NCBI RefSeq assembly: GCF_030410395.1
Contig: NZ_JAUHHF010000005.1
Location: forward strand, 1 to 64,000
Direction: 5' to 3'
DNA length: 64,000 nt
DNA from: Zwartia panacis
GTDB taxonomy: Bacteria > Pseudomonadota > Gammaproteobacteria > Burkholderiales > Burkholderiaceae_B
Part shown: piece by piece, positions 1-64,000 of the stretch
Layout: each line of letters starts with the position of its first letter
How positions within the stretch are numbered: the stretch's first letter is position 1
Notes under the pieces: generated by a model
Told to the model about the DNA's origin: nothing
The model's database searches: none
What the model saw: only the letters and a program-made list of their open reading frames with translations
Made by a program: the position numbers and the translations under genes

Positions 1-451
<451 letters not shown>

Positions 452-538
452 GGCTGACTCCTGACCTGAGTTGAAGCTAATTAAATTGATGAAAATAAAA
501 TGTTGTTGTACTAGCAGCGCTAAATACTGTAAGGCTTC

Positions 539-613
<75 letters not shown>

Positions 614-714
614 GCATTCGCCGGGCACGCCCCACGAACCTAAAATCTGTAAATCTTATCCTGCAACGTGAACTATTTTTACTACCTTACTGCTTAGGTA
701 CCTGCACTTGCCGC

Positions 715-788
715 TGGAGCGGGTGAAGGGAATCGAACCCTCGTCGTAAGCTTGGAAGGCTTCTGCTCTACCATTGAGCTACACCCGC
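715..788 (-). tRNA. tRNA-Gly (anticodon TCC)
   Basis: On the minus strand the acceptor arms GCGGGTG and CACCCGC pair. The anticodon loop CCTTCCAAG gives anticodon TCC for glycine, and the T loop GGTTCGATTCC is standard. CCA is encoded after discriminator T. It is the middle tRNA of the Tyr-Gly-Thr-tuf transcription unit. Confidence 0.96.
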
Positions 789-824
789 CCTATCGAGTTT
801 GCGTCCGTCTAAACAGTCGCTACT

Positions 825-911
825 TGGTGGAGAAGGTTGGATTCGAACCAACGTAGGCGCAAGGCCAACAGATTTACAGTCTGCCCCCTTTAACCACTCG
901 GGCACCTCTCC
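825..911 (-). tRNA. tRNA-Tyr (anticodon GTA)
   Basis: This class II tRNA has a long variable arm. On the minus strand it starts GGAGAGGTGCCCGAGTGGTT, the anticodon stem-loop reads CAGACTGTAAATCTG (anticodon GTA, tyrosine), and the 3' end is CTTCTCC followed by A and an encoded CCA. It is the first gene of the tRNA-tuf unit and starts 15 bases downstream of the -10 element of the promoter at 927-955. Confidence 0.96.
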
Positions 912-926
912 ACAAGAGAACCAACG

Positions 927-955
927 ATTATGAACGAACAATTCCTAATTGTCAA
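927..955 (-). promoter_or_regulatory. Sigma-70 promoter of the tRNA-Tyr/Gly/Thr-tuf operon
   Basis: Reading the minus strand, a perfect -35 hexamer TTGACA (955-950) is followed by exactly 17 bases and a -10 hexamer CATAAT (932-927, 5 of 6 matches). Transcription would start about seven bases on, shortly before tRNA-Tyr at 911. This is the clearest near-consensus promoter I found in the window, as expected for stable RNA plus tuf. Confidence 0.85.
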
Positions 956-1041
956 GAGCTTAGCTTCTTAACATGACAGAATAGCTTCAAAATTTGCTTT
1001 CAGGTTTCCTAAGTGAGCTAAATATTATTTATGTTTGGAGC

Positions 1042-2637
1042 CTAGTGCGGCAATCTAAATCCGTTTCGCTCTTGTTCGTCAATTTGGGCGAGCAAATTCA
1101 TTTCCCAAGCCAGATATTGTCTAGCTGCCGCTTTGTTTCCATCATGGCGATCGTGCACAAAAAACAGATAATCGATGCACTCTTCATCAGTTGGGTTATT
1201 TTCAGTGGCTTCAAGCGGCAGATTTTCTTCTTTCCAGGTTGCGGGGGAATCGAGATTGACGCAAATCTCCTGAGTCCCCATTTCCCTGAGATCTTTTGCA
1301 GCCAATTCTGCTGTTTCCATATCTTCGGCAAGTAAAAGAACAGGGCTGTTTCCAAGTTTTGTTGATAACTTGCTCAAAACAGGACGAATCGACCACAAGG
1401 CGTTTTTAATGTGAGATTCGCGATATTTCATACTTGGTCTTAGGTCAATGAGTTTTGCTCCGGCTTTCATATATTCAGCAATTTCTTTGGCTTGAATTTT
1501 GTTCAAACGCAAATTTTTGTTTTGATGCTTCGACTCAACAGTTTTTAATTCTTTCGCTTCTTCAAACGCGTTCTCCCACACGGATACATCCCAACCAAGC
1601 ATAGCTAACCATGAAGCCATTGCCGGGGCGCGAACACCTTCCTGATCGATCAAGACGAGTCGGGCACCTCTTACGCCAACATATTGATCCGTTGCCTGAA
1701 CGAGCTGGCCTCCTGGCGTATGTTGCGCACCTGGGATTGTTCCGCTTGCATATTCTTCGGGTGTACGGACATCACAAAGAAATGTTGTGCGCTCAGAATC
1801 ATCCAGCCATTTTTGGACGGTTTTCACATCCACAAAAGCAACATGATGTTTTTCAGCCAATCTTCTTGCGCGTTCTTTTCGGACATTGATCGACTCAAAA
1901 TTTATCTGCTCTGGATACTTTCTACTTTCACCATGATCCAGTTTGAAGTCTTCCAAATACCAGCCCTGGGTACCATTTTCAAGTGCCAGAACCTTGTTCG
2001 GTATGCCGAGATTAATCAGCGTTTGCGCACCAATAATGCTTCTGGTTCTTCCTGCGCAATTAATCACTATCGTTGTATCTGCATGTGGAACGATTTCCTC
2101 AATACGGAGTGCCAGTTCTCCATTCGGGCAGCAGATTGCCGTTGGAATACTCATCTTTTTGTATTCGGTAAAAGGGCGCCCGTCCAGAACAACTAGGTTC
2201 TCTTTGTTGGCTATTTTTTGATTCAGTTCTGCCGCAGTAATTCTTGGGGTGTTGAACGCATGTTCTGCGAGCTCTCCAAATGCTTTGCTAGGTAAATTTA
2301 CACCGGCAAACACTTCGTACCCTGCTGCCCGCCATGCCGGCATGCCACCTTCGAGTACGTGTATGTGTTGATATCCAAGTTCGCTTAATCGCCGACATGC
2401 TTTGTTTGATAACTCACCAGATACGTCGCCTATCAACACCATACGTACATTTTTACGGGGAACCAATCTGACGACTTCAGTTTCAAGTTTGCTATATGGA
2501 ACCGATACAACATAAAAAAGGTGCTCTTCTCCATATTGTCCGTGTTCACGCACATCTAGTAATGCGATTTCTTGGCCATCGTGCAACCATTGTTTGAGTA
2601 AGGGTGCTTTGATCTGCTCAGGTTTATTCTGACTCAT
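1042..2637 (-). CDS. Multi-domain rhodanese-like protein (four rhodanese repeats)
   Basis: This 531-residue cytosolic protein has four rhodanese-like modules in tandem at about residues 15-110, 132-235, 268-360 and 380-475. Each module carries a recognisable fold motif such as LLDVREHGQY, VLDGRPFTEY, LCDVRTPEEY or LIDLRPSMKY. Only module 2 keeps a cysteine at the active-site loop (Cys194 in INCAGRTRS). The corresponding loops of modules 1, 3 and 4 read IGDVSGE, IDQEGVR and AEDMETA and have none. By family it should move sulfane sulfur or act as a sulfurtransferase, but no substrate can be read from the sequence. It starts 28 bases after the parB stop on the same strand, so it may be the last gene of the mnmG-rsmG-parA-parB operon. 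Confidence 0.88.
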   Translation of the reverse strand: MSQNKPEQIKAPLLKQWLHDGQEIALLDVREHGQYGEEHLFYVVSVPYSKLETEVVRLVPRKNVRMVLIGDVSGELSNKACRRLSELGYQHIHVLEGGMPAWRAAGYEVFAGVNLPSKAFGELAEHAFNTPRITAAELNQKIANKENLVVLDGRPFTEYKKMSIPTAICCPNGELALRIEEIVPHADTTIVINCAGRTRSIIGAQTLINLGIPNKVLALENGTQGWYLEDFKLDHGESRKYPEQINFESINVRKERARRLAEKHHVAFVDVKTVQKWLDDSERTTFLCDVRTPEEYASGTIPGAQHTPGGQLVQATDQYVGVRGARLVLIDQEGVRAPAMASWLAMLGWDVSVWENAFEEAKELKTVESKHQNKNLRLNKIQAKEIAEYMKAGAKLIDLRPSMKYRESHIKNALWSIRPVLSKLSTKLGNSPVLLLAEDMETAELAAKDLREMGTQEICVNLDSPATWKEENLPLEATENNPTDEECIDYLFFVHDRHDGNKAAARQYLAWEMNLLAQIDEQERNGFRLPH

Positions 2638-2665
2638 TTGTTTTGTCTCTTTTTTCGTATGATCT

Positions 2666-3574
2666 TTATTGATCTAGCTCTTCTTTGAGTTGCATTTTTT
2701 CGATCAATGCTGAGCAATGATCCCAACCATGGAATTCAATGATGATTTGTCCTTTACCTTTCGCGTTTGCTTTTAATGACAATTTGGTTCCAAGCTGATC
2801 TGAAAGCGTTTCTTCCAACCTTGCAATATCTCTTGAGCCTGATGCATCACGTTTGGCTGGTTTCGATGTGTTTTCAACGCCTGCGCGTGTCACGAGCTTT
2901 TCGGCATCGCGAACAGATAATCTTTTTGCAATGATTTGGTTAGCAAGTTTAATCTGTGTCGCGGTATCAACAGCAAGCAACGCTCGAGCGTGACCCATAT
3001 CAATATCACCCGCAAGCAACATCGTTTGAACAGGTACGGCCAAATTCAACAGCCTTAATAAATTGCTTGTAGCGGATCTTGAGCGACCAATTGCGGTAGC
3101 TGCCTGTTCATGTGTCAGGCCAAACTCATCTAATAAACGCTTTACTCCCTGTGCTTCCTCTAAAGGATTAAGATCTTCACGCTGAATATTTTCAATCAGC
3201 GCCATGGCTGCCGCGTGTTCGTCTGCGACCTCCCGCACCAATACAGGCACCTCTGTTAGACCCGCTAACTGTGCGGCTCTGAAGCGTCTTTCACCTGCGA
3301 TAATTTCATAGCGTCCTTTGGCGTCCTCGAGTGGACGTACCAAAATTGGCTGCATGATTCCTTGCGCCCGTATTGAATCGGCAAGCTCTGCCAACGCACC
3401 TTCATCCATTCTTGTTCTTGGCTGGTATTTTCCAGCTTGGAGTTTTGAAACAGACAATACATTGGGCGAAGTTGTCTGCTGTTCTGTCTGTCCTAGCTGG
3501 TTTAAACCGGGCGCATCTGCTCCAAGCAGCGCTTCGAGTCCGCGACCCAGACCCTTGGGTTTTTTAGTTGCCAT
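2666..3574 (-). CDS. parB: Chromosome-partitioning protein ParB
   Basis: ParB binds parS sites near the origin, spreads as a CTP-dependent clamp and works with ParA to segregate the chromosome. The 302-residue protein begins MATKKPKGLGRGLEALLG, the classic ParB start. It has the CTP-binding ParB/Srx domain (QPRTRMDEGALAELADSI and the GERRFRAAQ motif), then the helix-turn-helix region (LTHEQAATAIGRSRSATSN) and a C-terminal dimerisation segment. The frame is open further upstream, but the ATG at 3574 matches the family start and has an AGGA ribosome site. Its first 11 bases overlap the end of parA, which implies translational coupling. The likely targets are the two parS sites at 7017-7098. Confidence 0.97.
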   Translation of the reverse strand: MATKKPKGLGRGLEALLGADAPGLNQLGQTEQQTTSPNVLSVSKLQAGKYQPRTRMDEGALAELADSIRAQGIMQPILVRPLEDAKGRYEIIAGERRFRAAQLAGLTEVPVLVREVADEHAAAMALIENIQREDLNPLEEAQGVKRLLDEFGLTHEQAATAIGRSRSATSNLLRLLNLAVPVQTMLLAGDIDMGHARALLAVDTATQIKLANQIIAKRLSVRDAEKLVTRAGVENTSKPAKRDASGSRDIARLEETLSDQLGTKLSLKANAKGKGQIIIEFHGWDHCSALIEKMQLKEELDQ

Positions 3575-4382
3575 CTTTATTCCTGTCATGAGTGTTTTTC
3601 TTGACGCGTTCAATGACTTCAGCACCGAACGCAATGTAGGCTTGCGCACCGCGTGAGCTCGGGTCATAGTTGACGCCCGGCATTCCATGACTCGGGGCTT
3701 CCGCTAACCTGACATTACGTGGGACAACTGTTTTAAATACTTTGTCACCAAAGTGTGCTTCTAGTTGGGCTGAGACTTGTTGTTGCAACGTGACGCGAGG
3801 ATCGTACATGACCCTTAAAAGACCAATCAAACTCAGTTCTGGATTAATGTTTCGATGAACTCGTTTGATGGTATTGACCAGATCAGACAAGCCTTCCAGT
3901 GCAAAATATTCACATTGCATCGGAATGATGACGCCGTGTGCCGCCGCTAATCCGTTGAGCGTTAGCAGTGATAGTGTTGGTGGGCAATCAATCAGTACAA
4001 AATCATAATCTTGCGCGACATCATCTATTGCTTGTTTAAGTTGAAGCTCACGCTCATCCATGCCGACTAGATCTATTTCTGCACCTGATAACTCTCTATT
4101 TGCAGGAAGCACATCGTATCCACCATTTTCTGAGGAAACTCTTGCTTCTTTGATTGTCGCTTCTCCGATTAGTACATCGTATAAGTTATGCGCCAATGCA
4201 CTTTTATCAATCCCGCTACCCATCGTTGCGTTGCCTTGAGGGTCAAGATCAATGAGTAATACACGTTGTTTGTGTTTGGCGAGTCCTGCAGCCAAATTGA
4301 TTGCCGTCGTTGTTTTTCCCACACCACCTTTTTGATTTGCGATACAAAACACGCGTGCCTTTTGTGGAATTTGATCAGTCAT
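3564..4382 (-). CDS. parA: Chromosome-partitioning ATPase ParA (Soj)
   Basis: This 272-residue deviant-Walker ATPase binds the nucleoid and is stimulated by ParB to move origin regions. The N terminus carries the deviant Walker A motif KGGVGKTTTAINLA. Further on are the Walker A' region LLIDLDPQGNATMGSG and the Walker B-like DFVLIDCPPTLSLLT. The length is typical of chromosomal Soj/ParA, which has no N-terminal DNA-binding domain. The start overlaps the rsmG stop by 8 bases and the end overlaps parB by 11 bases. Confidence 0.97.
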   Translation of the reverse strand: MTDQIPQKARVFCIANQKGGVGKTTTAINLAAGLAKHKQRVLLIDLDPQGNATMGSGIDKSALAHNLYDVLIGEATIKEARVSSENGGYDVLPANRELSGAEIDLVGMDERELQLKQAIDDVAQDYDFVLIDCPPTLSLLTLNGLAAAHGVIIPMQCEYFALEGLSDLVNTIKRVHRNINPELSLIGLLRVMYDPRVTLQQQVSAQLEAHFGDKVFKTVVPRNVRLAEAPSHGMPGVNYDPSSRGAQAYIAFGAEVIERVKKNTHDRNKDGN

Positions 4383-5061
4383 TGTGTTCCTTTTTTTTCA
4401 TCCATACCAGGCACCGCTGGGCATTCAATTCGGGTACGTTCAAATTTTCAATTTTATCGACATGCCAGTTGGTGTTTTTTTCTAGTTCTTCGATTTCTTG
4501 ATGAGGCTCTTTTCCTTTCATCCCAAGCAACACCCCATCTTTTTTTACGTGTTCACCTGCTAACTGAGCAAAATCTACGAGGCTTGAAAAAGCTCTGGAT
4601 GTCACGATATCGTAGGGCTCTGCTTTTAACTGTTCGACTCGCGACTGAATTGCCGATAGGTTACTTAACTTTAATACCCCGGCAATTTGTCTGACAAAGG
4701 TCATTTTTTTTCCAACAGTATCTACACAAGTCACTTCCGTATTTGGAATCATTATTGCGATCACCACACCAGGCAATCCTGCGCCCGAACCAACATCTAA
4801 TATTCTGATTGTGTTCAGATTTTGCTCTTTGATATGTTTTAACAACGGAGCAATGATCGCCAAGCTATCGAAGACATGTTGTACAAGCGCTTGTTTAGGC
4901 TCCCTAATCGCCGTGAGGTTGTACGTTTTGTTCCATTTTAATAGTTGAGTTAAATACTCAAGTAGTTGCTTTTTTTCTTCATTTGTCGCTTGTAGCGCTA
5001 AATCCGAACATGCTTGATCTAAATCCCGAGCATGTTGAGTCGTAAATATATCTGTAATCAT
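4375..5061 (-). CDS. rsmG: 16S rRNA (guanine-N7)-methyltransferase RsmG
   Basis: RsmG (GidB) uses S-adenosylmethionine to methylate N7 of a guanine in the 530 loop of 16S rRNA; loss gives low-level streptomycin resistance in other bacteria. The 228-residue protein has the family hallmarks [14 protein letters not shown], the SAM motif [17 protein letters not shown] and the RAFSSL motif. It overlaps mnmG upstream by 4 bases (ATGA type) and parA downstream by 8 bases, so the four genes form one tightly coupled operon. Confidence 0.96.
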
Positions 5062-6974
5062 TCAGTCGCTTTATTAGATTGACCGTAGTGGTGTCTCTTT
5101 AGATGAATCAGCAAAAGTGATATTGCTGCCGGCGTGATCCCAGATATTCTTGAAGCTTGGCCAACTGTTTCTGGTCGGTGCATTCTGAGCTTTTGTCTGA
5201 CCTCAAAGGACAGACTTGTAATCGCATCAAAATCTAATGTGGAAGGAATTTCTTGGGTCTCATACGACTGTTGACGGTTGATTTCTTCTTGCTGTCTAGC
5301 AATGTAACCCTCGTATTTAATCTGTATTTCTACTTGTTCTGACTGTTCACCCGGGGGTAAACCTTCTGGCATCTCGACATGTTTAAGAAAGCGCATAGAC
5401 ATCAAGTCTTGGTAAGTAACGTTAGGGCGCTTTAATAAATCTGATAGTAAGTACTCGCGTGCAATCTCTTTGCCCAAAGCGCTTTCTGCCGCTTCTGGCG
5501 CTAACATTCTTGGATTAACCCAAGTACTTCTTAATCTTTGTATTTCTTTTTCAACAGCCTCATGTTTCTCATTGAATGCTTTCCATCGAACGTCATCCAC
5601 TAAATTAAACTTTCTTCCAATTTCTGTTAATCGCCAATCTGCATTATCTTCTCTTAAGCTTAATCTGTACTCAGCTCTTGATGTAAACATACGATAGGGC
5701 TCAGTCACACCTTTTGTGACAAGATCATCGACTAGAACACCGATATACGCTTGATCTCTTCTTAACAAAAGTGGACTTTGGTCACGTGAATATTGCGCAG
5801 CATTGATACCTGCTAATAAGCCTTGGGCTGCAGCTTCTTCGTAACCAGTCGTGCCATTGATTTGGCCAGCAAAAAACAAACCTTCAATGGACTTTGTTTC
5901 AAAGGATGACTTAAGTTCTCTTGGATCAAAATAATCATATTCAATCGCATAACCCGGCCGAACAATATGTGCGTTTTCAAGACCTTTTAGCGAGCGAATG
6001 AGATTTAATTGAACATCAAAAGGTAAAGAAGTTGATACTCCGTTTGGATAAACCTCATGTGTGTCTAAACCTTCTGGCTCAAGAAAAACCTGATGAGAAT
6101 TCTTATCTGCGAACCGGTGAACCTTATCCTCTATAGAGGGACAATATCTTGGACCAACTCCCTCAATTACTCCACTATACATAGGTGAGCGATCAAGTCC
6201 CCCACGAATGATTGCATGCGTTTGTTCATTTGTATGAGTCACCCAACAAGGTATCTGTCTTGGATGCATTGCTGTTGATCCAAGAAAAGAAAATACCGGT
6301 ACAGGATCTAAGTCACCCGGTTGTTCTTCAAGGATTGCGTAATTAATTGTTCTACCGTCTATTCGAGGTGGCGTACCTGTTTTTAGTCGTCCTTGTGGAA
6401 GACTCATTTCTTTGAGTCTTCGACCCAGAGAAGTTGAGGAGGGGTCTCCGGCTCGGCCCGCTGTGTAATTTTCAAGGCCTACGTGAATGAGTCCATTTAA
6501 AAAAGTACCTGCAGTGAGTACGACGGCTTTAGTTCGAAACACTACGCCTGTTTGGGTAACTGCGGCAACAACTCGATTTCCTTCTACGAGCAGATCGTCT
6601 ACAGATTGTTGAAATAACCATAAGTTTTCTTGATTCTCCAACCGCGTACGAATTGCTTTTCTATATAAAACACGATCTGCCTGAGCACGTGTTGCTCGAA
6701 CTGCGGGACCTTTCGAACTATTCAATATTTTGAACTGTATGCCAGCTTCATCTGTTGCAATTGCCATTGCACCACCAAGAGCATCTATTTCTTTTACCAA
6801 ATGCCCTTTTCCAATTCCTCCAATAGATGGATTGCATGACATCTGACCCAAAGTTTCGATGTTATGCGTCAACAATAGCGTTTTTGCACCACTTCGCGCA
6901 GAAGCCAACGCTGCCTCTGTTCCAGCATGTCCGCCACCAATTACGATTACATCAAATATTTTTGGGTAGTCCAT
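5058..6974 (-). CDS. mnmG: tRNA uridine-5-carboxymethylaminomethyl(34) synthesis enzyme MnmG
   Basis: MnmG (GidA) is the FAD-dependent partner of MnmE. Together they modify the wobble uridine of several tRNAs to cmnm5U. The 638-residue length is normal. The N terminus shows the dinucleotide-binding motif [18 protein letters not shown], followed by the [18 protein letters not shown] signature. The second GidA signature region lies around [20 protein letters not shown]. The start at 6974 has a GGAAG ribosome site. MnmE is encoded 2.9 kb away on the same strand. The gap upstream contains parS and DnaA-box-like sequences, so this is an origin-proximal operon. Confidence 0.98.
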
Positions 6975-7016
6975 GACTTATCTTCCAACTGACAGCACTC
7001 ATTATAAACTTCCGCA

Positions 7017-7032
7017 TGTTCCACGTGAAACA
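7017..7032. promoter_or_regulatory. parS: parS site 1 (ParB-binding site)
   Basis: The 16-mer TGTTCCACGTGAAACA is an almost perfect palindrome around CACGTG with one mismatched pair, and fits the widely conserved parS consensus (TGTTTCACGTGAAACA). It lies 43 bases upstream of mnmG and about 3.4 kb from the parB gene. It is the exact reverse complement of the second site at 7083-7098. Confidence 0.93.
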
Positions 7033-7082
7033 CTCGATTTAATTCCATCTTTATGCAAAATTAACTATGTCATTACTATTTA

Positions 7083-7098
7083 TGTTTCACGTGGAACA
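7083..7098. promoter_or_regulatory. parS: parS site 2 (ParB-binding site)
   Basis: The 16-mer TGTTTCACGTGGAACA is the exact reverse complement of site 1, and the two centres are 66 bases apart. As ParB dimers read both half-sites, the pair would act as a closely spaced loading platform. Other CACGTG hexamers in the window lack the flanking GTT/AAC bases. Confidence 0.93.
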
Positions 7099-7110
7099 TA
7101 ACAAATATTT

Positions 7111-7152
7111 TGTGGATAAGTTATGTATAACCTGAGGAATAACTATGTATAA
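7111..7152 (-). promoter_or_regulatory. Cluster of three DnaA-box-like 9-mers next to parS
   Basis: TGTGGATAA at 7111-7119 is a perfect DnaA box on the minus strand (TTATCCACA). Two copies of TATGTATAA at 7122-7130 and 7144-7152 each differ from the relaxed consensus TTATNCACA by one base and point the same way. The last copy overlaps the stop codon of the AbrB-family gene. The cluster starts 13 bases from parS site 2. It could be part of the origin or a DnaA-controlled mnmG promoter; the sequence alone does not decide. Confidence 0.6.
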
Positions 7153-8204
7153 GTCGGGAAAACTTTCGTAGACTTTTCGAATCTAGAGACCACGAATTGA
7201 TAAAGAGGACCCGTTAAAAGAACCACTCCAACCATTCTAGAAACTTGAAAGGCTGTCACAACAGGAACACCAAGTTGTAAAACTTTTGCAGTAATAGCCA
7301 TTTCGGCAATACCACCAGGCGCTACGCTCACGGCTAAAGTTGAAAGTGGCAATTCAGTAAATTGATCTAACAGTAGGGCATATCCAAAGGCTAGAAGCAA
7401 AGCAGTCGCACTAAAAATAACTACATAAAACAAAAACTGCGGCGCTTTCTTAAAAAACCCTGGACGAAACCTGTCACCAAGTGACCACCCAATGAAAAGT
7501 TGAGCAATTTTAGAAAGTTCTGGCGGAACGATTGAAAAATGAATTTGATTAATCGTTAAAGCCATTGCAACAAACATGGGTCCTAATACCCAAGCATTCG
7601 GTATTTTGAAATACTGGCCAATCAAGCCACCTAAAGCGGTTAATACACCCAACCAAATCAAACCAGAGAAAGAAAAAGCTCTACTTTCAATAGTTGTGAG
7701 ATCGATACCTGCCACATTAAACAACTCACAAGCAAATGGTACGGCTAGAACCACTAAAATGACTCTAACTGTATGTGCGCTAGCCACCAAGTCTGGTCTG
7801 ACGCCGTAACGTTCAGCCAAGACCGCCATTTCATTTGCACCGCCAATTGCAGAAGAAAACCAGGCCGTTTTAAGATCAACATGTCCCAAACGATGAAGTA
7901 AACAAGTCCCGTAAACTGCAAGCAATAAAGCAAGAAATAAACCTAAAAGCATGGCAAACCAATGGCTTGCAACAACTGCGATCACTTGTGGAGTGAAATA
8001 AAGGCCAAGAGTGAGACCAATAACCCATTGGCCAAAGTTTCGCAAAGGGGAGGCACTACAGACAGGGACTGCCAACAACCTCAATGCAGCAACAACAAGA
8101 AGAGGGCCCAGCGTCCAAGGTAAAGGAATACCGAGATATTGTGCAAAAAATGCTCCGGTTATCGATGCTGTTAGTCCTACTACCAGTTTTAAAAAGATAT
8201 TCAC
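7143..8204 (-). CDS. AbrB-family (PF05145) membrane transporter
   Basis: This 353-residue, very hydrophobic protein has about ten membrane segments arranged as two repeats. Each repeat holds a small-residue motif: FFSSAIGGANEMAVLAERYG in the first and VAPGGIAEMAITAKVLQLG in the second. This duplicated pattern defines the AbrB family, once called putative ammonia monooxygenase. It is not related to the Bacillus regulator AbrB. The substrate is unknown. The start is a GTG with no clear ribosome site. It lies between mnmG and the divergent aminotransferase and has low G+C like both neighbours. Confidence 0.86.
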   Translation of the reverse strand: MNIFLKLVVGLTASITGAFFAQYLGIPLPWTLGPLLVVAALRLLAVPVCSASPLRNFGQWVIGLTLGLYFTPQVIAVVASHWFAMLLGLFLALLLAVYGTCLLHRLGHVDLKTAWFSSAIGGANEMAVLAERYGVRPDLVASAHTVRVILVVLAVPFACELFNVAGIDLTTIESRAFSFSGLIWLGVLTALGGLIGQYFKIPNAWVLGPMFVAMALTINQIHFSIVPPELSKIAQLFIGWSLGDRFRPGFFKKAPQFLFYVVIFSATALLLAFGYALLLDQFTELPLSTLAVSVAPGGIAEMAITAKVLQLGVPVVTAFQVSRMVGVVLLTGPLYQFVVSRFEKSTKVFPTYT

Positions 8205-8265
8205 AACCCAACAACCATAAAAAAATGCGTATTATCAAATGATTGAAAAAATAAACAATCACACC

Positions 8266-9435
8266 ATGCAAATCAAATCAAAACTTCCAAATATTGGCAC
8301 AACAATATTTACTACCATGAGCAAAATGGCTTCTGATTATCAGGCCATCAATCTTGGTCAGGGATTTCCGGATTTCAATGCTGATCAAGAATTATTAAAT
8401 TTAGTCACAGACGCAATGATAGCGGGGCACAATCAATATCCATACATGAGCGGAGTGGCGGAATTACGTCATGTTATTAGTGAGAAGGTTGATACCTTAT
8501 ATGGCCACAAATATGATCGTGACACAGAAATCACCATTACAAGCGGGGCGACAGAAGCCATCATGGCTGCCGTATTGAGTACGGTAAATAGTGGGGATGA
8601 AGTCATTGTCATTGAGCCATGTTATGACTGTTATGTACCCGCTATCAAGTTAGCTGGTGGTAAGCCCGTTTTTGTACAAATGATTCCTCCAACACAACAT
8701 AAAGAAAATTTTTCTGTAGATTGGAATCAAGTAAAAGACAGTGTGAATTCAAAAACACGAATGTTGATTATTAATTCTCCTCATAATCCAACAGGCGCTG
8801 TTTTTACAGATCAAGATCTGGATGCATTGGAGGCTATCGTTTCTGATACAAACATCATTGTTTTATCTGATGAAGTTTATGAACATATTGTTTTTGATGG
8901 CAATAAACATTTGAGTGTGGCATCAAGACCAAGATTGGCTGAACGATCGTTTGTTATTTCTTCGTTCGGTAAAACAACTCATACAACCGGCTGGAAAATT
9001 GGGTATTGTTGTGCTCCAGTAGTGCTCACGACAGAATTACGAAAGGTCCATCAATTTATCGTCTTTACTGTTCCTTCACCATTTCAACATGCCCTTGCTG
9101 CATATACTAAAAATTCACAGACTTACTTAACATTGCCAGCGTTTTATCAATTAAAGCGTGATCGTCTTGCTTTAGCCTTGAGAGATACAAAATTCATACC
9201 TTTGAATAGTCCAGGTACTTATTTTTTATTAGCGGATTACAGCAATATTTCAGATTTAAATGAGTCTGAGTTTTCAATTTGGCTTGCTCAAAAACATGGT
9301 GTAGTTGTGATTCCAGTTTCTGCTTTTTATGCAAATCCAAACGATCTCTTAGCGAATCATAAGCTTGTGAGATTTTGTTTCGCAAAAAAAGAAAGTACGT
9401 TAGACGAAGCCATTGAGAGATTAAAGAAAGTTTAA
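8266..9435 (+). CDS. Methionine/aromatic aminotransferase, YbdL type
   Basis: This fold-type I pyridoxal-phosphate aminotransferase of 389 residues closely resembles E. coli YbdL, which transaminates methionine and some aromatic amino acids. Family marks are SKLPNIGTTIFTTMS at the N terminus, INLGQGFPDF, the PHNPTG motif, SDEVYEHI, the cofactor lysine in SSFGKTTHTTGWKIGYC and the C-terminal RFCFAKKESTLDEAIERL. I chose the ATG at 8266 because it aligns with the YbdL start; an in-frame ATG at 8239 would add nine residues, and neither has a convincing ribosome site. Codons are unusually A/T-rich compared with genes after 14 kb. It reads toward the candidate oriC. Confidence 0.9.
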   Translation: MQIKSKLPNIGTTIFTTMSKMASDYQAINLGQGFPDFNADQELLNLVTDAMIAGHNQYPYMSGVAELRHVISEKVDTLYGHKYDRDTEITITSGATEAIMAAVLSTVNSGDEVIVIEPCYDCYVPAIKLAGGKPVFVQMIPPTQHKENFSVDWNQVKDSVNSKTRMLIINSPHNPTGAVFTDQDLDALEAIVSDTNIIVLSDEVYEHIVFDGNKHLSVASRPRLAERSFVISSFGKTTHTTGWKIGYCCAPVVLTTELRKVHQFIVFTVPSPFQHALAAYTKNSQTYLTLPAFYQLKRDRLALALRDTKFIPLNSPGTYFLLADYSNISDLNESEFSIWLAQKHGVVVIPVSAFYANPNDLLANHKLVRFCFAKKESTLDEAIERLKKV

Positions 9436-9861
9436 TTTTATCTATAGTTGATGAGAAGAATTGATTTAAACATGAAGACTTGATGATTGAAATAGCCGAG
9501 ACAGGTTCTCTCTTTTGAAAATTTCAGAACTTTACTGTGCTGTATATCTTTTTGTTTATATATAAAAACTAATAGATAAGACACTCTGTGGATAACAGGT
9601 ATAACTTTAAAAACATGTTTAAAATCAATTATTTATAAGATAATTTTTCTGTGTGTGAGTTCTGTTTGGCATTGTGGAGGAACTTGAACAAGTTTTCTCA
9701 TTCAGCATTTAAGAGCGGTTGTTCTTATTTCATACACAAAGTGTCCACAATTGCTGAGCCTATGTTATCCACAGTTAAAAAACATGAAAAAATTTTGTAA
9801 CAATTGGAAGACGGGTCAAAAAACAACAAAAATCTCCTCGAATCTTAAAAATTACTTATAT
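9436..9861. other. AT-rich intergenic region, candidate oriC
   Basis: No gene is visible in these 426 bases. Two perfect DnaA boxes occur in opposite orientation: TGTGGATAA at 9587-9595 and TTATCCACA at 9765-9773. Weaker matches are TCATACACA (9730-9738) and GTGTCCACA (9741-9749). Very AT-rich stretches lie around 9540-9580, 9600-9645 and 9775-9800 and could act as unwinding elements. The region sits between the mnmG/parS side and mnmE, and in Bordetella-type genomes the origin is upstream of mnmG. Alternative positions are 6975-7152 and the dnaA upstream gap. Confidence 0.55.
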
Positions 9862-11214
9862 TTATTTACCAATACAAAAACGAGAAAAAATTTGTCCTAA
9901 CAGGTCATCAGGACTCATCTGACCTGTAATGGTGCCTAAAAAATCATGAGCCAAGCGTAATTCTTCTGCAAAAAGGTCTAAAACTCTGTCGTCTTGTTGA
10001 GCATGCATTTCTGCTAATTTCAAATGATGAGACGCAGATTCGAGAGCATCAATATGACGCTGCCTTGCCAACCAAGGAGACTCTTGACCTGGTTGCCATC
10101 CAGCAAGATACAGAAGTCGATCTATTAAAAGTTCGAGACCGTTTCCTGTTTTTGCTGAAATATAAATAACATCCTCACCTGAAGGAGGAATGGTTTTTAA
10201 TAAATCTGCTTTATTAAATACAGTCAGTAATGTACTTTTCGGTGATCGGTGAAATGCAATTTTTTCATCTATTGCTAGGTTGGATTTTGTAGCGTCTTTT
10301 AAATTAAGCACCACATCAGCTTTTGAAATTTCTGCCCAGCTACGTTCAATACCGATAGATTCAATTTTGTCAGTTGTATCACGTAGACCTGCCGTATCAA
10401 CAATGGTGATAGGTACACCTTGTATATGGATCAATTGAGTGACTTTATCGCGGGTTGTTCCTGCAATGTCTGTCACGATTGCAAGATCCTCACCTGATAG
10501 CGCGTTAAGAAGGCTGGATTTACCTACATTGGGTTCGCCAGCAAGCACGACATGTAAACCTTCTCTAAGAACAAGTCCTTGTTTGGACTGTTTTAGAACT
10601 AAATTCAAATTTTCTTGAATTTTGTTCAAACGTTCACGTGCTTGATACTTTTCGAGAAATTCAATTTCCTCTTCCGGAAAATCCAATGTCGCTTCCACCA
10701 TCATCCGCAATTGAATAATGGATTCTGATAACGCGTTAATTTTTTTGGAGAAATGTCCGCTAAAAGAAGACATCGCAGCACGAGCAGCCGTTTCAGAAGA
10801 AGCATCGATCAAGTCAGCAATGGCTTCTGCTTGAGCGAGATCAATTTTGTCGTTTAAGAAAGCACGAAGCGTAAATTCACCAGGATCGGCCATACGCAGC
10901 CCAAACGCTGAACCGACATGCAGACATTGCTTCAAAAGAGTTTGCATGACTGCGGGCCCGCCATGGCCTTGCAGCTCTAATACATCTTCTCCAGTATATG
11001 AATGTGGTGCCGAAAAAAAGATCGCGATACCTTGGTCGATCGGTTCTCCGTGTGAATCAGGAAAAACACAGTAATGAGCCCGTCTTGGCTTCAGATCTTG
11101 TTTAAGTAGCGCATAAGCAAAGGGCCCCAGTTGGGGCCCAGATATACGTATGATGCCAACGCCGCCCCGTCCAGGGGCGGTGGCAATCGCAACAATTGGA
11201 TATTTATTTAGCAT
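9862..11214 (-). CDS. mnmE: tRNA modification GTPase MnmE
   Basis: MnmE (TrmE) forms the complex with MnmG that makes cmnm5U34 in tRNA. The 450-residue protein has the N-terminal folate-binding domain ([17 protein letters not shown], and the helical domain with [15 protein letters not shown]). A G domain with [14 protein letters not shown] (G1), DTAGLRDT (G3) and NKAD (G4) follows. It ends FCIGK, the conserved C-terminal cysteine motif needed for modification. It is the last gene of the rpmH-rnpA-yidD-yidC-mnmE cluster, 20 bases after yidC. Confidence 0.98.
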
Positions 11215-11234
11215 GCTTCAAGCTTGATTAAACA

Positions 11235-12968
11235 TTAGCGATGCGCGATTGCTGCAGCTGCTGCGATTTGACGCATGACATACCATTGTTGAGCAATAGA
11301 AAGAATATTGTTTACACACCAGTACAAGACTAAACCAGAAGGGAAAAAAAACATCATCGCACCGAATATCAAAGGCATGAACATCATGACTTTGGCTTGC
11401 ATTGGATCAGGTGGTGTTGGGTTCAACTTCATTTGGATAAACATCGTTCCCATCATGACAACAGGAAGAATGAAGTAGGGATCTTGAACTGCCAAGTCTT
11501 TAATCCACCATATCCAAGGAGCGCCCCGGAGTTCTACGCTCGAACCAAGAACATAGTAAAGAGAAATAAATACGGGGATCTGAATCAAAATCGGTAAACA
11601 ACCTCCCAGAGGATTGATCTTTTCAGTCCGATACATCTCCATCATGGCGGTATTGAGCTTTTGACGGTCGTCACCAAACTTTTCTTTGAGCGCCTGCAAA
11701 CGCGGAGCGACCATTTTCATTTTGGCCATTGAGCGATAGCTTGCCGCTGAGAGGGGATAAAAAGCCGCCTTAATCAAGATGGTGAGTACAACAATCGTCC
11801 AGCCCCAATTGCCAAGAATGGTGTAAATCCATGTCATGAGCGCAAACAAGGGCTTGGCAATGATGGTTAATAAACCATAATCGACAACCAGATCCAAACC
11901 AGGTGCGACTTTTTCAAGATCTTCCTGATCTTGAGGTCCGACCCATAATTTGGCCGGAACACTCAGTTGACCGCCTGGAGCGATTGAACCGACGGGTTCA
12001 ATACTACGGATGGCAAAAAGATTTTTTTGCAATTCAGTCATCTCATAGCTGCGGGTTTTACCTTGTGGTGGCACCCAAGCAGTCACGAAATAGTGTTGAA
12101 CCATCGCAAACCAGCCGTTGTCAGCTTCCTTGATGTACGTTGCTTTTCGTTTTTCAATCTCAGAAAAAGATACTTTTTGGAATTTGTCTTGATCAGAATA
12201 AATGGCAGGACCCGTGAAACTGACGGGACCTGACATAAAGCTTGGTGTGGAATTTTCACTGGCGGCATCTTTGCCATCGCGAGTAATTTGTAAATACACC
12301 GAAGGGCTAATAGGTTGAGCCGTCAGGTTTTCAATCTGGTGATCAACGAGAATTTCGTAACTGGAACGCTTCAGTGTGAAAGATTTAGTGAGCTTTACAC
12401 CACTTGATTCTGAAACAAACTTGATCACTAACTGATCACCATTAAGTTCGCGATCTGAAGTGGCTAGTGTGTAAGGAGCAAGATGTGTCGGGTATAGACT
12501 TCCAGCAGGCGCGCCAGTCAGTCCCGACTGGACAACATATACTTGCCCACCCCGATTGTTAAGCAGAACAAAAGGTTTGTCTTTCTCTTCACGGCTCGGA
12601 AAATCAAGAAGATCTGCACGCACGAGCTGTGCACCTTGAAGATCAAAGCTCAGCGCCAGAACATCTGTTTTAAAGCTCACGGTTTGTGGCTCAACCGCAG
12701 CAGCCGTTGCAACACCAGGAACATTACTAACCGAACCGGTGGAGATCGCAGGCGTGGCAGGAGTAACAGGAACACCCGTAGGAACACCGGCAGGAACACC
12801 CGCAGGCGTAGTTGTAGCTTCTGCAGTAGGTGTTGCGGGAGTAGAAGCTGTTGTTGGTGGCTGTCCACCTAATAGGGAGGGGTTCCCTTGGTGAATCTGC
12901 CAATTGTTCCACAGCATAAGCAGCGAAAACGAAAAAATCATCAATAAGATGGTGCGTCGGATATCCAT
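11235..12968 (-). CDS. yidC: Membrane protein insertase YidC
   Basis: YidC inserts and folds inner-membrane proteins alone or with SecYEG. The 577-residue protein has the Gram-negative layout. It starts with an N-terminal membrane helix (RRTILLMIFSFSLLMLWNNW) and a Thr/Ala/Pro-rich linker at about residues 37-85 that contains repeated AGVPAGVPTGVP units. A large periplasmic beta domain comes next, then the conserved C-terminal five-helix core (GCLPILIQIPVFISLYYVL). The linker is the variable part between species. Genes on both sides are the standard neighbours. Confidence 0.97.
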   Translation of the reverse strand: MDIRRTILLMIFSFSLLMLWNNWQIHQGNPSLLGGQPPTTASTPATPTAEATTTPAGVPAGVPTGVPVTPATPAISTGSVSNVPGVATAAAVEPQTVSFKTDVLALSFDLQGAQLVRADLLDFPSREEKDKPFVLLNNRGGQVYVVQSGLTGAPAGSLYPTHLAPYTLATSDRELNGDQLVIKFVSESSGVKLTKSFTLKRSSYEILVDHQIENLTAQPISPSVYLQITRDGKDAASENSTPSFMSGPVSFTGPAIYSDQDKFQKVSFSEIEKRKATYIKEADNGWFAMVQHYFVTAWVPPQGKTRSYEMTELQKNLFAIRSIEPVGSIAPGGQLSVPAKLWVGPQDQEDLEKVAPGLDLVVDYGLLTIIAKPLFALMTWIYTILGNWGWTIVVLTILIKAAFYPLSAASYRSMAKMKMVAPRLQALKEKFGDDRQKLNTAMMEMYRTEKINPLGGCLPILIQIPVFISLYYVLGSSVELRGAPWIWWIKDLAVQDPYFILPVVMMGTMFIQMKLNPTPPDPMQAKVMMFMPLIFGAMMFFFPSGLVLYWCVNNILSIAQQWYVMRQIAAAAAIAHR

Positions 12969-13016
12969 TCTTGCCTAAATAAAAAAAGCTCACCAGCGAA
13001 GGCTCGCAGTTTAGCG

Positions 13017-13256
13017 TTAATCAGAGTGCTTGCGTTGTGGAACGGGATCATGACCACCCTGACACCACGGGTGACAGCGTGAAACTCGACGAATTGCCAA
13101 GAGCAATCCAAAAAAGGGACCTCTAACTTGAATCGCCTCAATTGCATAATTGGAGCAAGTCGGCGTAAAACGACACCAATGACCGAGCCAAGGACTAAGC
13201 AAATATTGATATGCCTTGATTGGAGCAATCAATATCGTTTTTAGTAGGCTTATCAT
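13017..13256 (-). CDS. yidD: Membrane protein insertion efficiency factor YidD
   Basis: This 79-residue protein has the family core [21 protein letters not shown] with its conserved cysteines, and the basic end RRVSRCHPW. YidD helps YidC-dependent insertion and is attached to the inner membrane by an amphipathic helix. Its ATG overlaps the rnpA stop by 4 bases, and yidC starts 48 bases downstream. Confidence 0.95.
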
Positions 13257-13645
13257 CGTCGAGCCCGCAAAAAGTGGGCATCTGCTTCTTGACGAGCTGC
13301 CAGCTTGAGTTGGGTGAGCGATAAAGAAGTAATTGGTTTGTGAAGCCGGACAACAAAATCACTTGGTGGCAAATCGTGACGCCTGGCACGGAAAGCTTCC
13401 CGAACAACGCGTTTTAAAGCGTTTCTCGTGCTCGCGTGATGAGCAAACCTTTTTGCCATGATGAGCCCAAGCCGAGCGCAAGGGATGACGGATGTATCTG
13501 AAAATACTGCTAAATCAGTAGCTTGGCGTAAGTGAGCAGTCACTACGAAAAACGCCCCACGGGCAATACGGCGACCCGCGAGGGCCGCAGCAAATTCGGT
13601 GGGGCGGTGCAAGCGCGCCGCCGCAGGAAACGTGGCGCGAGACAT
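13253..13645 (-). CDS. rnpA: Ribonuclease P protein component
   Basis: RnpA is the protein subunit of RNase P, which matures tRNA 5' ends with the RNA component. The conserved region is [20 protein letters not shown], and KRVVREAFR is the RNR-type RNA-binding motif. The frame extends upstream to a TTG at 13693. I place the start at the ATG at 13645 (130 residues) because [18 protein letters not shown] aligns with the start of known RnpA proteins. It follows rpmH and overlaps yidD by 4 bases. Confidence 0.93.
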
Positions 13646-13702
13646 AACAAAGCAAAGGAGCGATAGAAAAGGTCGTGAACAGTTTCTTCGCAACCAGCCG
13701 TA

Positions 13703-13837
13703 TTAGACGGCTAAACGCTTGCGGCCTTTGGCGCGGCGAGCGTTGATGACAGCACGGCCACCACGAGTTTTCATCCGAACACGAAAACCATGCGTGCGCT
13801 TGCGGCGGGTGACGGAGGGTTGGTAGGTACGTTTCAT
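13703..13837 (-). CDS. rpmH: 50S ribosomal protein L34
   Basis: This 44-residue, highly basic protein begins [20 protein letters not shown] and ends [11 protein letters not shown], the almost invariant L34 sequence. It is too short to show up in a search limited to long frames. It is the first gene of the leftward operon and lies 169 bases from dnaA, with the two genes divergent, the classic arrangement near bacterial origins. Confidence 0.98.
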
Positions 13838-13938
13838 GATTAAGGGCCCAACAAAGAGCGAAAAAGTTTAGGAATATCTCGAAAAGCCCTCCATTTCATC
13901 AAAAAATACGAGACAAGTCAAATGTTTACCTTCGTCAA

Positions 13939-13954
13939 CTCGTATAAATACGAG
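13939..13954. promoter_or_regulatory. 16-bp palindrome in the rpmH-dnaA gap, with a matching half-site
   Basis: CTCGTATAAATACGAG is a perfect dyad with 7-base arms and a two-base centre. The same half-site ATACGAG appears again at 13906-13912, exactly 42 bases before the second arm (about four DNA turns). The centre contains TATAAA, which could serve as a -10 element for dnaA. The dyad may bind a regulator of dnaA or rpmH, but I recognise no known family. Confidence 0.5.
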
Positions 13955-13961
13955 TAGCGCC

Positions 13962-13970
13962 TGTGGATAA
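13962..13970 (-). promoter_or_regulatory. DnaA box upstream of dnaA
   Basis: TGTGGATAA is a perfect DnaA box read on the minus strand, 36 bases before the dnaA start. One such box is often found at dnaA promoters and allows DnaA to repress its own gene. I see no second strong box in this gap, which argues against it being the whole origin. Confidence 0.7.
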
Positions 13971-14006
13971 CCTTGACCGACACAGGGTAGAATCGAGGTT
14001 TGATCA

Positions 14007-15515
14007 GTGAGTCACATGAACGAGTTTTGGCAATCCTGCGTCTCTCATTTAGAGCAGGACTTCCCCCCACAGCAAATCAGCGCATGGATACGTCCGCTGG
14101 TACCGCTCGCCTTTGATGAAACAAAGGCGCAGTTACGTGTGTCCGCGCCAAATCGATTCAAACTGGACTGGGTGAAAAAGAATTTTGCTCAACAGATTGA
14201 AGCATTTGCTTCAAAATGGTTCGACCAGCCCGTTCAAGTATTGTTTGAATTGCCTGCATCCACAGCGGATCGCTCAAAACAATCTATGGTTAACGGCGCC
14301 TTCGCAAGAACGGAAGACCATCGAACGGAGAATGTGAAAGGTTCCAGCATTTCTGGTACCACATACACACAGTCTGGCTTAGATCACGTTACCGCGAACA
14401 AAGGGATAGACCCGCAAGGATCAATCAATGAAAATCTTATTGGATCAAACGATCCCGTAAGAACGCCGGCATCCATGACGCCAGTTGATGACAAGTCCAG
14501 GTTAAATGTTGATTTAACCTTTGACAATTTTGTCACCGGAAAAGCAAACCAGCTTGCAAGAGCTGCAGCATTACAAGTGGCGGAGAATCCTGGTACTTCG
14601 TACAACCCACTATTTTTATATGGCGGGGTAGGATTAGGAAAAACACATCTGATTCATGCAATTGGAAATGCCATGGTGGCAGCGGGCCACGGTGTGCGAG
14701 TTCGATATGTGCATGCGGACCAATATGTTTCTGATGTGGTGAAAGCATATCAACGCAAAGCATTTGATGACTTCAAGCGCTATTACCATTCTTTAGACTT
14801 GTTACTAATCGATGATATTCAGTTCTTTTCGGGTAAAAATCGAACACAAGAAGAGTTTTTCTATGCGTTTGAAGCAATGGTGGCCCAACGCAAACAAATC
14901 ATTATCACCAGCGATACCTACCCGAAAGAATTGGCAGGGATTGATAGTCGTTTGATTTCACGTTTTGATTCAGGACTCACTGTGGCGATTGAGCCACCGG
15001 AGCTGGAAATGCGTGTTGCCATATTGTTGCGTAAAGCCGAGCAAGAAGGGATGACCATGCCCGAAGAAGTCGCATTTTTTATTGCCAAACATTTAAGAAG
15101 CAACGTTCGGGAATTAGAGGGTGCGCTGAAAAAAGTAGTGGCTTACGCACGGTTTCACGGACGTGATGTGGCAAACGTCGATATTTGTAAAGACGCGCTC
15201 AAAGATTTGTTATCCGTTTCTAGCGGGCAAGTAACAGTTGAAAATATTCAAAAAACAGTGGCTGATTTTTACAAAATCAAAGTCGCTGATATGTACTCAA
15301 AACGACGACCCGCCAACATTGCGATGCCGCGTCAGGTCGCGATGTATTTAGCAAAAGAACTGACGCAAAAGAGCTTACCGGACATTGGAGATATGTTTGG
15401 TGGGCGAGATCACACGACTGTTTTACACGCTGTCAGAAAAATTGCCGATTTGCGTGCCAAACAAGCAGACCTTAACCATACGCTGCATGTGCTCGAACAA
15501 ACTCTAAAGGGATAA
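14007..15515 (+). CDS. dnaA: Chromosomal replication initiator protein DnaA
   Basis: DnaA binds DnaA boxes in oriC and opens the duplex. Domain I ([20 protein letters not shown]) is followed by a long, poorly conserved linker (about residues 85-165). The AAA+ core has Walker [10 protein letters not shown] (about 206-214) and Walker [11 protein letters not shown] (about 265-274). The C-terminal DNA-binding domain has the signature [12 protein letters not shown]. Two starts compete. The GTG at 14007 has a GAGGT ribosome site seven bases upstream, while the ATG at 14016 gives a product that begins MNEFWQSC, as in related DnaA proteins. I use the GTG. dnaN follows after three bases. Confidence 0.97.
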
Positions 15516-15518
15516 TTC

Positions 15519-19096
<3,578 letters not shown>

Positions 19097-19122
19097 ATAG
19101 TTTTGTAATAAGGTTGTTTGTG

Positions 19123-20277
19123 ATGACGATTTCAAGTTTTTTGTGCCCGACGACTATTTTTATGGGCGAGGGGTCATATCAAAAAATCTCTGAAATCGTC
19201 CGCAAGCTTCAGTGCCGCCGAGTATTTATCGCGCTTGATGGTGCGTTAGTCTCCAGCGATTTTTTCGCTCAAATCAAACGACTGTTGGCTGATGAGAATA
19301 TTGAAGTCGCAACTTATACAGAAATTGAGCCCGATCCAAGTGCGCACACCGTAGAGAAGGCTTTTGAGGTCTGTCAGGCTCATCAAGCAACAGTATTGCT
19401 GGCAATCGGTGGTGGCAGCACAATAGACGTCGCCAAAGCGGTCGGTATTTTGGCCACTAACGGCGGACGTATCCATGACTATGAGGGAATTGAGAAGTTT
19501 TCCACCCCTCCTCTACCGTTGATCGCGATTCCAACCACAGCGGGTACGGGCTCTGAAGTTTCGGGATCATGTGTGATCTCCGATACTGAGAAAAATCTCA
19601 AAATGTCGATTCGTCATGCGGCGCTTAATCCCGCCGCGTTCGCGATTCTCGATCCCTTGGCCTTGCGGACCGTACCAGGACATGTCGCTGCGCATTCCGG
19701 AATCGATGCGTTTGTTCATGCGTTCGAGTCTTATATTTCGCGCCAGTCGAATCTGATGACTGACGCGATCAATTTGCAGGCAATTGAATTATTGGCCGGC
19801 AATATCAGGCAGTTTGTCGCCAATCGTGAAAATCTCGACGCGGGTTTAAATATGTTGGTGGGTTCTGCCCTGGCTGGCATTACCTTTGGACAAACAGGTC
19901 TGGGCAACGTGCACTGTATGGCACGGTTTGTGGGCGCTCGTTTTCATTTGTCGCACGGCCTGTCCAATGCGGTGTGTTTACCGCACGTCGCACAATTCAA
20001 TTTGGCTGCCTGTCCCGAGAAATATGCGCGCGTTGCATTGGCAATGGGGCGCCCTGTACAGCAATGGCCTGTGCTCGATGCGGCACAAGCCGCTGTCGAG
20101 GCTATTCGTAAAATGTGCGAGGATCTTGGCATTCCTTCCAGATTGCGGGATGTCGGAGCGACACCTGAGACTTTTGAAGAGATGTCAGAGCAATGCCTGG
20201 CGGCAAATTACAACCGCTGGAATCCTCGACAGACAACGGTGGTAGATTTCCGCGCGCTGTTTGAGCGGGCGTATTAG
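19123..20277 (+). CDS. Iron-containing alcohol dehydrogenase
   Basis: This 384-residue NAD(P)-dependent oxidoreductase belongs to the group III alcohol dehydrogenases. It shows the nucleotide-binding GGGSTIDVAKAVGIL, the PTTAGTGSEVSG loop, and metal-ligand regions HSGIDAFVHAFESY and HGLSNAVCLPH. The substrate cannot be told; relatives use short alcohols, lactaldehyde or maleylacetate. I chose the ATG at 19123, which has ATAAGG nine bases upstream, over the TTG and GTG codons just before it. It lies 26 bases after gyrB but is probably not functionally linked. Confidence 0.88.
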   Translation: MTISSFLCPTTIFMGEGSYQKISEIVRKLQCRRVFIALDGALVSSDFFAQIKRLLADENIEVATYTEIEPDPSAHTVEKAFEVCQAHQATVLLAIGGGSTIDVAKAVGILATNGGRIHDYEGIEKFSTPPLPLIAIPTTAGTGSEVSGSCVISDTEKNLKMSIRHAALNPAAFAILDPLALRTVPGHVAAHSGIDAFVHAFESYISRQSNLMTDAINLQAIELLAGNIRQFVANRENLDAGLNMLVGSALAGITFGQTGLGNVHCMARFVGARFHLSHGLSNAVCLPHVAQFNLAACPEKYARVALAMGRPVQQWPVLDAAQAAVEAIRKMCEDLGIPSRLRDVGATPETFEEMSEQCLAANYNRWNPRQTTVVDFRALFERAY

Positions 20278-20302
20278 GGATGAGCCAAGGCTTTTAATGC
20301 CT

Positions 20303-20644
20303 TTACCAGCTAGAACCTGCTTCCCACATGACGGGAACTTGCTGGGCTTGGGCTCGCTTGAGCAAGTCTAAAAGAGGAAAAGAGCGCTGCCTCAGGCCGA
20401 CGGGTAAAGAAAGCGCATCTTTGGGGTGGTCCGTTTCCTGATCATCGTCCTGAGTTTGTCGGGGTTCCGCGGCAATTGCTTGTTCAAGACGTGCAATGGC
20501 GTCCTGAAGATGCCCTGGCATGAAAACGCCTCTAGACATCAAGTCCTTGTCGTCGGTTTTGCCGATGATTTTTAACAATGGTTTGGCGTGTTGTGCCAGC
20601 ATTAAAATATCCGCACCGGCTTTACTGCTGAATGTGACAAGCAT
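20303..20644 (-). CDS. DUF1840 domain-containing protein
   Basis: This small soluble protein of 113 residues begins MLVTFSSKAGADILMLAQHA, the conserved start of the DUF1840 family found in beta- and gammaproteobacteria. No catalytic motif is visible and the function is unknown. It is convergent with the alcohol dehydrogenase and divergent from argS. Confidence 0.85.
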   Translation of the reverse strand: MLVTFSSKAGADILMLAQHAKPLLKIIGKTDDKDLMSRGVFMPGHLQDAIARLEQAIAAEPRQTQDDDQETDHPKDALSLPVGLRQRSFPLLDLLKRAQAQQVPVMWEAGSSW

Positions 20645-20723
20645 GATGATCTCTCTTTGGTTGCTTAGGCATAGCTTAATTCAGGCTATGATTTAAGTCT
20701 TCCTATTGTTACTGCCTACGCCC

Positions 20724-22409
20724 ATGCTCCTCGAGCAACAAAACACCCTGATTTCCTGTATCCATCGCGCTGTGGCCGCTGTATTGCCAGAAGCAACGCC
20801 AACAGTTTTGCTGGAGCGCCCCAAAGTTGCCGCACATGGTGATTTGGCGACCAACGTTGCCATGCAGCTGGCGAAGCCCGCCAAGCGTAATCCACGTGAA
20901 CTCGCTCAGGCGATTCTGGATGTGTTGTTGAATGATCCGCAAGCGCGCACGCTGATTGACCAGGCTGAGCTTGCAGGACCCGGTTTTATCAATTTCCGGT
21001 TGACGCATGCGGCCCGAACCGCGGTCATGGATTTGATTGTTCAGCAGGGCGAGGCGTTTGGTCGTGCACCGCGACAAGCGCAAAAAGTATTGGTCGAATT
21101 TGTATCGGCCAATCCGACGGGTCCCTTGCATGTCGGTCACGCCAGGCAAGCAGCACTCGGTGATGCGCTGTGTCGCTTGTTTGATGCGAGCGGATTTGAG
21201 GTGAGCCGTGAGTTCTACTACAACGATGCCGGTAACCAAATTCAGAATCTAGCGATTAGTGTGCAAGCGCGTGCACAGGGTATCGACCCGGATTCTGATC
21301 ATTATCCAGCGGATGGTTATCGGGGCGATTACATTGTTGATATCGCGCGTGACTTTGTTGCCAAAGCAACAGTCAGTGCCAGCGATGCAGAGCCTGTTTT
21401 GGCGAATGGTGATTTGAATGACCTTGACAATATTCGCCGTTTCGCAGTGACATATTTACGTCGCGAACAAGATCTCGACTTGCAAGCATTTGGTTTGGCG
21501 TTTGATCATTATTATCTAGAGAGCTCACTCTATACCTCTGGTCGTGTTGAAGACACCGTCAATAAGTTGATTGCAAGTGGACATACCTATGAAAGCGAGG
21601 GCGCGTTATGGTTGCGCACAACCGAGCTTGGAACGGGTGACGACAAAGACCGTGTGATGCGAAAGTCTGAAGGTGGTTACACCTATTTTGTGCCTGACGT
21701 TGCCTATCATGTCACCAAATGGCAGAGAGGATTTACGCGCGCGATCAATATTCAGGGTAGTGATCATCATGGTACGGTTGCACGCGTACGCGCGGGTTTG
21801 CAAGCGTTATCGATGGGCATACCCGCGGATTATCCGGCATATGTTTTGCACAAGATGGTCAAAGTTGTGCGCGGCGGCGAGGAAGTCAAAATTTCCAAAC
21901 GTGCCGGCAGTTATGTCACGTTGCGCGACTTGATTGAATGGGTGGGGCGCGACGCGGTTCGTTTCTTTTTGATCCAACGCCGTGCCGACACGGAGTTTGT
22001 TTTTGATGTGGATCTGGCGCGCTCGCAGAGCGAAGAAAACCCGGTCTATTACATCCAGTACGCGCATGCCAGGATTTGTTCTATGCTGGCAACGGCTGGT
22101 TTAAGCGCTGCCGAATTGCATGCGGCTCCAGTGAATTTACTCACTTCACCTACGGAGCTGGCCTTGATGCAAAGGCTTGCAGAGTTTCCAGCACTGGTGA
22201 CTGAGGCGGCGGCTGAGTTGTCTCCGCATTTGGTTGCGTTCTGGTTGAGAGACTGCGCTTCTGATTTTCATTCCTGGTATAACGCCGAGCGCGTGTTGGT
22301 TGATGATGTCGCGCTTAAGCACGCACGTTTGCGACTGGCAGACGCGACTCGCCAAGTCATTGCCAATGGCCTGGAATTACTGGGTGTATCGGCTCCGGAA
22401 CGGATGTAA
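20724..22409 (+). CDS. argS: Arginyl-tRNA synthetase
   Basis: ArgRS charges tRNA-Arg. The 561-residue class I enzyme has the Add-1 N-terminal domain, the HIGH-type motif in [20 protein letters not shown], and the ArgRS-specific helical anticodon domain ending in [19 protein letters not shown]. The frame is open six codons further upstream to a TTG, but the ATG at 20724 ([11 protein letters not shown]) aligns with relatives. A SPOR-domain gene follows after nine bases, as in other Burkholderiales. Confidence 0.97.
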
Positions 22410-22418
22410 GATCATCAA

Positions 22419-23141
22419 ATGGCAAAACATAAATCATCCGGTGGTAGCACGATGTACGGCGTCCTGGCTGGCTTGTTGATCGGTCTGGGATTAGCCGCAG
22501 GCGTCGCTTACTACGTCATCAAGGCGCCAATGCCTTTTATGGATAAGGCGAGCCGGTCACCTGATGAGCAGGTGAGGCCTGATCCTCGCAATGCTCCCGA
22601 TCCTAACGCTGCTTTGGGTGGTCGTGATACCGGTCCTGTCACTGCCCCGAGCGCGCCTGACCAACCCACAGGCCAGACCGGCGTAGCTGTAACGGGCCAA
22701 GCTGGACAGCCCGCAGCAGGCACAGCCAAGCAAAATGGTGATGCCCTGGGTTCTTTGATCGCAACCTTGACACCAGCACCAAGTGCCGGTTCACGTGCTT
22801 CGCAAGGGGCTTCTGGCTCGACATCGACAGCGAGCCGGTCAGAGGCAGGATCAGCAACAGTGGGTCCAACAGGATCGGCGAGCACCTCGTCGACAACTCC
22901 GCCCAAATCCAGCGGTCCTTATTATTTGCAGGTTGGCTCTTTCAGAGTGTTAGAGGATGCCGAAGCGTTGCGCGCCAAAATTCTCCTGATGGGGATGCCC
23001 GTTGAGATTCAGCGTGCTGAAGTTAATGGTTTGCAGGTCAATCGCGTGCGTGTGGGGCCGTTCGAACGAATCGACGACATGAATCAGACTCGTATCCGTC
23101 TAGGTCAGGAAAAAATACCCACTGCGGTTGTTCGGCAGTAA
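22419..23141 (+). CDS. SPOR domain-containing membrane protein
   Basis: The 240-residue protein has a short cytoplasmic start and one membrane helix at about residues 12-33 (GVLAGLLIGLGLAAGVAYYV). A long Pro/Ser/Thr/Gly-rich periplasmic linker follows, then a C-terminal SPOR domain at about 165-238 (YYLQVGSFRVLEDAEAL, VNRVRVGPF). SPOR domains bind peptidoglycan lacking stem peptides, and this layout is that of FtsN-like cell-division proteins. It sits between argS and dsbA, a conserved order in Bordetella-type genomes. Whether it is the true FtsN cannot be settled here. Confidence 0.88.
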   Translation: MAKHKSSGGSTMYGVLAGLLIGLGLAAGVAYYVIKAPMPFMDKASRSPDEQVRPDPRNAPDPNAALGGRDTGPVTAPSAPDQPTGQTGVAVTGQAGQPAAGTAKQNGDALGSLIATLTPAPSAGSRASQGASGSTSTASRSEAGSATVGPTGSASTSSTTPPKSSGPYYLQVGSFRVLEDAEALRAKILLMGMPVEIQRAEVNGLQVNRVRVGPFERIDDMNQTRIRLGQEKIPTAVVRQ

Positions 23142-23170
23142 ACCAATTTTGTCACTTAGGACGAATCACT

Positions 23171-23809
23171 ATGACACAGAATATATTTTCACGTCTCGCA
23201 CTGATTATTTTTGCGATGGGTGCGATGTTTTTTTCAACTGCGGGTTTTTCGCAAAACGCGCCTGCTACAAAAGGTAAATTCATTGAGCTCACGCCAGCTC
23301 AACCAACAGAGCCAGGCAAGATCGAAGTATTGGAATTTTTCTCTTATGGTTGCGGACACTGTGCAGCGATTGAACCGCTGTTGGAAAAATGGATCAAAGC
23401 GCAATCTGCTGATGTCATAGTGAGAGGTGTACCCGTAGCATTCAATGCCAGTATGAAGCCGCTGCAGCGTCTGTATTATGCGCTCGAGGCGTTGAATCGC
23501 ATGGACTTGCATCCGAAAGTGTTCCAGGCGATCCATCAGGAAAAAAAGCGCTTATTTACCAAAGCAGAAATTAAAAGCTGGATCGCGACTCAGGGTGTAG
23601 ATCCTGAAAAGTTTGATGCGGCATTTGAGTCGTTTGGGGTGTCTTCCAAGACAGGTCGCGCGGACCAGCTCGTGACGGCTTATCGTATTCAAGGGACCCC
23701 GACAGTTTCCGTGGCTGGGCGGTTTGTGACCTCACCTTCAGAGGCGGGTGGTTATCAACAAACCCTGGATGTCGCGAGTGAGTTGATCCGTCAGGTGAGA
23801 GGCAAATAA
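23171..23809 (+). CDS. dsbA: Thiol:disulfide interchange protein DsbA
   Basis: DsbA oxidises cysteine pairs in proteins entering the periplasm. The 212-residue precursor has a signal peptide (about residues 1-27, ending GFSQNA). The thioredoxin-fold active site is CGHC in FFSYGCGHCAAIEP, and the cis-proline loop is GTPTVSVAGRF. An alpha-helical insertion lies between them. A bidirectional terminator at 23844-23871 closes the gene. Confidence 0.95.
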   Translation: MTQNIFSRLALIIFAMGAMFFSTAGFSQNAPATKGKFIELTPAQPTEPGKIEVLEFFSYGCGHCAAIEPLLEKWIKAQSADVIVRGVPVAFNASMKPLQRLYYALEALNRMDLHPKVFQAIHQEKKRLFTKAEIKSWIATQGVDPEKFDAAFESFGVSSKTGRADQLVTAYRIQGTPTVSVAGRFVTSPSEAGGYQQTLDVASELIRQVRGK

Positions 23810-23843
23810 TTTAATACCCGTATTGATCCAATGCTGATTAAAG

Positions 23844-23871
23844 AAAGCCCGCTGCGTAAACAGCGGGCTTT
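23844..23871. terminator. Bidirectional Rho-independent terminator between dsbA and the DUF1330 gene
   Basis: A perfect 11-bp stem, AAAGCCCGCTG / CAGCGGGCTTT, with a 6-base loop is followed by T-rich sequence on both strands. It lies between two convergent genes and would end both transcripts. Confidence 0.9.
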
Positions 23872-23875
23872 GTTC

Positions 23876-24178
23876 TTATGTTCCACGCATAATGTAAAAC
23901 GTATGAACGTGCGCGTATTTGTCGCGGTGAAGTTTAGCTTCTTGGTAGAGATCTGAATCGTAAAACGCCAAAGCGTCTTCGTAACGGTCAAATTCCAGCA
24001 AGACGCGTCGACGTTGATCATCGGGGCCGTTCTTGACCGTGACCTCGCCACCCCGCATCACAAAACGACCGTTAAACGCAGCAACAGCGGCGGTTGATCG
24101 GGGTTGGTAGTGTGCTTTGAAGTTGTCCATGTCATGGACCTCAAGCTCAACAAAAACATAGCCCTTATCTTTAGACAT
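23876..24178 (-). CDS. DUF1330 domain-containing protein
   Basis: This 100-residue cytosolic protein has a ferredoxin-like dimeric alpha+beta barrel fold, seen from GYVFVELEVHDMDNFKAHY and the RVLLEFDRYEDALAFYDS region. The family is widespread and of unknown function. The ATG at 24178 is preferred over the in-frame TTG three bases upstream, with a GAGGGG ribosome site. It starts 14 bases from the end of the cystathionine-lyase-like gene and may share its transcript. Confidence 0.85.
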   Translation of the reverse strand: MSKDKGYVFVELEVHDMDNFKAHYQPRSTAAVAAFNGRFVMRGGEVTVKNGPDDQRRRVLLEFDRYEDALAFYDSDLYQEAKLHRDKYAHVHTFYIMRGT

Positions 24179-24191
24179 CAAAGACCCCTCG

Positions 24192-25379
24192 TTATTTTTT
24201 GATTTTGGCTAACGCTTGCTTCAAGTCGGCGATCAAGTCGTCGACAGACTCAAGCCCAATATGCAAACGAATCAGAGCGTGTTCGTGATGTTTCCAGTGT
24301 TGATGTGAGGACAAGGTGCCGGGTTCGACCCATTGCACCAGACTTTCAAACCCACCCCAGGAAAAACCAATACCAAAGAGTTCGAGCGCATCGACAAAAG
24401 GCTTGGCCGCTTCTGGTGTGCAATTGAGCTCAATAGACAACATGCCATTGGAGCCTGTGCAGTCACGTTGCCATAGAGAATGGCCCGCGTCTTTATGCCA
24501 TGCAGGATGATAAATCTGTAATACTTCTGGTTGTGTATCCAGAAACTTGCAGACTTCGAGGGCGTTTCGGGCATGCTGAGGCATGCGAACGGCCATCGTT
24601 TTCACGCCGCGCAACGCGAGCCAGGCATCATCGGCGCTGACGGAGTTGCCCATCGCGTATTGTGCGGAATGAATGCGGGCGGCAAGCTTTTGATCTTTGA
24701 CGATAACAGCGCCGAGCATGACATCGGAGTGTCCGGAAATGTATTTCGTGCCAGCTACGATGGAGACGTCTGCACCGAGCATCAGCGGTCGGTAGATGTA
24801 CCCAGAACCCCATGTGTTATCGGTCGTGAGGATCAAGCCATGGGCCTTGGCCTGCGAGGCGAGCGCGGGCATGTCAAGCATTTCGTACAGCAACGACCCA
24901 GGTGACTCGACGTAGATCATTTTCGTATTGGGTTGAACCAGTTGCGCAATATCGTCGCGTTCTGCGGAAAAGTAGGTCACGGAAATACCAAAACCCTGGA
25001 GCAGTGCACGATCGAGATTTCGAACGGGGCCATAGACGCAGTCAGATACGAGCACATGGTCGCCGGTTTTCAACAGACCCAGAAAAGCGATATTGATGGC
25101 GGCCATGCCTGAGGGTGCGAGTACGCAATAACTGCCACCCTCGAGTTGCATGAATACGTCTTCGAGTGCGCGGTGTGTGTCCATGCCCGAGCGACCATAC
25201 GTAATGGCCCGCTCTCCAGCCAGACGACGCGTCATGGCGCGATCAAGTGCGGCCAGGTTTTCAAAGCGGACCGTGCTGGTGCGCATGGAGGGCAGGCTGA
25301 CCGGCGCGGTGCCTGTCTCGGGGTCGAAGGGGGCGCTACCGATATGGAGGAGTCGGGTATCAAGGTGATGTGTAGTCAA
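24192..25379 (-). CDS. metC: Cystathionine beta-lyase / Cys-Met metabolism PLP enzyme
   Basis: This 395-residue enzyme of the Cys/Met metabolism family most resembles MetC, which splits cystathionine to homocysteine, pyruvate and ammonia. Marks are GSAPFDPETGTAPVSLP, YGRSGMDTHRALE, the cofactor site TDNTWGSGY and the PLP-lysine motif AGTKYISGHSD. I place the start at the TTG at 25379, 11 bases after the upstream stop with AAAGGA just before it. An ATG at 25418 lies inside the upstream gene and would add 13 residues. It is co-directional and almost contiguous with the metallo-hydrolase gene. Other members of this family act on methionine or S-substituted cysteines, so the substrate is not certain. 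Confidence 0.83.
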   Translation of the reverse strand: MTTHHLDTRLLHIGSAPFDPETGTAPVSLPSMRTSTVRFENLAALDRAMTRRLAGERAITYGRSGMDTHRALEDVFMQLEGGSYCVLAPSGMAAINIAFLGLLKTGDHVLVSDCVYGPVRNLDRALLQGFGISVTYFSAERDDIAQLVQPNTKMIYVESPGSLLYEMLDMPALASQAKAHGLILTTDNTWGSGYIYRPLMLGADVSIVAGTKYISGHSDVMLGAVIVKDQKLAARIHSAQYAMGNSVSADDAWLALRGVKTMAVRMPQHARNALEVCKFLDTQPEVLQIYHPAWHKDAGHSLWQRDCTGSNGMLSIELNCTPEAAKPFVDALELFGIGFSWGGFESLVQWVEPGTLSSHQHWKHHEHALIRLHIGLESVDDLIADLKQALAKIKK

Positions 25380-25389
25380 GACGCGTCCT

Positions 25390-26448
25390 TTATGTTCTGA
25401 CGAAACGGATAATGCCATCTGCGCAAAGTTCACGAGAAAGCTTGCCCTCGAAATATAGAGCATGTAAATGCGCGATGGCTTCGCCCATTGCAAATGTCGT
25501 TTGATGCAAGTCTAGCTTACGCTTGAAAAGAACGGGCAGGATATCGGTTGTCGATTGAGGTGTGACACAGGCTTCAAGGACTTCGGCGAGTCGTTCGGCA
25601 TGATGCTCGTGTTGCTGGGCGATGCGTTCGTGCAAACCTTTGAAGGGTTTGCCGTGCGAGGGCAAAATCAGCGTGTCGGCCGGAAGATGGTTAAAGTTGT
25701 CCAGTGAGTTTAGATAAAGTGGTAGCGGGTTGCCCAGTGGTTCGTAGTCGAAGACACTGACATTGGTTGAAATGCGCGGGAGGACCATATCACCAGAAAT
25801 CAGCACATTCTTATCCGGGCAGAAAAGTGAAATGTGTTCGGGCGCATGTCCGTATCCTACGATGGCCTGCCAGTCGTGTCCGCCGATCTTTAATTTTTGT
25901 CCATCAAGGATGCGCGCGTATGAGGTTGGCATTTCGGGTACTAAGCTGGGGTAGTAGGATGCGCGGGCACGGATTTGTGCTAGTGCTTCGGGGTCCGTCA
26001 TGCCGTGACGACCCAGATGCTGTGCGGCGCTCTCTCCTCCTGTGCCACCATTGCTTTGTCCCATGGACCAGAGTTTGGCGGTTGTATAGTCCGTCATGCT
26101 CATGGTGAGTGGTACATCCCACTTTTTGCAAAGCCAACTTGCCAGGCCGACGTGATCAGGGTGCATGTGTGTCACCACGACGCGCAGCACTGGCAAGCCC
26201 TCCAGTTGCGTTGCAAAGATCTCTTCCCAAAGCGTCTTGACCTCGTCACGGCTGATGCCACAGTCGACAATGGTCCAGCCTTCTTTGCCATCGATTTTGT
26301 CGCGTAAAAGCCAGAGATTGATATGGTCAAGCGCAAAAGGTAATGGCATGCGGATCCAGCGCACACCCGATGCGAGCTCCATAGTTTTGCCGGGACCGGG
26401 CATAGTGTCTGCAAACGGATATTGCAGCTGATGCTCGAGTGGGTTCAT
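25390..26448 (-). CDS. MBL-fold metallo-hydrolase
   Basis: The 352-residue protein has the metallo-beta-lactamase zinc motif THMHPDHVGLASWL and later ligands in GYGHAPEHISLF, ISGDMVLP and LPSHGKPFKGLHERI. A C-terminal helical extension fits the LACTB2/glyoxalase-II-like subgroup. Its substrate could be a thioester or lactone, but that is a guess. The gene starts 78 bases from the divergent MerR-type regulator, and an operator (26493-26509) lies between them, so it is probably controlled by that regulator together with the metC-like gene behind it. Confidence 0.82.
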   Translation of the reverse strand: MNPLEHQLQYPFADTMPGPGKTMELASGVRWIRMPLPFALDHINLWLLRDKIDGKEGWTIVDCGISRDEVKTLWEEIFATQLEGLPVLRVVVTHMHPDHVGLASWLCKKWDVPLTMSMTDYTTAKLWSMGQSNGGTGGESAAQHLGRHGMTDPEALAQIRARASYYPSLVPEMPTSYARILDGQKLKIGGHDWQAIVGYGHAPEHISLFCPDKNVLISGDMVLPRISTNVSVFDYEPLGNPLPLYLNSLDNFNHLPADTLILPSHGKPFKGLHERIAQQHEHHAERLAEVLEACVTPQSTTDILPVLFKRKLDLHQTTFAMGEAIAHLHALYFEGKLSRELCADGIIRFVRT

Positions 26449-26492
26449 GTTTTGATATCTCCAAGCTTGACGGTTTCTTCAAGCCATCATAA

Positions 26493-26509
26493 TTTACGTT
26501 TACGTAAAC
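26493..26509. promoter_or_regulatory. Operator 1, between the metallo-hydrolase and the MerR-type regulator
   Basis: TTTACGTTTACGTAAAC contains the dyad GTTTACGTAAAC, the same core as the 24-bp palindrome at 26935-26958. It sits 17 bases before the regulator start and 45 bases before the divergent metallo-hydrolase start, in position to control both. The likely binder is the LiuR-type protein encoded at 26526. Confidence 0.78.
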
Positions 26510-26525
26510 TGCTATCGCAAACACC

Positions 26526-26906
26526 ATGACCCCACCGACCTGGACGATTTCGGATCTGTCTAAAGAGTTTGACATTACGCCGCGTACGATTCGGTTTTAT
26601 GAGGATCACGGCATCCTGAATCCGGCACGGGAGGGAAATAAGCGTATTTATGTGGCGCGTGACCGCACCAGGCTGAAGCTCGCATTGCGGGGTAAAAGGC
26701 TGGGATTCACGCTTTCAGCGATCCGCGAGCTGGTGGATATGTACGAAGGACCGAGAGATACAGTGCCTCAGCTTAAGCATTACTTGTCGGTCCTGGAGAG
26801 TCAGCGGGCGAGTCTCGAGCAGCAGCGCGTGGATCTGGAGGAGACATTGGCCGAAATTGTGCAGCAGCAGCGGCAATGTGAGGTATTGCTTAAGGCTAAA
26901 AAGTGA
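26526..26906 (+). CDS. liuR: MerR-family transcriptional regulator, LiuR type
   Basis: This 126-residue regulator has an N-terminal winged helix (WTISDLSKEFDITPRTIRFY, EDHGILNPAREGNKRIY), the sequence RDRTRLKLALRGKRLGF typical of LiuR, and a C-terminal coiled-coil dimerisation helix. It has no cysteine-rich metal site. LiuR represses or controls branched-chain amino acid and leucine degradation genes in beta- and gammaproteobacteria. The next two genes encode a methylcrotonyl-CoA carboxylase, which fits. Palindromic operators lie on both sides of the gene. Confidence 0.87.
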   Translation: MTPPTWTISDLSKEFDITPRTIRFYEDHGILNPAREGNKRIYVARDRTRLKLALRGKRLGFTLSAIRELVDMYEGPRDTVPQLKHYLSVLESQRASLEQQRVDLEETLAEIVQQQRQCEVLLKAKK

Positions 26907-26934
26907 CTATCAGGGCACGTTGCTTTATATTAGT

Positions 26935-26994
26935 ATTGACGTTTACGTAAACGTCAATTTAATCTTCAATACATACGGCTATGCAAACGTAAAC
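26935..26994. promoter_or_regulatory. Operators 2 and 3 upstream of the carboxylase genes
   Basis: A perfect 24-bp palindrome at 26935-26958 has the core GACGTTTACGTAAACGTC; it includes a -35-like TTGACG at its left edge and is followed by a -10-like TTTAAT at 26958-26963. A third copy of the half-site, GCAAACGTAAAC, lies at 26983-26994, 17 bases before the liuB start. The three sites around liuR share the element GTTTACG/CGTAAAC. MerR proteins commonly bind between -35 and -10, which this layout allows. Confidence 0.8.
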
Positions 26995-27011
26995 TTAATG
27001 AGAGCACAGAG

Positions 27012-28619
27012 ATGCCAATTATCGAGTCGAAAATCAATGGTCGATCGGCCGAGTTTGCGAACAATGCCAGTGCGATGCGTGAAAAGGTATTCGAACTCAA
27101 GGCAGTGCTGGAAAAAATTGCGCAAGGTGGTCCAGAGGCCGCGCGGCAAAAACATATTGCAAGAGGAAAGTTACTGCCACGCGAGCGTGTCGAGCAATTG
27201 CTGGACCCGGGCACGCCTTTTTTGGAGCTTTCTGCGCTTGCGGCATATGGCATGTATGACGACGATGCACCCGCTGCGGGCATCATTACAGGCATAGGAC
27301 GCGTCTCGGGCATAGAGTGTGTGATTGTTTGCAACGACGCGACGGTAAAAGGGGGTACGTATTACCCGATGACCGTCAAAAAACATCTTCGTGCCCAAGA
27401 GATCGCGGCACAAAATCACTTGCCATGCATTTATCTCGTGGACTCAGGAGGCGCAAACCTGCCACAACAAGAGGATGTCTTTGCGGATCGTGAGCACTTC
27501 GGGCGGATATTTTTTAATCAAGCCAACATGTCGGCTCAAGGCATCGCACAAATCGCAGTCGTCATGGGCTCATGCACGGCGGGCGGTGCCTATGTGCCTG
27601 CAATGAGCGACGAGTCCATCATCGTCCGCGAACAGGGGACAATATTTTTAGGTGGCCCACCGCTCGTGAAGGCAGCAACAGGCGAACAGGTCTCGGCCGA
27701 AGACTTGGGTGGCGGAGATGTCCATACAAGGTTGTCTGGTGTGGCAGATCATTTGGCCATCAACGATCATCATGCCTTGCAACTCGCGCGCAAAGCAGTG
27801 AGTCATCTGAATCGACAAAAGCCGCAACAGCTAGCATTGCGGGAAACGCGTGAGCCTCTCTACGATCCGGAGGAGCTCAATGGCATCGTACCTGCGGATA
27901 CACGTAAATCCTATGATGTCAGGGAGATCATTGCGCGACTGGTGGATGGTTCGGAGTTTGATGAGTTTAAAGCGCGTTATGGCACAACATTGGTAACAGG
28001 ATTTGCGCATCTCCAAGGCATGCCTGTTGGAATCATTGCGAATAACGGCATTCTGTTTTCAGAGTCGGCGCAAAAGGGTGCGCATTTCATAGAACTTTGT
28101 GCGCAAAGAAAAATTCCGCTTATTTTCTTGCAAAACATCACGGGTTTTATGGTGGGTCGTAAATACGAAAATGAAGGAATCGCTCGCCATGGGGCCAAAC
28201 TTGTCACGGCAGTCGCGACAGCTGCAGTACCGAAATTCACAGTCATTATTGGCGGATCTTTTGGTGCGGGAAATTATGGAATGTGCGGCCGAGCGTATTC
28301 TCCAAGATTTCTCTTTATGTGGCCTAACGCCCGTATCTCGGTCATGGGAGGCGAACAGGCAGCCAGCGTCTTGGCGACGATACGGCGAGATGGTGTGGAG
28401 GCGAAAGGAGGCGTGTGGACGATCGAGCAAGAGCAGGCCTTCAAAGCACCGATACTCGAGCAGTTCGAAAGAGAAGGACATCCTTTCTACGCCAGCGCAA
28501 GGCTCTGGGATGATGGTGTGATTCAGCCCTCGGACACACGTCGAATTTTAGGACTCAGCTTGTCAGCGGCGCTCAATGCTGTGATCCCGGATACACGCTT
28601 TGGCGTGTTTCGTATGTAA
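27012..28619 (+). CDS. liuB: 3-methylcrotonyl-CoA carboxylase, carboxyltransferase (beta) subunit
   Basis: This 535-residue biotin-dependent carboxyltransferase transfers CO2 from carboxybiotin to 3-methylcrotonyl-CoA in leucine breakdown. Family marks are [20 protein letters not shown], the sequence [15 protein letters not shown], and [18 protein letters not shown]. The second crotonase-fold half includes [16 protein letters not shown]. The sequence fits the MCC branch better than propionyl- or acetyl-CoA carboxylases; geranyl-CoA carboxylase is a less likely alternative. The biotin carboxylase subunit follows after 21 bases. The usual partners liuA, liuC and liuE are not in this cluster. 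Confidence 0.92.
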
Positions 28620-28640
28620 AGGCTTGAACAGGAATATAAA

Positions 28641-30659
28641 GTGTTTAAAACAATACTGATCGCCAATCGCGGTGAAATAGCCTGTCGAGTCGCAGCGACT
28701 GCACGCAAGCTTGGCATGAAGACCATCGCCGTCTATTCGGATGCTGATGCGAATGCAAAACATGTGACGAGTTGTGACGTCGCAGTTCGAATTGGTGAAG
28801 CGAGTGTTCAGCAAAGTTATCTGAAGGGCGAGACAATCCTTGAGGTTGCGCAACGATTTGGTGCGCAGGCGATTCATCCAGGATATGGATTTTTGTCTGA
28901 GAACGAGACATTTGCGCAGGCATGTACGCATGCTGGCGTCACGTTTATCGGACCACCTGCATCCGCGATTGCAGCAATGGGAAGTAAGTCGGCAGCAAAA
29001 AATCTGATGGCACAAGCCGGAGTACCACTTGTACCTGGTTATCACGGAGAGAATCAGGAGCCTGGATTTTTACAGCAGCAGGCGGATGCGATCGGATATC
29101 CCGTATTGATTAAAGCGAGCGCGGGTGGTGGAGGAAAAGGGATGCGCGTCGTGGAGTCTCCCGAGGACTTCAGTGCTGCGCTGCTTTCGTGTCAGAGAGA
29201 AGCAAAGGCGAGCTTTGGTGACGAGCGTGTCTTGATCGAGCGTTATTTGCAAAAACCGAGACATATTGAAATCCAAGTATTTGCCGATACTCAAGGCAAT
29301 TGCATTTATTTATTTGAAAGAGATTGTTCCATTCAGCGTCGACATCAAAAGGTGATCGAGGAAGCACCTGCGCCAAATATGGATCCAGAGATGCGACTCG
29401 CGATGGGCGAGGCCGCGGTGGCTGCTGCTCAGGCGGTGGGGTATGTGGGTGCCGGGACGGTTGAATTTATCGTCGAGCCTGATGGTCGGTTTTATTTCAT
29501 GGAGATGAATACGCGCTTGCAAGTTGAACATCCCGTAACTGAGATGATTACCGGGATTGATCTGGTGGAGTGGCAGCTGCTGATCGCCGCTGGTGAGCGA
29601 TTGCCATTGACGCAAGAGCAACTTCCAATGTCGGGCCATTCCATTGAGGCGCGGCTCTATGCGGAAAATGCAGAGAATGGGTTTTTGCCTTCAGTGGGTC
29701 GTCTCTCGCATCTGCAATTACCCGAGCATGTTGAGTTTACGAACGGGAATATCCGCGTGGATGGGGGGGTGCGCTGTGGCGATGAGATCTCTCCTTATTA
29801 TGATCCGATGATCGCGAAACTCATTGTGTGGGGCGCTACGCGCGAGCAAGCACGATTCCGTATGCAGCAGGCACTCGCAGAAACGCAAATTACGGGGGTG
29901 CACACAAACGTCAATTTTCTTTCCAGACTGATTGCAGACGATTCGTTTGCGCAAGCAGATCTTGATACTGGTTTTATCGAGAGAAGGCGCGACACATTGT
30001 TTCCGTTCGGCCAAACCCGATCAGATCATGTGTGTGCGGCTGCGGTGTTAGCGGTCTTGTCCGAGGAGTCCTTCAGCGCGGCATCGCAGCCATCCAGATC
30101 GCGTGCTTCAGTCGACCCTTGGGCCATTCAGGATGGATGGCGGCTAAGCGGGGTATATCGCCGTCAATTTATCTGGTTGGATGGTGATACACGTACACAG
30201 GTTTTTTACATATGCGACACGGGTAAGGAAAGACTTGAATTTGAGGGATGCTTACGCGATTTATCGTGGACAGCCCAGCGTATGCCAAGTGGTGCATGCC
30301 AGCTGACATATGTGCTCAATGGCGTGCGTCGAACGGCCACTGTTCAGAAGCAGGGTGAGCGTATCGATGTGTTTGTGGAAGGCACGCATACGGTGCTCTG
30401 CTTACAAGACCCCCTCAGGCAGGCCTTGCAGGGCGAGTCGCATCTAACTGGGGGCCTGACGGCACCCATGCCAGGGAAAATAATTGCTGTGCACGTGAAA
30501 GCAGGTCAGAAAGTGAAACAGGGTGATGCACTGTTAGTGATGGAAGCCATGAAGATGGAGCATGCAGTCATCGCCCCTAGCGAGGGTGTCGTCAAAGAGG
30601 TGTTTTTTAGCGTGGGCGAGCAAGTCAGCGAGGGTGTGGCGCTTATTGGGTTGGAGTAA
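28641..30659 (+). CDS. liuD: 3-methylcrotonyl-CoA carboxylase, biotin-carrying (alpha) subunit
   Basis: This 672-residue subunit has a biotin carboxylase domain (about 1-450: ILIANRGEIACRVAATA, ATP-binding loop KASAGGGGKGMRV, catalytic region EMNTRLQVEHPVTE). The BT domain typical of MCC follows, then a C-terminal biotinyl domain with the biotin-lysine motif VMEAMKMEH (about residue 635). It starts with GTG at 28641 after an AGGA ribosome site. Together with the beta subunit it forms the complete MCC holoenzyme. Confidence 0.93.
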   Translation: MFKTILIANRGEIACRVAATARKLGMKTIAVYSDADANAKHVTSCDVAVRIGEASVQQSYLKGETILEVAQRFGAQAIHPGYGFLSENETFAQACTHAGVTFIGPPASAIAAMGSKSAAKNLMAQAGVPLVPGYHGENQEPGFLQQQADAIGYPVLIKASAGGGGKGMRVVESPEDFSAALLSCQREAKASFGDERVLIERYLQKPRHIEIQVFADTQGNCIYLFERDCSIQRRHQKVIEEAPAPNMDPEMRLAMGEAAVAAAQAVGYVGAGTVEFIVEPDGRFYFMEMNTRLQVEHPVTEMITGIDLVEWQLLIAAGERLPLTQEQLPMSGHSIEARLYAENAENGFLPSVGRLSHLQLPEHVEFTNGNIRVDGGVRCGDEISPYYDPMIAKLIVWGATREQARFRMQQALAETQITGVHTNVNFLSRLIADDSFAQADLDTGFIERRRDTLFPFGQTRSDHVCAAAVLAVLSEESFSAASQPSRSRASVDPWAIQDGWRLSGVYRRQFIWLDGDTRTQVFYICDTGKERLEFEGCLRDLSWTAQRMPSGACQLTYVLNGVRRTATVQKQGERIDVFVEGTHTVLCLQDPLRQALQGESHLTGGLTAPMPGKIIAVHVKAGQKVKQGDALLVMEAMKMEHAVIAPSEGVVKEVFFSVGEQVSEGVALIGLE

Positions 30660-30714
30660 GGTGCAAATTTGTTGCAGTTAATTACAATCAATCAGCAAAA
30701 GTACCAGTTAAACT

Positions 30715-30726
30715 GACAACGTTGTC
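30715..30726. promoter_or_regulatory. 12-bp palindrome upstream of the TAXI binding-protein gene
   Basis: GACAACGTTGTC is a perfect dyad 30 bases before the start of the solute-binding protein gene, with a TACAAT -10-like hexamer at 30683-30688. It could be an operator, but I know of no matching regulator and such short palindromes occur by chance. Confidence 0.35.
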
Positions 30727-30755
30727 GTCCGATTATCTAATCAGGGAGTAACGCG

Positions 30756-31718
30756 ATGTTCTTAAAATCTCTAGCCAAAGTTTTAGGTGCTGTGGCACTT
30801 GTTGCGACCGTTGCAGCGCCAGCCCAGGCCCAGCAGTTTTTCCGTATTGGTACCGGCGGCACAGCAGGTACTTACTACCCAGTGGGCGGAATGATCGCCA
30901 ATCTTGTGACCCAGCCCGGAAAACTGATCGCTTCTGCGGTGGCCAGCAACGGTTCCGTTGCAAACGTGAACGGTATTATGGGTGGCTCACTTGAGTCGGG
31001 TTTCAGCCAGTCGGATGTCGCGTACTGGGCGTATTCTGGAACGGGTACGTTTGCCGGAAAACCCAAGGCCACGGATTTGCGACTGATCGCAACGCTCTAT
31101 CCTGAAAGTATCCATCTTGTCGCCCGTAAAGGTTCAGGGATCAAGTCTGTCGCCGATCTGCGTGGCAAGCGTGTGTCCATGGATGAACCAGGTTCTGGCA
31201 CATTGGTCGATGTGCGTTTGATTATGGGCGCTTTTGGCATGACCGACAAAGATGTCAAAGCCGAATATATGAAGCCCAATCAGGCGGGTGAAAAATTGAA
31301 AGACGGTGGTTTGGACGCCTTCTTCATCGTGGCAGGTGCTCCTGTGGCAGCAGTCGCTGAGCTTGTCTCCAGTGGTGCGGGTGTTGAGCTGGTACCGATC
31401 GCAGGCCCAGAGATCGATAAGTTGCGCGAATCGCAGCGCTTTTTTACGCCTGACGTGATCCCCGCAGGTACGTATCAGGGCGTGGGTGAAGTCAAGACTA
31501 TCGCTGTGAATGCTCAGTGGATTACCTCTGCCAAGCAACCCGAAGCTGTCGTGTATGAGATCGTGAAAGCAGTCTACTCAGATGCCGCACAAAAGGCTCT
31601 GGCAGCCGGTCACTCCAAAGGCAAGCTGATTACTCTTTCCAATGCTGTGATGGGCGCTGGTATTCCCTTCCATCCAGGTGCGGAAAAGTTTTATAAAGAA
31701 AAAGGTTTGTTGAAGTAA
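30756..31718 (+). CDS. TAXI-family TRAP transporter solute-binding protein
   Basis: This 320-residue precursor has a signal peptide (about residues 1-25, ending APAQAQ) and the family opening FFRIGTGGTAGTYYPVGGMI. Further marks are GKRVSMDEPGSGT and the C-terminal GIPFHPGAEKFYKEKGLLK. TAXI proteins capture organic acids such as glutamate or 2-oxoglutarate in the periplasm for a TRAP permease. The permease gene follows after a terminator-like hairpin. The ligand cannot be deduced. Confidence 0.93.
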   Translation: MFLKSLAKVLGAVALVATVAAPAQAQQFFRIGTGGTAGTYYPVGGMIANLVTQPGKLIASAVASNGSVANVNGIMGGSLESGFSQSDVAYWAYSGTGTFAGKPKATDLRLIATLYPESIHLVARKGSGIKSVADLRGKRVSMDEPGSGTLVDVRLIMGAFGMTDKDVKAEYMKPNQAGEKLKDGGLDAFFIVAGAPVAAVAELVSSGAGVELVPIAGPEIDKLRESQRFFTPDVIPAGTYQGVGEVKTIAVNAQWITSAKQPEAVVYEIVKAVYSDAAQKALAAGHSKGKLITLSNAVMGAGIPFHPGAEKFYKEKGLLK

Positions 31719-31776
31719 AGGCCACGGCGTCATGAGCCCGATACTCGCGACGCCCACGGTTGAGTATGGAGTGCTG

Positions 31777-31816
31777 AAGGCGGTGAGCGCGAAAGCGAAG
31801 CACCGCCTTTATTTTT
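31777..31816 (+). terminator. Intercistronic terminator-like hairpin
   Basis: AAGGCGGTG pairs perfectly with CACCGCCTT across a 15-base loop, and TATTTTT follows. Because it lies between the binding-protein gene and its permease gene, it probably lets only part of transcription continue, or stabilises the upstream mRNA, giving an excess of binding protein over membrane component. Confidence 0.85.
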
Positions 31817-31851
31817 GATCAAAGTGATCATTCGTTTATGAAGAGTCTGCT

Positions 31852-33876
31852 ATGCAAATCGATGAAGTGAAAGCCCAGGCACTGACGGAAAAATATGACC
31901 CGGAGATACGTTTTCGGCCCCTTGCAGCAGGTGCGACATGGATTGTCTCAGTCCTGTTAGTGTCCCTCTCCATCTTTCACTATTACACGGCAGGCTTTGG
32001 TTTGTTGCGGGAGTCGACGCATCGTGGCGTTCATCTTGCTTTTGTGTTGAGTCTGATTTTTTTGGTGTTTGGTTTTAATAAGCGCGCGTATCAGCGTGAA
32101 CCAAAGTCGACATGGTTTGCGCCGGGCGGAATTCCTTTGTATGACTGGTTGATCGCGCTGGCGCTCGCATTGACCGTTTTGTACATCCCTTACATTTTTG
32201 AAGAGCTGGCTTTCAAGGTCGGCAATCCTGACACCATTGATGTGGTGATGGGAACGATCTTGCTGGTGGGTTTGCTCGAAGGTACGCGTCGCGCGATGGG
32301 ATGGCCTCTTCCCATCATTGCGATTGTTTTCATGATCTATGCAATGTTCGGTCAAGACTTTCCGGGCTTGCTCAAACACGCCGGAAATAGCTGGTCACAA
32401 ATCGTGAATCATCTCTATCTCACGAGCCAGGGGGTATACGGTGTAGCGATTGGGGTGGTGGCCACTTACGTATTTCATTTTGTGCTGTTTGGTGTGTTGG
32501 CGACCCGAATTGGCTTGGGTCAGTTGTTTCTTGATGTGGCTTCCGCTGTGGCGGGTCGCTACGCTGGTGGCCCTGCCAAGGTATCGGTGTTTGGTTCTGC
32601 ATTGTTTGGGATGTTATCCGGGTCGTCGATTGCAAATGCAGTGACGGTGGGTTCATTGACTATTCCAGCGATGATCCGGGTGGGATACCCCAGACACTTT
32701 GCCGCAGGCGTTGAGGCGGCCTCGAGTACGGGAGGACAAATCACACCGCCGATCATGGGTGCCGCGGCATTCCTGATGATTGAGTTTTTAAATATTCCAT
32801 ATCGGGACATTGCACTGGCCGCAACGTTTCCAGCTTTTCTATATTTCTTTGGCATGTTCATGCAAGTGCATTTTGAGGCGAAGCGCCAGAATTTGCGCGG
32901 CTTGACTGATGATGAAATGCCGAAGTTGAAAGAGTCTTTCCGCAAGCGTTGGCCGACCTTAATCCCTCTGGTGGTGTTGATTGGCGTGTTGGTGAGTGGC
33001 CGCACGCCTTATCTTGCTGCGTTCGCCGGTATCACAGCGTGTATCGTGGTGGGTCTTCTCAATCCGGTTCAGCGCCTACGTTGGAGAGACCTTTACGACG
33101 CGTTTGAAACGGGTGCCAAGTACGCGCTGGCGGTTGGTGCCGCAGCGGGTACGGTTGGCATTGTGATTGGAGTCGTCACTCTGACTGGAGTCGGCTTTAA
33201 AGTTTCCTACATCGTGATCGCGGCCTCTCAAGCGATGGCTTCGGCAGCTGCTTTTGTATTGCCAGAATTTTTGACCAATATACAGGTCTTGACACTGATC
33301 TCTGCGCTGGCGATTACGGGTCTGGTGTGTATCTTGATGGGTTGTGGAATTCCGACGACCGCAAACTACATCATCATGGTTGCTGTGGCCGCACCCACGC
33401 TTGTGCAGCTGGGTGTCCAGCCACTTGCGGCGCATATGTTCGTGTTTTATTTCGGTATTTTGGCGGACCTGACGCCTCCGGTGGCGTTGGCCGCATATGC
33501 TGCAGCGGGGATGGCGGGCAGCGATCCGTTTAAAACAGGCAATACCGCTTTCATGCTGGGAATCAGTAAATTGTTGGTTCCCTTTGTATTCATATTTTCA
33601 CCATCATTGCTGCTCGTCCTCAAAGGATTTACCTGGGAAGAGTTTTTTATTACGTTAGGTGGAACGATGATTGGCCTGGTACTGCTGTCAGCTTCATTTT
33701 CCGCATATTTCTTGACGCATATGAAAGTCTGGGAAAGATGGACCTTTGCGATCGCTTCGCTATTGTTTATCGCACCTGGCTGGGAAAGTGGTTTGGTCGG
33801 TCTTGTTGTCGCGCTGCCTGCTGCCATCGCTCAATATGTGCGCCGGACGGAGCCGCGTGCAGCGATATCAACCTGA
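31852..33876 (+). CDS. TRAP transporter fused permease (DctQ-DctM type)
   Basis: This 674-residue integral membrane protein fuses the small four-helix Q subunit to the large M subunit, as is usual for TAXI systems. The M part shows GVLATRIGLGQLFLDVASAV, the conserved GMLSGSSIANAVTVG and TGGQITPPIMGAAAFLM loops, and CGIPTTANYIIM in the second half. It would use an ion gradient to import the substrate delivered by the protein encoded just upstream. Confidence 0.92.
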   Translation: MQIDEVKAQALTEKYDPEIRFRPLAAGATWIVSVLLVSLSIFHYYTAGFGLLRESTHRGVHLAFVLSLIFLVFGFNKRAYQREPKSTWFAPGGIPLYDWLIALALALTVLYIPYIFEELAFKVGNPDTIDVVMGTILLVGLLEGTRRAMGWPLPIIAIVFMIYAMFGQDFPGLLKHAGNSWSQIVNHLYLTSQGVYGVAIGVVATYVFHFVLFGVLATRIGLGQLFLDVASAVAGRYAGGPAKVSVFGSALFGMLSGSSIANAVTVGSLTIPAMIRVGYPRHFAAGVEAASSTGGQITPPIMGAAAFLMIEFLNIPYRDIALAATFPAFLYFFGMFMQVHFEAKRQNLRGLTDDEMPKLKESFRKRWPTLIPLVVLIGVLVSGRTPYLAAFAGITACIVVGLLNPVQRLRWRDLYDAFETGAKYALAVGAAAGTVGIVIGVVTLTGVGFKVSYIVIAASQAMASAAAFVLPEFLTNIQVLTLISALAITGLVCILMGCGIPTTANYIIMVAVAAPTLVQLGVQPLAAHMFVFYFGILADLTPPVALAAYAAAGMAGSDPFKTGNTAFMLGISKLLVPFVFIFSPSLLLVLKGFTWEEFFITLGGTMIGLVLLSASFSAYFLTHMKVWERWTFAIASLLFIAPGWESGLVGLVVALPAAIAQYVRRTEPRAAIST

Positions 33877-33945
33877 TCGCTTTCATGGGCATTTAAGATA
33901 GCGTTTGTTGTTTTCTATTTTTAAGGGTAAAGTTATTTCACATGA

Positions 33946-33962
33946 GGGGTCTGACAGACCCC
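33946..33962. repeat. Short perfect hairpin upstream of smg
   Basis: GGGGTCT and AGACCCC form a 7-bp stem with a GAC loop, 26 bases before the smg start. No T-run follows on either strand, so it is not a standard terminator. It may affect smg mRNA stability or translation. Confidence 0.45.
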
Positions 33963-33987
33963 GGTTAAAACAGGAGCCGTAGCTGCC

Positions 33988-34446
33988 ATGTTCGATATCC
34001 TGGTTTACCTGTTTGAGAACTATTACACCCCCGAAGCCTGTCCCTCGGCGGACGTGCTGGCAAAAAGGCTTGCCGCCGCCGGTTTTGAGCACACCGACAT
34101 CGATGAGGCTCTAGGCTGGCTGGTTGGTTTGGCTGAAACCACCGAGCAGTGCGTCGAGCTTTCCCATACGCCTGGAGATGGTTTCCGCGTATATGCGGAA
34201 AACGAGCAGCAACATCTGGGCGCTCAGGCGATTGGCTTCATCACTTTTCTTGAGACGACCCAGGCCCTGTCACCTGCCCTGCGTGAAATCGTGATTGATC
34301 GCGCCATGGCGACCACGGATGGTTCGGTATCGCTCCAGAAAATCAAAATTATCGCTTTGATGGTGTTGTGGAGCCAAGAGTCCGAAGTTGATCATTTGAT
34401 CCTCGAGGAGCTTTTACGCGACGACGGTGACCGTCTGCTGCACTGA
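33988..34446 (+). CDS. smg: Smg family protein (DUF494)
   Basis: This 152-residue acidic protein begins [20 protein letters not shown], the conserved start of the Smg family. Its biochemical role is unknown. In betaproteobacteria it is usually near dprA and a topoisomerase gene; here topB follows after gluQRS. An AGGAG ribosome site precedes the ATG. Confidence 0.92.
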
Positions 34447-34462
34447 GCTGTTCGGTTTTCAA

Positions 34463-35377
34463 ATGCCTTACGTTGGTCGTTTTGCACCCAGCCCGAGTGG
34501 TCCTCTTCATGCAGGTTCTGCTGTGGCGGCGCTGGCCAGTTATTTGGACAGCCGCGCACACGGGGGCGCCTGGCTTGTTCGCATGGAGGATCTGGATACC
34601 CCTCGTAATGTTCCCGGTGCAGATCGCGTCATCCTGCAGCAGTTGCAAACTTTAGGTATGCAATGGGACGGAGAGGTTTTGTATCAATCTCAGAGATTGA
34701 GTGCCTATCAGCGCGCATTTGATGCCCTTTTGTCGTTAAATCTGGTTTATCCATGTGCTTGTACGCGCCGGGAGATTGCGGATTCAGTATTACGTTTGCA
34801 AGGGCATTTTCCCGAGGGAGAGCGCCCCTATCCCGGGACGTGTCGCTCAGGGCTGCCAGAAGGGCGTCAGGCGCTTTCCTGGCGGCTGCGTGTGCCAGAG
34901 GGTCAGACGGCCTTTCAGGATCGTTGGTTAGGTCCTATGAGTCAAAACGTCGCGCAGGCAGTGGGAGATTTTGTCTTGCGCCGCGCGGACGGCATTTGGG
35001 CATATCAATTAGCCGTTGTGGTGGATGATGCGCATCAGGGGGTCACTCATGTGGTGCGCGGGGAAGATTTACTCAGCAGTACTGCGAGACAGCGCTTGCT
35101 GGGTCGTCTTTTGGGATTGGCACCAGTGGAGTACTTGCACGTACCGCTCGTGACCGATGAGGCGGGTCAGAAACTGTCCAAACAAAATGGTGCTGCGGCT
35201 CTGGATTTATCAGAGCCTTTGGTTGTTTTACAGCGTGCCTGGGAGGCTCTGGGTTTTGACCCTTTGCCCGTTATGGACGTCAAAGGGTTCTGGGCCGCGG
35301 CGATCCCCGTTTGGGTGCAAGGCCAGAGTCGTGCTAACTTGCACGGCATTAATCACCGCTTTTATGATCCGCGCTAG
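34463..35377 (+). CDS. gluQRS: Glutamyl-Q tRNA(Asp) synthetase
   Basis: GluQRS is a truncated glutamyl-tRNA synthetase that attaches glutamate to queuosine in tRNA-Asp. The 304-residue protein has only the catalytic core. It begins [20 protein letters not shown] (HIGH motif region), then shows the zinc-binding cysteine pattern CACTRRE with YPGTC, and the [11 protein letters not shown] (KMSKS-type) loop. I chose the ATG at 34463, where the family homology begins; an upstream GTG at 34427 would overlap smg. Confidence 0.93.
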
Positions 35378-35439
35378 ACTGAATGATGTATTGAATTCGG
35401 ATTTTGCGTGTTGAGTATGAAAGCCGTATCTGGAAAAGA

Positions 35440-38130
35440 ATGACTAAGACACTAATTATTGCTGAGAAACCATCAGTTGCCCTCGACATTTCCCGGGCAC
35501 TTGGAGGTTTTACGCGTGAAGGCGACTACTTTGAAAGTGACAAATATGTTTTGTCCTCAAGTGTCGGTCACCTGTTGAGTCTGGTGGCGCCTAATGATCC
35601 TGTGAAAGGAAAATGGAGCTTTACCCACCTGCCTGTTATTCCGCCACAGTTCGAGTTGAATCCAAGCGATAAAAAGTCGGCTGAACGACTGAAAATGCTG
35701 GTGCGTCTCATTAAACGCAAAGATGTGACGGCACTGATCAACGCATGTGACGCCGGTCGAGAGGGTGAGCTGATTTTTCGCTACATCGAACAATATGCGG
35801 GTCAGAAAAAACCCGTGCAGCGTCTTTGGTTGCAATCCATGACGCAGGACGCGATCAGAGAAGCCTTTGCCAACTTGCGTCCTGATACGACGATGAAGCC
35901 GCTTGAAGCCGCGGCGCGTTCGCGTGCCGAAGCTGATTGGCTGGTCGGGATCAACGGTACGCGTGCCATGACGGCCTTTAACAGCAAGGATGGTGGGTTT
36001 TTTAAAACCCCCGTTGGCCGTGTGCAAACCCCGACACTGGCAATTGTTTTTGAGCGGGAAGAAAAAATCAGGCGCTTTGAGCCGCGGAATTATTGGGAAG
36101 TGAAGGCGACTTTTGTCGCGGCTGCGGGTTTGTATGAAGGGCGGTGGTTTGACCCAAACTTCAAGAGGGATGCAGAAGATCCAAGCAAGCACGAGTCACG
36201 GTTGTGGCTTGAGGCTGCGGCTAAAAGCGTGGTTGCGGCGTGCCGTGACCAGCCCGGTGTGGTGACTGAAGTCGCCAAGCCCAAGACCGAGGCTGCTCCT
36301 GCGTTGTTCGATTTGACGTCCTTGCAAAGAGAGGCCAACGGCCGGTTTGGCTTTTCAGCCAAGGCGACGCTTTCGCTTGCGCAGAGTTTATATGAGCGAC
36401 ACAAGGCGTTGACGTATCCGAGAACGGATTCCAAGCACTTGCCTGAGGACTACATCAATACGGTACGTGCCACGATCGATGGCATCGCCGAGGGCAATGG
36501 GGTTACAAGAAACCTGGCCGCTCACGCCAAAACCATCAGTAAAAATGGTTGGGTCAAGCCCAATAAACGCATTTTTGATAACAAGAAAGTGTCTGATCAC
36601 TTCGCGATCATTCCGACATTGCAGATTCCCAAAGAGCTGAGTGAAGCTGAAGCAAAGCTCTATGACTTAGTGGTGAAGCGTTTTCTGGCGATTTTCTTTC
36701 CGTCGGCCGAATACAGGATGACCACGCGCACAACGACGGTGCAGTCTCATCAGTTTAAAACCGAGGGCAAGGTTCTTGTCTCGCCAGGCTGGCTCGCTGT
36801 GTACGGTCGCGAAGTCCAAGAAGAGGATGCGACATTGGTTGCGGTTGTCGAGGGCGAGAAAGTTCGCACCGAGGATGTCGATGCGATTGCAATGGTCACC
36901 AAGCCGCCCGCTCGTTACAACGAGGGTACTTTGCTATCCGCGATGGAACATGCGGGCAAGCTCGTCGATGACGATGAGTTTGCGCAGGCTATGGCAGCTC
37001 GCGGCCTTGGAACGCCCGCGACACGCGCCTCCATTATTGAAGGCTTGCTGAATGAAACTTACCTTCGTCGCGAAGGTCGTGATCTGGTGCCGACTGCCAA
37101 AGCGCGTCAGCTGATGACGCTGTTGAATGGCTTGGATGTCAAGGAACTGACGTCACCGGAATTGACGGGTGAGTGGGAACACAAGCTGCAACAGATCGAG
37201 CAAGGTGAACTTGAGCGCGATGCGTTCATGCGTGAAATTGCGCAGATGACGCAAGTGATCGTCAAGCGCGCGAAAGAATATGATCGCGACACTGTGCCCG
37301 GAGACTATGTCACGCTGTCTACGCCGTGCCCAAAGTGCGGAAGTGTGGTTAAAGAAAACTATCGTCGATATGCATGCACAAGCTGCGACTTTTCAATAGG
37401 CAAACATCCTGGCGGACGCACGTTCGAGCCTGCTGAAGTCGAAACACTCATCACGGATAAACATATCGGACCGTTGCAGGGCTTTATTAGCAAAATGGGC
37501 CGACCGTTTGCTGCGATCTTGAAGCTTGATCCTGATTCAAAATTAGAATTTGATTTTGGTCAGCGCGATGAAGAGTCAAACGAGCCTGTGGATTTTTCCG
37601 GACATGCCCCGCTTGGTGCTTGCCCGAAATGTTCAGCGCGAGTCTTTGAACATGGCATGAGCTATATCTGTGAAAAGTCTGTGGGTCCGGAGCGCAATTG
37701 TGATTTCCGTTCTGGCAAGGTGATTTTGCAGCAAGAGGTGAGCGCTGAGCAGATGTCGAAGCTGCTCAATACCGGTAAAACGGATTTGCTGGAAGGTTTT
37801 GTTTCAAGTCGCACCAATCGCAAGTTCAAGGCGTATCTCGCACGTGGCGAAGATGGCAAAGTCAGCTTCGAGTTTGAGGCGCGTCCTGAGAAGCCCGGGC
37901 GTAAAACTGCGACAAAAACGGCCATAAAAACGGCTGTAAAGAAAGCGACGAAAACGGCAACAAAGGTCGCTGCGAAAAAAGCCGCAACGAAAACAGCGAC
38001 GAAAACAGCGACGAAAACAGCAACGAAAACAGCAACCAAGACGGCTACGAAGGCTGTCAAAAAAGCGGTTAAAAAAACAGCAAAGAAAGCGACTAAAAAA
38101 GCAGTTTCTGACGCAGCGTTAGATGAATGA
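35440..38130 (+). CDS. topB: DNA topoisomerase III with a lysine-rich H1-like tail
   Basis: TopB is a type IA topoisomerase that decatenates DNA with single-strand passage. The 896-residue protein has an N-terminal Toprim domain (IIAEKPSVALDI, NACDAGREGELIF) and the active-site tyrosine Tyr326 in LTYPRTDSKHLPEDY. C-terminal modules contain zinc-type cysteine sets, CPKCGSV...CTSC and CPKCSAR...C. After about residue 820 the protein ends in a Lys/Thr/Ala repeat tail (KTATKTATK units) like eukaryotic H1 or bacterial H1-like proteins, which probably binds DNA. The ATG at 35440 is preferred over an upstream TTG because MTKTLIIAEKPSVA matches the family start. Confidence 0.95.
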   Translation: MTKTLIIAEKPSVALDISRALGGFTREGDYFESDKYVLSSSVGHLLSLVAPNDPVKGKWSFTHLPVIPPQFELNPSDKKSAERLKMLVRLIKRKDVTALINACDAGREGELIFRYIEQYAGQKKPVQRLWLQSMTQDAIREAFANLRPDTTMKPLEAAARSRAEADWLVGINGTRAMTAFNSKDGGFFKTPVGRVQTPTLAIVFEREEKIRRFEPRNYWEVKATFVAAAGLYEGRWFDPNFKRDAEDPSKHESRLWLEAAAKSVVAACRDQPGVVTEVAKPKTEAAPALFDLTSLQREANGRFGFSAKATLSLAQSLYERHKALTYPRTDSKHLPEDYINTVRATIDGIAEGNGVTRNLAAHAKTISKNGWVKPNKRIFDNKKVSDHFAIIPTLQIPKELSEAEAKLYDLVVKRFLAIFFPSAEYRMTTRTTTVQSHQFKTEGKVLVSPGWLAVYGREVQEEDATLVAVVEGEKVRTEDVDAIAMVTKPPARYNEGTLLSAMEHAGKLVDDDEFAQAMAARGLGTPATRASIIEGLLNETYLRREGRDLVPTAKARQLMTLLNGLDVKELTSPELTGEWEHKLQQIEQGELERDAFMREIAQMTQVIVKRAKEYDRDTVPGDYVTLSTPCPKCGSVVKENYRRYACTSCDFSIGKHPGGRTFEPAEVETLITDKHIGPLQGFISKMGRPFAAILKLDPDSKLEFDFGQRDEESNEPVDFSGHAPLGACPKCSARVFEHGMSYICEKSVGPERNCDFRSGKVILQQEVSAEQMSKLLNTGKTDLLEGFVSSRTNRKFKAYLARGEDGKVSFEFEARPEKPGRKTATKTAIKTAVKKATKTATKVAAKKAATKTATKTATKTATKTATKTATKAVKKAVKKTAKKATKKAVSDAALDE
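37911..38105 (+). repeat. Tandem 12-bp repeats coding for the TopB tail
   Basis: At about 37986-38040 the unit ACGAAAACAGCG (or CA in the last two bases) is repeated nearly perfectly five times and codes for Thr-Lys-Thr-Ala. Looser versions extend over the rest of the tail. Such in-frame 12-bp repeats can change copy number by slippage without breaking the frame, so tail length may vary between strains. Confidence 0.85.
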
Positions 38131-38143
38131 TTAGGGAATGAAT

Positions 38144-38965
38144 ATGAGCACGCATGCAGAAGTTAAGCGGATGACTGTCCCGCAATTGTTGGCTTGTAAA
38201 GGGCAGCGAAAGATTGTCGCGTTGACCGCGTACAGCGTGCCGACGGCAAGAGTGGTGGATGATTATGTCGACTTCATTTTGATCGGAGACTCGACGGCAA
38301 TGGTCGCCTACGGGTTGCCAAACACCTTGTCGATTTCTCTTGAGCAGATTGGACACCACACTGCCGCAGTCGTGCGCGGAACAAAGCGCGCGTGCATCGT
38401 GGCGGACTTGCCATTCGGCAGCTACCAAGAGTCTCTGGGCCAGGCATTTCGCAGTGCCGGTTATTTGCTGAGTCAGGGTGCGGATGCGGTCAAGCTTGAA
38501 GGTGGAGAAATCATGGCTGAGACGGTGGAGTATCTCGTGAGTCGAGGTATCCCGGTTTTAGCGCACGTGGGGTTGATGCCTCAGTACGTCAATACGATGG
38601 GCGGTTATTTGGCCCAGGGTAAAACACCTGACTCAGCTGCGAGAATTTTGGCCGATGCGTTGGCTCTTGAAAAAGCCGGTGCTTTTGGTGTGGTGCTCGA
38701 AGGTGTTGCCGAGGCCCTTGGTGCCGAGATCACATCGAAGTTATCGATTCCCACGATCGGCATTGGCGCTTCGCCTTCGTGCGATGGTCAGATTCTGGTG
38801 ACCGATGACATGCTTGGCCTGAGCGGTAATCGCGTACCTAAGTTCGTCAAGCGCTACGCCGATCTGGATACGATTATGCGTAACGCGGTTCAGCAGTATG
38901 CCGATGAAGTGCGTGGAGGTAAATTCCCCGAAGCACAGCATTGTTTTGGTGTGAAACGCACCTGA
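38144..38965 (+). CDS. panB: 3-methyl-2-oxobutanoate hydroxymethyltransferase
   Basis: PanB transfers a hydroxymethyl group from methylene-tetrahydrofolate to 2-oxoisovalerate, the first committed step of pantothenate synthesis. The 273-residue protein has the TIM-barrel motifs IVALTAYSVPTARVVDD, ILIGDSTAMVAYG, VADLPFGSYQ, VKLEGGE, HVGLMPQ and GIGASPSCDGQILVTDD. Two ATGs compete at 38138 and 38144. The AGGGA ribosome site at 38133-38137 is correctly spaced only for 38144. panC and panD are not nearby. Confidence 0.95.
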   Translation: MSTHAEVKRMTVPQLLACKGQRKIVALTAYSVPTARVVDDYVDFILIGDSTAMVAYGLPNTLSISLEQIGHHTAAVVRGTKRACIVADLPFGSYQESLGQAFRSAGYLLSQGADAVKLEGGEIMAETVEYLVSRGIPVLAHVGLMPQYVNTMGGYLAQGKTPDSAARILADALALEKAGAFGVVLEGVAEALGAEITSKLSIPTIGIGASPSCDGQILVTDDMLGLSGNRVPKFVKRYADLDTIMRNAVQQYADEVRGGKFPEAQHCFGVKRT

Positions 38966-38983
38966 TTTTTTGACGTTTAATTC

Positions 38984-39478
38984 ATGACAACAACTGAGAA
39001 GCCCTGGCACATCGTCAGGCGATCCAAGGTACACGGCAATGGTGTGTTTGCCGCGCGCAATATTCCTGAAGGTACGCGCATCATCGAGTACGGTGGCAAA
39101 ACGATCAGTGCCAAAGAGGCGGACCGTCGTCACCCGACCAATCCCGATGACCCCTTTCACACGTTCTTTTTTTCCCTGAGCTCGGGCAAAGTCATCGATG
39201 GCAATGACGAAGGAAACGATGCGCGCTGGATCAATCACTCATGCGAGCCTAATTGCGAAAGTCAGGAGGGCAAGGGTGGTAAGCGCGTTCATATCGTCGC
39301 CAAGCGGGATATCAAGCGCGGTGAAGAGCTGAATTACGATTACGGTCTCGTGATCGATGATGAAAAGCTGACTAAAAAGCTCAAGTCTCAGTATGCTTGC
39401 CGCTGTGGCGCGCCTGGTTGTCGATTGACGATGCTGGCTGTGCCTGACAAGAAGAGCAAAAAAACGAAAAAGGATTAA
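38984..39478 (+). CDS. SET-domain protein-lysine methyltransferase
   Basis: This 164-residue protein is almost only a SET domain: VRRSKVHGNGVFAARNIPEG at the start, the SAM/lysine-site motif RWINHSCEPNC, RGEELNYDYG, and a post-SET zinc cluster CRCGAPGC. SET enzymes of this type methylate lysines on proteins, in bacteria often on ribosomal or DNA-binding proteins. The target is unknown. The lysine-rich tail ends KKSKKTKKD and could itself be modified. It lies 18 bases after panB and about 850 bases from the lysine-rich TopB tail. Confidence 0.9.
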   Translation: MTTTEKPWHIVRRSKVHGNGVFAARNIPEGTRIIEYGGKTISAKEADRRHPTNPDDPFHTFFFSLSSGKVIDGNDEGNDARWINHSCEPNCESQEGKGGKRVHIVAKRDIKRGEELNYDYGLVIDDEKLTKKLKSQYACRCGAPGCRLTMLAVPDKKSKKTKKD

Positions 39479-39512
39479 CTCCTTGATGTAGGCAAGTCGC
39501 CTGCGTCAGTGA

Positions 39513-39992
39513 TTAGTTCATTTGCCACCAGACCAGGCTGAGCGCGCTGGTGGCGCCAAGCGTTAGCAAGGTGCGCAGTCTGAATACCCAGCGGGGGATC
39601 AACGCGGGAAAGCTGCGCATGAGCAGACCATCGAGCACCCATTGAAGCGCTAAGCCGCCAATGAGCATCTTTAAGCCCACAGCAGGTTCGGTCATGATGG
39701 AGGCCCAGCCAATCAGCGCGGGCACCACACTCCAGATAAACATCGCCGCGCGAGGCGCAGTCGCGGGCGCATGCACCGCCATGCCCCACCAGAGCGCACC
39801 GACAAAGCTCAGAATGATGGCCCCATACATGATGAGTGCCATCAATGCGAGCAAAGGGTCGAGCCCGCTCGGGAGCTGAGTCGAGAGAGCCAGGCCCCAG
39901 AACGGCAATACACCCAGTAAGCCGGGAATGAGTGCTGCAGCCGGAATACGGGCGGGCGTGGATGTATGTGGTGCGTTGAGAAGATCAGACAT
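39513..39992 (-). CDS. DUF3429 family membrane protein
   Basis: This 159-residue protein has about five membrane helices and a PWGL-like start (IPGLLGVLPFWGLAL) as in DUF3429/TMEM69-like proteins, followed by GAIILSFVGALWWGMA, the conserved region. The function is unknown. I chose the ATG at 39992; upstream frame is open but not family-like. It is divergent from the DUF455 gene, 43 bases away. Confidence 0.83.
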   Translation of the reverse strand: MSDLLNAPHTSTPARIPAAALIPGLLGVLPFWGLALSTQLPSGLDPLLALMALIMYGAIILSFVGALWWGMAVHAPATAPRAAMFIWSVVPALIGWASIMTEPAVGLKMLIGGLALQWVLDGLLMRSFPALIPRWVFRLRTLLTLGATSALSLVWWQMN

Positions 39993-40035
39993 AATTGCAA
40001 TATTACCAATTAGGTCGAAAACTGTTGAGTAAAAC

Positions 40036-40815
40036 GTGACTGAGCTACGAGAACTCGCTTTGCATGCGTTGTGCCAGACAACATCCCAGGCCAAGGCTGC
40101 GGTGTTGGAAGGCGTCGCACCGGACTCGCCCATTGATTCCGAGCGAACGCTCGTCCCTCAGAGCGCGATCCCAGGTCGACCACCTGTGGAGTTGGTCCCT
40201 CCCTCCGGCTTGCGTTTGCGAAGTGTGCATACCCTTGAGGGGCGAGCGATTTTGATTCATGCCTTGGCGCATATCGAGTTCAATGCGATTAATTTAGCTC
40301 TGGATGTAGTCTGGCGATTTAGCAAGATGCCCGAGTCGTTTTATCGTCAGTGGATAGGTGTTGCGCTTGAGGAGTCGGCGCATTATCAGATGCTTGAGTC
40401 GCATTTGAATGCGATGGGATATGGCTACGGAGATTTCCCGGCGCATGACGGGCTGTGGGAGATGGCTGAGCGCACGCAAGACGATGTGCTGGCGCGTCTG
40501 GCGCTTGTGCCGCGGACACTCGAGGCCCGAGGGCTGGACGCTTCACCAGCTGTGCGCCACAAGCTTGCAAGTGGAGGAGATCCCAAAGGAGCGGCGATCA
40601 TCGATATTATTTTGCGTGATGAAATCGGCCATGTGGCAATCGGTAATCACTGGTTCCGCTGGTTGTGCTCGGAGCGGGGGCTTGAGCCCGTTCAAACGTA
40701 TGCGGAACTTGCAAAGCAATACCGTGCGCCGACACTTAAAGGACCTTTTAATGTCGAGGCACGGTTAGCTGCCGGTTTTAAGCCTGAGGAGATTGCTGCA
40801 CTGATCAGGCCTTGA
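40036..40815 (+). CDS. DUF455 ferritin-like protein
   Basis: This 259-residue protein is predicted to be a four-helix diiron protein. The metal-ligand pattern is present: [11 protein letters not shown] (first Glu), [15 protein letters not shown] (ExxH), and [13 protein letters not shown] (Glu and His). The family is conserved in beta- and gammaproteobacteria but its substrate is unknown. It starts with GTG. The end overlaps the convergent leuA stop by 11 bases. Confidence 0.85.
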
Positions 40816-42472
40816 TATGACGATTCAAGGCGCTCAGGACGGCTTTAAAGGAGGCTGTCACGATATCGCGATCAACGCCAACGCCAAAACCTGTCGCGCC
40901 ATCCTCGATACGGGCTTCGACATAGCAAGCTGCACGCGTATCAGTTCCCATGCCGATAGCGTGTTCGTGATAGTCCATGATCTTGACGGGGATGCCCAAG
41001 CAGTCCACAAATGCTGAGATCGCACCATCGCCCGAACCCGTCAAGGTTCGTCGCTCACCGCCGACATCGAACTCCGCTTCGATCGTGAACAACTTGCCCT
41101 CGGCTGCGCTCGGATCACCTGTAATGCGGTGTTTGATGAGTTTCCAAGGCTCGGTCTGTGTCAAATATTCCGTATTGAAGATGCTGTAAACATCGGCAGC
41201 GGTGACCTCGCGACCGGTCTCGTCGGTGACGCGCTGGATCGCACGGCTGAATTCGATTTGCAATCGGCGAGGTAAAACCAGTCCGTGTTCTTGTTCGAGC
41301 AAATAAGATACGCCGCCTTTGCCGGACTGACTGTTGACGCGAATCACCGCATCGTAGCTGCGACCGAGGTCTGCAGGGTCGATAGGCAAATACGGAACTT
41401 CCCAGATGGCATCCGCCTTTTGTACGGCAAACCCTTTCTTGATCGCGTCCTGGTGGGAGCCTGAAAATGCGGTGAATACGAGATCGCCAGCATAAGGATG
41501 GCGTGGATGCACGGGGAGTTGATTGCAAAATTCAACACAGCGACGTACTTCGTCGATGTCCGAAAAATCCAGTCCAGGGTGAATACCTTGTGTATAGAGG
41601 TTTAAAGCCAGGGTAACGAGATCGACGTTACCCGTGCGTTCACCGTTGCCGAACAAACAGCCCTCGACGCGATCAGCACCGGCCATCAAGCCGAGTTCTG
41701 CTGCGGCGACAGCGGTACCCCGATCGTTATGGGGGTGCAAGCTGATGATGATGCTGTCGCGCTTGTTCAGATTGTTATGCATGTATTCGATTTGATCGGC
41801 ATACATGTTGGGCGTCGTGGCTTCGATGGTCGCGGGCAAGTTATAAACAATTTTGCGTTGTGGTGTGGGTTTCCACGTTTCTGTGACCGCGTTGCACACC
41901 TCAAGGGCGAAGTCTGGCTCGGTGGTGCTGAAGACTTCGGGGGAATATTCGTACAACCAGTCTGTTTCTGGGTGCTTCGCCATGCAGGCCATGACACATT
42001 TCGTGCCTTCAATGGCGACTTGTTTGACCTCTTCGCGGTTCATATTGAACACGATGCGGCGAAAACCAGGTGCGCAGGCGTTGTACAAGTGAATCATCGC
42101 GCGCTTGGCGCCGGCGGCAGCCTCGACGGTGCGCTCGATGAGCTCCGGACGGGCTTGTGTCAAGGCGATGATGGTGACGTCATCGGGAATGAGCTTGTCA
42201 TCGACGAGCTTACGCACGAAGTCAAAATCTGTTTGTGACGCAGAAGGGAATCCCACCTCGATTTCTTTGAAACCGATTTTGATGAGCATGTCAAAAAAGC
42301 GCAGTTTGCGCTCGACACTCATCGGCTCGATCAGTGACTGGTTGCCATCGCGCAGATCTGTGCTCATCCAGATGGGCGGATGGGTAATCCGCTTGGTGGG
42401 CCAGGTGCGTTCAGAAAAATCACGTTCGAAGGGTTTGAACGGGATATATTTTGTGGCGGGATTCGAAAGCAT
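40805..42472 (-). CDS. leuA: 2-isopropylmalate synthase
   Basis: LeuA condenses acetyl-CoA with 2-oxoisovalerate in the first step of leucine synthesis and is inhibited by leucine. The 555-residue protein begins [15 protein letters not shown], the long form typical of Burkholderiales and actinobacteria. It carries [17 protein letters not shown], the [16 protein letters not shown] metal/acyl site and [14 protein letters not shown]. The C-terminal LeuA allosteric domain has [13 protein letters not shown]. The ATG at 42472 has GAGG six bases upstream. A leucine-rich leader ORF and stem-loop precede it, which suggests attenuation by leucyl-tRNA supply. Confidence 0.97.
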
Positions 42473-42604
42473 GTTTAACCTCAAGTCTGTTTCACAGATG
42501 TCCTGTGTTGGGAGCATCGCGATAGTCTATTGCTGGTTTTGACCAGCGCCCGGTGATGACGGGTGTATGACAGGGAGTGTTTGGGGGTAATGCGAGTGGC
42601 CAAG

Positions 42605-42642
42605 GGCTGCCGGACTGCCACGGGACGCTAGGTCCGGCAACC
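42605..42642 (-). promoter_or_regulatory. Stem-loop overlapping the end of the leuA leader ORF
   Basis: On the minus strand GGTTGCCGGAC (42642-42632) pairs over all 11 positions with GTCCGGCAGCC (42615-42605), with one G-U pair and a 16-base loop. The leader stop codon (42630-42628) lies just inside the loop. A ribosome that finishes the leader would cover the 5' arm, while one held at the leucine codons (42672-42649) would leave it free, so folding would report leucine supply. Confidence 0.7.
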
Positions 42643-42765
42643 GATCGCTAGTAGCAGTGGTAGTAGGCTGAGTGTGGATGCGCGCGCAGATGATCCATCG
42701 CCCTGAAAGGCGGTGTTGGTCAACTGGAAGCAGGCGATGCCTGAAATTTGTGCTTGCATACCCAT
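42628..42765 (-). CDS. Putative leuA leader peptide (leucine attenuator)
   Basis: This 45-codon ORF lies in the leuA leader and ends ...STLSLLPLLLAIGCRT. Six of eight consecutive codons encode leucine (CTC AGC CTA CTA CCA CTG CTA CTA, 42672-42649), and four of those are CTA, a codon little used in the neighbouring genes. The enteric leu leader likewise uses a run of leucine codons including rare CTA. Only the control region is strongly supported. The start is uncertain: ATGs at 42765 and 42759 have no clear ribosome site, and the true start may be further in. Confidence 0.68.
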   Translation of the reverse strand: MGMQAQISGIACFQLTNTAFQGDGSSARASTLSLLPLLLAIGCRT

Positions 42766-42846
42766 TAGATAAACATAAATATCAGCGAAAAGCAAGCCCT
42801 ATCAGCTGTGAGTGATGCAGGACGGTGCTTTCCAGCAACATGCGAC

Positions 42847-43470
42847 TCAGGCAAGTAGGGTTGGTTCACGCTGCCCACCGTTCTCGAGCGGGTTCGCTGG
42901 TGGAGCGGTATCTTTAGGAGTTAAAGCGAGTTCGAGCTCAAGTTTTTGGGCGCGCGCTAAGTCTAGTTTGCGGGTACGGCCAGTGCGTAGTTGGGAGAGA
43001 GTGGTTTGAAGGTTCCCGACGGTGATGGGTGTCGACTGATCGCGCCAGACCCAATTCAGCACGTCGAGGGCTTCGGGGCTGAGTCCTGCGCAGAGCTTGC
43101 GAAACTCTCCGAGCGGAACCAAGGCTGACCGACCACGTTTGATGCTGCCGCGGACCCAGCTCATCAGGGCACTCAAGACAAACAGGACAAGCAAAGCGGC
43201 AATAAACCACCAAAAGAATTTTTGATACTGCATGACAAAATCAATCACGGTTTTGCCAAGTATCTCGTTCAGTCCGGAAACATGCAGCACAAATTCAAGC
43301 CAACCTTTGCCGCGTGCAAGAATACCTTGTACGCAATAAAGGAGAAGTGCCAACACACTGAGCAGCACAACCAGGCGAATGATCAGCCGTGGAAGTCCCA
43401 GGCGCAACAACGTATTGCCCAGAAGATAGACATCTTTTCGGATATTTGCGGTGTTTGGTGTGTTCATCAT
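42847..43470 (-). CDS. Conserved hypothetical membrane protein
   Basis: I do not recognise this 207-residue protein. It has two membrane helices, at about 30-52 (LIIRLVVLLSVLALLLYCV) and 88-110 (FFWWFIAALLVLFVLSALMSW). A basic segment (RGSIKRGRSA) follows, then a soluble C-terminal part that looks helical (RTRKLDLARAQKLELELALT) and might pack as a small helix-turn-helix-like domain (LSPEALDVLNWVWRDQSTPI). The start codon pair ATGATG at 43470 lies only 16 bases from the divergent rpoN start. It ends upstream of the leuA leader, so the two could share transcription. Confidence 0.65.
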   Translation of the reverse strand: MMNTPNTANIRKDVYLLGNTLLRLGLPRLIIRLVVLLSVLALLLYCVQGILARGKGWLEFVLHVSGLNEILGKTVIDFVMQYQKFFWWFIAALLVLFVLSALMSWVRGSIKRGRSALVPLGEFRKLCAGLSPEALDVLNWVWRDQSTPITVGNLQTTLSQLRTGRTRKLDLARAQKLELELALTPKDTAPPANPLENGGQREPTLLA

Positions 43471-43486
43471 GCAAAATATTGTACCT

Positions 43487-44977
43487 ATGACTCGCAATTT
43501 TCTCGAACTTCGTCTTGGTCAGAGCTTGACGCTGACTCCGGCACTGCAACAGTCCATCCGACTTTTGCAGTTGTCGACGCTCGACCTGGAGGCCGAAGTC
43601 GCCCGCGCGCTGGCGGAGAATCCCTTGCTGGAACAGGAGGGAGAGGGCTTGCAAGACCCCGGGGCCCTGGGGTCGACCGTACGGGTCGGCGAGGTGTTTG
43701 AAGGCGTGACGGCCCCTTCTGACGAGTCTCAGGTGGATTCTGAGGTGCCGGCGAACTCTGGCTCAGATTACGAGCAGTCTTTTGAGCGTGAACGGCTGGA
43801 GTTTTCCTCGGAGTCTCGTCATTCCAGGGACGACGACATGCCGGATCGACCTGAGGCTGCCCGCGAAAGCAATTTGCGGGAATATCTGCTGGGTCAGCTG
43901 GGTACCACGAGGCTGAGCGAGCGGGATGCCGCGATCGTGGCTTTGTTGATTGAAGAACTCAATGAAGATGGTTTTTTGGCCTCACCTCTTGAAGAGATCA
44001 TTGACTGGATGAGTCCGGAGCTGGGTTTGGAGCTGGATGATTTTCGGATGGCTCTGAAGTTTTTGCAGTCCTTGGATCCGCCGGGTGTGGGCGCACGGGA
44101 TTTGGCAGAGTGTTTGGATTTGCAATTGCAGTTTGCGGATCCTGATCGCTTGCCTGAGGTGAAAGACAAAGAATTATTGGCCCTGGCTCGCCGACTGTGT
44201 CAGCACCTAAGTATTTTGGCCACTGGCAACATGACCAAGCTGCGAGAAACACTGCGTTGCGATACTGAACTTTTGCGCCGTGCGCATGCATTGATCGTAC
44301 GATTGAATCCTCGCCCGGGCAGCCCATGGAACAAACCCGCAGCTGATTTCGCGGTGCCCGATGTGATTGTGCGCAAAACACGCAAGGGATGGGAGGCACA
44401 CCTTAATGAAGCCGTGATGCCGAAACTGCGAGTCAATGCGATGTACGCTGAGGCGTTAGGGAGTCCGCGCGGTGGCGCAAACAGCGCCCTGCATGGGCAG
44501 TTACAGGAAGCCCGATGGATGATCCGCAATGTCGCTCAAAGATTTGAAACGATTTTGCGAGTTTCCCAGGTCATTGTCGCGCACCAGCAAAACTTTTTTA
44601 ACAAGGGCTGGGAAGCGGTGAGACCGTTGACACTCAAGGATGTTGCGCTTGAGCTGGGGATGCACGAGTCGACGATTTCTCGCGCGACGACTCAAAAATA
44701 CATGGTCACTCCCTTCGGGACGCTTGAGCTTAAAAGATTTTTCAGCACAGGGTTGTCAACGGAAGGTGGTGAGGCGACCTCTTCGACGGCCGTCCAGACA
44801 CGTATACAGACATTGATCCGCCAGGAGGATCGCTCACGACCTCTCTCGGACAGTCAGTTGGTGACGCTCTTGGATAAAGATGGAATCACGATCGCGAGAA
44901 GAACGGTCGCAAAGTACCGAGAACAAATGCGTATACCGACCGCACCACTGCGAAAGTCTCAGGCTGGAGCGGGTTAG
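43487..44977 (+). CDS. rpoN: RNA polymerase sigma-54 factor
   Basis: RpoN directs RNA polymerase to -24/-12 promoters and needs AAA+ activators. The 496-residue protein has region I (LELRLGQSLTLTPALQQSIR, LLQLSTLDLEAEVARAL), the acidic region II, and the core-binding and DNA-binding region III. It ends with the RpoN box ARRTVAKYREQMRIP that reads the -24 element. I chose the ATG at 43487, which matches the family start; an upstream ATG at 43469 is possible. The usual neighbours lptB and hpf are absent. Confidence 0.95.
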   Translation: MTRNFLELRLGQSLTLTPALQQSIRLLQLSTLDLEAEVARALAENPLLEQEGEGLQDPGALGSTVRVGEVFEGVTAPSDESQVDSEVPANSGSDYEQSFERERLEFSSESRHSRDDDMPDRPEAARESNLREYLLGQLGTTRLSERDAAIVALLIEELNEDGFLASPLEEIIDWMSPELGLELDDFRMALKFLQSLDPPGVGARDLAECLDLQLQFADPDRLPEVKDKELLALARRLCQHLSILATGNMTKLRETLRCDTELLRRAHALIVRLNPRPGSPWNKPAADFAVPDVIVRKTRKGWEAHLNEAVMPKLRVNAMYAEALGSPRGGANSALHGQLQEARWMIRNVAQRFETILRVSQVIVAHQQNFFNKGWEAVRPLTLKDVALELGMHESTISRATTQKYMVTPFGTLELKRFFSTGLSTEGGEATSSTAVQTRIQTLIRQEDRSRPLSDSQLVTLLDKDGITIARRTVAKYREQMRIPTAPLRKSQAGAG

Positions 44978-44991
44978 CGACTTGCGTGACT

Positions 44992-45624
44992 TTAACCGCC
45001 TGGATTATTGACGGTTGTGCGGTCTGGACAGTCTGAGACTTTGCCCCAGGCGTTGTTGGGCCCGCAATATTTGGATTGTGCGGATTGTATGCAACCAGGA
45101 CGCTTAAAGAAGCTAGCGCTATTGCACTGGGCGAGTTCTTTTTTCAGTAACTCTTGCCATGAGACGACAAGGTTGGACGAAGGCGCAGCTGGACGCGCAG
45201 ATGATGAGCCGGAATCCGTATGACGGACATCAATCGTGCGAACAGAGTCGGTGTCCGTACTGGAGCCGTTGCGTTCACTGTCGCGGCGTTCGGAGTTTTC
45301 CTCGTCGTCCTCATCGTTTTCTTCACCGTCTTTTTTATAGGAGTTCGCATCCGCGCGCGAGGCGATGATCGGTGCAATAGTCCACTCGACGGGCTCCATT
45401 TCCTTGGGTACGCCCAGCGTTCCATCAATGCGGGGCTGGGGCGGTTGAGGCGCAAGAGGTTTGCCGTCGGCGTCCAGAACTTGCCCCGATTCACTCTCGG
45501 AATTGGATGCCGAGGAAATGGACTCGGGGGCTTGTTCGACGAGCCACAGACCAAGTTGCCGTCCGCCTTGCCAGGAGGCGATCACAGCAAGCAACAGTAA
45601 GAGGATAAGGGCGCGCCAGGACAT
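44992..45624 (-). CDS. Hypothetical membrane-anchored protein with a four-cysteine C terminus
   Basis: I do not recognise a named family. The 210-residue protein has one N-terminal membrane helix or uncleaved signal (LILLLLLAVIASW). A long disordered, very acidic linker follows (about 95-125, rich in E, D, S, N). The compact C-terminal part has four cysteines in a pattern resembling CNSASFFKRPGC...KYCGPNNAWGKVSDC. The cysteines suggest a periplasmic disulfide-bonded domain. It ends 14 bases from the rpoN stop (convergent) and lies upstream of prfC. Confidence 0.65.
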   Translation of the reverse strand: MSWRALILLLLLAVIASWQGGRQLGLWLVEQAPESISSASNSESESGQVLDADGKPLAPQPPQPRIDGTLGVPKEMEPVEWTIAPIIASRADANSYKKDGEENDEDDEENSERRDSERNGSSTDTDSVRTIDVRHTDSGSSSARPAAPSSNLVVSWQELLKKELAQCNSASFFKRPGCIQSAQSKYCGPNNAWGKVSDCPDRTTVNNPGG

Positions 45625-45647
45625 AGGGATCTCTGAATTGCGTGATG

Positions 45648-47258
45648 TCAGACTTTGTCAGCGAATACTTGGCCACCATGTTCACGCATCGCATGAAACC
45701 GAATCGCCGGATGGCGTTCTTCGGCTACCCGAAGTTGAGCCGTCGACGAGACGAGGAAAGCCGGTGCTTCGACGACATCATAGGCGATATGCGAAGCGTT
45801 CGCATCGATGAATTTACGCAGTTCTTTTGGATCTTCGGCGGTGATCCAGCGAGCCATGTTGTAGCGAGAGGGCATCAGACGGGCTTCCGCGCCGTATTCC
45901 GCCTGCAGGCGGTGTGCGACGACCTCGAACTGGAGTTGCCCGACTGCGCCAAGCAACAGTGCGCCACCTGCGGCGATGGGCTTGAACACTTGAATCGCAC
46001 CTTCCTCACCCAATTGGAGTAGACCTGTGCGGAGTTGTTTAGTACGAAGGGGGTCTTTGGTCTCAACCGCCTGAAAGAGTTCGGGCGCAAAAAATGGCAA
46101 ACCAGTGAAATGCAGGGATTCGCCTTCGGTCAATACATCGCCCAAATGCAAAATGCCATGGTTCGGGATGCCGATCACATCACCGGCATAAGCTTCGTCT
46201 ACGAGTTCACGTCGCTGTGACAGAAACGAAACGACGTTATTCGGACGGATTTCTTTGCCGTTGCGAGAGACTTTCAGGCGCATGCCGCGCTCGAACTTTC
46301 CGGAGCTGACGCGCACAAACGCGACACGATCCCGGTGCGCCGGATCCATATTGGCCTGGACCTTGAACACAACACCGGTGAATTTTGGTTCATCGGGATG
46401 CACGACACGTTCAAGTGCCTGGCGTGAACCTGGCGGTGGAGCTTGATCGACCAAGGCGTCGAGTACCTCTTGGACGCCAAAGTTATTAATCGCCGAACCA
46501 AAAAATACGGGTGTTTGTTTGCCAGCCAGAAAAGCGTCGCGATCGAAGGTGGGGGCGGCAGCTTGTATCAGTTCGATTTCGCCTTTTGCTTGCTCAAAAG
46601 CCGAGCCGAAACGTTGGGCGATTTCCGGATTGTCCAACCCGTCGATAAAGTCATCCGAGTTGTCGTTGCGTCGTTCTTGACCGGGGCGAAATAGCCGCAT
46701 ACGGTCGCGCTGGATGTCGAACACGCCACCAAACGCTTTGCCCATGCCGACTGGCCAAGAAAAAGGCACGGCATCCATACCGATATGCTGTTCGATTTCG
46801 GACAGTAGCTCAAGCGGATCGCGCACCTCACGATCCATTTTGTTGATGAAGGTGATGATCGGTGTGTTTCGTGCCCGACAAACCTGAAGTAAGCGGATGG
46901 TTTGTGGCTCGACACCGTTTGCGGCGTCGATGACCATCAGCGCCGCGTCAACGGCAGTCAGAACACGGTAGGTGTCTTCGGAGAAGTCCTGGTGTCCGGG
47001 CGTGTCGAGCAAATTGATCACGCAATCGCGGTATTCCATTTGCATCACGGAAGAGGCAACGGAGATGCCACGTTGTTTTTCGATTTCCATCCAGTCCGAG
47101 GACGCATGGCGGGAGGCCTTGCGTGCCTTGACGCTACCGGCGATCTGAATCGCACCCGCGAAGAGCAAAAGCTTTTCGGTGAGTGTTGTTTTACCGGCGT
47201 CAGGGTGGGAAATAATGGCGAACGTTCTGCGTCGCGCGACTTCAGCTTGAATACTCAT
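45648..47258 (-). CDS. prfC: Peptide chain release factor 3
   Basis: RF3 is a translational GTPase that removes RF1 or RF2 from the ribosome after termination. The 536-residue protein has G1 SHPDAGKTTLTEKLLL, G3 DTPGHQDFSEDTYR, G4 NKMDRE and the RF3-specific stretch WMEIEKQRGISVASSVMQ. The length is normal. It stands between the four-cysteine protein gene and rhlE on the same strand. Confidence 0.97.
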   Translation of the reverse strand: MSIQAEVARRRTFAIISHPDAGKTTLTEKLLLFAGAIQIAGSVKARKASRHASSDWMEIEKQRGISVASSVMQMEYRDCVINLLDTPGHQDFSEDTYRVLTAVDAALMVIDAANGVEPQTIRLLQVCRARNTPIITFINKMDREVRDPLELLSEIEQHIGMDAVPFSWPVGMGKAFGGVFDIQRDRMRLFRPGQERRNDNSDDFIDGLDNPEIAQRFGSAFEQAKGEIELIQAAAPTFDRDAFLAGKQTPVFFGSAINNFGVQEVLDALVDQAPPPGSRQALERVVHPDEPKFTGVVFKVQANMDPAHRDRVAFVRVSSGKFERGMRLKVSRNGKEIRPNNVVSFLSQRRELVDEAYAGDVIGIPNHGILHLGDVLTEGESLHFTGLPFFAPELFQAVETKDPLRTKQLRTGLLQLGEEGAIQVFKPIAAGGALLLGAVGQLQFEVVAHRLQAEYGAEARLMPSRYNMARWITAEDPKELRKFIDANASHIAYDVVEAPAFLVSSTAQLRVAEERHPAIRFHAMREHGGQVFADKV

Positions 47259-47305
47259 GATGGCGAATTTTACAGGCTGAACAGGTCAGCCTGTGTTCGG
47301 GCTAA

Positions 47306-48763
<1,458 letters not shown>

Positions 48764-48918
48764 GAGAACAGCTCCATCGTCGTGCCGGCCCGCAAGTGAA
48801 TGCGGACTCCAATCGGGGCAGACGAACAGGGAGTAAAAACGCCTTGGAGGCGAGCGCCCACAGAGTTGGGGCTTAGCGAGGCACGAGGACTGGAACTTTG
48901 TGCCGTAACGCTATTGTA
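48764..48918 (-). promoter_or_regulatory. rhlE leader with -10 element and a terminator-like hairpin
   Basis: On the minus strand TACAAT (48918-48913) is a good -10 element, which implies a leader of about 140 bases. Within it, CGCCT-CCA-AGGCG (48852-48840) is followed directly by TTTTT, a small intrinsic terminator. An adjacent GCCC/GGGC hairpin just before it could compete for the same bases. The stem has only 5 bp, so termination would be partial. Confidence 0.45.
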
Positions 48919-48966
48919 CGCTAAGCGAACTCTGGATGGCGGGTTTTAGTTTGAAAGTGAAAAGTT

Positions 48967-49980
48967 TCAACTCAAGCGTGCAACGTTGATGAAGGGTTCT
49001 CCGCGCGCATAGTGTCCGAGATTTTCGAGGAATTTCTCTGCCATTCGCTGAAGGATCGCGTCCGAGAATCCAGCTGTATGTGGAGTCGCGATCACATTGG
49101 GCATGTCCCAAAGCGGGGACTCTGCTGGCAAGGGCTCTTGCGCAAAAACGTCTAGGTAGGCGCCGGCGAGGCGACCATTTTTGAGGGCATCAATCATGGC
49201 GATTTCGTCGATGACCGCTCCTCTGGATATGTTCACGATATGTGCCGAGGGCTTCATCAATCCGAGCGCTTTCGCACTCACGAGATTGGTGGTTTGAGCC
49301 GTTAACGGGCATGCCAGCACGAGCCAATCAGTCTCTGGCAGGATGCTGTTGAACTGATCGAACGACACGACACGAGTGTCTGGAATTGTGGAAGACGCGG
49401 ATTGGCGCACGACAATAATGTTGAGTCCAATCGCTTTCAACCACGCAGCTAGTTTTTGACCGATAGGCCCCCAACCGACAATGGTGGCGGTTTGCCCTTC
49501 AAGCTCTGGAGGCAGGCCCACTTTGAAAAAAGGTTCCCATGCATGGGCACGTTGCGCAGCCGCGAGTTGTGGAAAGCGACGCGCAAGCGACAGCAATCCA
49601 GTCAGCGCGGTCTGCGCCACGACGCCCGCACTCGCCCCAGAGGAGCTTGTGACGGTAACGCCTCTGGCCATTAGGTCTAAAAAGATTTGTCGGTCAACAC
49701 CAGCGGAATGAATATGTACCCATTTCAGAGCTTTGGACCCCATCAGTGCATCGTAGACATACTGTGTTTCCGGAACGATTTTATGTTTGGTTGAGCTCGA
49801 GGTGACATCTCGAGAAACAAAGCAAAAATCCGCATCTGCGGTGCCTTCATGCATTTGTTTTGCGGTCACACGAACATAACCCTGAGGACCAAGAATGGAC
49901 TCGATTTTGGGTGCCAGCTCGGCGGCGGTTTTGTCCGAAAGCAAGATGCGTGGCGGGTGACTGAGTTTCTGAATGGACAC
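48967..49980 (-). CDS. D-2-hydroxyacid dehydrogenase family protein
   Basis: This 337-residue NAD(P)-dependent enzyme has the Rossmann motif VGWGPIGQKLAAWL. The catalytic triad regions are NISRGAVID (Arg), FAQEPLPAESPLW (Glu) and ATPHTAGFSD (His). The substrate is unknown; glyoxylate/hydroxypyruvate reductase or a phosphonate/keto-acid reductase are possible. It follows the class II aldolase gene by 30 bases on the same strand, which suggests a shared pathway for a small hydroxy- or keto-acid. Confidence 0.87.
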   Translation of the reverse strand: MSIQKLSHPPRILLSDKTAAELAPKIESILGPQGYVRVTAKQMHEGTADADFCFVSRDVTSSSTKHKIVPETQYVYDALMGSKALKWVHIHSAGVDRQIFLDLMARGVTVTSSSGASAGVVAQTALTGLLSLARRFPQLAAAQRAHAWEPFFKVGLPPELEGQTATIVGWGPIGQKLAAWLKAIGLNIIVVRQSASSTIPDTRVVSFDQFNSILPETDWLVLACPLTAQTTNLVSAKALGLMKPSAHIVNISRGAVIDEIAMIDALKNGRLAGAYLDVFAQEPLPAESPLWDMPNVIATPHTAGFSDAILQRMAEKFLENLGHYARGEPFINVARLS

Positions 49981-50010
49981 TTTTAAGACCTTGGCAAATG
50001 AATGAAGGGT

Positions 50011-50799
50011 TTAATTGCGATAAGAGGTGTCTGTGCGATCCAGCTTGCGCAGTAGAGCAGGCCACTCCATCACGCCATAAGGACGTCGTGTCCCGGGCTG
50101 ATAGTTGTTCCAGGTTTCATCCAGCACTTTTTGTGAAACTTTCATCAATGGGCTGTTACAGGACATCGCACCAATTTGAGCGCGGCAGGAAAGCTCAAGG
50201 CGGTGCATCCAGTTAAAGGCTTCACCAATCGTGCGACCAACTGTTAGTGCACCGTGGTTGCGCAAGATCATGGCTTCGCTGTTACCGAGATCCTTGCACA
50301 AGGACTCCTGTTCAGCCTCGTCCAGCACGACGCCTTGGTAGTCGTGATAGCTGATTTTCAGGAAACGCATCGCAGTCTGTGTCAGTGGCAGTAATCCGCA
50401 TTCGAGAGAGGACACTGCCATCGAGGCCCAACTATGGGTGTGAATCACGCATCCCACATCGGGTCGCGCATGGTGAACCGCGCTGTGAATGACTGCGCCG
50501 GCCTTGTTGATTCCGTAATTGAGATCGCCAAAATCAGGTTTGGTGATGATGTTACCTTTGTGATCAACCTTCAGCAGGCTCGAGGCTGTGATTTCTTCGT
50601 ACATCAAGCCATAGGCATTGATCAAATAAGTCCCTTCTTCGCCAGGTATGCGCGCAGAGATGTGGTTGGCGATCATATCCGCCATGCCATACATTTCAAC
50701 GAGTCGATAGCAGGCCGCAAGATCCACGCGTGTTTGCCACTCGGCATCCGAGACTTTGCCTTTGAGTGAGGGAATTTGAAGTACACCTTCTTTTGACAT
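50011..50799 (-). CDS. Class II aldolase/adducin family protein
   Basis: This 262-residue protein belongs to the fuculose-phosphate aldolase-like fold. It has the zinc-ligand motifs HTHSWASMAVSSL and ILRNHGALTVG, and ANHISARIPG near the start. Most members are aldolases, epimerases or decarboxylases, and many are uncharacterised; no substrate is clear. I chose the ATG at 50799 (MSKEGVLQIPSLKG) with CAGGGGC upstream over more distant start codons. It is probably co-transcribed with the hydroxyacid dehydrogenase. Confidence 0.85.
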   Translation of the reverse strand: MSKEGVLQIPSLKGKVSDAEWQTRVDLAACYRLVEMYGMADMIANHISARIPGEEGTYLINAYGLMYEEITASSLLKVDHKGNIITKPDFGDLNYGINKAGAVIHSAVHHARPDVGCVIHTHSWASMAVSSLECGLLPLTQTAMRFLKISYHDYQGVVLDEAEQESLCKDLGNSEAMILRNHGALTVGRTIGEAFNWMHRLELSCRAQIGAMSCNSPLMKVSQKVLDETWNNYQPGTRRPYGVMEWPALLRKLDRTDTSYRN

Positions 50800-50886
50800 G
50801 ACAGTTTGCCCCTGAAGTTTTTTGTCTAAAAATAGCGTTATGCTTAGCAACGAAGTTTTTGTTTGTGCCAATACCAGAGAATATAG

Positions 50887-51231
50887 ATGAAAATGTTGCC
50901 CTTTGTCGCTTCAATGGCTGTTGTCAGCGCGCTTGCTGGCTGTCAGGGCAGCGCTGTGTATTATCATCGCGATCCTGGTCGCCAGATTGTGGTGCTGGAC
51001 CAACGTGAAATCAGCATCATTCCCCTCGGAAACGACATGTGGGAAGCCTATGGAGGCAAACAAGGCGGGTGGTTTGGCACCGACTTTGACAAACAGAAAG
51101 CCCGACAGATCGAGGGTATAGAAAAAGTCACTGGGTGTCGCGTGATTTCGACAGAGTTTCCCGACAAAAAAAATGACAACAAGCTGTTGATCCATGCGAA
51201 GGTTGATTGCAGCGCGCAGCTCGGCCGCTAG
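50887..51231 (+). CDS. Putative small outer-membrane lipoprotein
   Basis: This 114-residue precursor has a type II signal peptide with lipobox LAGC (Cys19), so a lipidated periplasmic product of about 96 residues is predicted. The mature part contains two cysteines (GCRVIS and KVDCSA) that could form a disulfide. I do not recognise the family. It is divergent from the aldolase gene and its last 4 bases overlap the end of the PaiB-like gene. Confidence 0.75.
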   Translation: MKMLPFVASMAVVSALAGCQGSAVYYHRDPGRQIVVLDQREISIIPLGNDMWEAYGGKQGGWFGTDFDKQKARQIEGIEKVTGCRVISTEFPDKKNDNKLLIHAKVDCSAQLGR

Positions 51232-51884
51232 TCCTCACCGATCCCCTTTCCCGAGCGAACAATCGCACTCATTCTCTGGTCCCTTTCACTGGAAAGCTGT
51301 TCACTCAACGCTTGCGCGATGCCATTGCGATCGGCGAGGTCGCGGTTTTGGCTGACTTTCCATTTGGCTTGAACGCGTGTAATGCTCAGTTCGATGCCCA
51401 CGATTGCGTTGAGCATCTTTTCAATAAAATCCGCGGGCGCGTCAGAAACTTGCCAGGTGCTCTTTCTGGTTTTTTCCATCGACCGGGTGAGGTCTGTGAC
51501 GATCAGGTGTTTGGTCGCCTCATCATGGATGACAGAGAGTGTCCCGTAAACATGCACGACAGCGTAGTTGTATGTGGGTACAACTTGATGATGAACTTGT
51601 TTGGAGGGATACCAGTTTGGCGTAATGTATGCCTCTGGTCCCTGAAAAACGACAAGCGACTCTTGAGCGGGCGCAACGTTTTTCCAAACTGGATTGCCCT
51701 TGGCCACATGACCGATCAATTTCCCGCCTGCCGCAAGATTGCCATCAAGCAAGAAGGGGATATGGTTCGCCTCGAGCGCGCCTTCGTGTTGTGTGACCAG
51801 TGTCCCGAGCGGGTAGGCTTTGAGCAGTGATGTTAATGAATCAAGGTCTTGCTGATCAAAATGTTTTGGTAAATACATATTCAA
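51228..51884 (-). CDS. PaiB-like FMN-binding negative transcriptional regulator family protein
   Basis: This 218-residue protein has the split-barrel flavin-binding fold of the PaiB family (MYLPKHFDQQDLDSL, IPFLLDG, GHVAKGNPVWKN, ITPNWYPSK, VPTYNYAVVHVYGTL). In Bacillus, PaiB affects sporulation and protease genes, but for most members the role is unknown. Its start overlaps the stop of the gamma-glutamyltransferase-like gene by 4 bases, so the two are translationally coupled. Confidence 0.88.
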   Translation of the reverse strand: MNMYLPKHFDQQDLDSLTSLLKAYPLGTLVTQHEGALEANHIPFLLDGNLAAGGKLIGHVAKGNPVWKNVAPAQESLVVFQGPEAYITPNWYPSKQVHHQVVPTYNYAVVHVYGTLSVIHDEATKHLIVTDLTRSMEKTRKSTWQVSDAPADFIEKMLNAIVGIELSITRVQAKWKVSQNRDLADRNGIAQALSEQLSSERDQRMSAIVRSGKGIGED

Positions 51885-53455
51885 CCGCCCGCGATCGCAT
51901 CACCATATGGCGACATGATTTCAGTGCATCCCATATTCATCTCGCCGTCGCGCATCACCCCTGCCGGACAGGCGAATGAGTATGGATAGATATTACGACG
52001 TGTCTGAATGACAGGCATTTCTTTTTCGAGCGCAGCGATGATTTCAGCCGAGAGCGTTTGATCAGCGGTGATTTTTCCACTACCGCTGACATCGATGCGA
52101 GGGGTGTGGAATGCCTCTTCGAGATTGAGCCCATGGTCAATCATGAATGAGCTCAACTGCATGACAGCGCCGAGAATTTTGCGACCACCAGAAGCGCCGA
52201 TGGCAAAACGGCGACCTTGCGCATCTTCACCAATCACGGGCGAGTAATTCGCGAGGCAACGCTTGTTCGGTGCAAGCGAGTTGGGCTTGCCGGGCTCGGG
52301 ATCAAACCACATGATGCCGTTGTTCAGCAGCATGCCTGTCGAGGGTGATACCACGCGCGAACCAAAAATGGACAGCAAGGTTTGCGTGACTGCGCACATG
52401 TTTCCTTCGCGGTCGACCACACTGAAGTGTGTGGTGGAGCCAGGCGCTTTGGGAGATTCATGGTCCCCCATATTTTCAAAACGCAGCTTGAATGCCGCAT
52501 CGAGTGCGCGGGCATAACCGGCGTACGTGGCGGCGTTGGGTTTGCCCTTTGTCGGAGAAAGTTCGCGCGCGAGTATGTCGAGCGCTTTCCCTAAAGTTGG
52601 CCCGCCGGTTAGTCCAGCCGTCGCATAGACTCGACCGCCACGATAGTTGATCGTGAGTGGCTCGACGATCGATGCTTGATAGTCGCGCAAGTCTTGCACA
52701 CTCAGGCATCCGCCTTTGGCTCGCACATCTTTTGCCAGTTGTTCGGCAATATCGCCCTTGTAAAAAGCGTCGGCTCCACCCTCTGCGATTTGCAGGAGTG
52801 TTTGTGCGAAGGCTTTCTGGTTAAGATGTTTTTCGGCAAGAGAGGTCCACTCGCCGGCAATTGGCCAGTGTCCGTCATCCAGAAACATCTTGGCCGTGTC
52901 AGGATCTTTACTCAGAACGCGCGCGTTGGCCGCAGTCACAAGAGTGGTGTACCAATCCACTAACAGGCCTTCGTCCGCGAGTTTTGCTGCCGGGGTCACC
53001 AAATCTTTCCAGGGCATGCGACCGAAATGTTTGTGGGCCAGATCCATGCCTGCGACTGCACCAGGCACAGCGACTGCAGTCGCGCCCATGACGTTGCGAT
53101 CTTCGACCACAGCAGGCCAGGGAAACAAATCCGAGGATTTACCAGCGCCACTCAAGGGGTAGTCGGCAGGATTGAGTTCACGCGGTGATCTGCAACCAAA
53201 ATCAATGACACGCGCTTTGCCCTCTTTGGCGCGCCATAACACCATGGTGCCGCCCGCCGCAGGTCCGCTCATCCAGGGTTCGACGACACCAATCGCAAAG
53301 GAGGTCGCGATCGCAGCGTCGACGGCGTCTCCGCCTGCATCAAGCACGGCTGCCCCGACTTCGGCGGCCCGACGGTGCTGTGCGGCGACGACGCCTGCTT
53401 TGGTGGCGACGACAGTTTTGCGGACAATTTGTGAACTGGAAAAGTTTTCAAGCAT
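51881..53455 (-). CDS. Gamma-glutamyltransferase family protein
   Basis: This 524-residue member of the Ntn-hydrolase gamma-glutamyltransferase family has the self-cleavage site with catalytic Thr in GSTTHFSVVDREGNMCAVT. The substrate loop LLNNGIMWFDPEPG and the C-terminal GASGGRKILGAVMQ are also present. No signal peptide is visible at the chosen ATG, so it may be cytoplasmic, unlike typical periplasmic Ggt; related enzymes act on glutathione, gamma-glutamyl amides or cephalosporins. It lies between the alpha/beta hydrolase and the PaiB-like gene in one operon. Confidence 0.88.
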   Translation of the reverse strand: MLENFSSSQIVRKTVVATKAGVVAAQHRRAAEVGAAVLDAGGDAVDAAIATSFAIGVVEPWMSGPAAGGTMVLWRAKEGKARVIDFGCRSPRELNPADYPLSGAGKSSDLFPWPAVVEDRNVMGATAVAVPGAVAGMDLAHKHFGRMPWKDLVTPAAKLADEGLLVDWYTTLVTAANARVLSKDPDTAKMFLDDGHWPIAGEWTSLAEKHLNQKAFAQTLLQIAEGGADAFYKGDIAEQLAKDVRAKGGCLSVQDLRDYQASIVEPLTINYRGGRVYATAGLTGGPTLGKALDILARELSPTKGKPNAATYAGYARALDAAFKLRFENMGDHESPKAPGSTTHFSVVDREGNMCAVTQTLLSIFGSRVVSPSTGMLLNNGIMWFDPEPGKPNSLAPNKRCLANYSPVIGEDAQGRRFAIGASGGRKILGAVMQLSSFMIDHGLNLEEAFHTPRIDVSGSGKITADQTLSAEIIAALEKEMPVIQTRRNIYPYSFACPAGVMRDGEMNMGCTEIMSPYGDAIAGG

Positions 53456-53465
53456 GTGGAGCCCG

Positions 53466-54287
53466 TTAGGAAAGAGTGCTCAGCCAATCTATGACGACTG
53501 GAGTAAAAATATTTGTGCGGGTCACTGGAAAGAAATGACCGCCGTTTTCAAATAGATGAAGGTCTGCGTCCCTGAGCATCGTTTCGAGCTCTTCTTGTAA
53601 AAATGACGGCACGATCAAATCGTCGCGTGCGCCCAAGATGAGTTTTGGAACAGAGATGCGATGAATTTCACCGCTACGATCAAAGGCCACTAGGGCATCT
53701 AGCCGTTCGGCTACGATGCGTTGCGCTTCAGGTGTAACAGGGGCATTGGCACGCGCGTTTTCCAACACGGTCCAGTTATTGTTTAGCCAGTTTGCATCGT
53801 GTCCCATAAACACAGAGGAACATGCGTAGCCAACGGGGTCGCGAAATAGCATTTCGCGACGGGTTGAAAAGAGCTCTTTTCGATGACGACTGGGCTTGCC
53901 CCACGTGGCGCTGAATACGCAGGCGCGCACACGCTCAGGTGCAAGCAATGCCATGGTTTGCGCGATGCATCCGCCTGTCGAGTGACCAACGAGGATGGTT
54001 TCCTGAACATTTAACTGATCAAGAACGGACAGGCAGTCTTTTGCAAGCTGATCGATTGTGCAAGGCGCGGAACCCCCTGAACTTTTGGCGATGCCGCGTT
54101 GATCCAGTCTGAGGGTGCGGTAATGGGTCGAAAAAGCAGGGATGCAAGGGTTCCAGAAGTTTGCGGTGCCACCTAAGCCGCTGATGAGCAGGAGCGCGGG
54201 TCCAGTCCCATTTTCCAGCACCCGTAGCGCGGCACCATCTGGCAGATTGACAGTGTGTTCGAGCAAGGGGCTGGCTGAAGAAGACAT
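53466..54287 (-). CDS. Alpha/beta hydrolase
   Basis: This 273-residue serine hydrolase has the nucleophile elbow VGHSTGGCIAQT, the oxyanion-hole region LLISGLGGTANFW, a late acid (LGARDDLIVP) and the catalytic His in FENGGHFFPV. It resembles RutD/3-oxoadipate enol-lactonase-type hydrolases, but the substrate is unknown. It is the first gene of the operon with the gamma-glutamyltransferase-like and PaiB-like genes (10-base gap). Confidence 0.87.
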   Translation of the reverse strand: MSSSASPLLEHTVNLPDGAALRVLENGTGPALLLISGLGGTANFWNPCIPAFSTHYRTLRLDQRGIAKSSGGSAPCTIDQLAKDCLSVLDQLNVQETILVGHSTGGCIAQTMALLAPERVRACVFSATWGKPSRHRKELFSTRREMLFRDPVGYACSSVFMGHDANWLNNNWTVLENARANAPVTPEAQRIVAERLDALVAFDRSGEIHRISVPKLILGARDDLIVPSFLQEELETMLRDADLHLFENGGHFFPVTRTNIFTPVVIDWLSTLS

Positions 54288-54396
54288 TGGTGTAGGCTTA
54301 TAAAATCACATATGCTGAGTAGTATCGTGTAAACACCAGCTGTTGCCAACCCAGGACACAACATGAAATACATACAAGCACTGTTGCGGTGCAGCG

Positions 54397-54726
54397 ATGA
54401 GTGACGGCAATCAGATCATTATTCCGCCCTCGTTCATCGCTTTGTTTATTGAACCAGGGCGCACGAAGCCCAGTGCGACGCGAGAGCACATCTACGCACG
54501 CTACGATTTGTGTGAAGATCTGGCCAACTTGCTGACAGAGCAAGCGACCAACAAGCTGTGGGAGTTGGGTATTACCGAAGCCGATGTGCTGGAAAGGATT
54601 CACCAAGGGCTTGGGGATGTGGAGATTGGTCTGACCGCGGCAGAAGCACAGTGGGTGATTCTTAGGCTTGCGGAAATTCTAGGCTGGCAGGAGAGGATCC
54701 CGCCAAGCCACAGTCAAACCAGATAG
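54397..54726 (+). CDS. Conserved hypothetical protein
   Basis: This 109-residue acidic protein (start MSDGNQIIIPPSFIALFIE) is mostly helical, with a tryptophan-containing segment LGWQERIPPSHSQT at the end. I see no motif or membrane segment. Similar small proteins in Burkholderiales are sometimes labelled as ATPase-related, without support in this sequence. It is convergent with ppa. Confidence 0.7.
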   Translation: MSDGNQIIIPPSFIALFIEPGRTKPSATREHIYARYDLCEDLANLLTEQATNKLWELGITEADVLERIHQGLGDVEIGLTAAEAQWVILRLAEILGWQERIPPSHSQTR

Positions 54727-54752
54727 CAAACTGAACAAATCAAAGACTGAAA

Positions 54753-55292
54753 TTAAGATTTGTTTTCTTCCTGGTAACGCTTGATGCCAGTCAGGATCTC
54801 CTGATGTGCATCGGCAACGCCACCCCAACCTTGAACTTTGACCCATTTACCTTTTTCAAGATCTTTGTAGTGCTCGAAAAAGTGCTGAATGGCGTTTAGA
54901 CGCATTGGATGCACATCTGAAGCCTGTTTCCAGTGGCTGTAGATCGGTAGGATTTTGTCCTCGGGAACGGCCAGAAGTTTGGCGTCTTCGCCGCCCTCGT
55001 CTTCCATGTTGAGCACGCCCAGTGCACGGCAACGTACCACCACGCCTGGGATCACAGGAAAGGGAGTAATCACCAACACATCCACTGGATCACCGTCACC
55101 CGCGATGGTTTTGGGAATGTATCCATAGTTACAGGGGTAGTGCATCGATGTGCCCATGAAGCGATCGACAAACAAAGCGCCTGAATCCTTGTCCACCTCG
55201 TATTTGATCGGGTCAGCATTCATTGAGATTTCAATGATGACGTTAAATGACTCGGGAAGATTTTTGCCCGGGCTGACTTTGTCGAGACTCAT
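54753..55292 (-). CDS. ppa: Soluble inorganic pyrophosphatase
   Basis: This 179-residue family I pyrophosphatase hydrolyses PPi from biosynthetic reactions. Marks are KYEVDKDSGALFVDRF, the pyrophosphatase signature DGDPVDVLV and the segment DEGGEDAKLLAVP. The 202-base gap to the divergent hppA gene holds both promoters. Having a soluble and a membrane enzyme side by side lets PPi be either wasted or used for proton pumping. Confidence 0.97.
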   Translation of the reverse strand: MSLDKVSPGKNLPESFNVIIEISMNADPIKYEVDKDSGALFVDRFMGTSMHYPCNYGYIPKTIAGDGDPVDVLVITPFPVIPGVVVRCRALGVLNMEDEGGEDAKLLAVPEDKILPIYSHWKQASDVHPMRLNAIQHFFEHYKDLEKGKWVKVQGWGGVADAHQEILTGIKRYQEENKS

Positions 55293-55494
55293 TATGGCTC
55301 CAGATGAACGAGGTTAACTAGTAGATACCCTAATGTTAACAAAATTAGACAAAATCGTTCCTATCGGCCCCATTCTGTTGGATACTAGCCCTGCTGGATG
55401 ACTATCTGCTTCATGACTACCTGGTTCGCGAGCGAGCCTTGGCGGGCGCTCGATATCAACAATAAAGAGACACACCAATAAAGGAGTTCATAGA
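55293..55494. promoter_or_regulatory. ppa-hppA divergent promoter region
   Basis: No gene is visible in these 202 bases. An AT-rich core near ppa (55313-55360) includes TTGTCT/TATCTA-like hexamers on the minus strand. Near hppA a strong AAAGGAG ribosome site (about 55480-55486) precedes the ATG at 55495. A near-direct repeat ATGACTATCTG / ATGACTACCTG occurs at about 55397-55421. Confidence 0.4.
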
Positions 55495-57555
55495 ATGAGC
55501 AACGTCACGTTGGGCCTCTACTTTGCCTTGGGCTGTGGAGTATTAGCGGTTCTTTATGGTTTTTTTGTCCGATCCTGGATTCTTCAGCAAGGGACAGGCA
55601 ATGCCCGAATGGTTGAAATCGCGGAAGCGATCCAGCAGGGGGCAAGCGCTTACCTTTCCCGACAGTACAAAACAATCGCTCTCGTGGGTGTTGTTTTAAC
55701 GGTTCTGATCGCCCTCTTTATCGATGCTCTCACTGCAGTGGGTTTTGTTCTGGGTGCCGTGCTCTCTGGCGCCTGCGGGTTTATCGGCATGAATGTTTCT
55801 GTACGTGCAAACGTACGAACAGCGGAGGCAGCAACCAAGGGTATGAATGAAGCCCTGAATGTTGCTTTCAAGGGCGGCGCGATTACAGGCATGCTCGTGG
55901 TGGGGTTGGGTCTGCTAGGTGTTGGTTTGTTTTATCTTTATTTGCAAGCAACCGGCAAAGAGCAAAGCATGTCGGTGATACTCCACCCCTTGATCGGTCT
56001 CGCGTTCGGTTCTTCACTGATATCGATCTTTGCGCGACTTGGCGGCGGGATTTTTACCAAGGGTGCCGACGTGGGCGCGGATCTAGTCGGAAAAGTAGAG
56101 GCAGGGATTCCAGAAGATGATCCCCGCAATCCCGCGGTGATCGCGGATAACGTGGGCGACAACGTAGGCGACTGTGCGGGCATGGCAGCCGATCTGTTTG
56201 AAACCTATGCGGTCACCTTGATCGCGACGATGGTGTTAGGCGCCTTGATGATCAAAGTCGCGACGGCCGAGGCGGTGGTCTATCCCCTCGTGTTGGGGGG
56301 CATATCCATCATCGCGTCCATTATCGGATGCAGCTTTGTCAAAGCGACCCCAGGCATGAAAAATGTGATGCCTGCCCTGTACAAAGGCTTGGTGATCGCA
56401 GGTGTGATTTCGCTGGTGGCGTTTTATTTCGTAACGGACTGGATGCTGCCTGACAACATGCTCGCCGATGTCGGGTTTGCAACCGGTGGAAAAATGCGGA
56501 TGTTTGGCGCGACAGTGGTTGGTTTGGTGCTGACTGCGCTACTCGTATGGATCACGGAGTACTACACCGGAACAGACTATGCTCCAGTCAAACACATCGC
56601 TAAAGCCTCTAGTCAAGGTCATGGCACCAATATGATTGCCGGCCTCGGCGTGTCAATGCGCTCGACAGCTTGGCCAGTGCTATTTGTGTGTGCAGCGATT
56701 TACTCGGCCTATTGGCTTGGAGGTATCTATGGCATCGCGGTTGCTGCAACGTCCATGCTTTCGATGGCAGGTATCGTTGTCGCGCTGGATGCTTACGGTC
56801 CCATCACAGACAACGCAGGAGGCATCGCGGAGATGGCAGGCTTGCCACAGTCCGTGCGTGACATCACCGATCCTCTCGATGCGGTGGGTAATACAACCAA
56901 AGCGGTCACAAAGGGCTATGCCATTGGGTCTGCAGGTTTAGCCGCACTTGTGCTGTTTGCCGACTATACGCATGCGCTTGAGGCGAATGGTCTGAAGGTG
57001 ACGTTCGATTTGTCGGATCACCGCGTCATCATTGGTTTATTCATAGGCGGAATGATTCCTTATTTATTCGGTGCGATGGCGATGGAAGCCGTCGGTCGTT
57101 GTGCGGGTTCAGTTGTCGATGAGGTTCGTCGACAATTCCGCGAGATCAAAGGCATCATGGAAGGAACGGCCAAGCCAGAATATGACAAAGCGGTTGATAT
57201 GCTGACAACTGCCGCGATCAAGGAAATGATTATTCCCTCGTTGCTGCCCGTCGTGGCGCCAATCGCCGTCGGTTTGATTCTCGGGCCCGAGGCGTTGGGC
57301 GGGTTGTTAATGGGGACGATCGTAACGGGATTGTTTGTGGCGATCTCCATGTGTACGGGAGGTGGTGCGTGGGATAACGCCAAAAAATATATCGAAGAGG
57401 GACACTACGGTGGAAAGGGGTCTGAAACGCACAAGGCCGCGATAACCGGGGATACGGTAGGCGATCCTTATAAAGACACCGCTGGTCCTGCGATTAATCC
57501 TCTTATCAAAATCATTAATATTGTGGCTTTGTTGATTGTGCCTTTAATGATCTAG
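55495..57555 (+). CDS. hppA: Membrane proton-pumping pyrophosphatase, K+-insensitive type
   Basis: HppA couples PPi hydrolysis to H+ transport. The 686-residue protein has about 16 membrane helices and the catalytic motifs [20 protein letters not shown] and [18 protein letters not shown]. The segment [15 protein letters not shown] has lysine at the position that, by established knowledge of the family, marks K+-independent proton pumps; K+-dependent enzymes have alanine there. The last 12 bases overlap the convergent GGDEF/EAL gene. Confidence 0.95.
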
Positions 57556-60312
57556 TTCTTCTAACGGAGCAGGTTTGCCGTATAGGTAGCCTTGATAAAG
57601 CGTGCAGCCCAGTTCGAACAGGCGGGCACGCTGCTCTGCCGTTTCAACGCCTTCGGCAATCACCGATAAGCCAAGACTGTTGCCCAGCGTGACGACAGTC
57701 TGGGCGATCGCGGCATCGCTTGGGTTTGTCACGATATTTGTGATGAAGCCTTGATCGATTTTTAGCTGATCCAGAGGAAGTCTTTGCAGATAGGATAGAG
57801 AGGAAAAACCTGTCCCGAAGTCATCCAGAGAAAAACCGATTCCGTGCCCTTTCAATTCAGTCATCTTAGTGATCAGACTTTCAATTTCATTCACCAACAT
57901 GCTTTCGGTGAGCTCAAGCTTCAGGCGATAACCGGGGGCGCCTGTTTTTTTCAAAATCGCCAAGACTTGTTCAACATAGTTTGGTTCATGGAACTGAGTG
58001 GCGCTGACATTGACGGAAATAGTCAGGTGTGATTTTTCCGGATCGTGTGTCCAACTCGCAAGTTGCTTGCATGCGGTTTCCAATACCCAGTGACCCAATG
58101 GAATCACTAAACCGCAGTGCTCAGCGGCCAGAATGAATTGACCGGGAGCCACGATGCCTCGGGTGGGATGATGCCAACGTACCAAGGCTTCAAACCCAAC
58201 CAGTTTGTCATGCGCATCCATTTGGGGCTGATAATAAAGAACGAAATCATTATTTTTAAGTGATTCGCGAAGATCGGCTTCGAGCGTGACTCGTGCACTG
58301 ACAAGTTCCTGCATCGTGGGATCGAAAAATTGAAATGCGCCACGACCAATTTTCTTGGCTTGATACATGGCCAGCTCGGCATGTTTCAGTAACGTGTGCC
58401 CACTTTCCAAGTCATTTGTAAAAAGCGCGATACCAATGCAACATGAGCTGTAGTGTTGCGTATTGTTCAGCGCAAATGGTTGATGAATAGTCGCGAGAAT
58501 TTCACGAGCTGTGAGTTCGGCAGTTTTAGCAGCATCTTCAGGTATTGCGCTTAAACCACTCAACAGGACAGCAAATTTATCCCCCCCGATACGCGCAACA
58601 AAGTTTCCTTCGGGGAGAGCATCCGTGATTCTTTTCGCAACCTCTTTGAGCCAAAGATCACCCTTATCGTGACCAAAAGAGTCATTAAGCGATTTGAAAT
58701 CGTCTAAATCGATATGTAGTAACGCACCGAGATATTGGAAATTTTTACGTTCTTCGAGCACAAGATTCAAACGCTGCATGAGTAGTCGTAAGTTCGCCAC
58801 GCCCGTCAGTGAATCAAAGTACTCCATGTATTCAATTTGATCTGAAGCTTTCTTTTTTGCAGTGATGTCTTGCGTGACAGACAGGAGGCATGCCTCACCG
58901 TTCAGAGAAATCGTATTGGCAGAGACAAGCGCGTAAATCATTCGTCCGCTATGAGAGACAAAGCGCGTTTCGAGGTGTTCGCATGATCCATGAGTTTGGA
59001 GGGTATGCAAAAAGGCCTCACGATCAGCAAGCGAGGCCCAGATACCGATGTCAAGCGCAGTTTTCCCGATGATTTGCCTGCGTTCCCAACCGAAGATTTT
59101 CGAGTAACCATCGTTGATATCTAAAAATTTACCGTCTTTGAGTCGTGTCAGACTCACAGCATCGGGGCTGGTGCGAAAAACGGTACGGTACCGTTCTTCG
59201 CTTTCTTTGAGTGTCTCCTGTCGAGTATTCAACTCTGCCAATAGTCTATTAAAGCCGGTGATGAGTTGGCCAATTTCATCTTGTCGACCAATTGGGAGAG
59301 GCTCCAATGTGGACTCGGGATTCGCAAGTTGTGAAAGTTTACGCGCGGTTGCTTCGAGGGGTTTGAATTCTCTGACCAGCATCCACCAGATGAGTCCTCC
59401 GGATAGAAAAGTGAGTAATAGAGTGAAGATGAGGATACGTCGCTCCAAACTCGTGATGGGAGCGAAGGCGACCTTGGTCGGTAATTCGACCGCTACATAC
59501 CAATTCACATTATTCAGGTGTTTGACGCCAGAGATGACTTCGAAGCCACGAGGGTTTGTAAACACCTCGCTCCCCTCGAAACCGCTGATGAATTTGTCGA
59601 CGACAGGGTTAACGAGTGGCCCCGGCAAGCGTTCCATCAGGCGCTCTTTGTCGGAACTCGCGACAATCACGCGATGTGTCGCGTCGATTAATAAATAGCT
59701 ACCTGAGCCACTCACATAACTGTGCTCTATTCTGTCCATGAAATTAGATTCACTCAGATTAATCACACCGGCCAGTGCGGCAATGACTTTGCCATTTTTA
59801 TCTTTGATCGGGACACCGATGCCAAAAATCGGAGCTTTGATCTGACGGCCCATGACTGGTCGACCGATGGTGTGGTTTCCATCTCTGAGCGTGTTGGCGA
59901 TGTAGTCACGATCGATGAAGTTGACCCCTACCCGTTCAAGACTAACCGGGAGCGAAGCGATCGCGGTTCCATTGCGATCCGCAACGAACGTCCCTCCGTT
60001 GAACAGGCTTTGAAAAACGGGTAGTTCTTCGAGTAAGGCTTGCAGCTCTTTATCGGATTGGATGTTTCTTTTTTCGATAGTCTGAGCAACACGCTGCAGA
60101 GCGAGGACACGCGTGTCAATCTGATCGCTGATATCGGCCGCCATGAGCGCCGCCATCGAGTGCTGTTGGTCACCCAACACCCGTTGCATGTCGTCACGCA
60201 AGCTATAGCTCACCGCATAGCCAAACGACCATAAACTCAGTAAAAAAATTACCAGTGTTAAAAGCGTAATACGGGTTTTAAGTGAGTTTTTTTGAAAATG
60301 GCTTAAATTCAT
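57544..60312 (-). CDS. Membrane sensor Cache-HAMP-PAS-GGDEF-EAL protein, GGDEF degenerate
   Basis: This 922-residue c-di-GMP signalling protein has an N-terminal membrane helix (about 15-37) and a large periplasmic Cache-type sensor (about 40-285). A second helix (293-312), a HAMP domain (313-365), a PAS domain (370-485), GGDEF (495-655) and EAL (675-915) follow. The GGDEF site reads GGDKF (576-580), so cyclase activity is probably lost. The EAL domain keeps FEALVRW, VNVSATQ, ELTES and DDFGTG, so phosphodiesterase activity is likely, perhaps regulated by GTP binding to the degenerate GGDEF. Confidence 0.93.
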
Positions 60313-60467
60313 CTATACCCTCACTTGCGACTTCCTTCAGCACAGAATACACCTTTTGGCGTATAAACAGCGGAACATACACATCATCATTTGGCTGATG
60401 TACTGATGAGATTTGAACAATAGAATGTCACCAAGCTTCGTGCATCACAAAAAATAAGAGGTGTTTT

Positions 60468-60971
60468 TTGAGGCAATATCTGACTTTGTTGCGGTTAATT
60501 TCAATCTCGTTTTTGACCCTAATGTTGCATGTCGGTCCGTCACATGCCATCAGTGTCGGCGATCAATTTAAATTTGACAAGCTTGTGACGATCGACGGGG
60601 AACAAATTGTTGAAAGTACGTTGAAAGGTAAGCATTTAGTGATACAAGTTTGGGCAACCTGGTGTCCCTATTGCCACCGACAAAACGCCAATCTCAAGGA
60701 GCTTGTCAGGCGAACGCAAGGCGGCAATCTTGTTGTGATCGGTCTGTCAGTCGACAAGAATCCAGAGACCGTCATGAGTTATGTCAAAAAAAATGAAATC
60801 AATTTCCCGGTAGTGATGATGACACCAGAGCTGGATCGAATGATTGGAAAAAGACGGGGTATTCCAGAGGTGTACGTTGTGGATCCATCAGGTCGAGTGA
60901 TTCAAAAAGACTTCGGACAGATGGTGGATCTGGATGTATTTGAGCTGGCTCGGTTCAATCGACGTGACTGA
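60468..60971 (+). CDS. TlpA-like periplasmic thioredoxin
   Basis: This 167-residue precursor starts at a TTG at 60468 with an AAGAGGT ribosome site. It has a signal peptide (about residues 1-27, ending SHA). The thioredoxin fold has the redox pair WCPYC (ATWCPYCHRQNANL) and a cis-proline loop GIPEVYVVDPSGRV. Such proteins reduce periplasmic disulfides; next to soxB, it may serve a role like SoxW, reactivating the sulfur-oxidation carrier. It is convergent with the metallo-hydrolase gene, two bases away. Confidence 0.85.
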   Translation: MRQYLTLLRLISISFLTLMLHVGPSHAISVGDQFKFDKLVTIDGEQIVESTLKGKHLVIQVWATWCPYCHRQNANLKELVRRTQGGNLVVIGLSVDKNPETVMSYVKKNEINFPVVMMTPELDRMIGKRRGIPEVYVVDPSGRVIQKDFGQMVDLDVFELARFNRRD

Positions 60972-60973
60972 TA

Positions 60974-61924
60974 TCACTCGTTTTGGATGGAAAGATAAAT
61001 GTTGTAAGCGTTCATGCGGTTTGCAGCGTTGAAAAGCGGTACCTTTTCATATCGGGACCAGTCAGTCGCAAGATAGGCGTCATCAAAAGGCTCAAGATCC
61101 CGGGCTGCTTGCTCCATCGCTTTGCGTACAAAGACTAGGTAATCACGGGTGAATTTCAAATCTTCAGCAGCAGAGGTCGACGCTGGACCATGGCCCGGCA
61201 CGATCACGGTGGCTGGTCGATTCAATAACTTGTCCAAAGATTTAATCCAGCCCAAGCTGTCAGCGTTGCCGACATAGGGAATCCGTCCGCGAAAGACCAG
61301 ATCCCCCGCGAATAGCACGCCTTCGGTTGGGAAATAGATCGCCAAATCATCGGATGTATGCGCAGGCCCCATCTTAATGAGCTCGACGTCCAGACCTGAG
61401 AGCATTAAACGCGTATCTTCTACGATCCACTTTGAGGCAGGTACAAGCCGAGTGTCGTCATTGATCCAAGGTGCAAGTTCTATACGCGAGGTTTGTAGCC
61501 TGAGTTGCGCGGTGTCTGAACCCAGGTACTCTTTCGCACTTTCTTGTGCGATGACCGTCGCACCAATATCAATCAAGCTTTGCAAACCGTAAATATGGTC
61601 TGCGTGGTAGTGAGTCGCGATGACGAATTGAATCGGTTTGTCAGTCAGCTTTCGAATTTCGTCGATGAGTTGTTTGCCAAGAGCGGGCGAACCAAGCGCG
61701 TCGATCACCACAACCCCATCGGGGCCGATCACGACACCCGCATTGGAAATAAAGTTTTTATTTAAGGACGATCCCAGCGCAGATTCACCCTGAGCGTAAT
61801 AAGCGTTTTTGCCAACTTGGGTGAGTGTAAGCGAACGTTCGTTGGCGTAAGTGTTCAAACCAAGCAGCATGAGCATCGCGATGACGACGTGCAGCGGTCG
61901 TGCAAAGCGTACTCGCAGAATCAT
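60974..61924 (-). CDS. Periplasmic MBL-fold hydrolase, SoxH-like
   Basis: This 316-residue protein has an N-terminal signal (about residues 1-27, ending YANERS) and the metal motif THYHADHIYGLQSL. Further ligands lie in GPAHTSDDLAIYFP, LFAGDLVFRGR and VPGHGPASTSA. It resembles the metallo-hydrolases labelled SoxH that accompany sox clusters and the zinc hydrolases of quinoprotein dehydrogenase systems. Its substrate is unknown. It follows the DsrE-like gene by 8 bases in the same direction. Confidence 0.82.
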   Translation of the reverse strand: MILRVRFARPLHVVIAMLMLLGLNTYANERSLTLTQVGKNAYYAQGESALGSSLNKNFISNAGVVIGPDGVVVIDALGSPALGKQLIDEIRKLTDKPIQFVIATHYHADHIYGLQSLIDIGATVIAQESAKEYLGSDTAQLRLQTSRIELAPWINDDTRLVPASKWIVEDTRLMLSGLDVELIKMGPAHTSDDLAIYFPTEGVLFAGDLVFRGRIPYVGNADSLGWIKSLDKLLNRPATVIVPGHGPASTSAAEDLKFTRDYLVFVRKAMEQAARDLEPFDDAYLATDWSRYEKVPLFNAANRMNAYNIYLSIQNE

Positions 61925-61932
61925 TAGAAAAC

Positions 61933-62379
61933 CTATGGTTTGATGTAGGCAAATTTCTGTTGTGCCTGCAAATCTGCAAGTCGCGCAACACCTGATGGGG
62001 TAAAGGTCGCCTCAAGTAAAAACTGATCTTTTTTGAGGTTTCTATTTTTGAGAGTGATCTCGCATACTTCAAAGTTTACGCCCCGCGAAACCAGTGCGGC
62101 GACAAGCGGGGCATATTCAGCTTTGGACTTTTTGTCCTGGGCACCTTCCATGACGAGATCGACGCCGTTTGCATGCATCACGACAGTAATCTTTGTGTCT
62201 GGAGCGACATCAAGATGATTCCGAATATTTCGGAGTCCTTTGATGCCCTGCAATTCAGCATCATCGACATGGTAGACAACTTTGTTGCCTTCTTTGACCG
62301 GAGACTGTTGGGCAATCGCAGCTGGAGTTACCACGAAAAGAGCAGCACTCAGAACAAGCGTGGAGAAGATTGATTTCAT
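61933..62379 (-). CDS. Exported DsrE-family protein
   Basis: The 148-residue precursor has a signal peptide (about 1-23, ending AIAQQS) and one DsrE/F-like domain. A single cysteine stands in NFEVCEITLKNR, the usual position for a persulfide-carrying Cys in this family. Most DsrE-like proteins carry sulfur in the cytoplasm; an exported one is consistent with periplasmic sulfur handling beside soxB. It begins 3 bases after the soxB stop. Confidence 0.85.
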   Translation of the reverse strand: MKSIFSTLVLSAALFVVTPAAIAQQSPVKEGNKVVYHVDDAELQGIKGLRNIRNHLDVAPDTKITVVMHANGVDLVMEGAQDKKSKAEYAPLVAALVSRGVNFEVCEITLKNRNLKKDQFLLEATFTPSGVARLADLQAQQKFAYIKP

Positions 62380-62382
62380 GAT

Positions 62383-64000
62383 TTATCCTGACATTCCCGG
62401 GTTGTTTGCAGCGCCTTTGATGATAGGCAAGTTTGGAGTTTTGGCGGCGACAGTTTTGATCTGTCTGAGATAGGTCGACATCACATCCCAGATAGGTTCT
62501 CCGCCGGCATCGCGCGCGGCTTCCGAAACGGGTGCCCAACCGGCGACTTTATAGGTTTTTGAGGCTTCGATTGTTTGAGCACCTATACGCATATCAGATA
62601 TTCTGTTGCCTGCTGATGCGGTGGGATCGATTGTGTATTGCATACCGCCTACTCTCACCATATCGCCACCCTGCTGATAGTAGGGGTCAGGATTGAAGAG
62701 GTTGTCCGCGACGTCTTCGAGAATCGTTTTGATCATCTCTCCGCTCATGGGCGTGAGTGTCGTGTATGGGTAGGTAATGGCTGTTTGATCCAGCAGGTGT
62801 TCCATGGTGATGGCTTGACCAGGCAAAATCGATGTTCCCCACCTGAAACCCGGAGAGAAGGCGATTTCGGCGCCTTTCATTTCCATCAGACCGTCTACGA
62901 TCAATTGGTCGAATGTCCCGTTGAAATTGCCCCGGCGGTAGAGTGAGCCTTGTGCAGTTGCGAGTTTTTCGTTGAGTTTAGTTTCAAAGGGCGCACGGAT
63001 TTTGTTGATCAGATCATCCATGGCTTTGTCAGCTGGCAAAAGATCTGCAAAAACTGGCATCAGACGATATCTAAAGTCAGCAACCTGACCATTTTTAACA
63101 TCAAGATCCAACACGCCAAGAAATTTGCTGTTGGAGCCCGCATTGGTCACAAGGGTCACGCCACCAGGATTACTGATTTTGACCGGTACGGGCACGCCAT
63201 CGTGCGTGTGGCCACCCAGGATGGCATCAATACCTCGAACGCGACTGGCCATTTTCAGATCGACATCCATGCCATTGTGCGAGAGGAGAATGACGGCCTG
63301 CGCGCCTTTGGAGCGTGCGAGGTTCACCGTTTTTTGCATATTCTCTTCGTCAATACCGAAAGACCAGTTTTCAACCAGATAGCGGGGATTCGCGATGGGG
63401 GTGTATGGAAAAGCTTGTCCGATGATCGCAACAGGTATCCCGTTCATTTCGCGTATCACGAACGCGTCAAAAACGGGATCTTCAAAATCCGTTGTTTTGA
63501 TATTTTGCGCGATAAAGTCAATTTTCCCGGCGAAATCCTTTTCAACGATTTCTTTGACACGCTGTTCGCCAAGGGTCATTTCCCAGTGCGCGGTCATGAT
63601 GTCGACACCGAGCGCCAGACAGGCGTCCACCATGTCTTGACCTTTGGTCCAGAGTGCGGTGCCTGAGCCTTGCCAGGTATCACCGCCATCCAGCAGCAGC
63701 GCACCAGGACGTGTCGCCCGGACCTGTTTAATGAGCGTTGCCAAATGCGCAAATCCACCGACTTTTCCAAACTGTAGGGCCGCTTTGTCAAAGTCAAGAT
63801 AAGTGAGCGCATGAGCATCGTGCGTGCCAGGCTTGATCCCGTAATGTTTCAGGAAAGCATCGCCCACCAGATGCGGTGGTTTTCCAAACTGACTCCCAAA
63901 CCCTAAATTGACGTTGGGCTCGCGGAAGTAAATGGGTTTGAGTTGTGCGTGACAATCGGTAAAGTGCATGAGGTGCACATTGCCGAATTTTGGCATGTCG
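62383..64000 (-). CDS. soxB: Thiosulfohydrolase SoxB, 3' part (partial)
   Basis: SoxB is a dimanganese hydrolase that releases sulfate from the SoxYZ-bound thiosulfonate in periplasmic thiosulfate oxidation. The window holds 538 codons plus the stop; the reading frame continues past the right edge (the codon before MPKFGNVHL is Asp), so the N terminus with its Tat signal is missing. Metal-site motifs are MHFTDCHAQLKP, LLDGGDTWQGSG, AHWEMTLG, LLSHNGMDVD and LGGHTHDG. The downstream genes point to a sox operon, whose other members lie beyond the edge. Confidence 0.94.
   Translation of the reverse strand, partial: DMPKFGNVHLMHFTDCHAQLKPIYFREPNVNLGFGSQFGKPPHLVGDAFLKHYGIKPGTHDAHALTYLDFDKAALQFGKVGGFAHLATLIKQVRATRPGALLLDGGDTWQGSGTALWTKGQDMVDACLALGVDIMTAHWEMTLGEQRVKEIVEKDFAGKIDFIAQNIKTTDFEDPVFDAFVIREMNGIPVAIIGQAFPYTPIANPRYLVENWSFGIDEENMQKTVNLARSKGAQAVILLSHNGMDVDLKMASRVRGIDAILGGHTHDGVPVPVKISNPGGVTLVTNAGSNSKFLGVLDLDVKNGQVADFRYRLMPVFADLLPADKAMDDLINKIRAPFETKLNEKLATAQGSLYRRGNFNGTFDQLIVDGLMEMKGAEIAFSPGFRWGTSILPGQAITMEHLLDQTAITYPYTTLTPMSGEMIKTILEDVADNLFNPDPYYQQGGDMVRVGGMQYTIDPTASAGNRISDMRIGAQTIEASKTYKVAGWAPVSEAARDAGGEPIWDVMSTYLRQIKTVAAKTPNLPIIKGAANNPGMSG

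Follow-up and report, generated by a model that had tools for sequence, protein, structure and literature searches.

The leuA locus and its leader orf

The window, meaning the whole 64-kb stretch of Zwartia panacis DNA that was analysed, contains a leuA gene whose upstream region holds a leucine-rich leader orf and two overlapping helices. The features are listed in 5′ to 3′ order on the leuA strand, with coordinates relative to the window:

42766-42795, minus strand: promoter-like pair TTGCTT (42795-42790) and TATCTA (42771-42766) with an 18-nt spacer, 6 nt before ATG 42759
42628-42765, minus strand: leader orf of 45 codons from ATG 42765 or 43 codons from the preferred ATG 42759, stop codon TAG at 42630-42628, frame kept in relatives
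42649-42672, minus strand: leucine run CTC AGC CTA CTA CCA CTG CTA CTA (leucine at six of eight codons, four of them CTA)
42649-42651, minus strand: last leucine codon, CTA, at codon -3 (two codons before stem S1), the proposed sensing codon
42632-42642, minus strand: 5′ arm of stem S1, GGTTGCCGGAC, within the coding end of the leader, in a covarying helix
42617-42621, minus strand: 5′ arm of helix S2, GTGGC, in the S1 loop past the stop codon, with covariation
42605-42615, minus strand: 3′ arm of S1, GTCCGGCAGCC, in a covarying helix
42596-42600, minus strand: 3′ arm of S2, GCCAC, 4 nt beyond S1, pairing with 42621-42617
42535-42594, minus strand: C-rich, G-poor stretch (26 C and 9 G in 60), a candidate Rho loading region
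40808-42472, minus strand: leuA, 2-isopropylmalate synthase of the TIGR00970 type (813 bits, over the TIGR00970 cut-off)

The LeuA protein of the window is 97% identical to that of Zwartia vadi, the nearest named locus, on which basis the window is assigned to the Alcaligenaceae. Identities of 92-93% were found for leuA in four MAG records (L010, L011, L021 and L025), three of which are titled Bordetella parapertussis and one Candidatus Methylopumilus; the records look mislabelled.

A preliminary description of the locus placed a 45-codon orf on the leuA strand 155 nt ahead of leuA, with six leucines among eight codons near its end. The distance from stop codon to leuA start (ATG 42472) is exactly 155 nt, and the codons and their positions (42672-42649) are likewise exact. 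When all six frames of the 64 kb were counted, at least six leucine codons were present in five of 127,952 eight-codon segments, and at least four CTA codons were present at this site only, in three overlapping segments (at 42672, 42669 and 42666). In the 31 long orfs of the window, CTA accounts for 76 of 1562 leucine codons (4.9%).

Conservation of the leucine run, proposed in the preliminary description as a check, was found in a set of 79 distinct loci. The codon at position -3 relative to S1 specifies leucine in 79 of 79 (CTA in 70, CTG in six, TTA in two and CTT in one), as does codon -5 in 74 and codon -7 in 60. The set excludes L106 (the same place as L047), L130, which has leucine at codon -3, and L120, which has none there in the frame of S1 and whose leader ends with CTA TGA just before S1. 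The stop codon lies 1 nt (60 loci) or 7 nt (nine loci) past the 5′ arm of S1 in 69 of the 79 loci and elsewhere in ten; in L119, L122, L125, L126 and L127 the leader frame has no stop before the position assumed for the start of leuA (an approximate one in L125). The N-terminal two thirds of the leader peptide are not conserved between genera. In L274, L277 and L118, an ATG replaces the TAG stop codon at the same site of the S1 loop (GGCCATG) and might begin a second short frame.

The start of the leader had been described as unclear and the leader as possibly shorter. The second ATG (42759, giving 43 codons) is the likelier conserved start, and the 45-codon start is less favoured: from ATG 42759 the upstream hexamer is 6 nt away, the spacing seen in most of the relatives inspected. 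Of 38 loci, 30 including that of the window have a hexamer of the TGACTA, CGACTA or TATCTA type, mostly one of the first two, 5-6 nt ahead of an ATG in frame, 28 of them at 6 nt, and most loci inspected by eye have TTGC about 18 nt upstream of the hexamer. Locus L117 has TTGACA-18-GATAAT, 8 nt before the leader ATG. A consensus promoter scan of the window found no promoter. From these spacings, we infer the leader transcript to be nearly leaderless.

Two covarying helices

S1 consists of 11 pairs, of which eight are G-C and one is G-U, and the preliminary description was exact in placing the leader stop codon inside the loop of this 11-bp stem (42642-42632 with 42615-42605). A count over both strands of the 64 kb gave a single 11-bp stem that has eight or more G-C pairs and a loop of 10-30, terms that S1 satisfies. 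The preliminary description dealt with S1 alone; the second helix, S2, is absent from it. The order of elements is leucine codons, 5′ arm of S1 (coding), stop codon, 5′ arm of S2, 3′ arm of S1 and 3′ arm of S2, which is the topology of an H-type pseudoknot. The folding energy of the 80-nt core is unremarkable (z -1.49; 14 of 200 shuffles fold equally well).

Before alignment, rows were removed for L008 (its contig ends in the element), for L040, L053, L055 and L056 (no core), for L030, L064 and L065 (no upstream DNA) and for L061-L063 (other phyla). Over 45 distinct aligned loci, 99.7% of cells are paired, and S2 varies there by wobble only. Adding divergent loci brought the alignment to 73 rows with 36 distinct arm sets. 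In these, S1 and S2 together are paired in 563 of 576 cells and have 33 double-change cells versus 7.3 in shuffles, S2 alone having eight versus 1.4; none of 1000 shuffles was as high in either case, although these counts overstate independence because the shuffles ignore relatedness. Many of the loci are near relatives. After removal of five hand-set or odd rows (L123, L124 and L126-L128), S2 retains five double-change cells versus 0.5 (none of 1000 as high), with 154 of 155 cells paired. Variants of S2 include CTGGC/GCCAG in L121, GCGAC/GTCGC in L125 and GCGGC/GCCGC in L114 and L116. The 13 unpaired cells belong to L011, L049, L115, L116, L119, L122 and L124-L128; in L126, S2 is unpaired in the standard register. 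The compensatory changes in the stem that had been proposed as a further check are present in S1. By comparison of the loci, both helices pair and covary, and their predicted topology is that of a pseudoknot. In the unpaired regions, CTA, GA.C and CCT.G are conserved among 47 near relatives.

L3 is 4 nt long in the window, 3-5 nt in 32 of 46 aligned rows and 3-8 nt over the whole range. For a loop that has to span 11 bp this is short, and the two helices may therefore be alternatives rather than parts of a closed knot.

Distribution of the element

Covariance models comprising S1 plus sequence were used in two versions, R1 and R2, the latter built partly from the family of the window. The genome of the window has a single good copy, the next match being unconvincing (E 0.5). 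R1 matched 29 of 399 genomes of the order, and leuA is present in 29 of the 30 loci found there, L129 being the exception. Among 399 order genomes, judged by their identifiers to be the same draw as in the R1 scan, 119 have a LeuA above the TIGR00970 cut-off, so most TIGR00970-type leuA genes of the order are unmatched by the model. R2 matched 175 of 200 genomes of the family, representing 39 of 43 genera. At wider scope, it matched nine of 321 genomes of the class, including that of the window, and five of 299 genomes of the phylum. All these large scans were run with stricter filters, at the cost of weak matches. The other eight matches in the class are outside the order and all upstream of leuA; two of them (L273 and L274) belong to one genus and have the same leader. 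One of the five in the phylum, L292, is without leuA. L129 (E 3.6e-4) and L292 (E 4.5e-4), having no leuA at the locus, were taken as false matches. A search of positions 42000-43500 with 4227 Rfam models (E up to 5) gave two weak unrelated matches far below gathering scores. A search of ten leuA loci with Rfam 15 gave none at gathering score, with neither the proteobacterial nor the actinobacterial form matched.

Four genomes of the family have two model matches each (G268, G866, G891 and G969). The match in G268 designated L130 precedes a second, cut-off leuA, and the pair in G866 may be an assembly duplicate. In L041-L044, L116, L118, L119, L122 and L126-L128, one leuA appears to be preceded by two leucine leaders in tandem, the pseudoknot leader and, further upstream, a second leucine-rich one.

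Some of the leuA genes of the order that the model does not match carry other leucine leaders. One type, from other families of the order, lies about 90-130 nt before leuA, ends with ..LLLR..AR. or ..LLR.AR before the stop and is followed by pyrimidine-rich RNA (L164-L170, L172, L210, L219, L221, L227, L228, L241 and L243); in some loci, for example L167, the end of this leader (CGCGCA) looks complementary, by eye, to the leuA Shine-Dalgarno region (TGCGCGAG). Another type, which families f9 and f49 have ahead of leuA (L199, L203, L204, L208, L222, L226, L234, L235 and L246), is ..ALLL.....GRR or similar, with a classical-looking GC stem and a T-rich tail (ACGGCCCG..CGGGCCGTTT). Seven leuA genes without the element (L055, L196, L200-L202, L212 and L213) seemingly have a divergent gene for an Lrp/AsnC-like regulator upstream (by eye), which suggests another mode of control.

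Comparison with known leuA leaders

The enteric leu operon attenuator (leuL; Rfam Leu_leader) has a leader with leucine codons, including the rare CTA, upstream of leuA, and an intrinsic terminator; the LeuA of Escherichia coli differs in type from TIGR00970. The leader of the window resembles the enteric one in its position upstream of leuA and its leucine codons, rare CTA among them. Unlike the enteric attenuator, it has no T-run terminator hairpin on the leuA strand and no Rfam match, and its topology is that of a pseudoknot rather than of competing hairpins.

The closer likeness in topology is to the LEU element described upstream of leuA in most Actinobacteria, which has a leucine-run leader, a pseudoknot, a base stem formed by the leucine codons with the Shine-Dalgarno sequence, and an alternative hairpin built on that stem (Seliverstov et al. 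2005, PMC1262725). A regulatory protein was proposed for it (PMC1262725), and leader mutations in Streptomyces coelicolor, as cited there, are reportedly at odds with classical attenuation. No settled mechanism for the LEU element was found in the literature examined. LEU and the element of the window share a position directly upstream of a TIGR00970-family leuA, a leucine-run leader, an S1 that overlaps the coding end, a stop codon in the S1 loop and an S2 that completes the pseudoknot.

A simple pseudoknot finder detected the full layout in 25 of 31 actinobacterial leuA loci (the 30 with the best scores among 51 above the cut-off, and one more; six missed) versus two of 155 dinucleotide shuffles. 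It detected the layout in 64 of 83 proteobacterial loci, which had been picked as element-bearing and include near relatives (19 missed by the strict finder), versus one of 415 dinucleotide shuffles. Among 108 leuA upstream regions of the order, the finder detected the element in a minority. Among the finder-passing loci, 22 of 25 actinobacterial elements have 5 nt, and 55 of 64 proteobacterial ones 6 nt, between the last leucine codon and S1. An 11-bp S1 is present in 17 and 56 of them, respectively, and an L2 of 1-2 nt in 19 and 57. L3 ranges from 9 to 15 nt in the actinobacterial elements and from 2 to 19 nt in the proteobacterial ones. The proteobacterial leaders have a median length of 46 codons from the first in-frame ATG (79 distinct loci), versus 15-16 residues in two actinobacterial leaders as given in the published passages concerned, and the helix sequences of the window element and actinobacterial LEU differ. 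R2 matched none of 60 actinobacterial genomes, a zero that shows little, given strict filters and a set without a positive genome.

A base stem of the LEU type, between the leucine codons and the leuA Shine-Dalgarno sequence, amounts to 3 bp in the window; over 76 loci its mean is 4.63 versus 4.60 when shuffled, one locus reaching 13. The test is crude, and its result is weak for 25 actinobacterial loci as well (6.88 versus 6.39). We call the window element a variant of LEU, its proteobacterial counterpart, and not a member, because it would work like LEU yet fails one defining feature, the base stem.

In a quick tree of LeuA (86 rows, several of them long branches), the 31 main actinobacterial LeuA proteins are on one side of a branch with support of 100, while two second copies (L061 and L063) fall apart from the main group. 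The idea that leuA and its element were recently acquired together from Actinobacteria was rejected, as the LeuA proteins of Alcaligenaceae and other pseudoknot-bearing loci fall outside the actinobacterial group. No report of a leuA leader pseudoknot outside Actinobacteria was found in the open PMC literature, the scope of the search. LeuL1 of Streptomyces lividans (MRFGLLLLSCRGEGL before its stop; PMC8079986) is described in the passage concerned as transcribed leaderless and having no intrinsic terminator, and may be compared with the near-leaderless leader inferred here. LeuL1 and the Corynebacterium leuA leaders (PMC8079986, PMC4046766, PMC5784534) are actinobacterial, and the passages that deal with them mention no pseudoknot.

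The region between the predicted pseudoknot and leuA

In the window, 123 nt separate S2 from the leuA ATG. The preliminary description noted no obvious T-run terminator after the leader, and a scan of 42900-42400 agrees, with no intrinsic terminator on the leuA strand and one on the other strand. In 69 of the 79 loci, the 60 nt past S2 average 31.7% C and 19.6% G, compared with 29.4% and 29.2% in background pieces, and C is at least 1.5 times G in 44 of the 69 versus 13.9% of background pieces; what chiefly sets the downstream RNA apart is its shortage of G. For C minus G over 60 nt, the leader has a best value of 17, which is reached in 1.1% of random pieces of the window and also in one of 30 upstream regions of long orfs, which may be that of leuA itself (start 42517).

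By nested folding, which leaves the pseudoknot aside, the predicted mean accessibility in the window from the Shine-Dalgarno sequence to the leuA start is 0.52 with a ribosome at the leader stop codon and 0.54 with a ribosome at the last CTA. Over 21 loci the difference between the two positions is at most 0.11. Sequestration of the Shine-Dalgarno sequence was rejected, there being no clear predicted difference in accessibility in these 21 loci.

Proposed mechanism and alternatives

Comparison of the loci shows a leader frame with a fixed leucine codon, two covarying helices and, in most loci, a stop codon in the S1 loop before the 5′ arm of S2. The element is probably a leucine-responsive leader-peptide attenuator of leuA in which the switch is the pseudoknot of S1 and S2 and not a terminator hairpin. 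The earlier proposal that the position of the ribosome on the leucine codons decides which bases fold gains support from the kept leucine run and the covarying stem. When leucyl-tRNA is short, the ribosome would stall with the last CTA in its A site, presumably covering about three bases of S1 (by the usual ribosome footprint) and leaving 8 bp at the mRNA entrance; as only the first few bases of S1 would be covered, the rest of S1, and S2, could form there. With the 3′ bases so freed, L3 would grow from 4 to about 7 nt and, on geometric grounds, could be expected to span 8 bp more readily. Given ample leucine, the ribosome would continue to the stop codon, and its footprint, covering the 5′ arm of S1 and touching that of S2, would open the fold.

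The folded state is taken as permitting leuA expression, and once the fold is open, Rho may terminate transcription in the C-rich, G-poor segment that separates the knot from leuA; of the proposed steps this is the weakest. Rho is favoured as the most likely read-out, with about an even chance of being correct, because there is no intrinsic terminator, the start region is about equally accessible in both states, and G is lacking downstream. The leader frames that are open to the leuA start (L119, L122 and L125-L127) make those loci ill-suited to a simple Rho model. The same sensor might instead have a translational output, the state of the fold governing access to the leuA start or the flow of ribosomes into leuA rather than transcription. 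The base stem of leucine codons with the Shine-Dalgarno sequence proposed for Actinobacteria (PMC1262725) would fit such an output, as would the leader frame that reaches the leuA start region in these five divergent loci; we nevertheless regard it as rather unlikely, since Shine-Dalgarno accessibility by nested folding is about the same at both ribosome positions in 21 loci, no base stem is found here over 76 loci, and 155 nt lie between the leader stop codon and leuA.

Three other explanations are less probable still. The pseudoknot could be a binding site for a protein or ligand, with the leader peptide secondary, as the regulatory protein proposed for LEU by Seliverstov et al. (PMC1262725) and the nucleotides conserved outside the helices in 47 near relatives might suggest; this is improbable, because a pure binding site does not need a leucine codon at a fixed position in 79 of 79 distinct loci, and in divergent families the helices retain their pairing although their sequences change. 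The last residues of the leader are alike in many loci (..LLxIGCRA), and the conserved C-terminal end might stall the ribosome as a nascent peptide. Such an arrest peptide is very unlikely: the S1 arm encodes most of these end residues, which vary as it does (IGCLASR, TGCQA, IGYRA), L120 lacks them, and the N-terminal two thirds vary between genera. Programmed frameshifting, in which the pseudoknot downstream would stimulate a shift at the leucine codons, has the least to recommend it. The 6-nt gap from the last CTA to S1 does resemble that of frameshift sites, but no second frame is conserved as open, the +1 and -1 frames ending at scattered positions in the loci, and no X XXY YYZ heptamer was seen by eye in the core of the window; frameshifting was rejected for want of a conserved second frame.

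Implications

It is a tentative possibility, which we hold to be less probable than the attenuator itself, that leuA of the TIGR00970 type has long been accompanied, in Actinomycetota and Pseudomonadota alike, by a pseudoknot attenuator gated by the ribosome, in which the stalled ribosome would strip the first pairs of S1 and lengthen L3 so that S2 closes, making a direct gauge of leucyl-tRNA that dispenses with a terminator or a Shine-Dalgarno hairpin. With a strongly covarying counterpart of the same spacing in Pseudomonadota, LEU becomes a cross-phylum problem, for which harmless freshwater and soil bacteria and E. coli reporters are offered as test systems. The covariance model, for which Rfam 15 has no match, picks out the leuA leader in 175 of the 200 genomes from the family to which Z. 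panacis belongs, and the fixed leucine codon, the fixed gap to the stem and the stop codon that usually lies in the loop point to the ribosome as the sensor.
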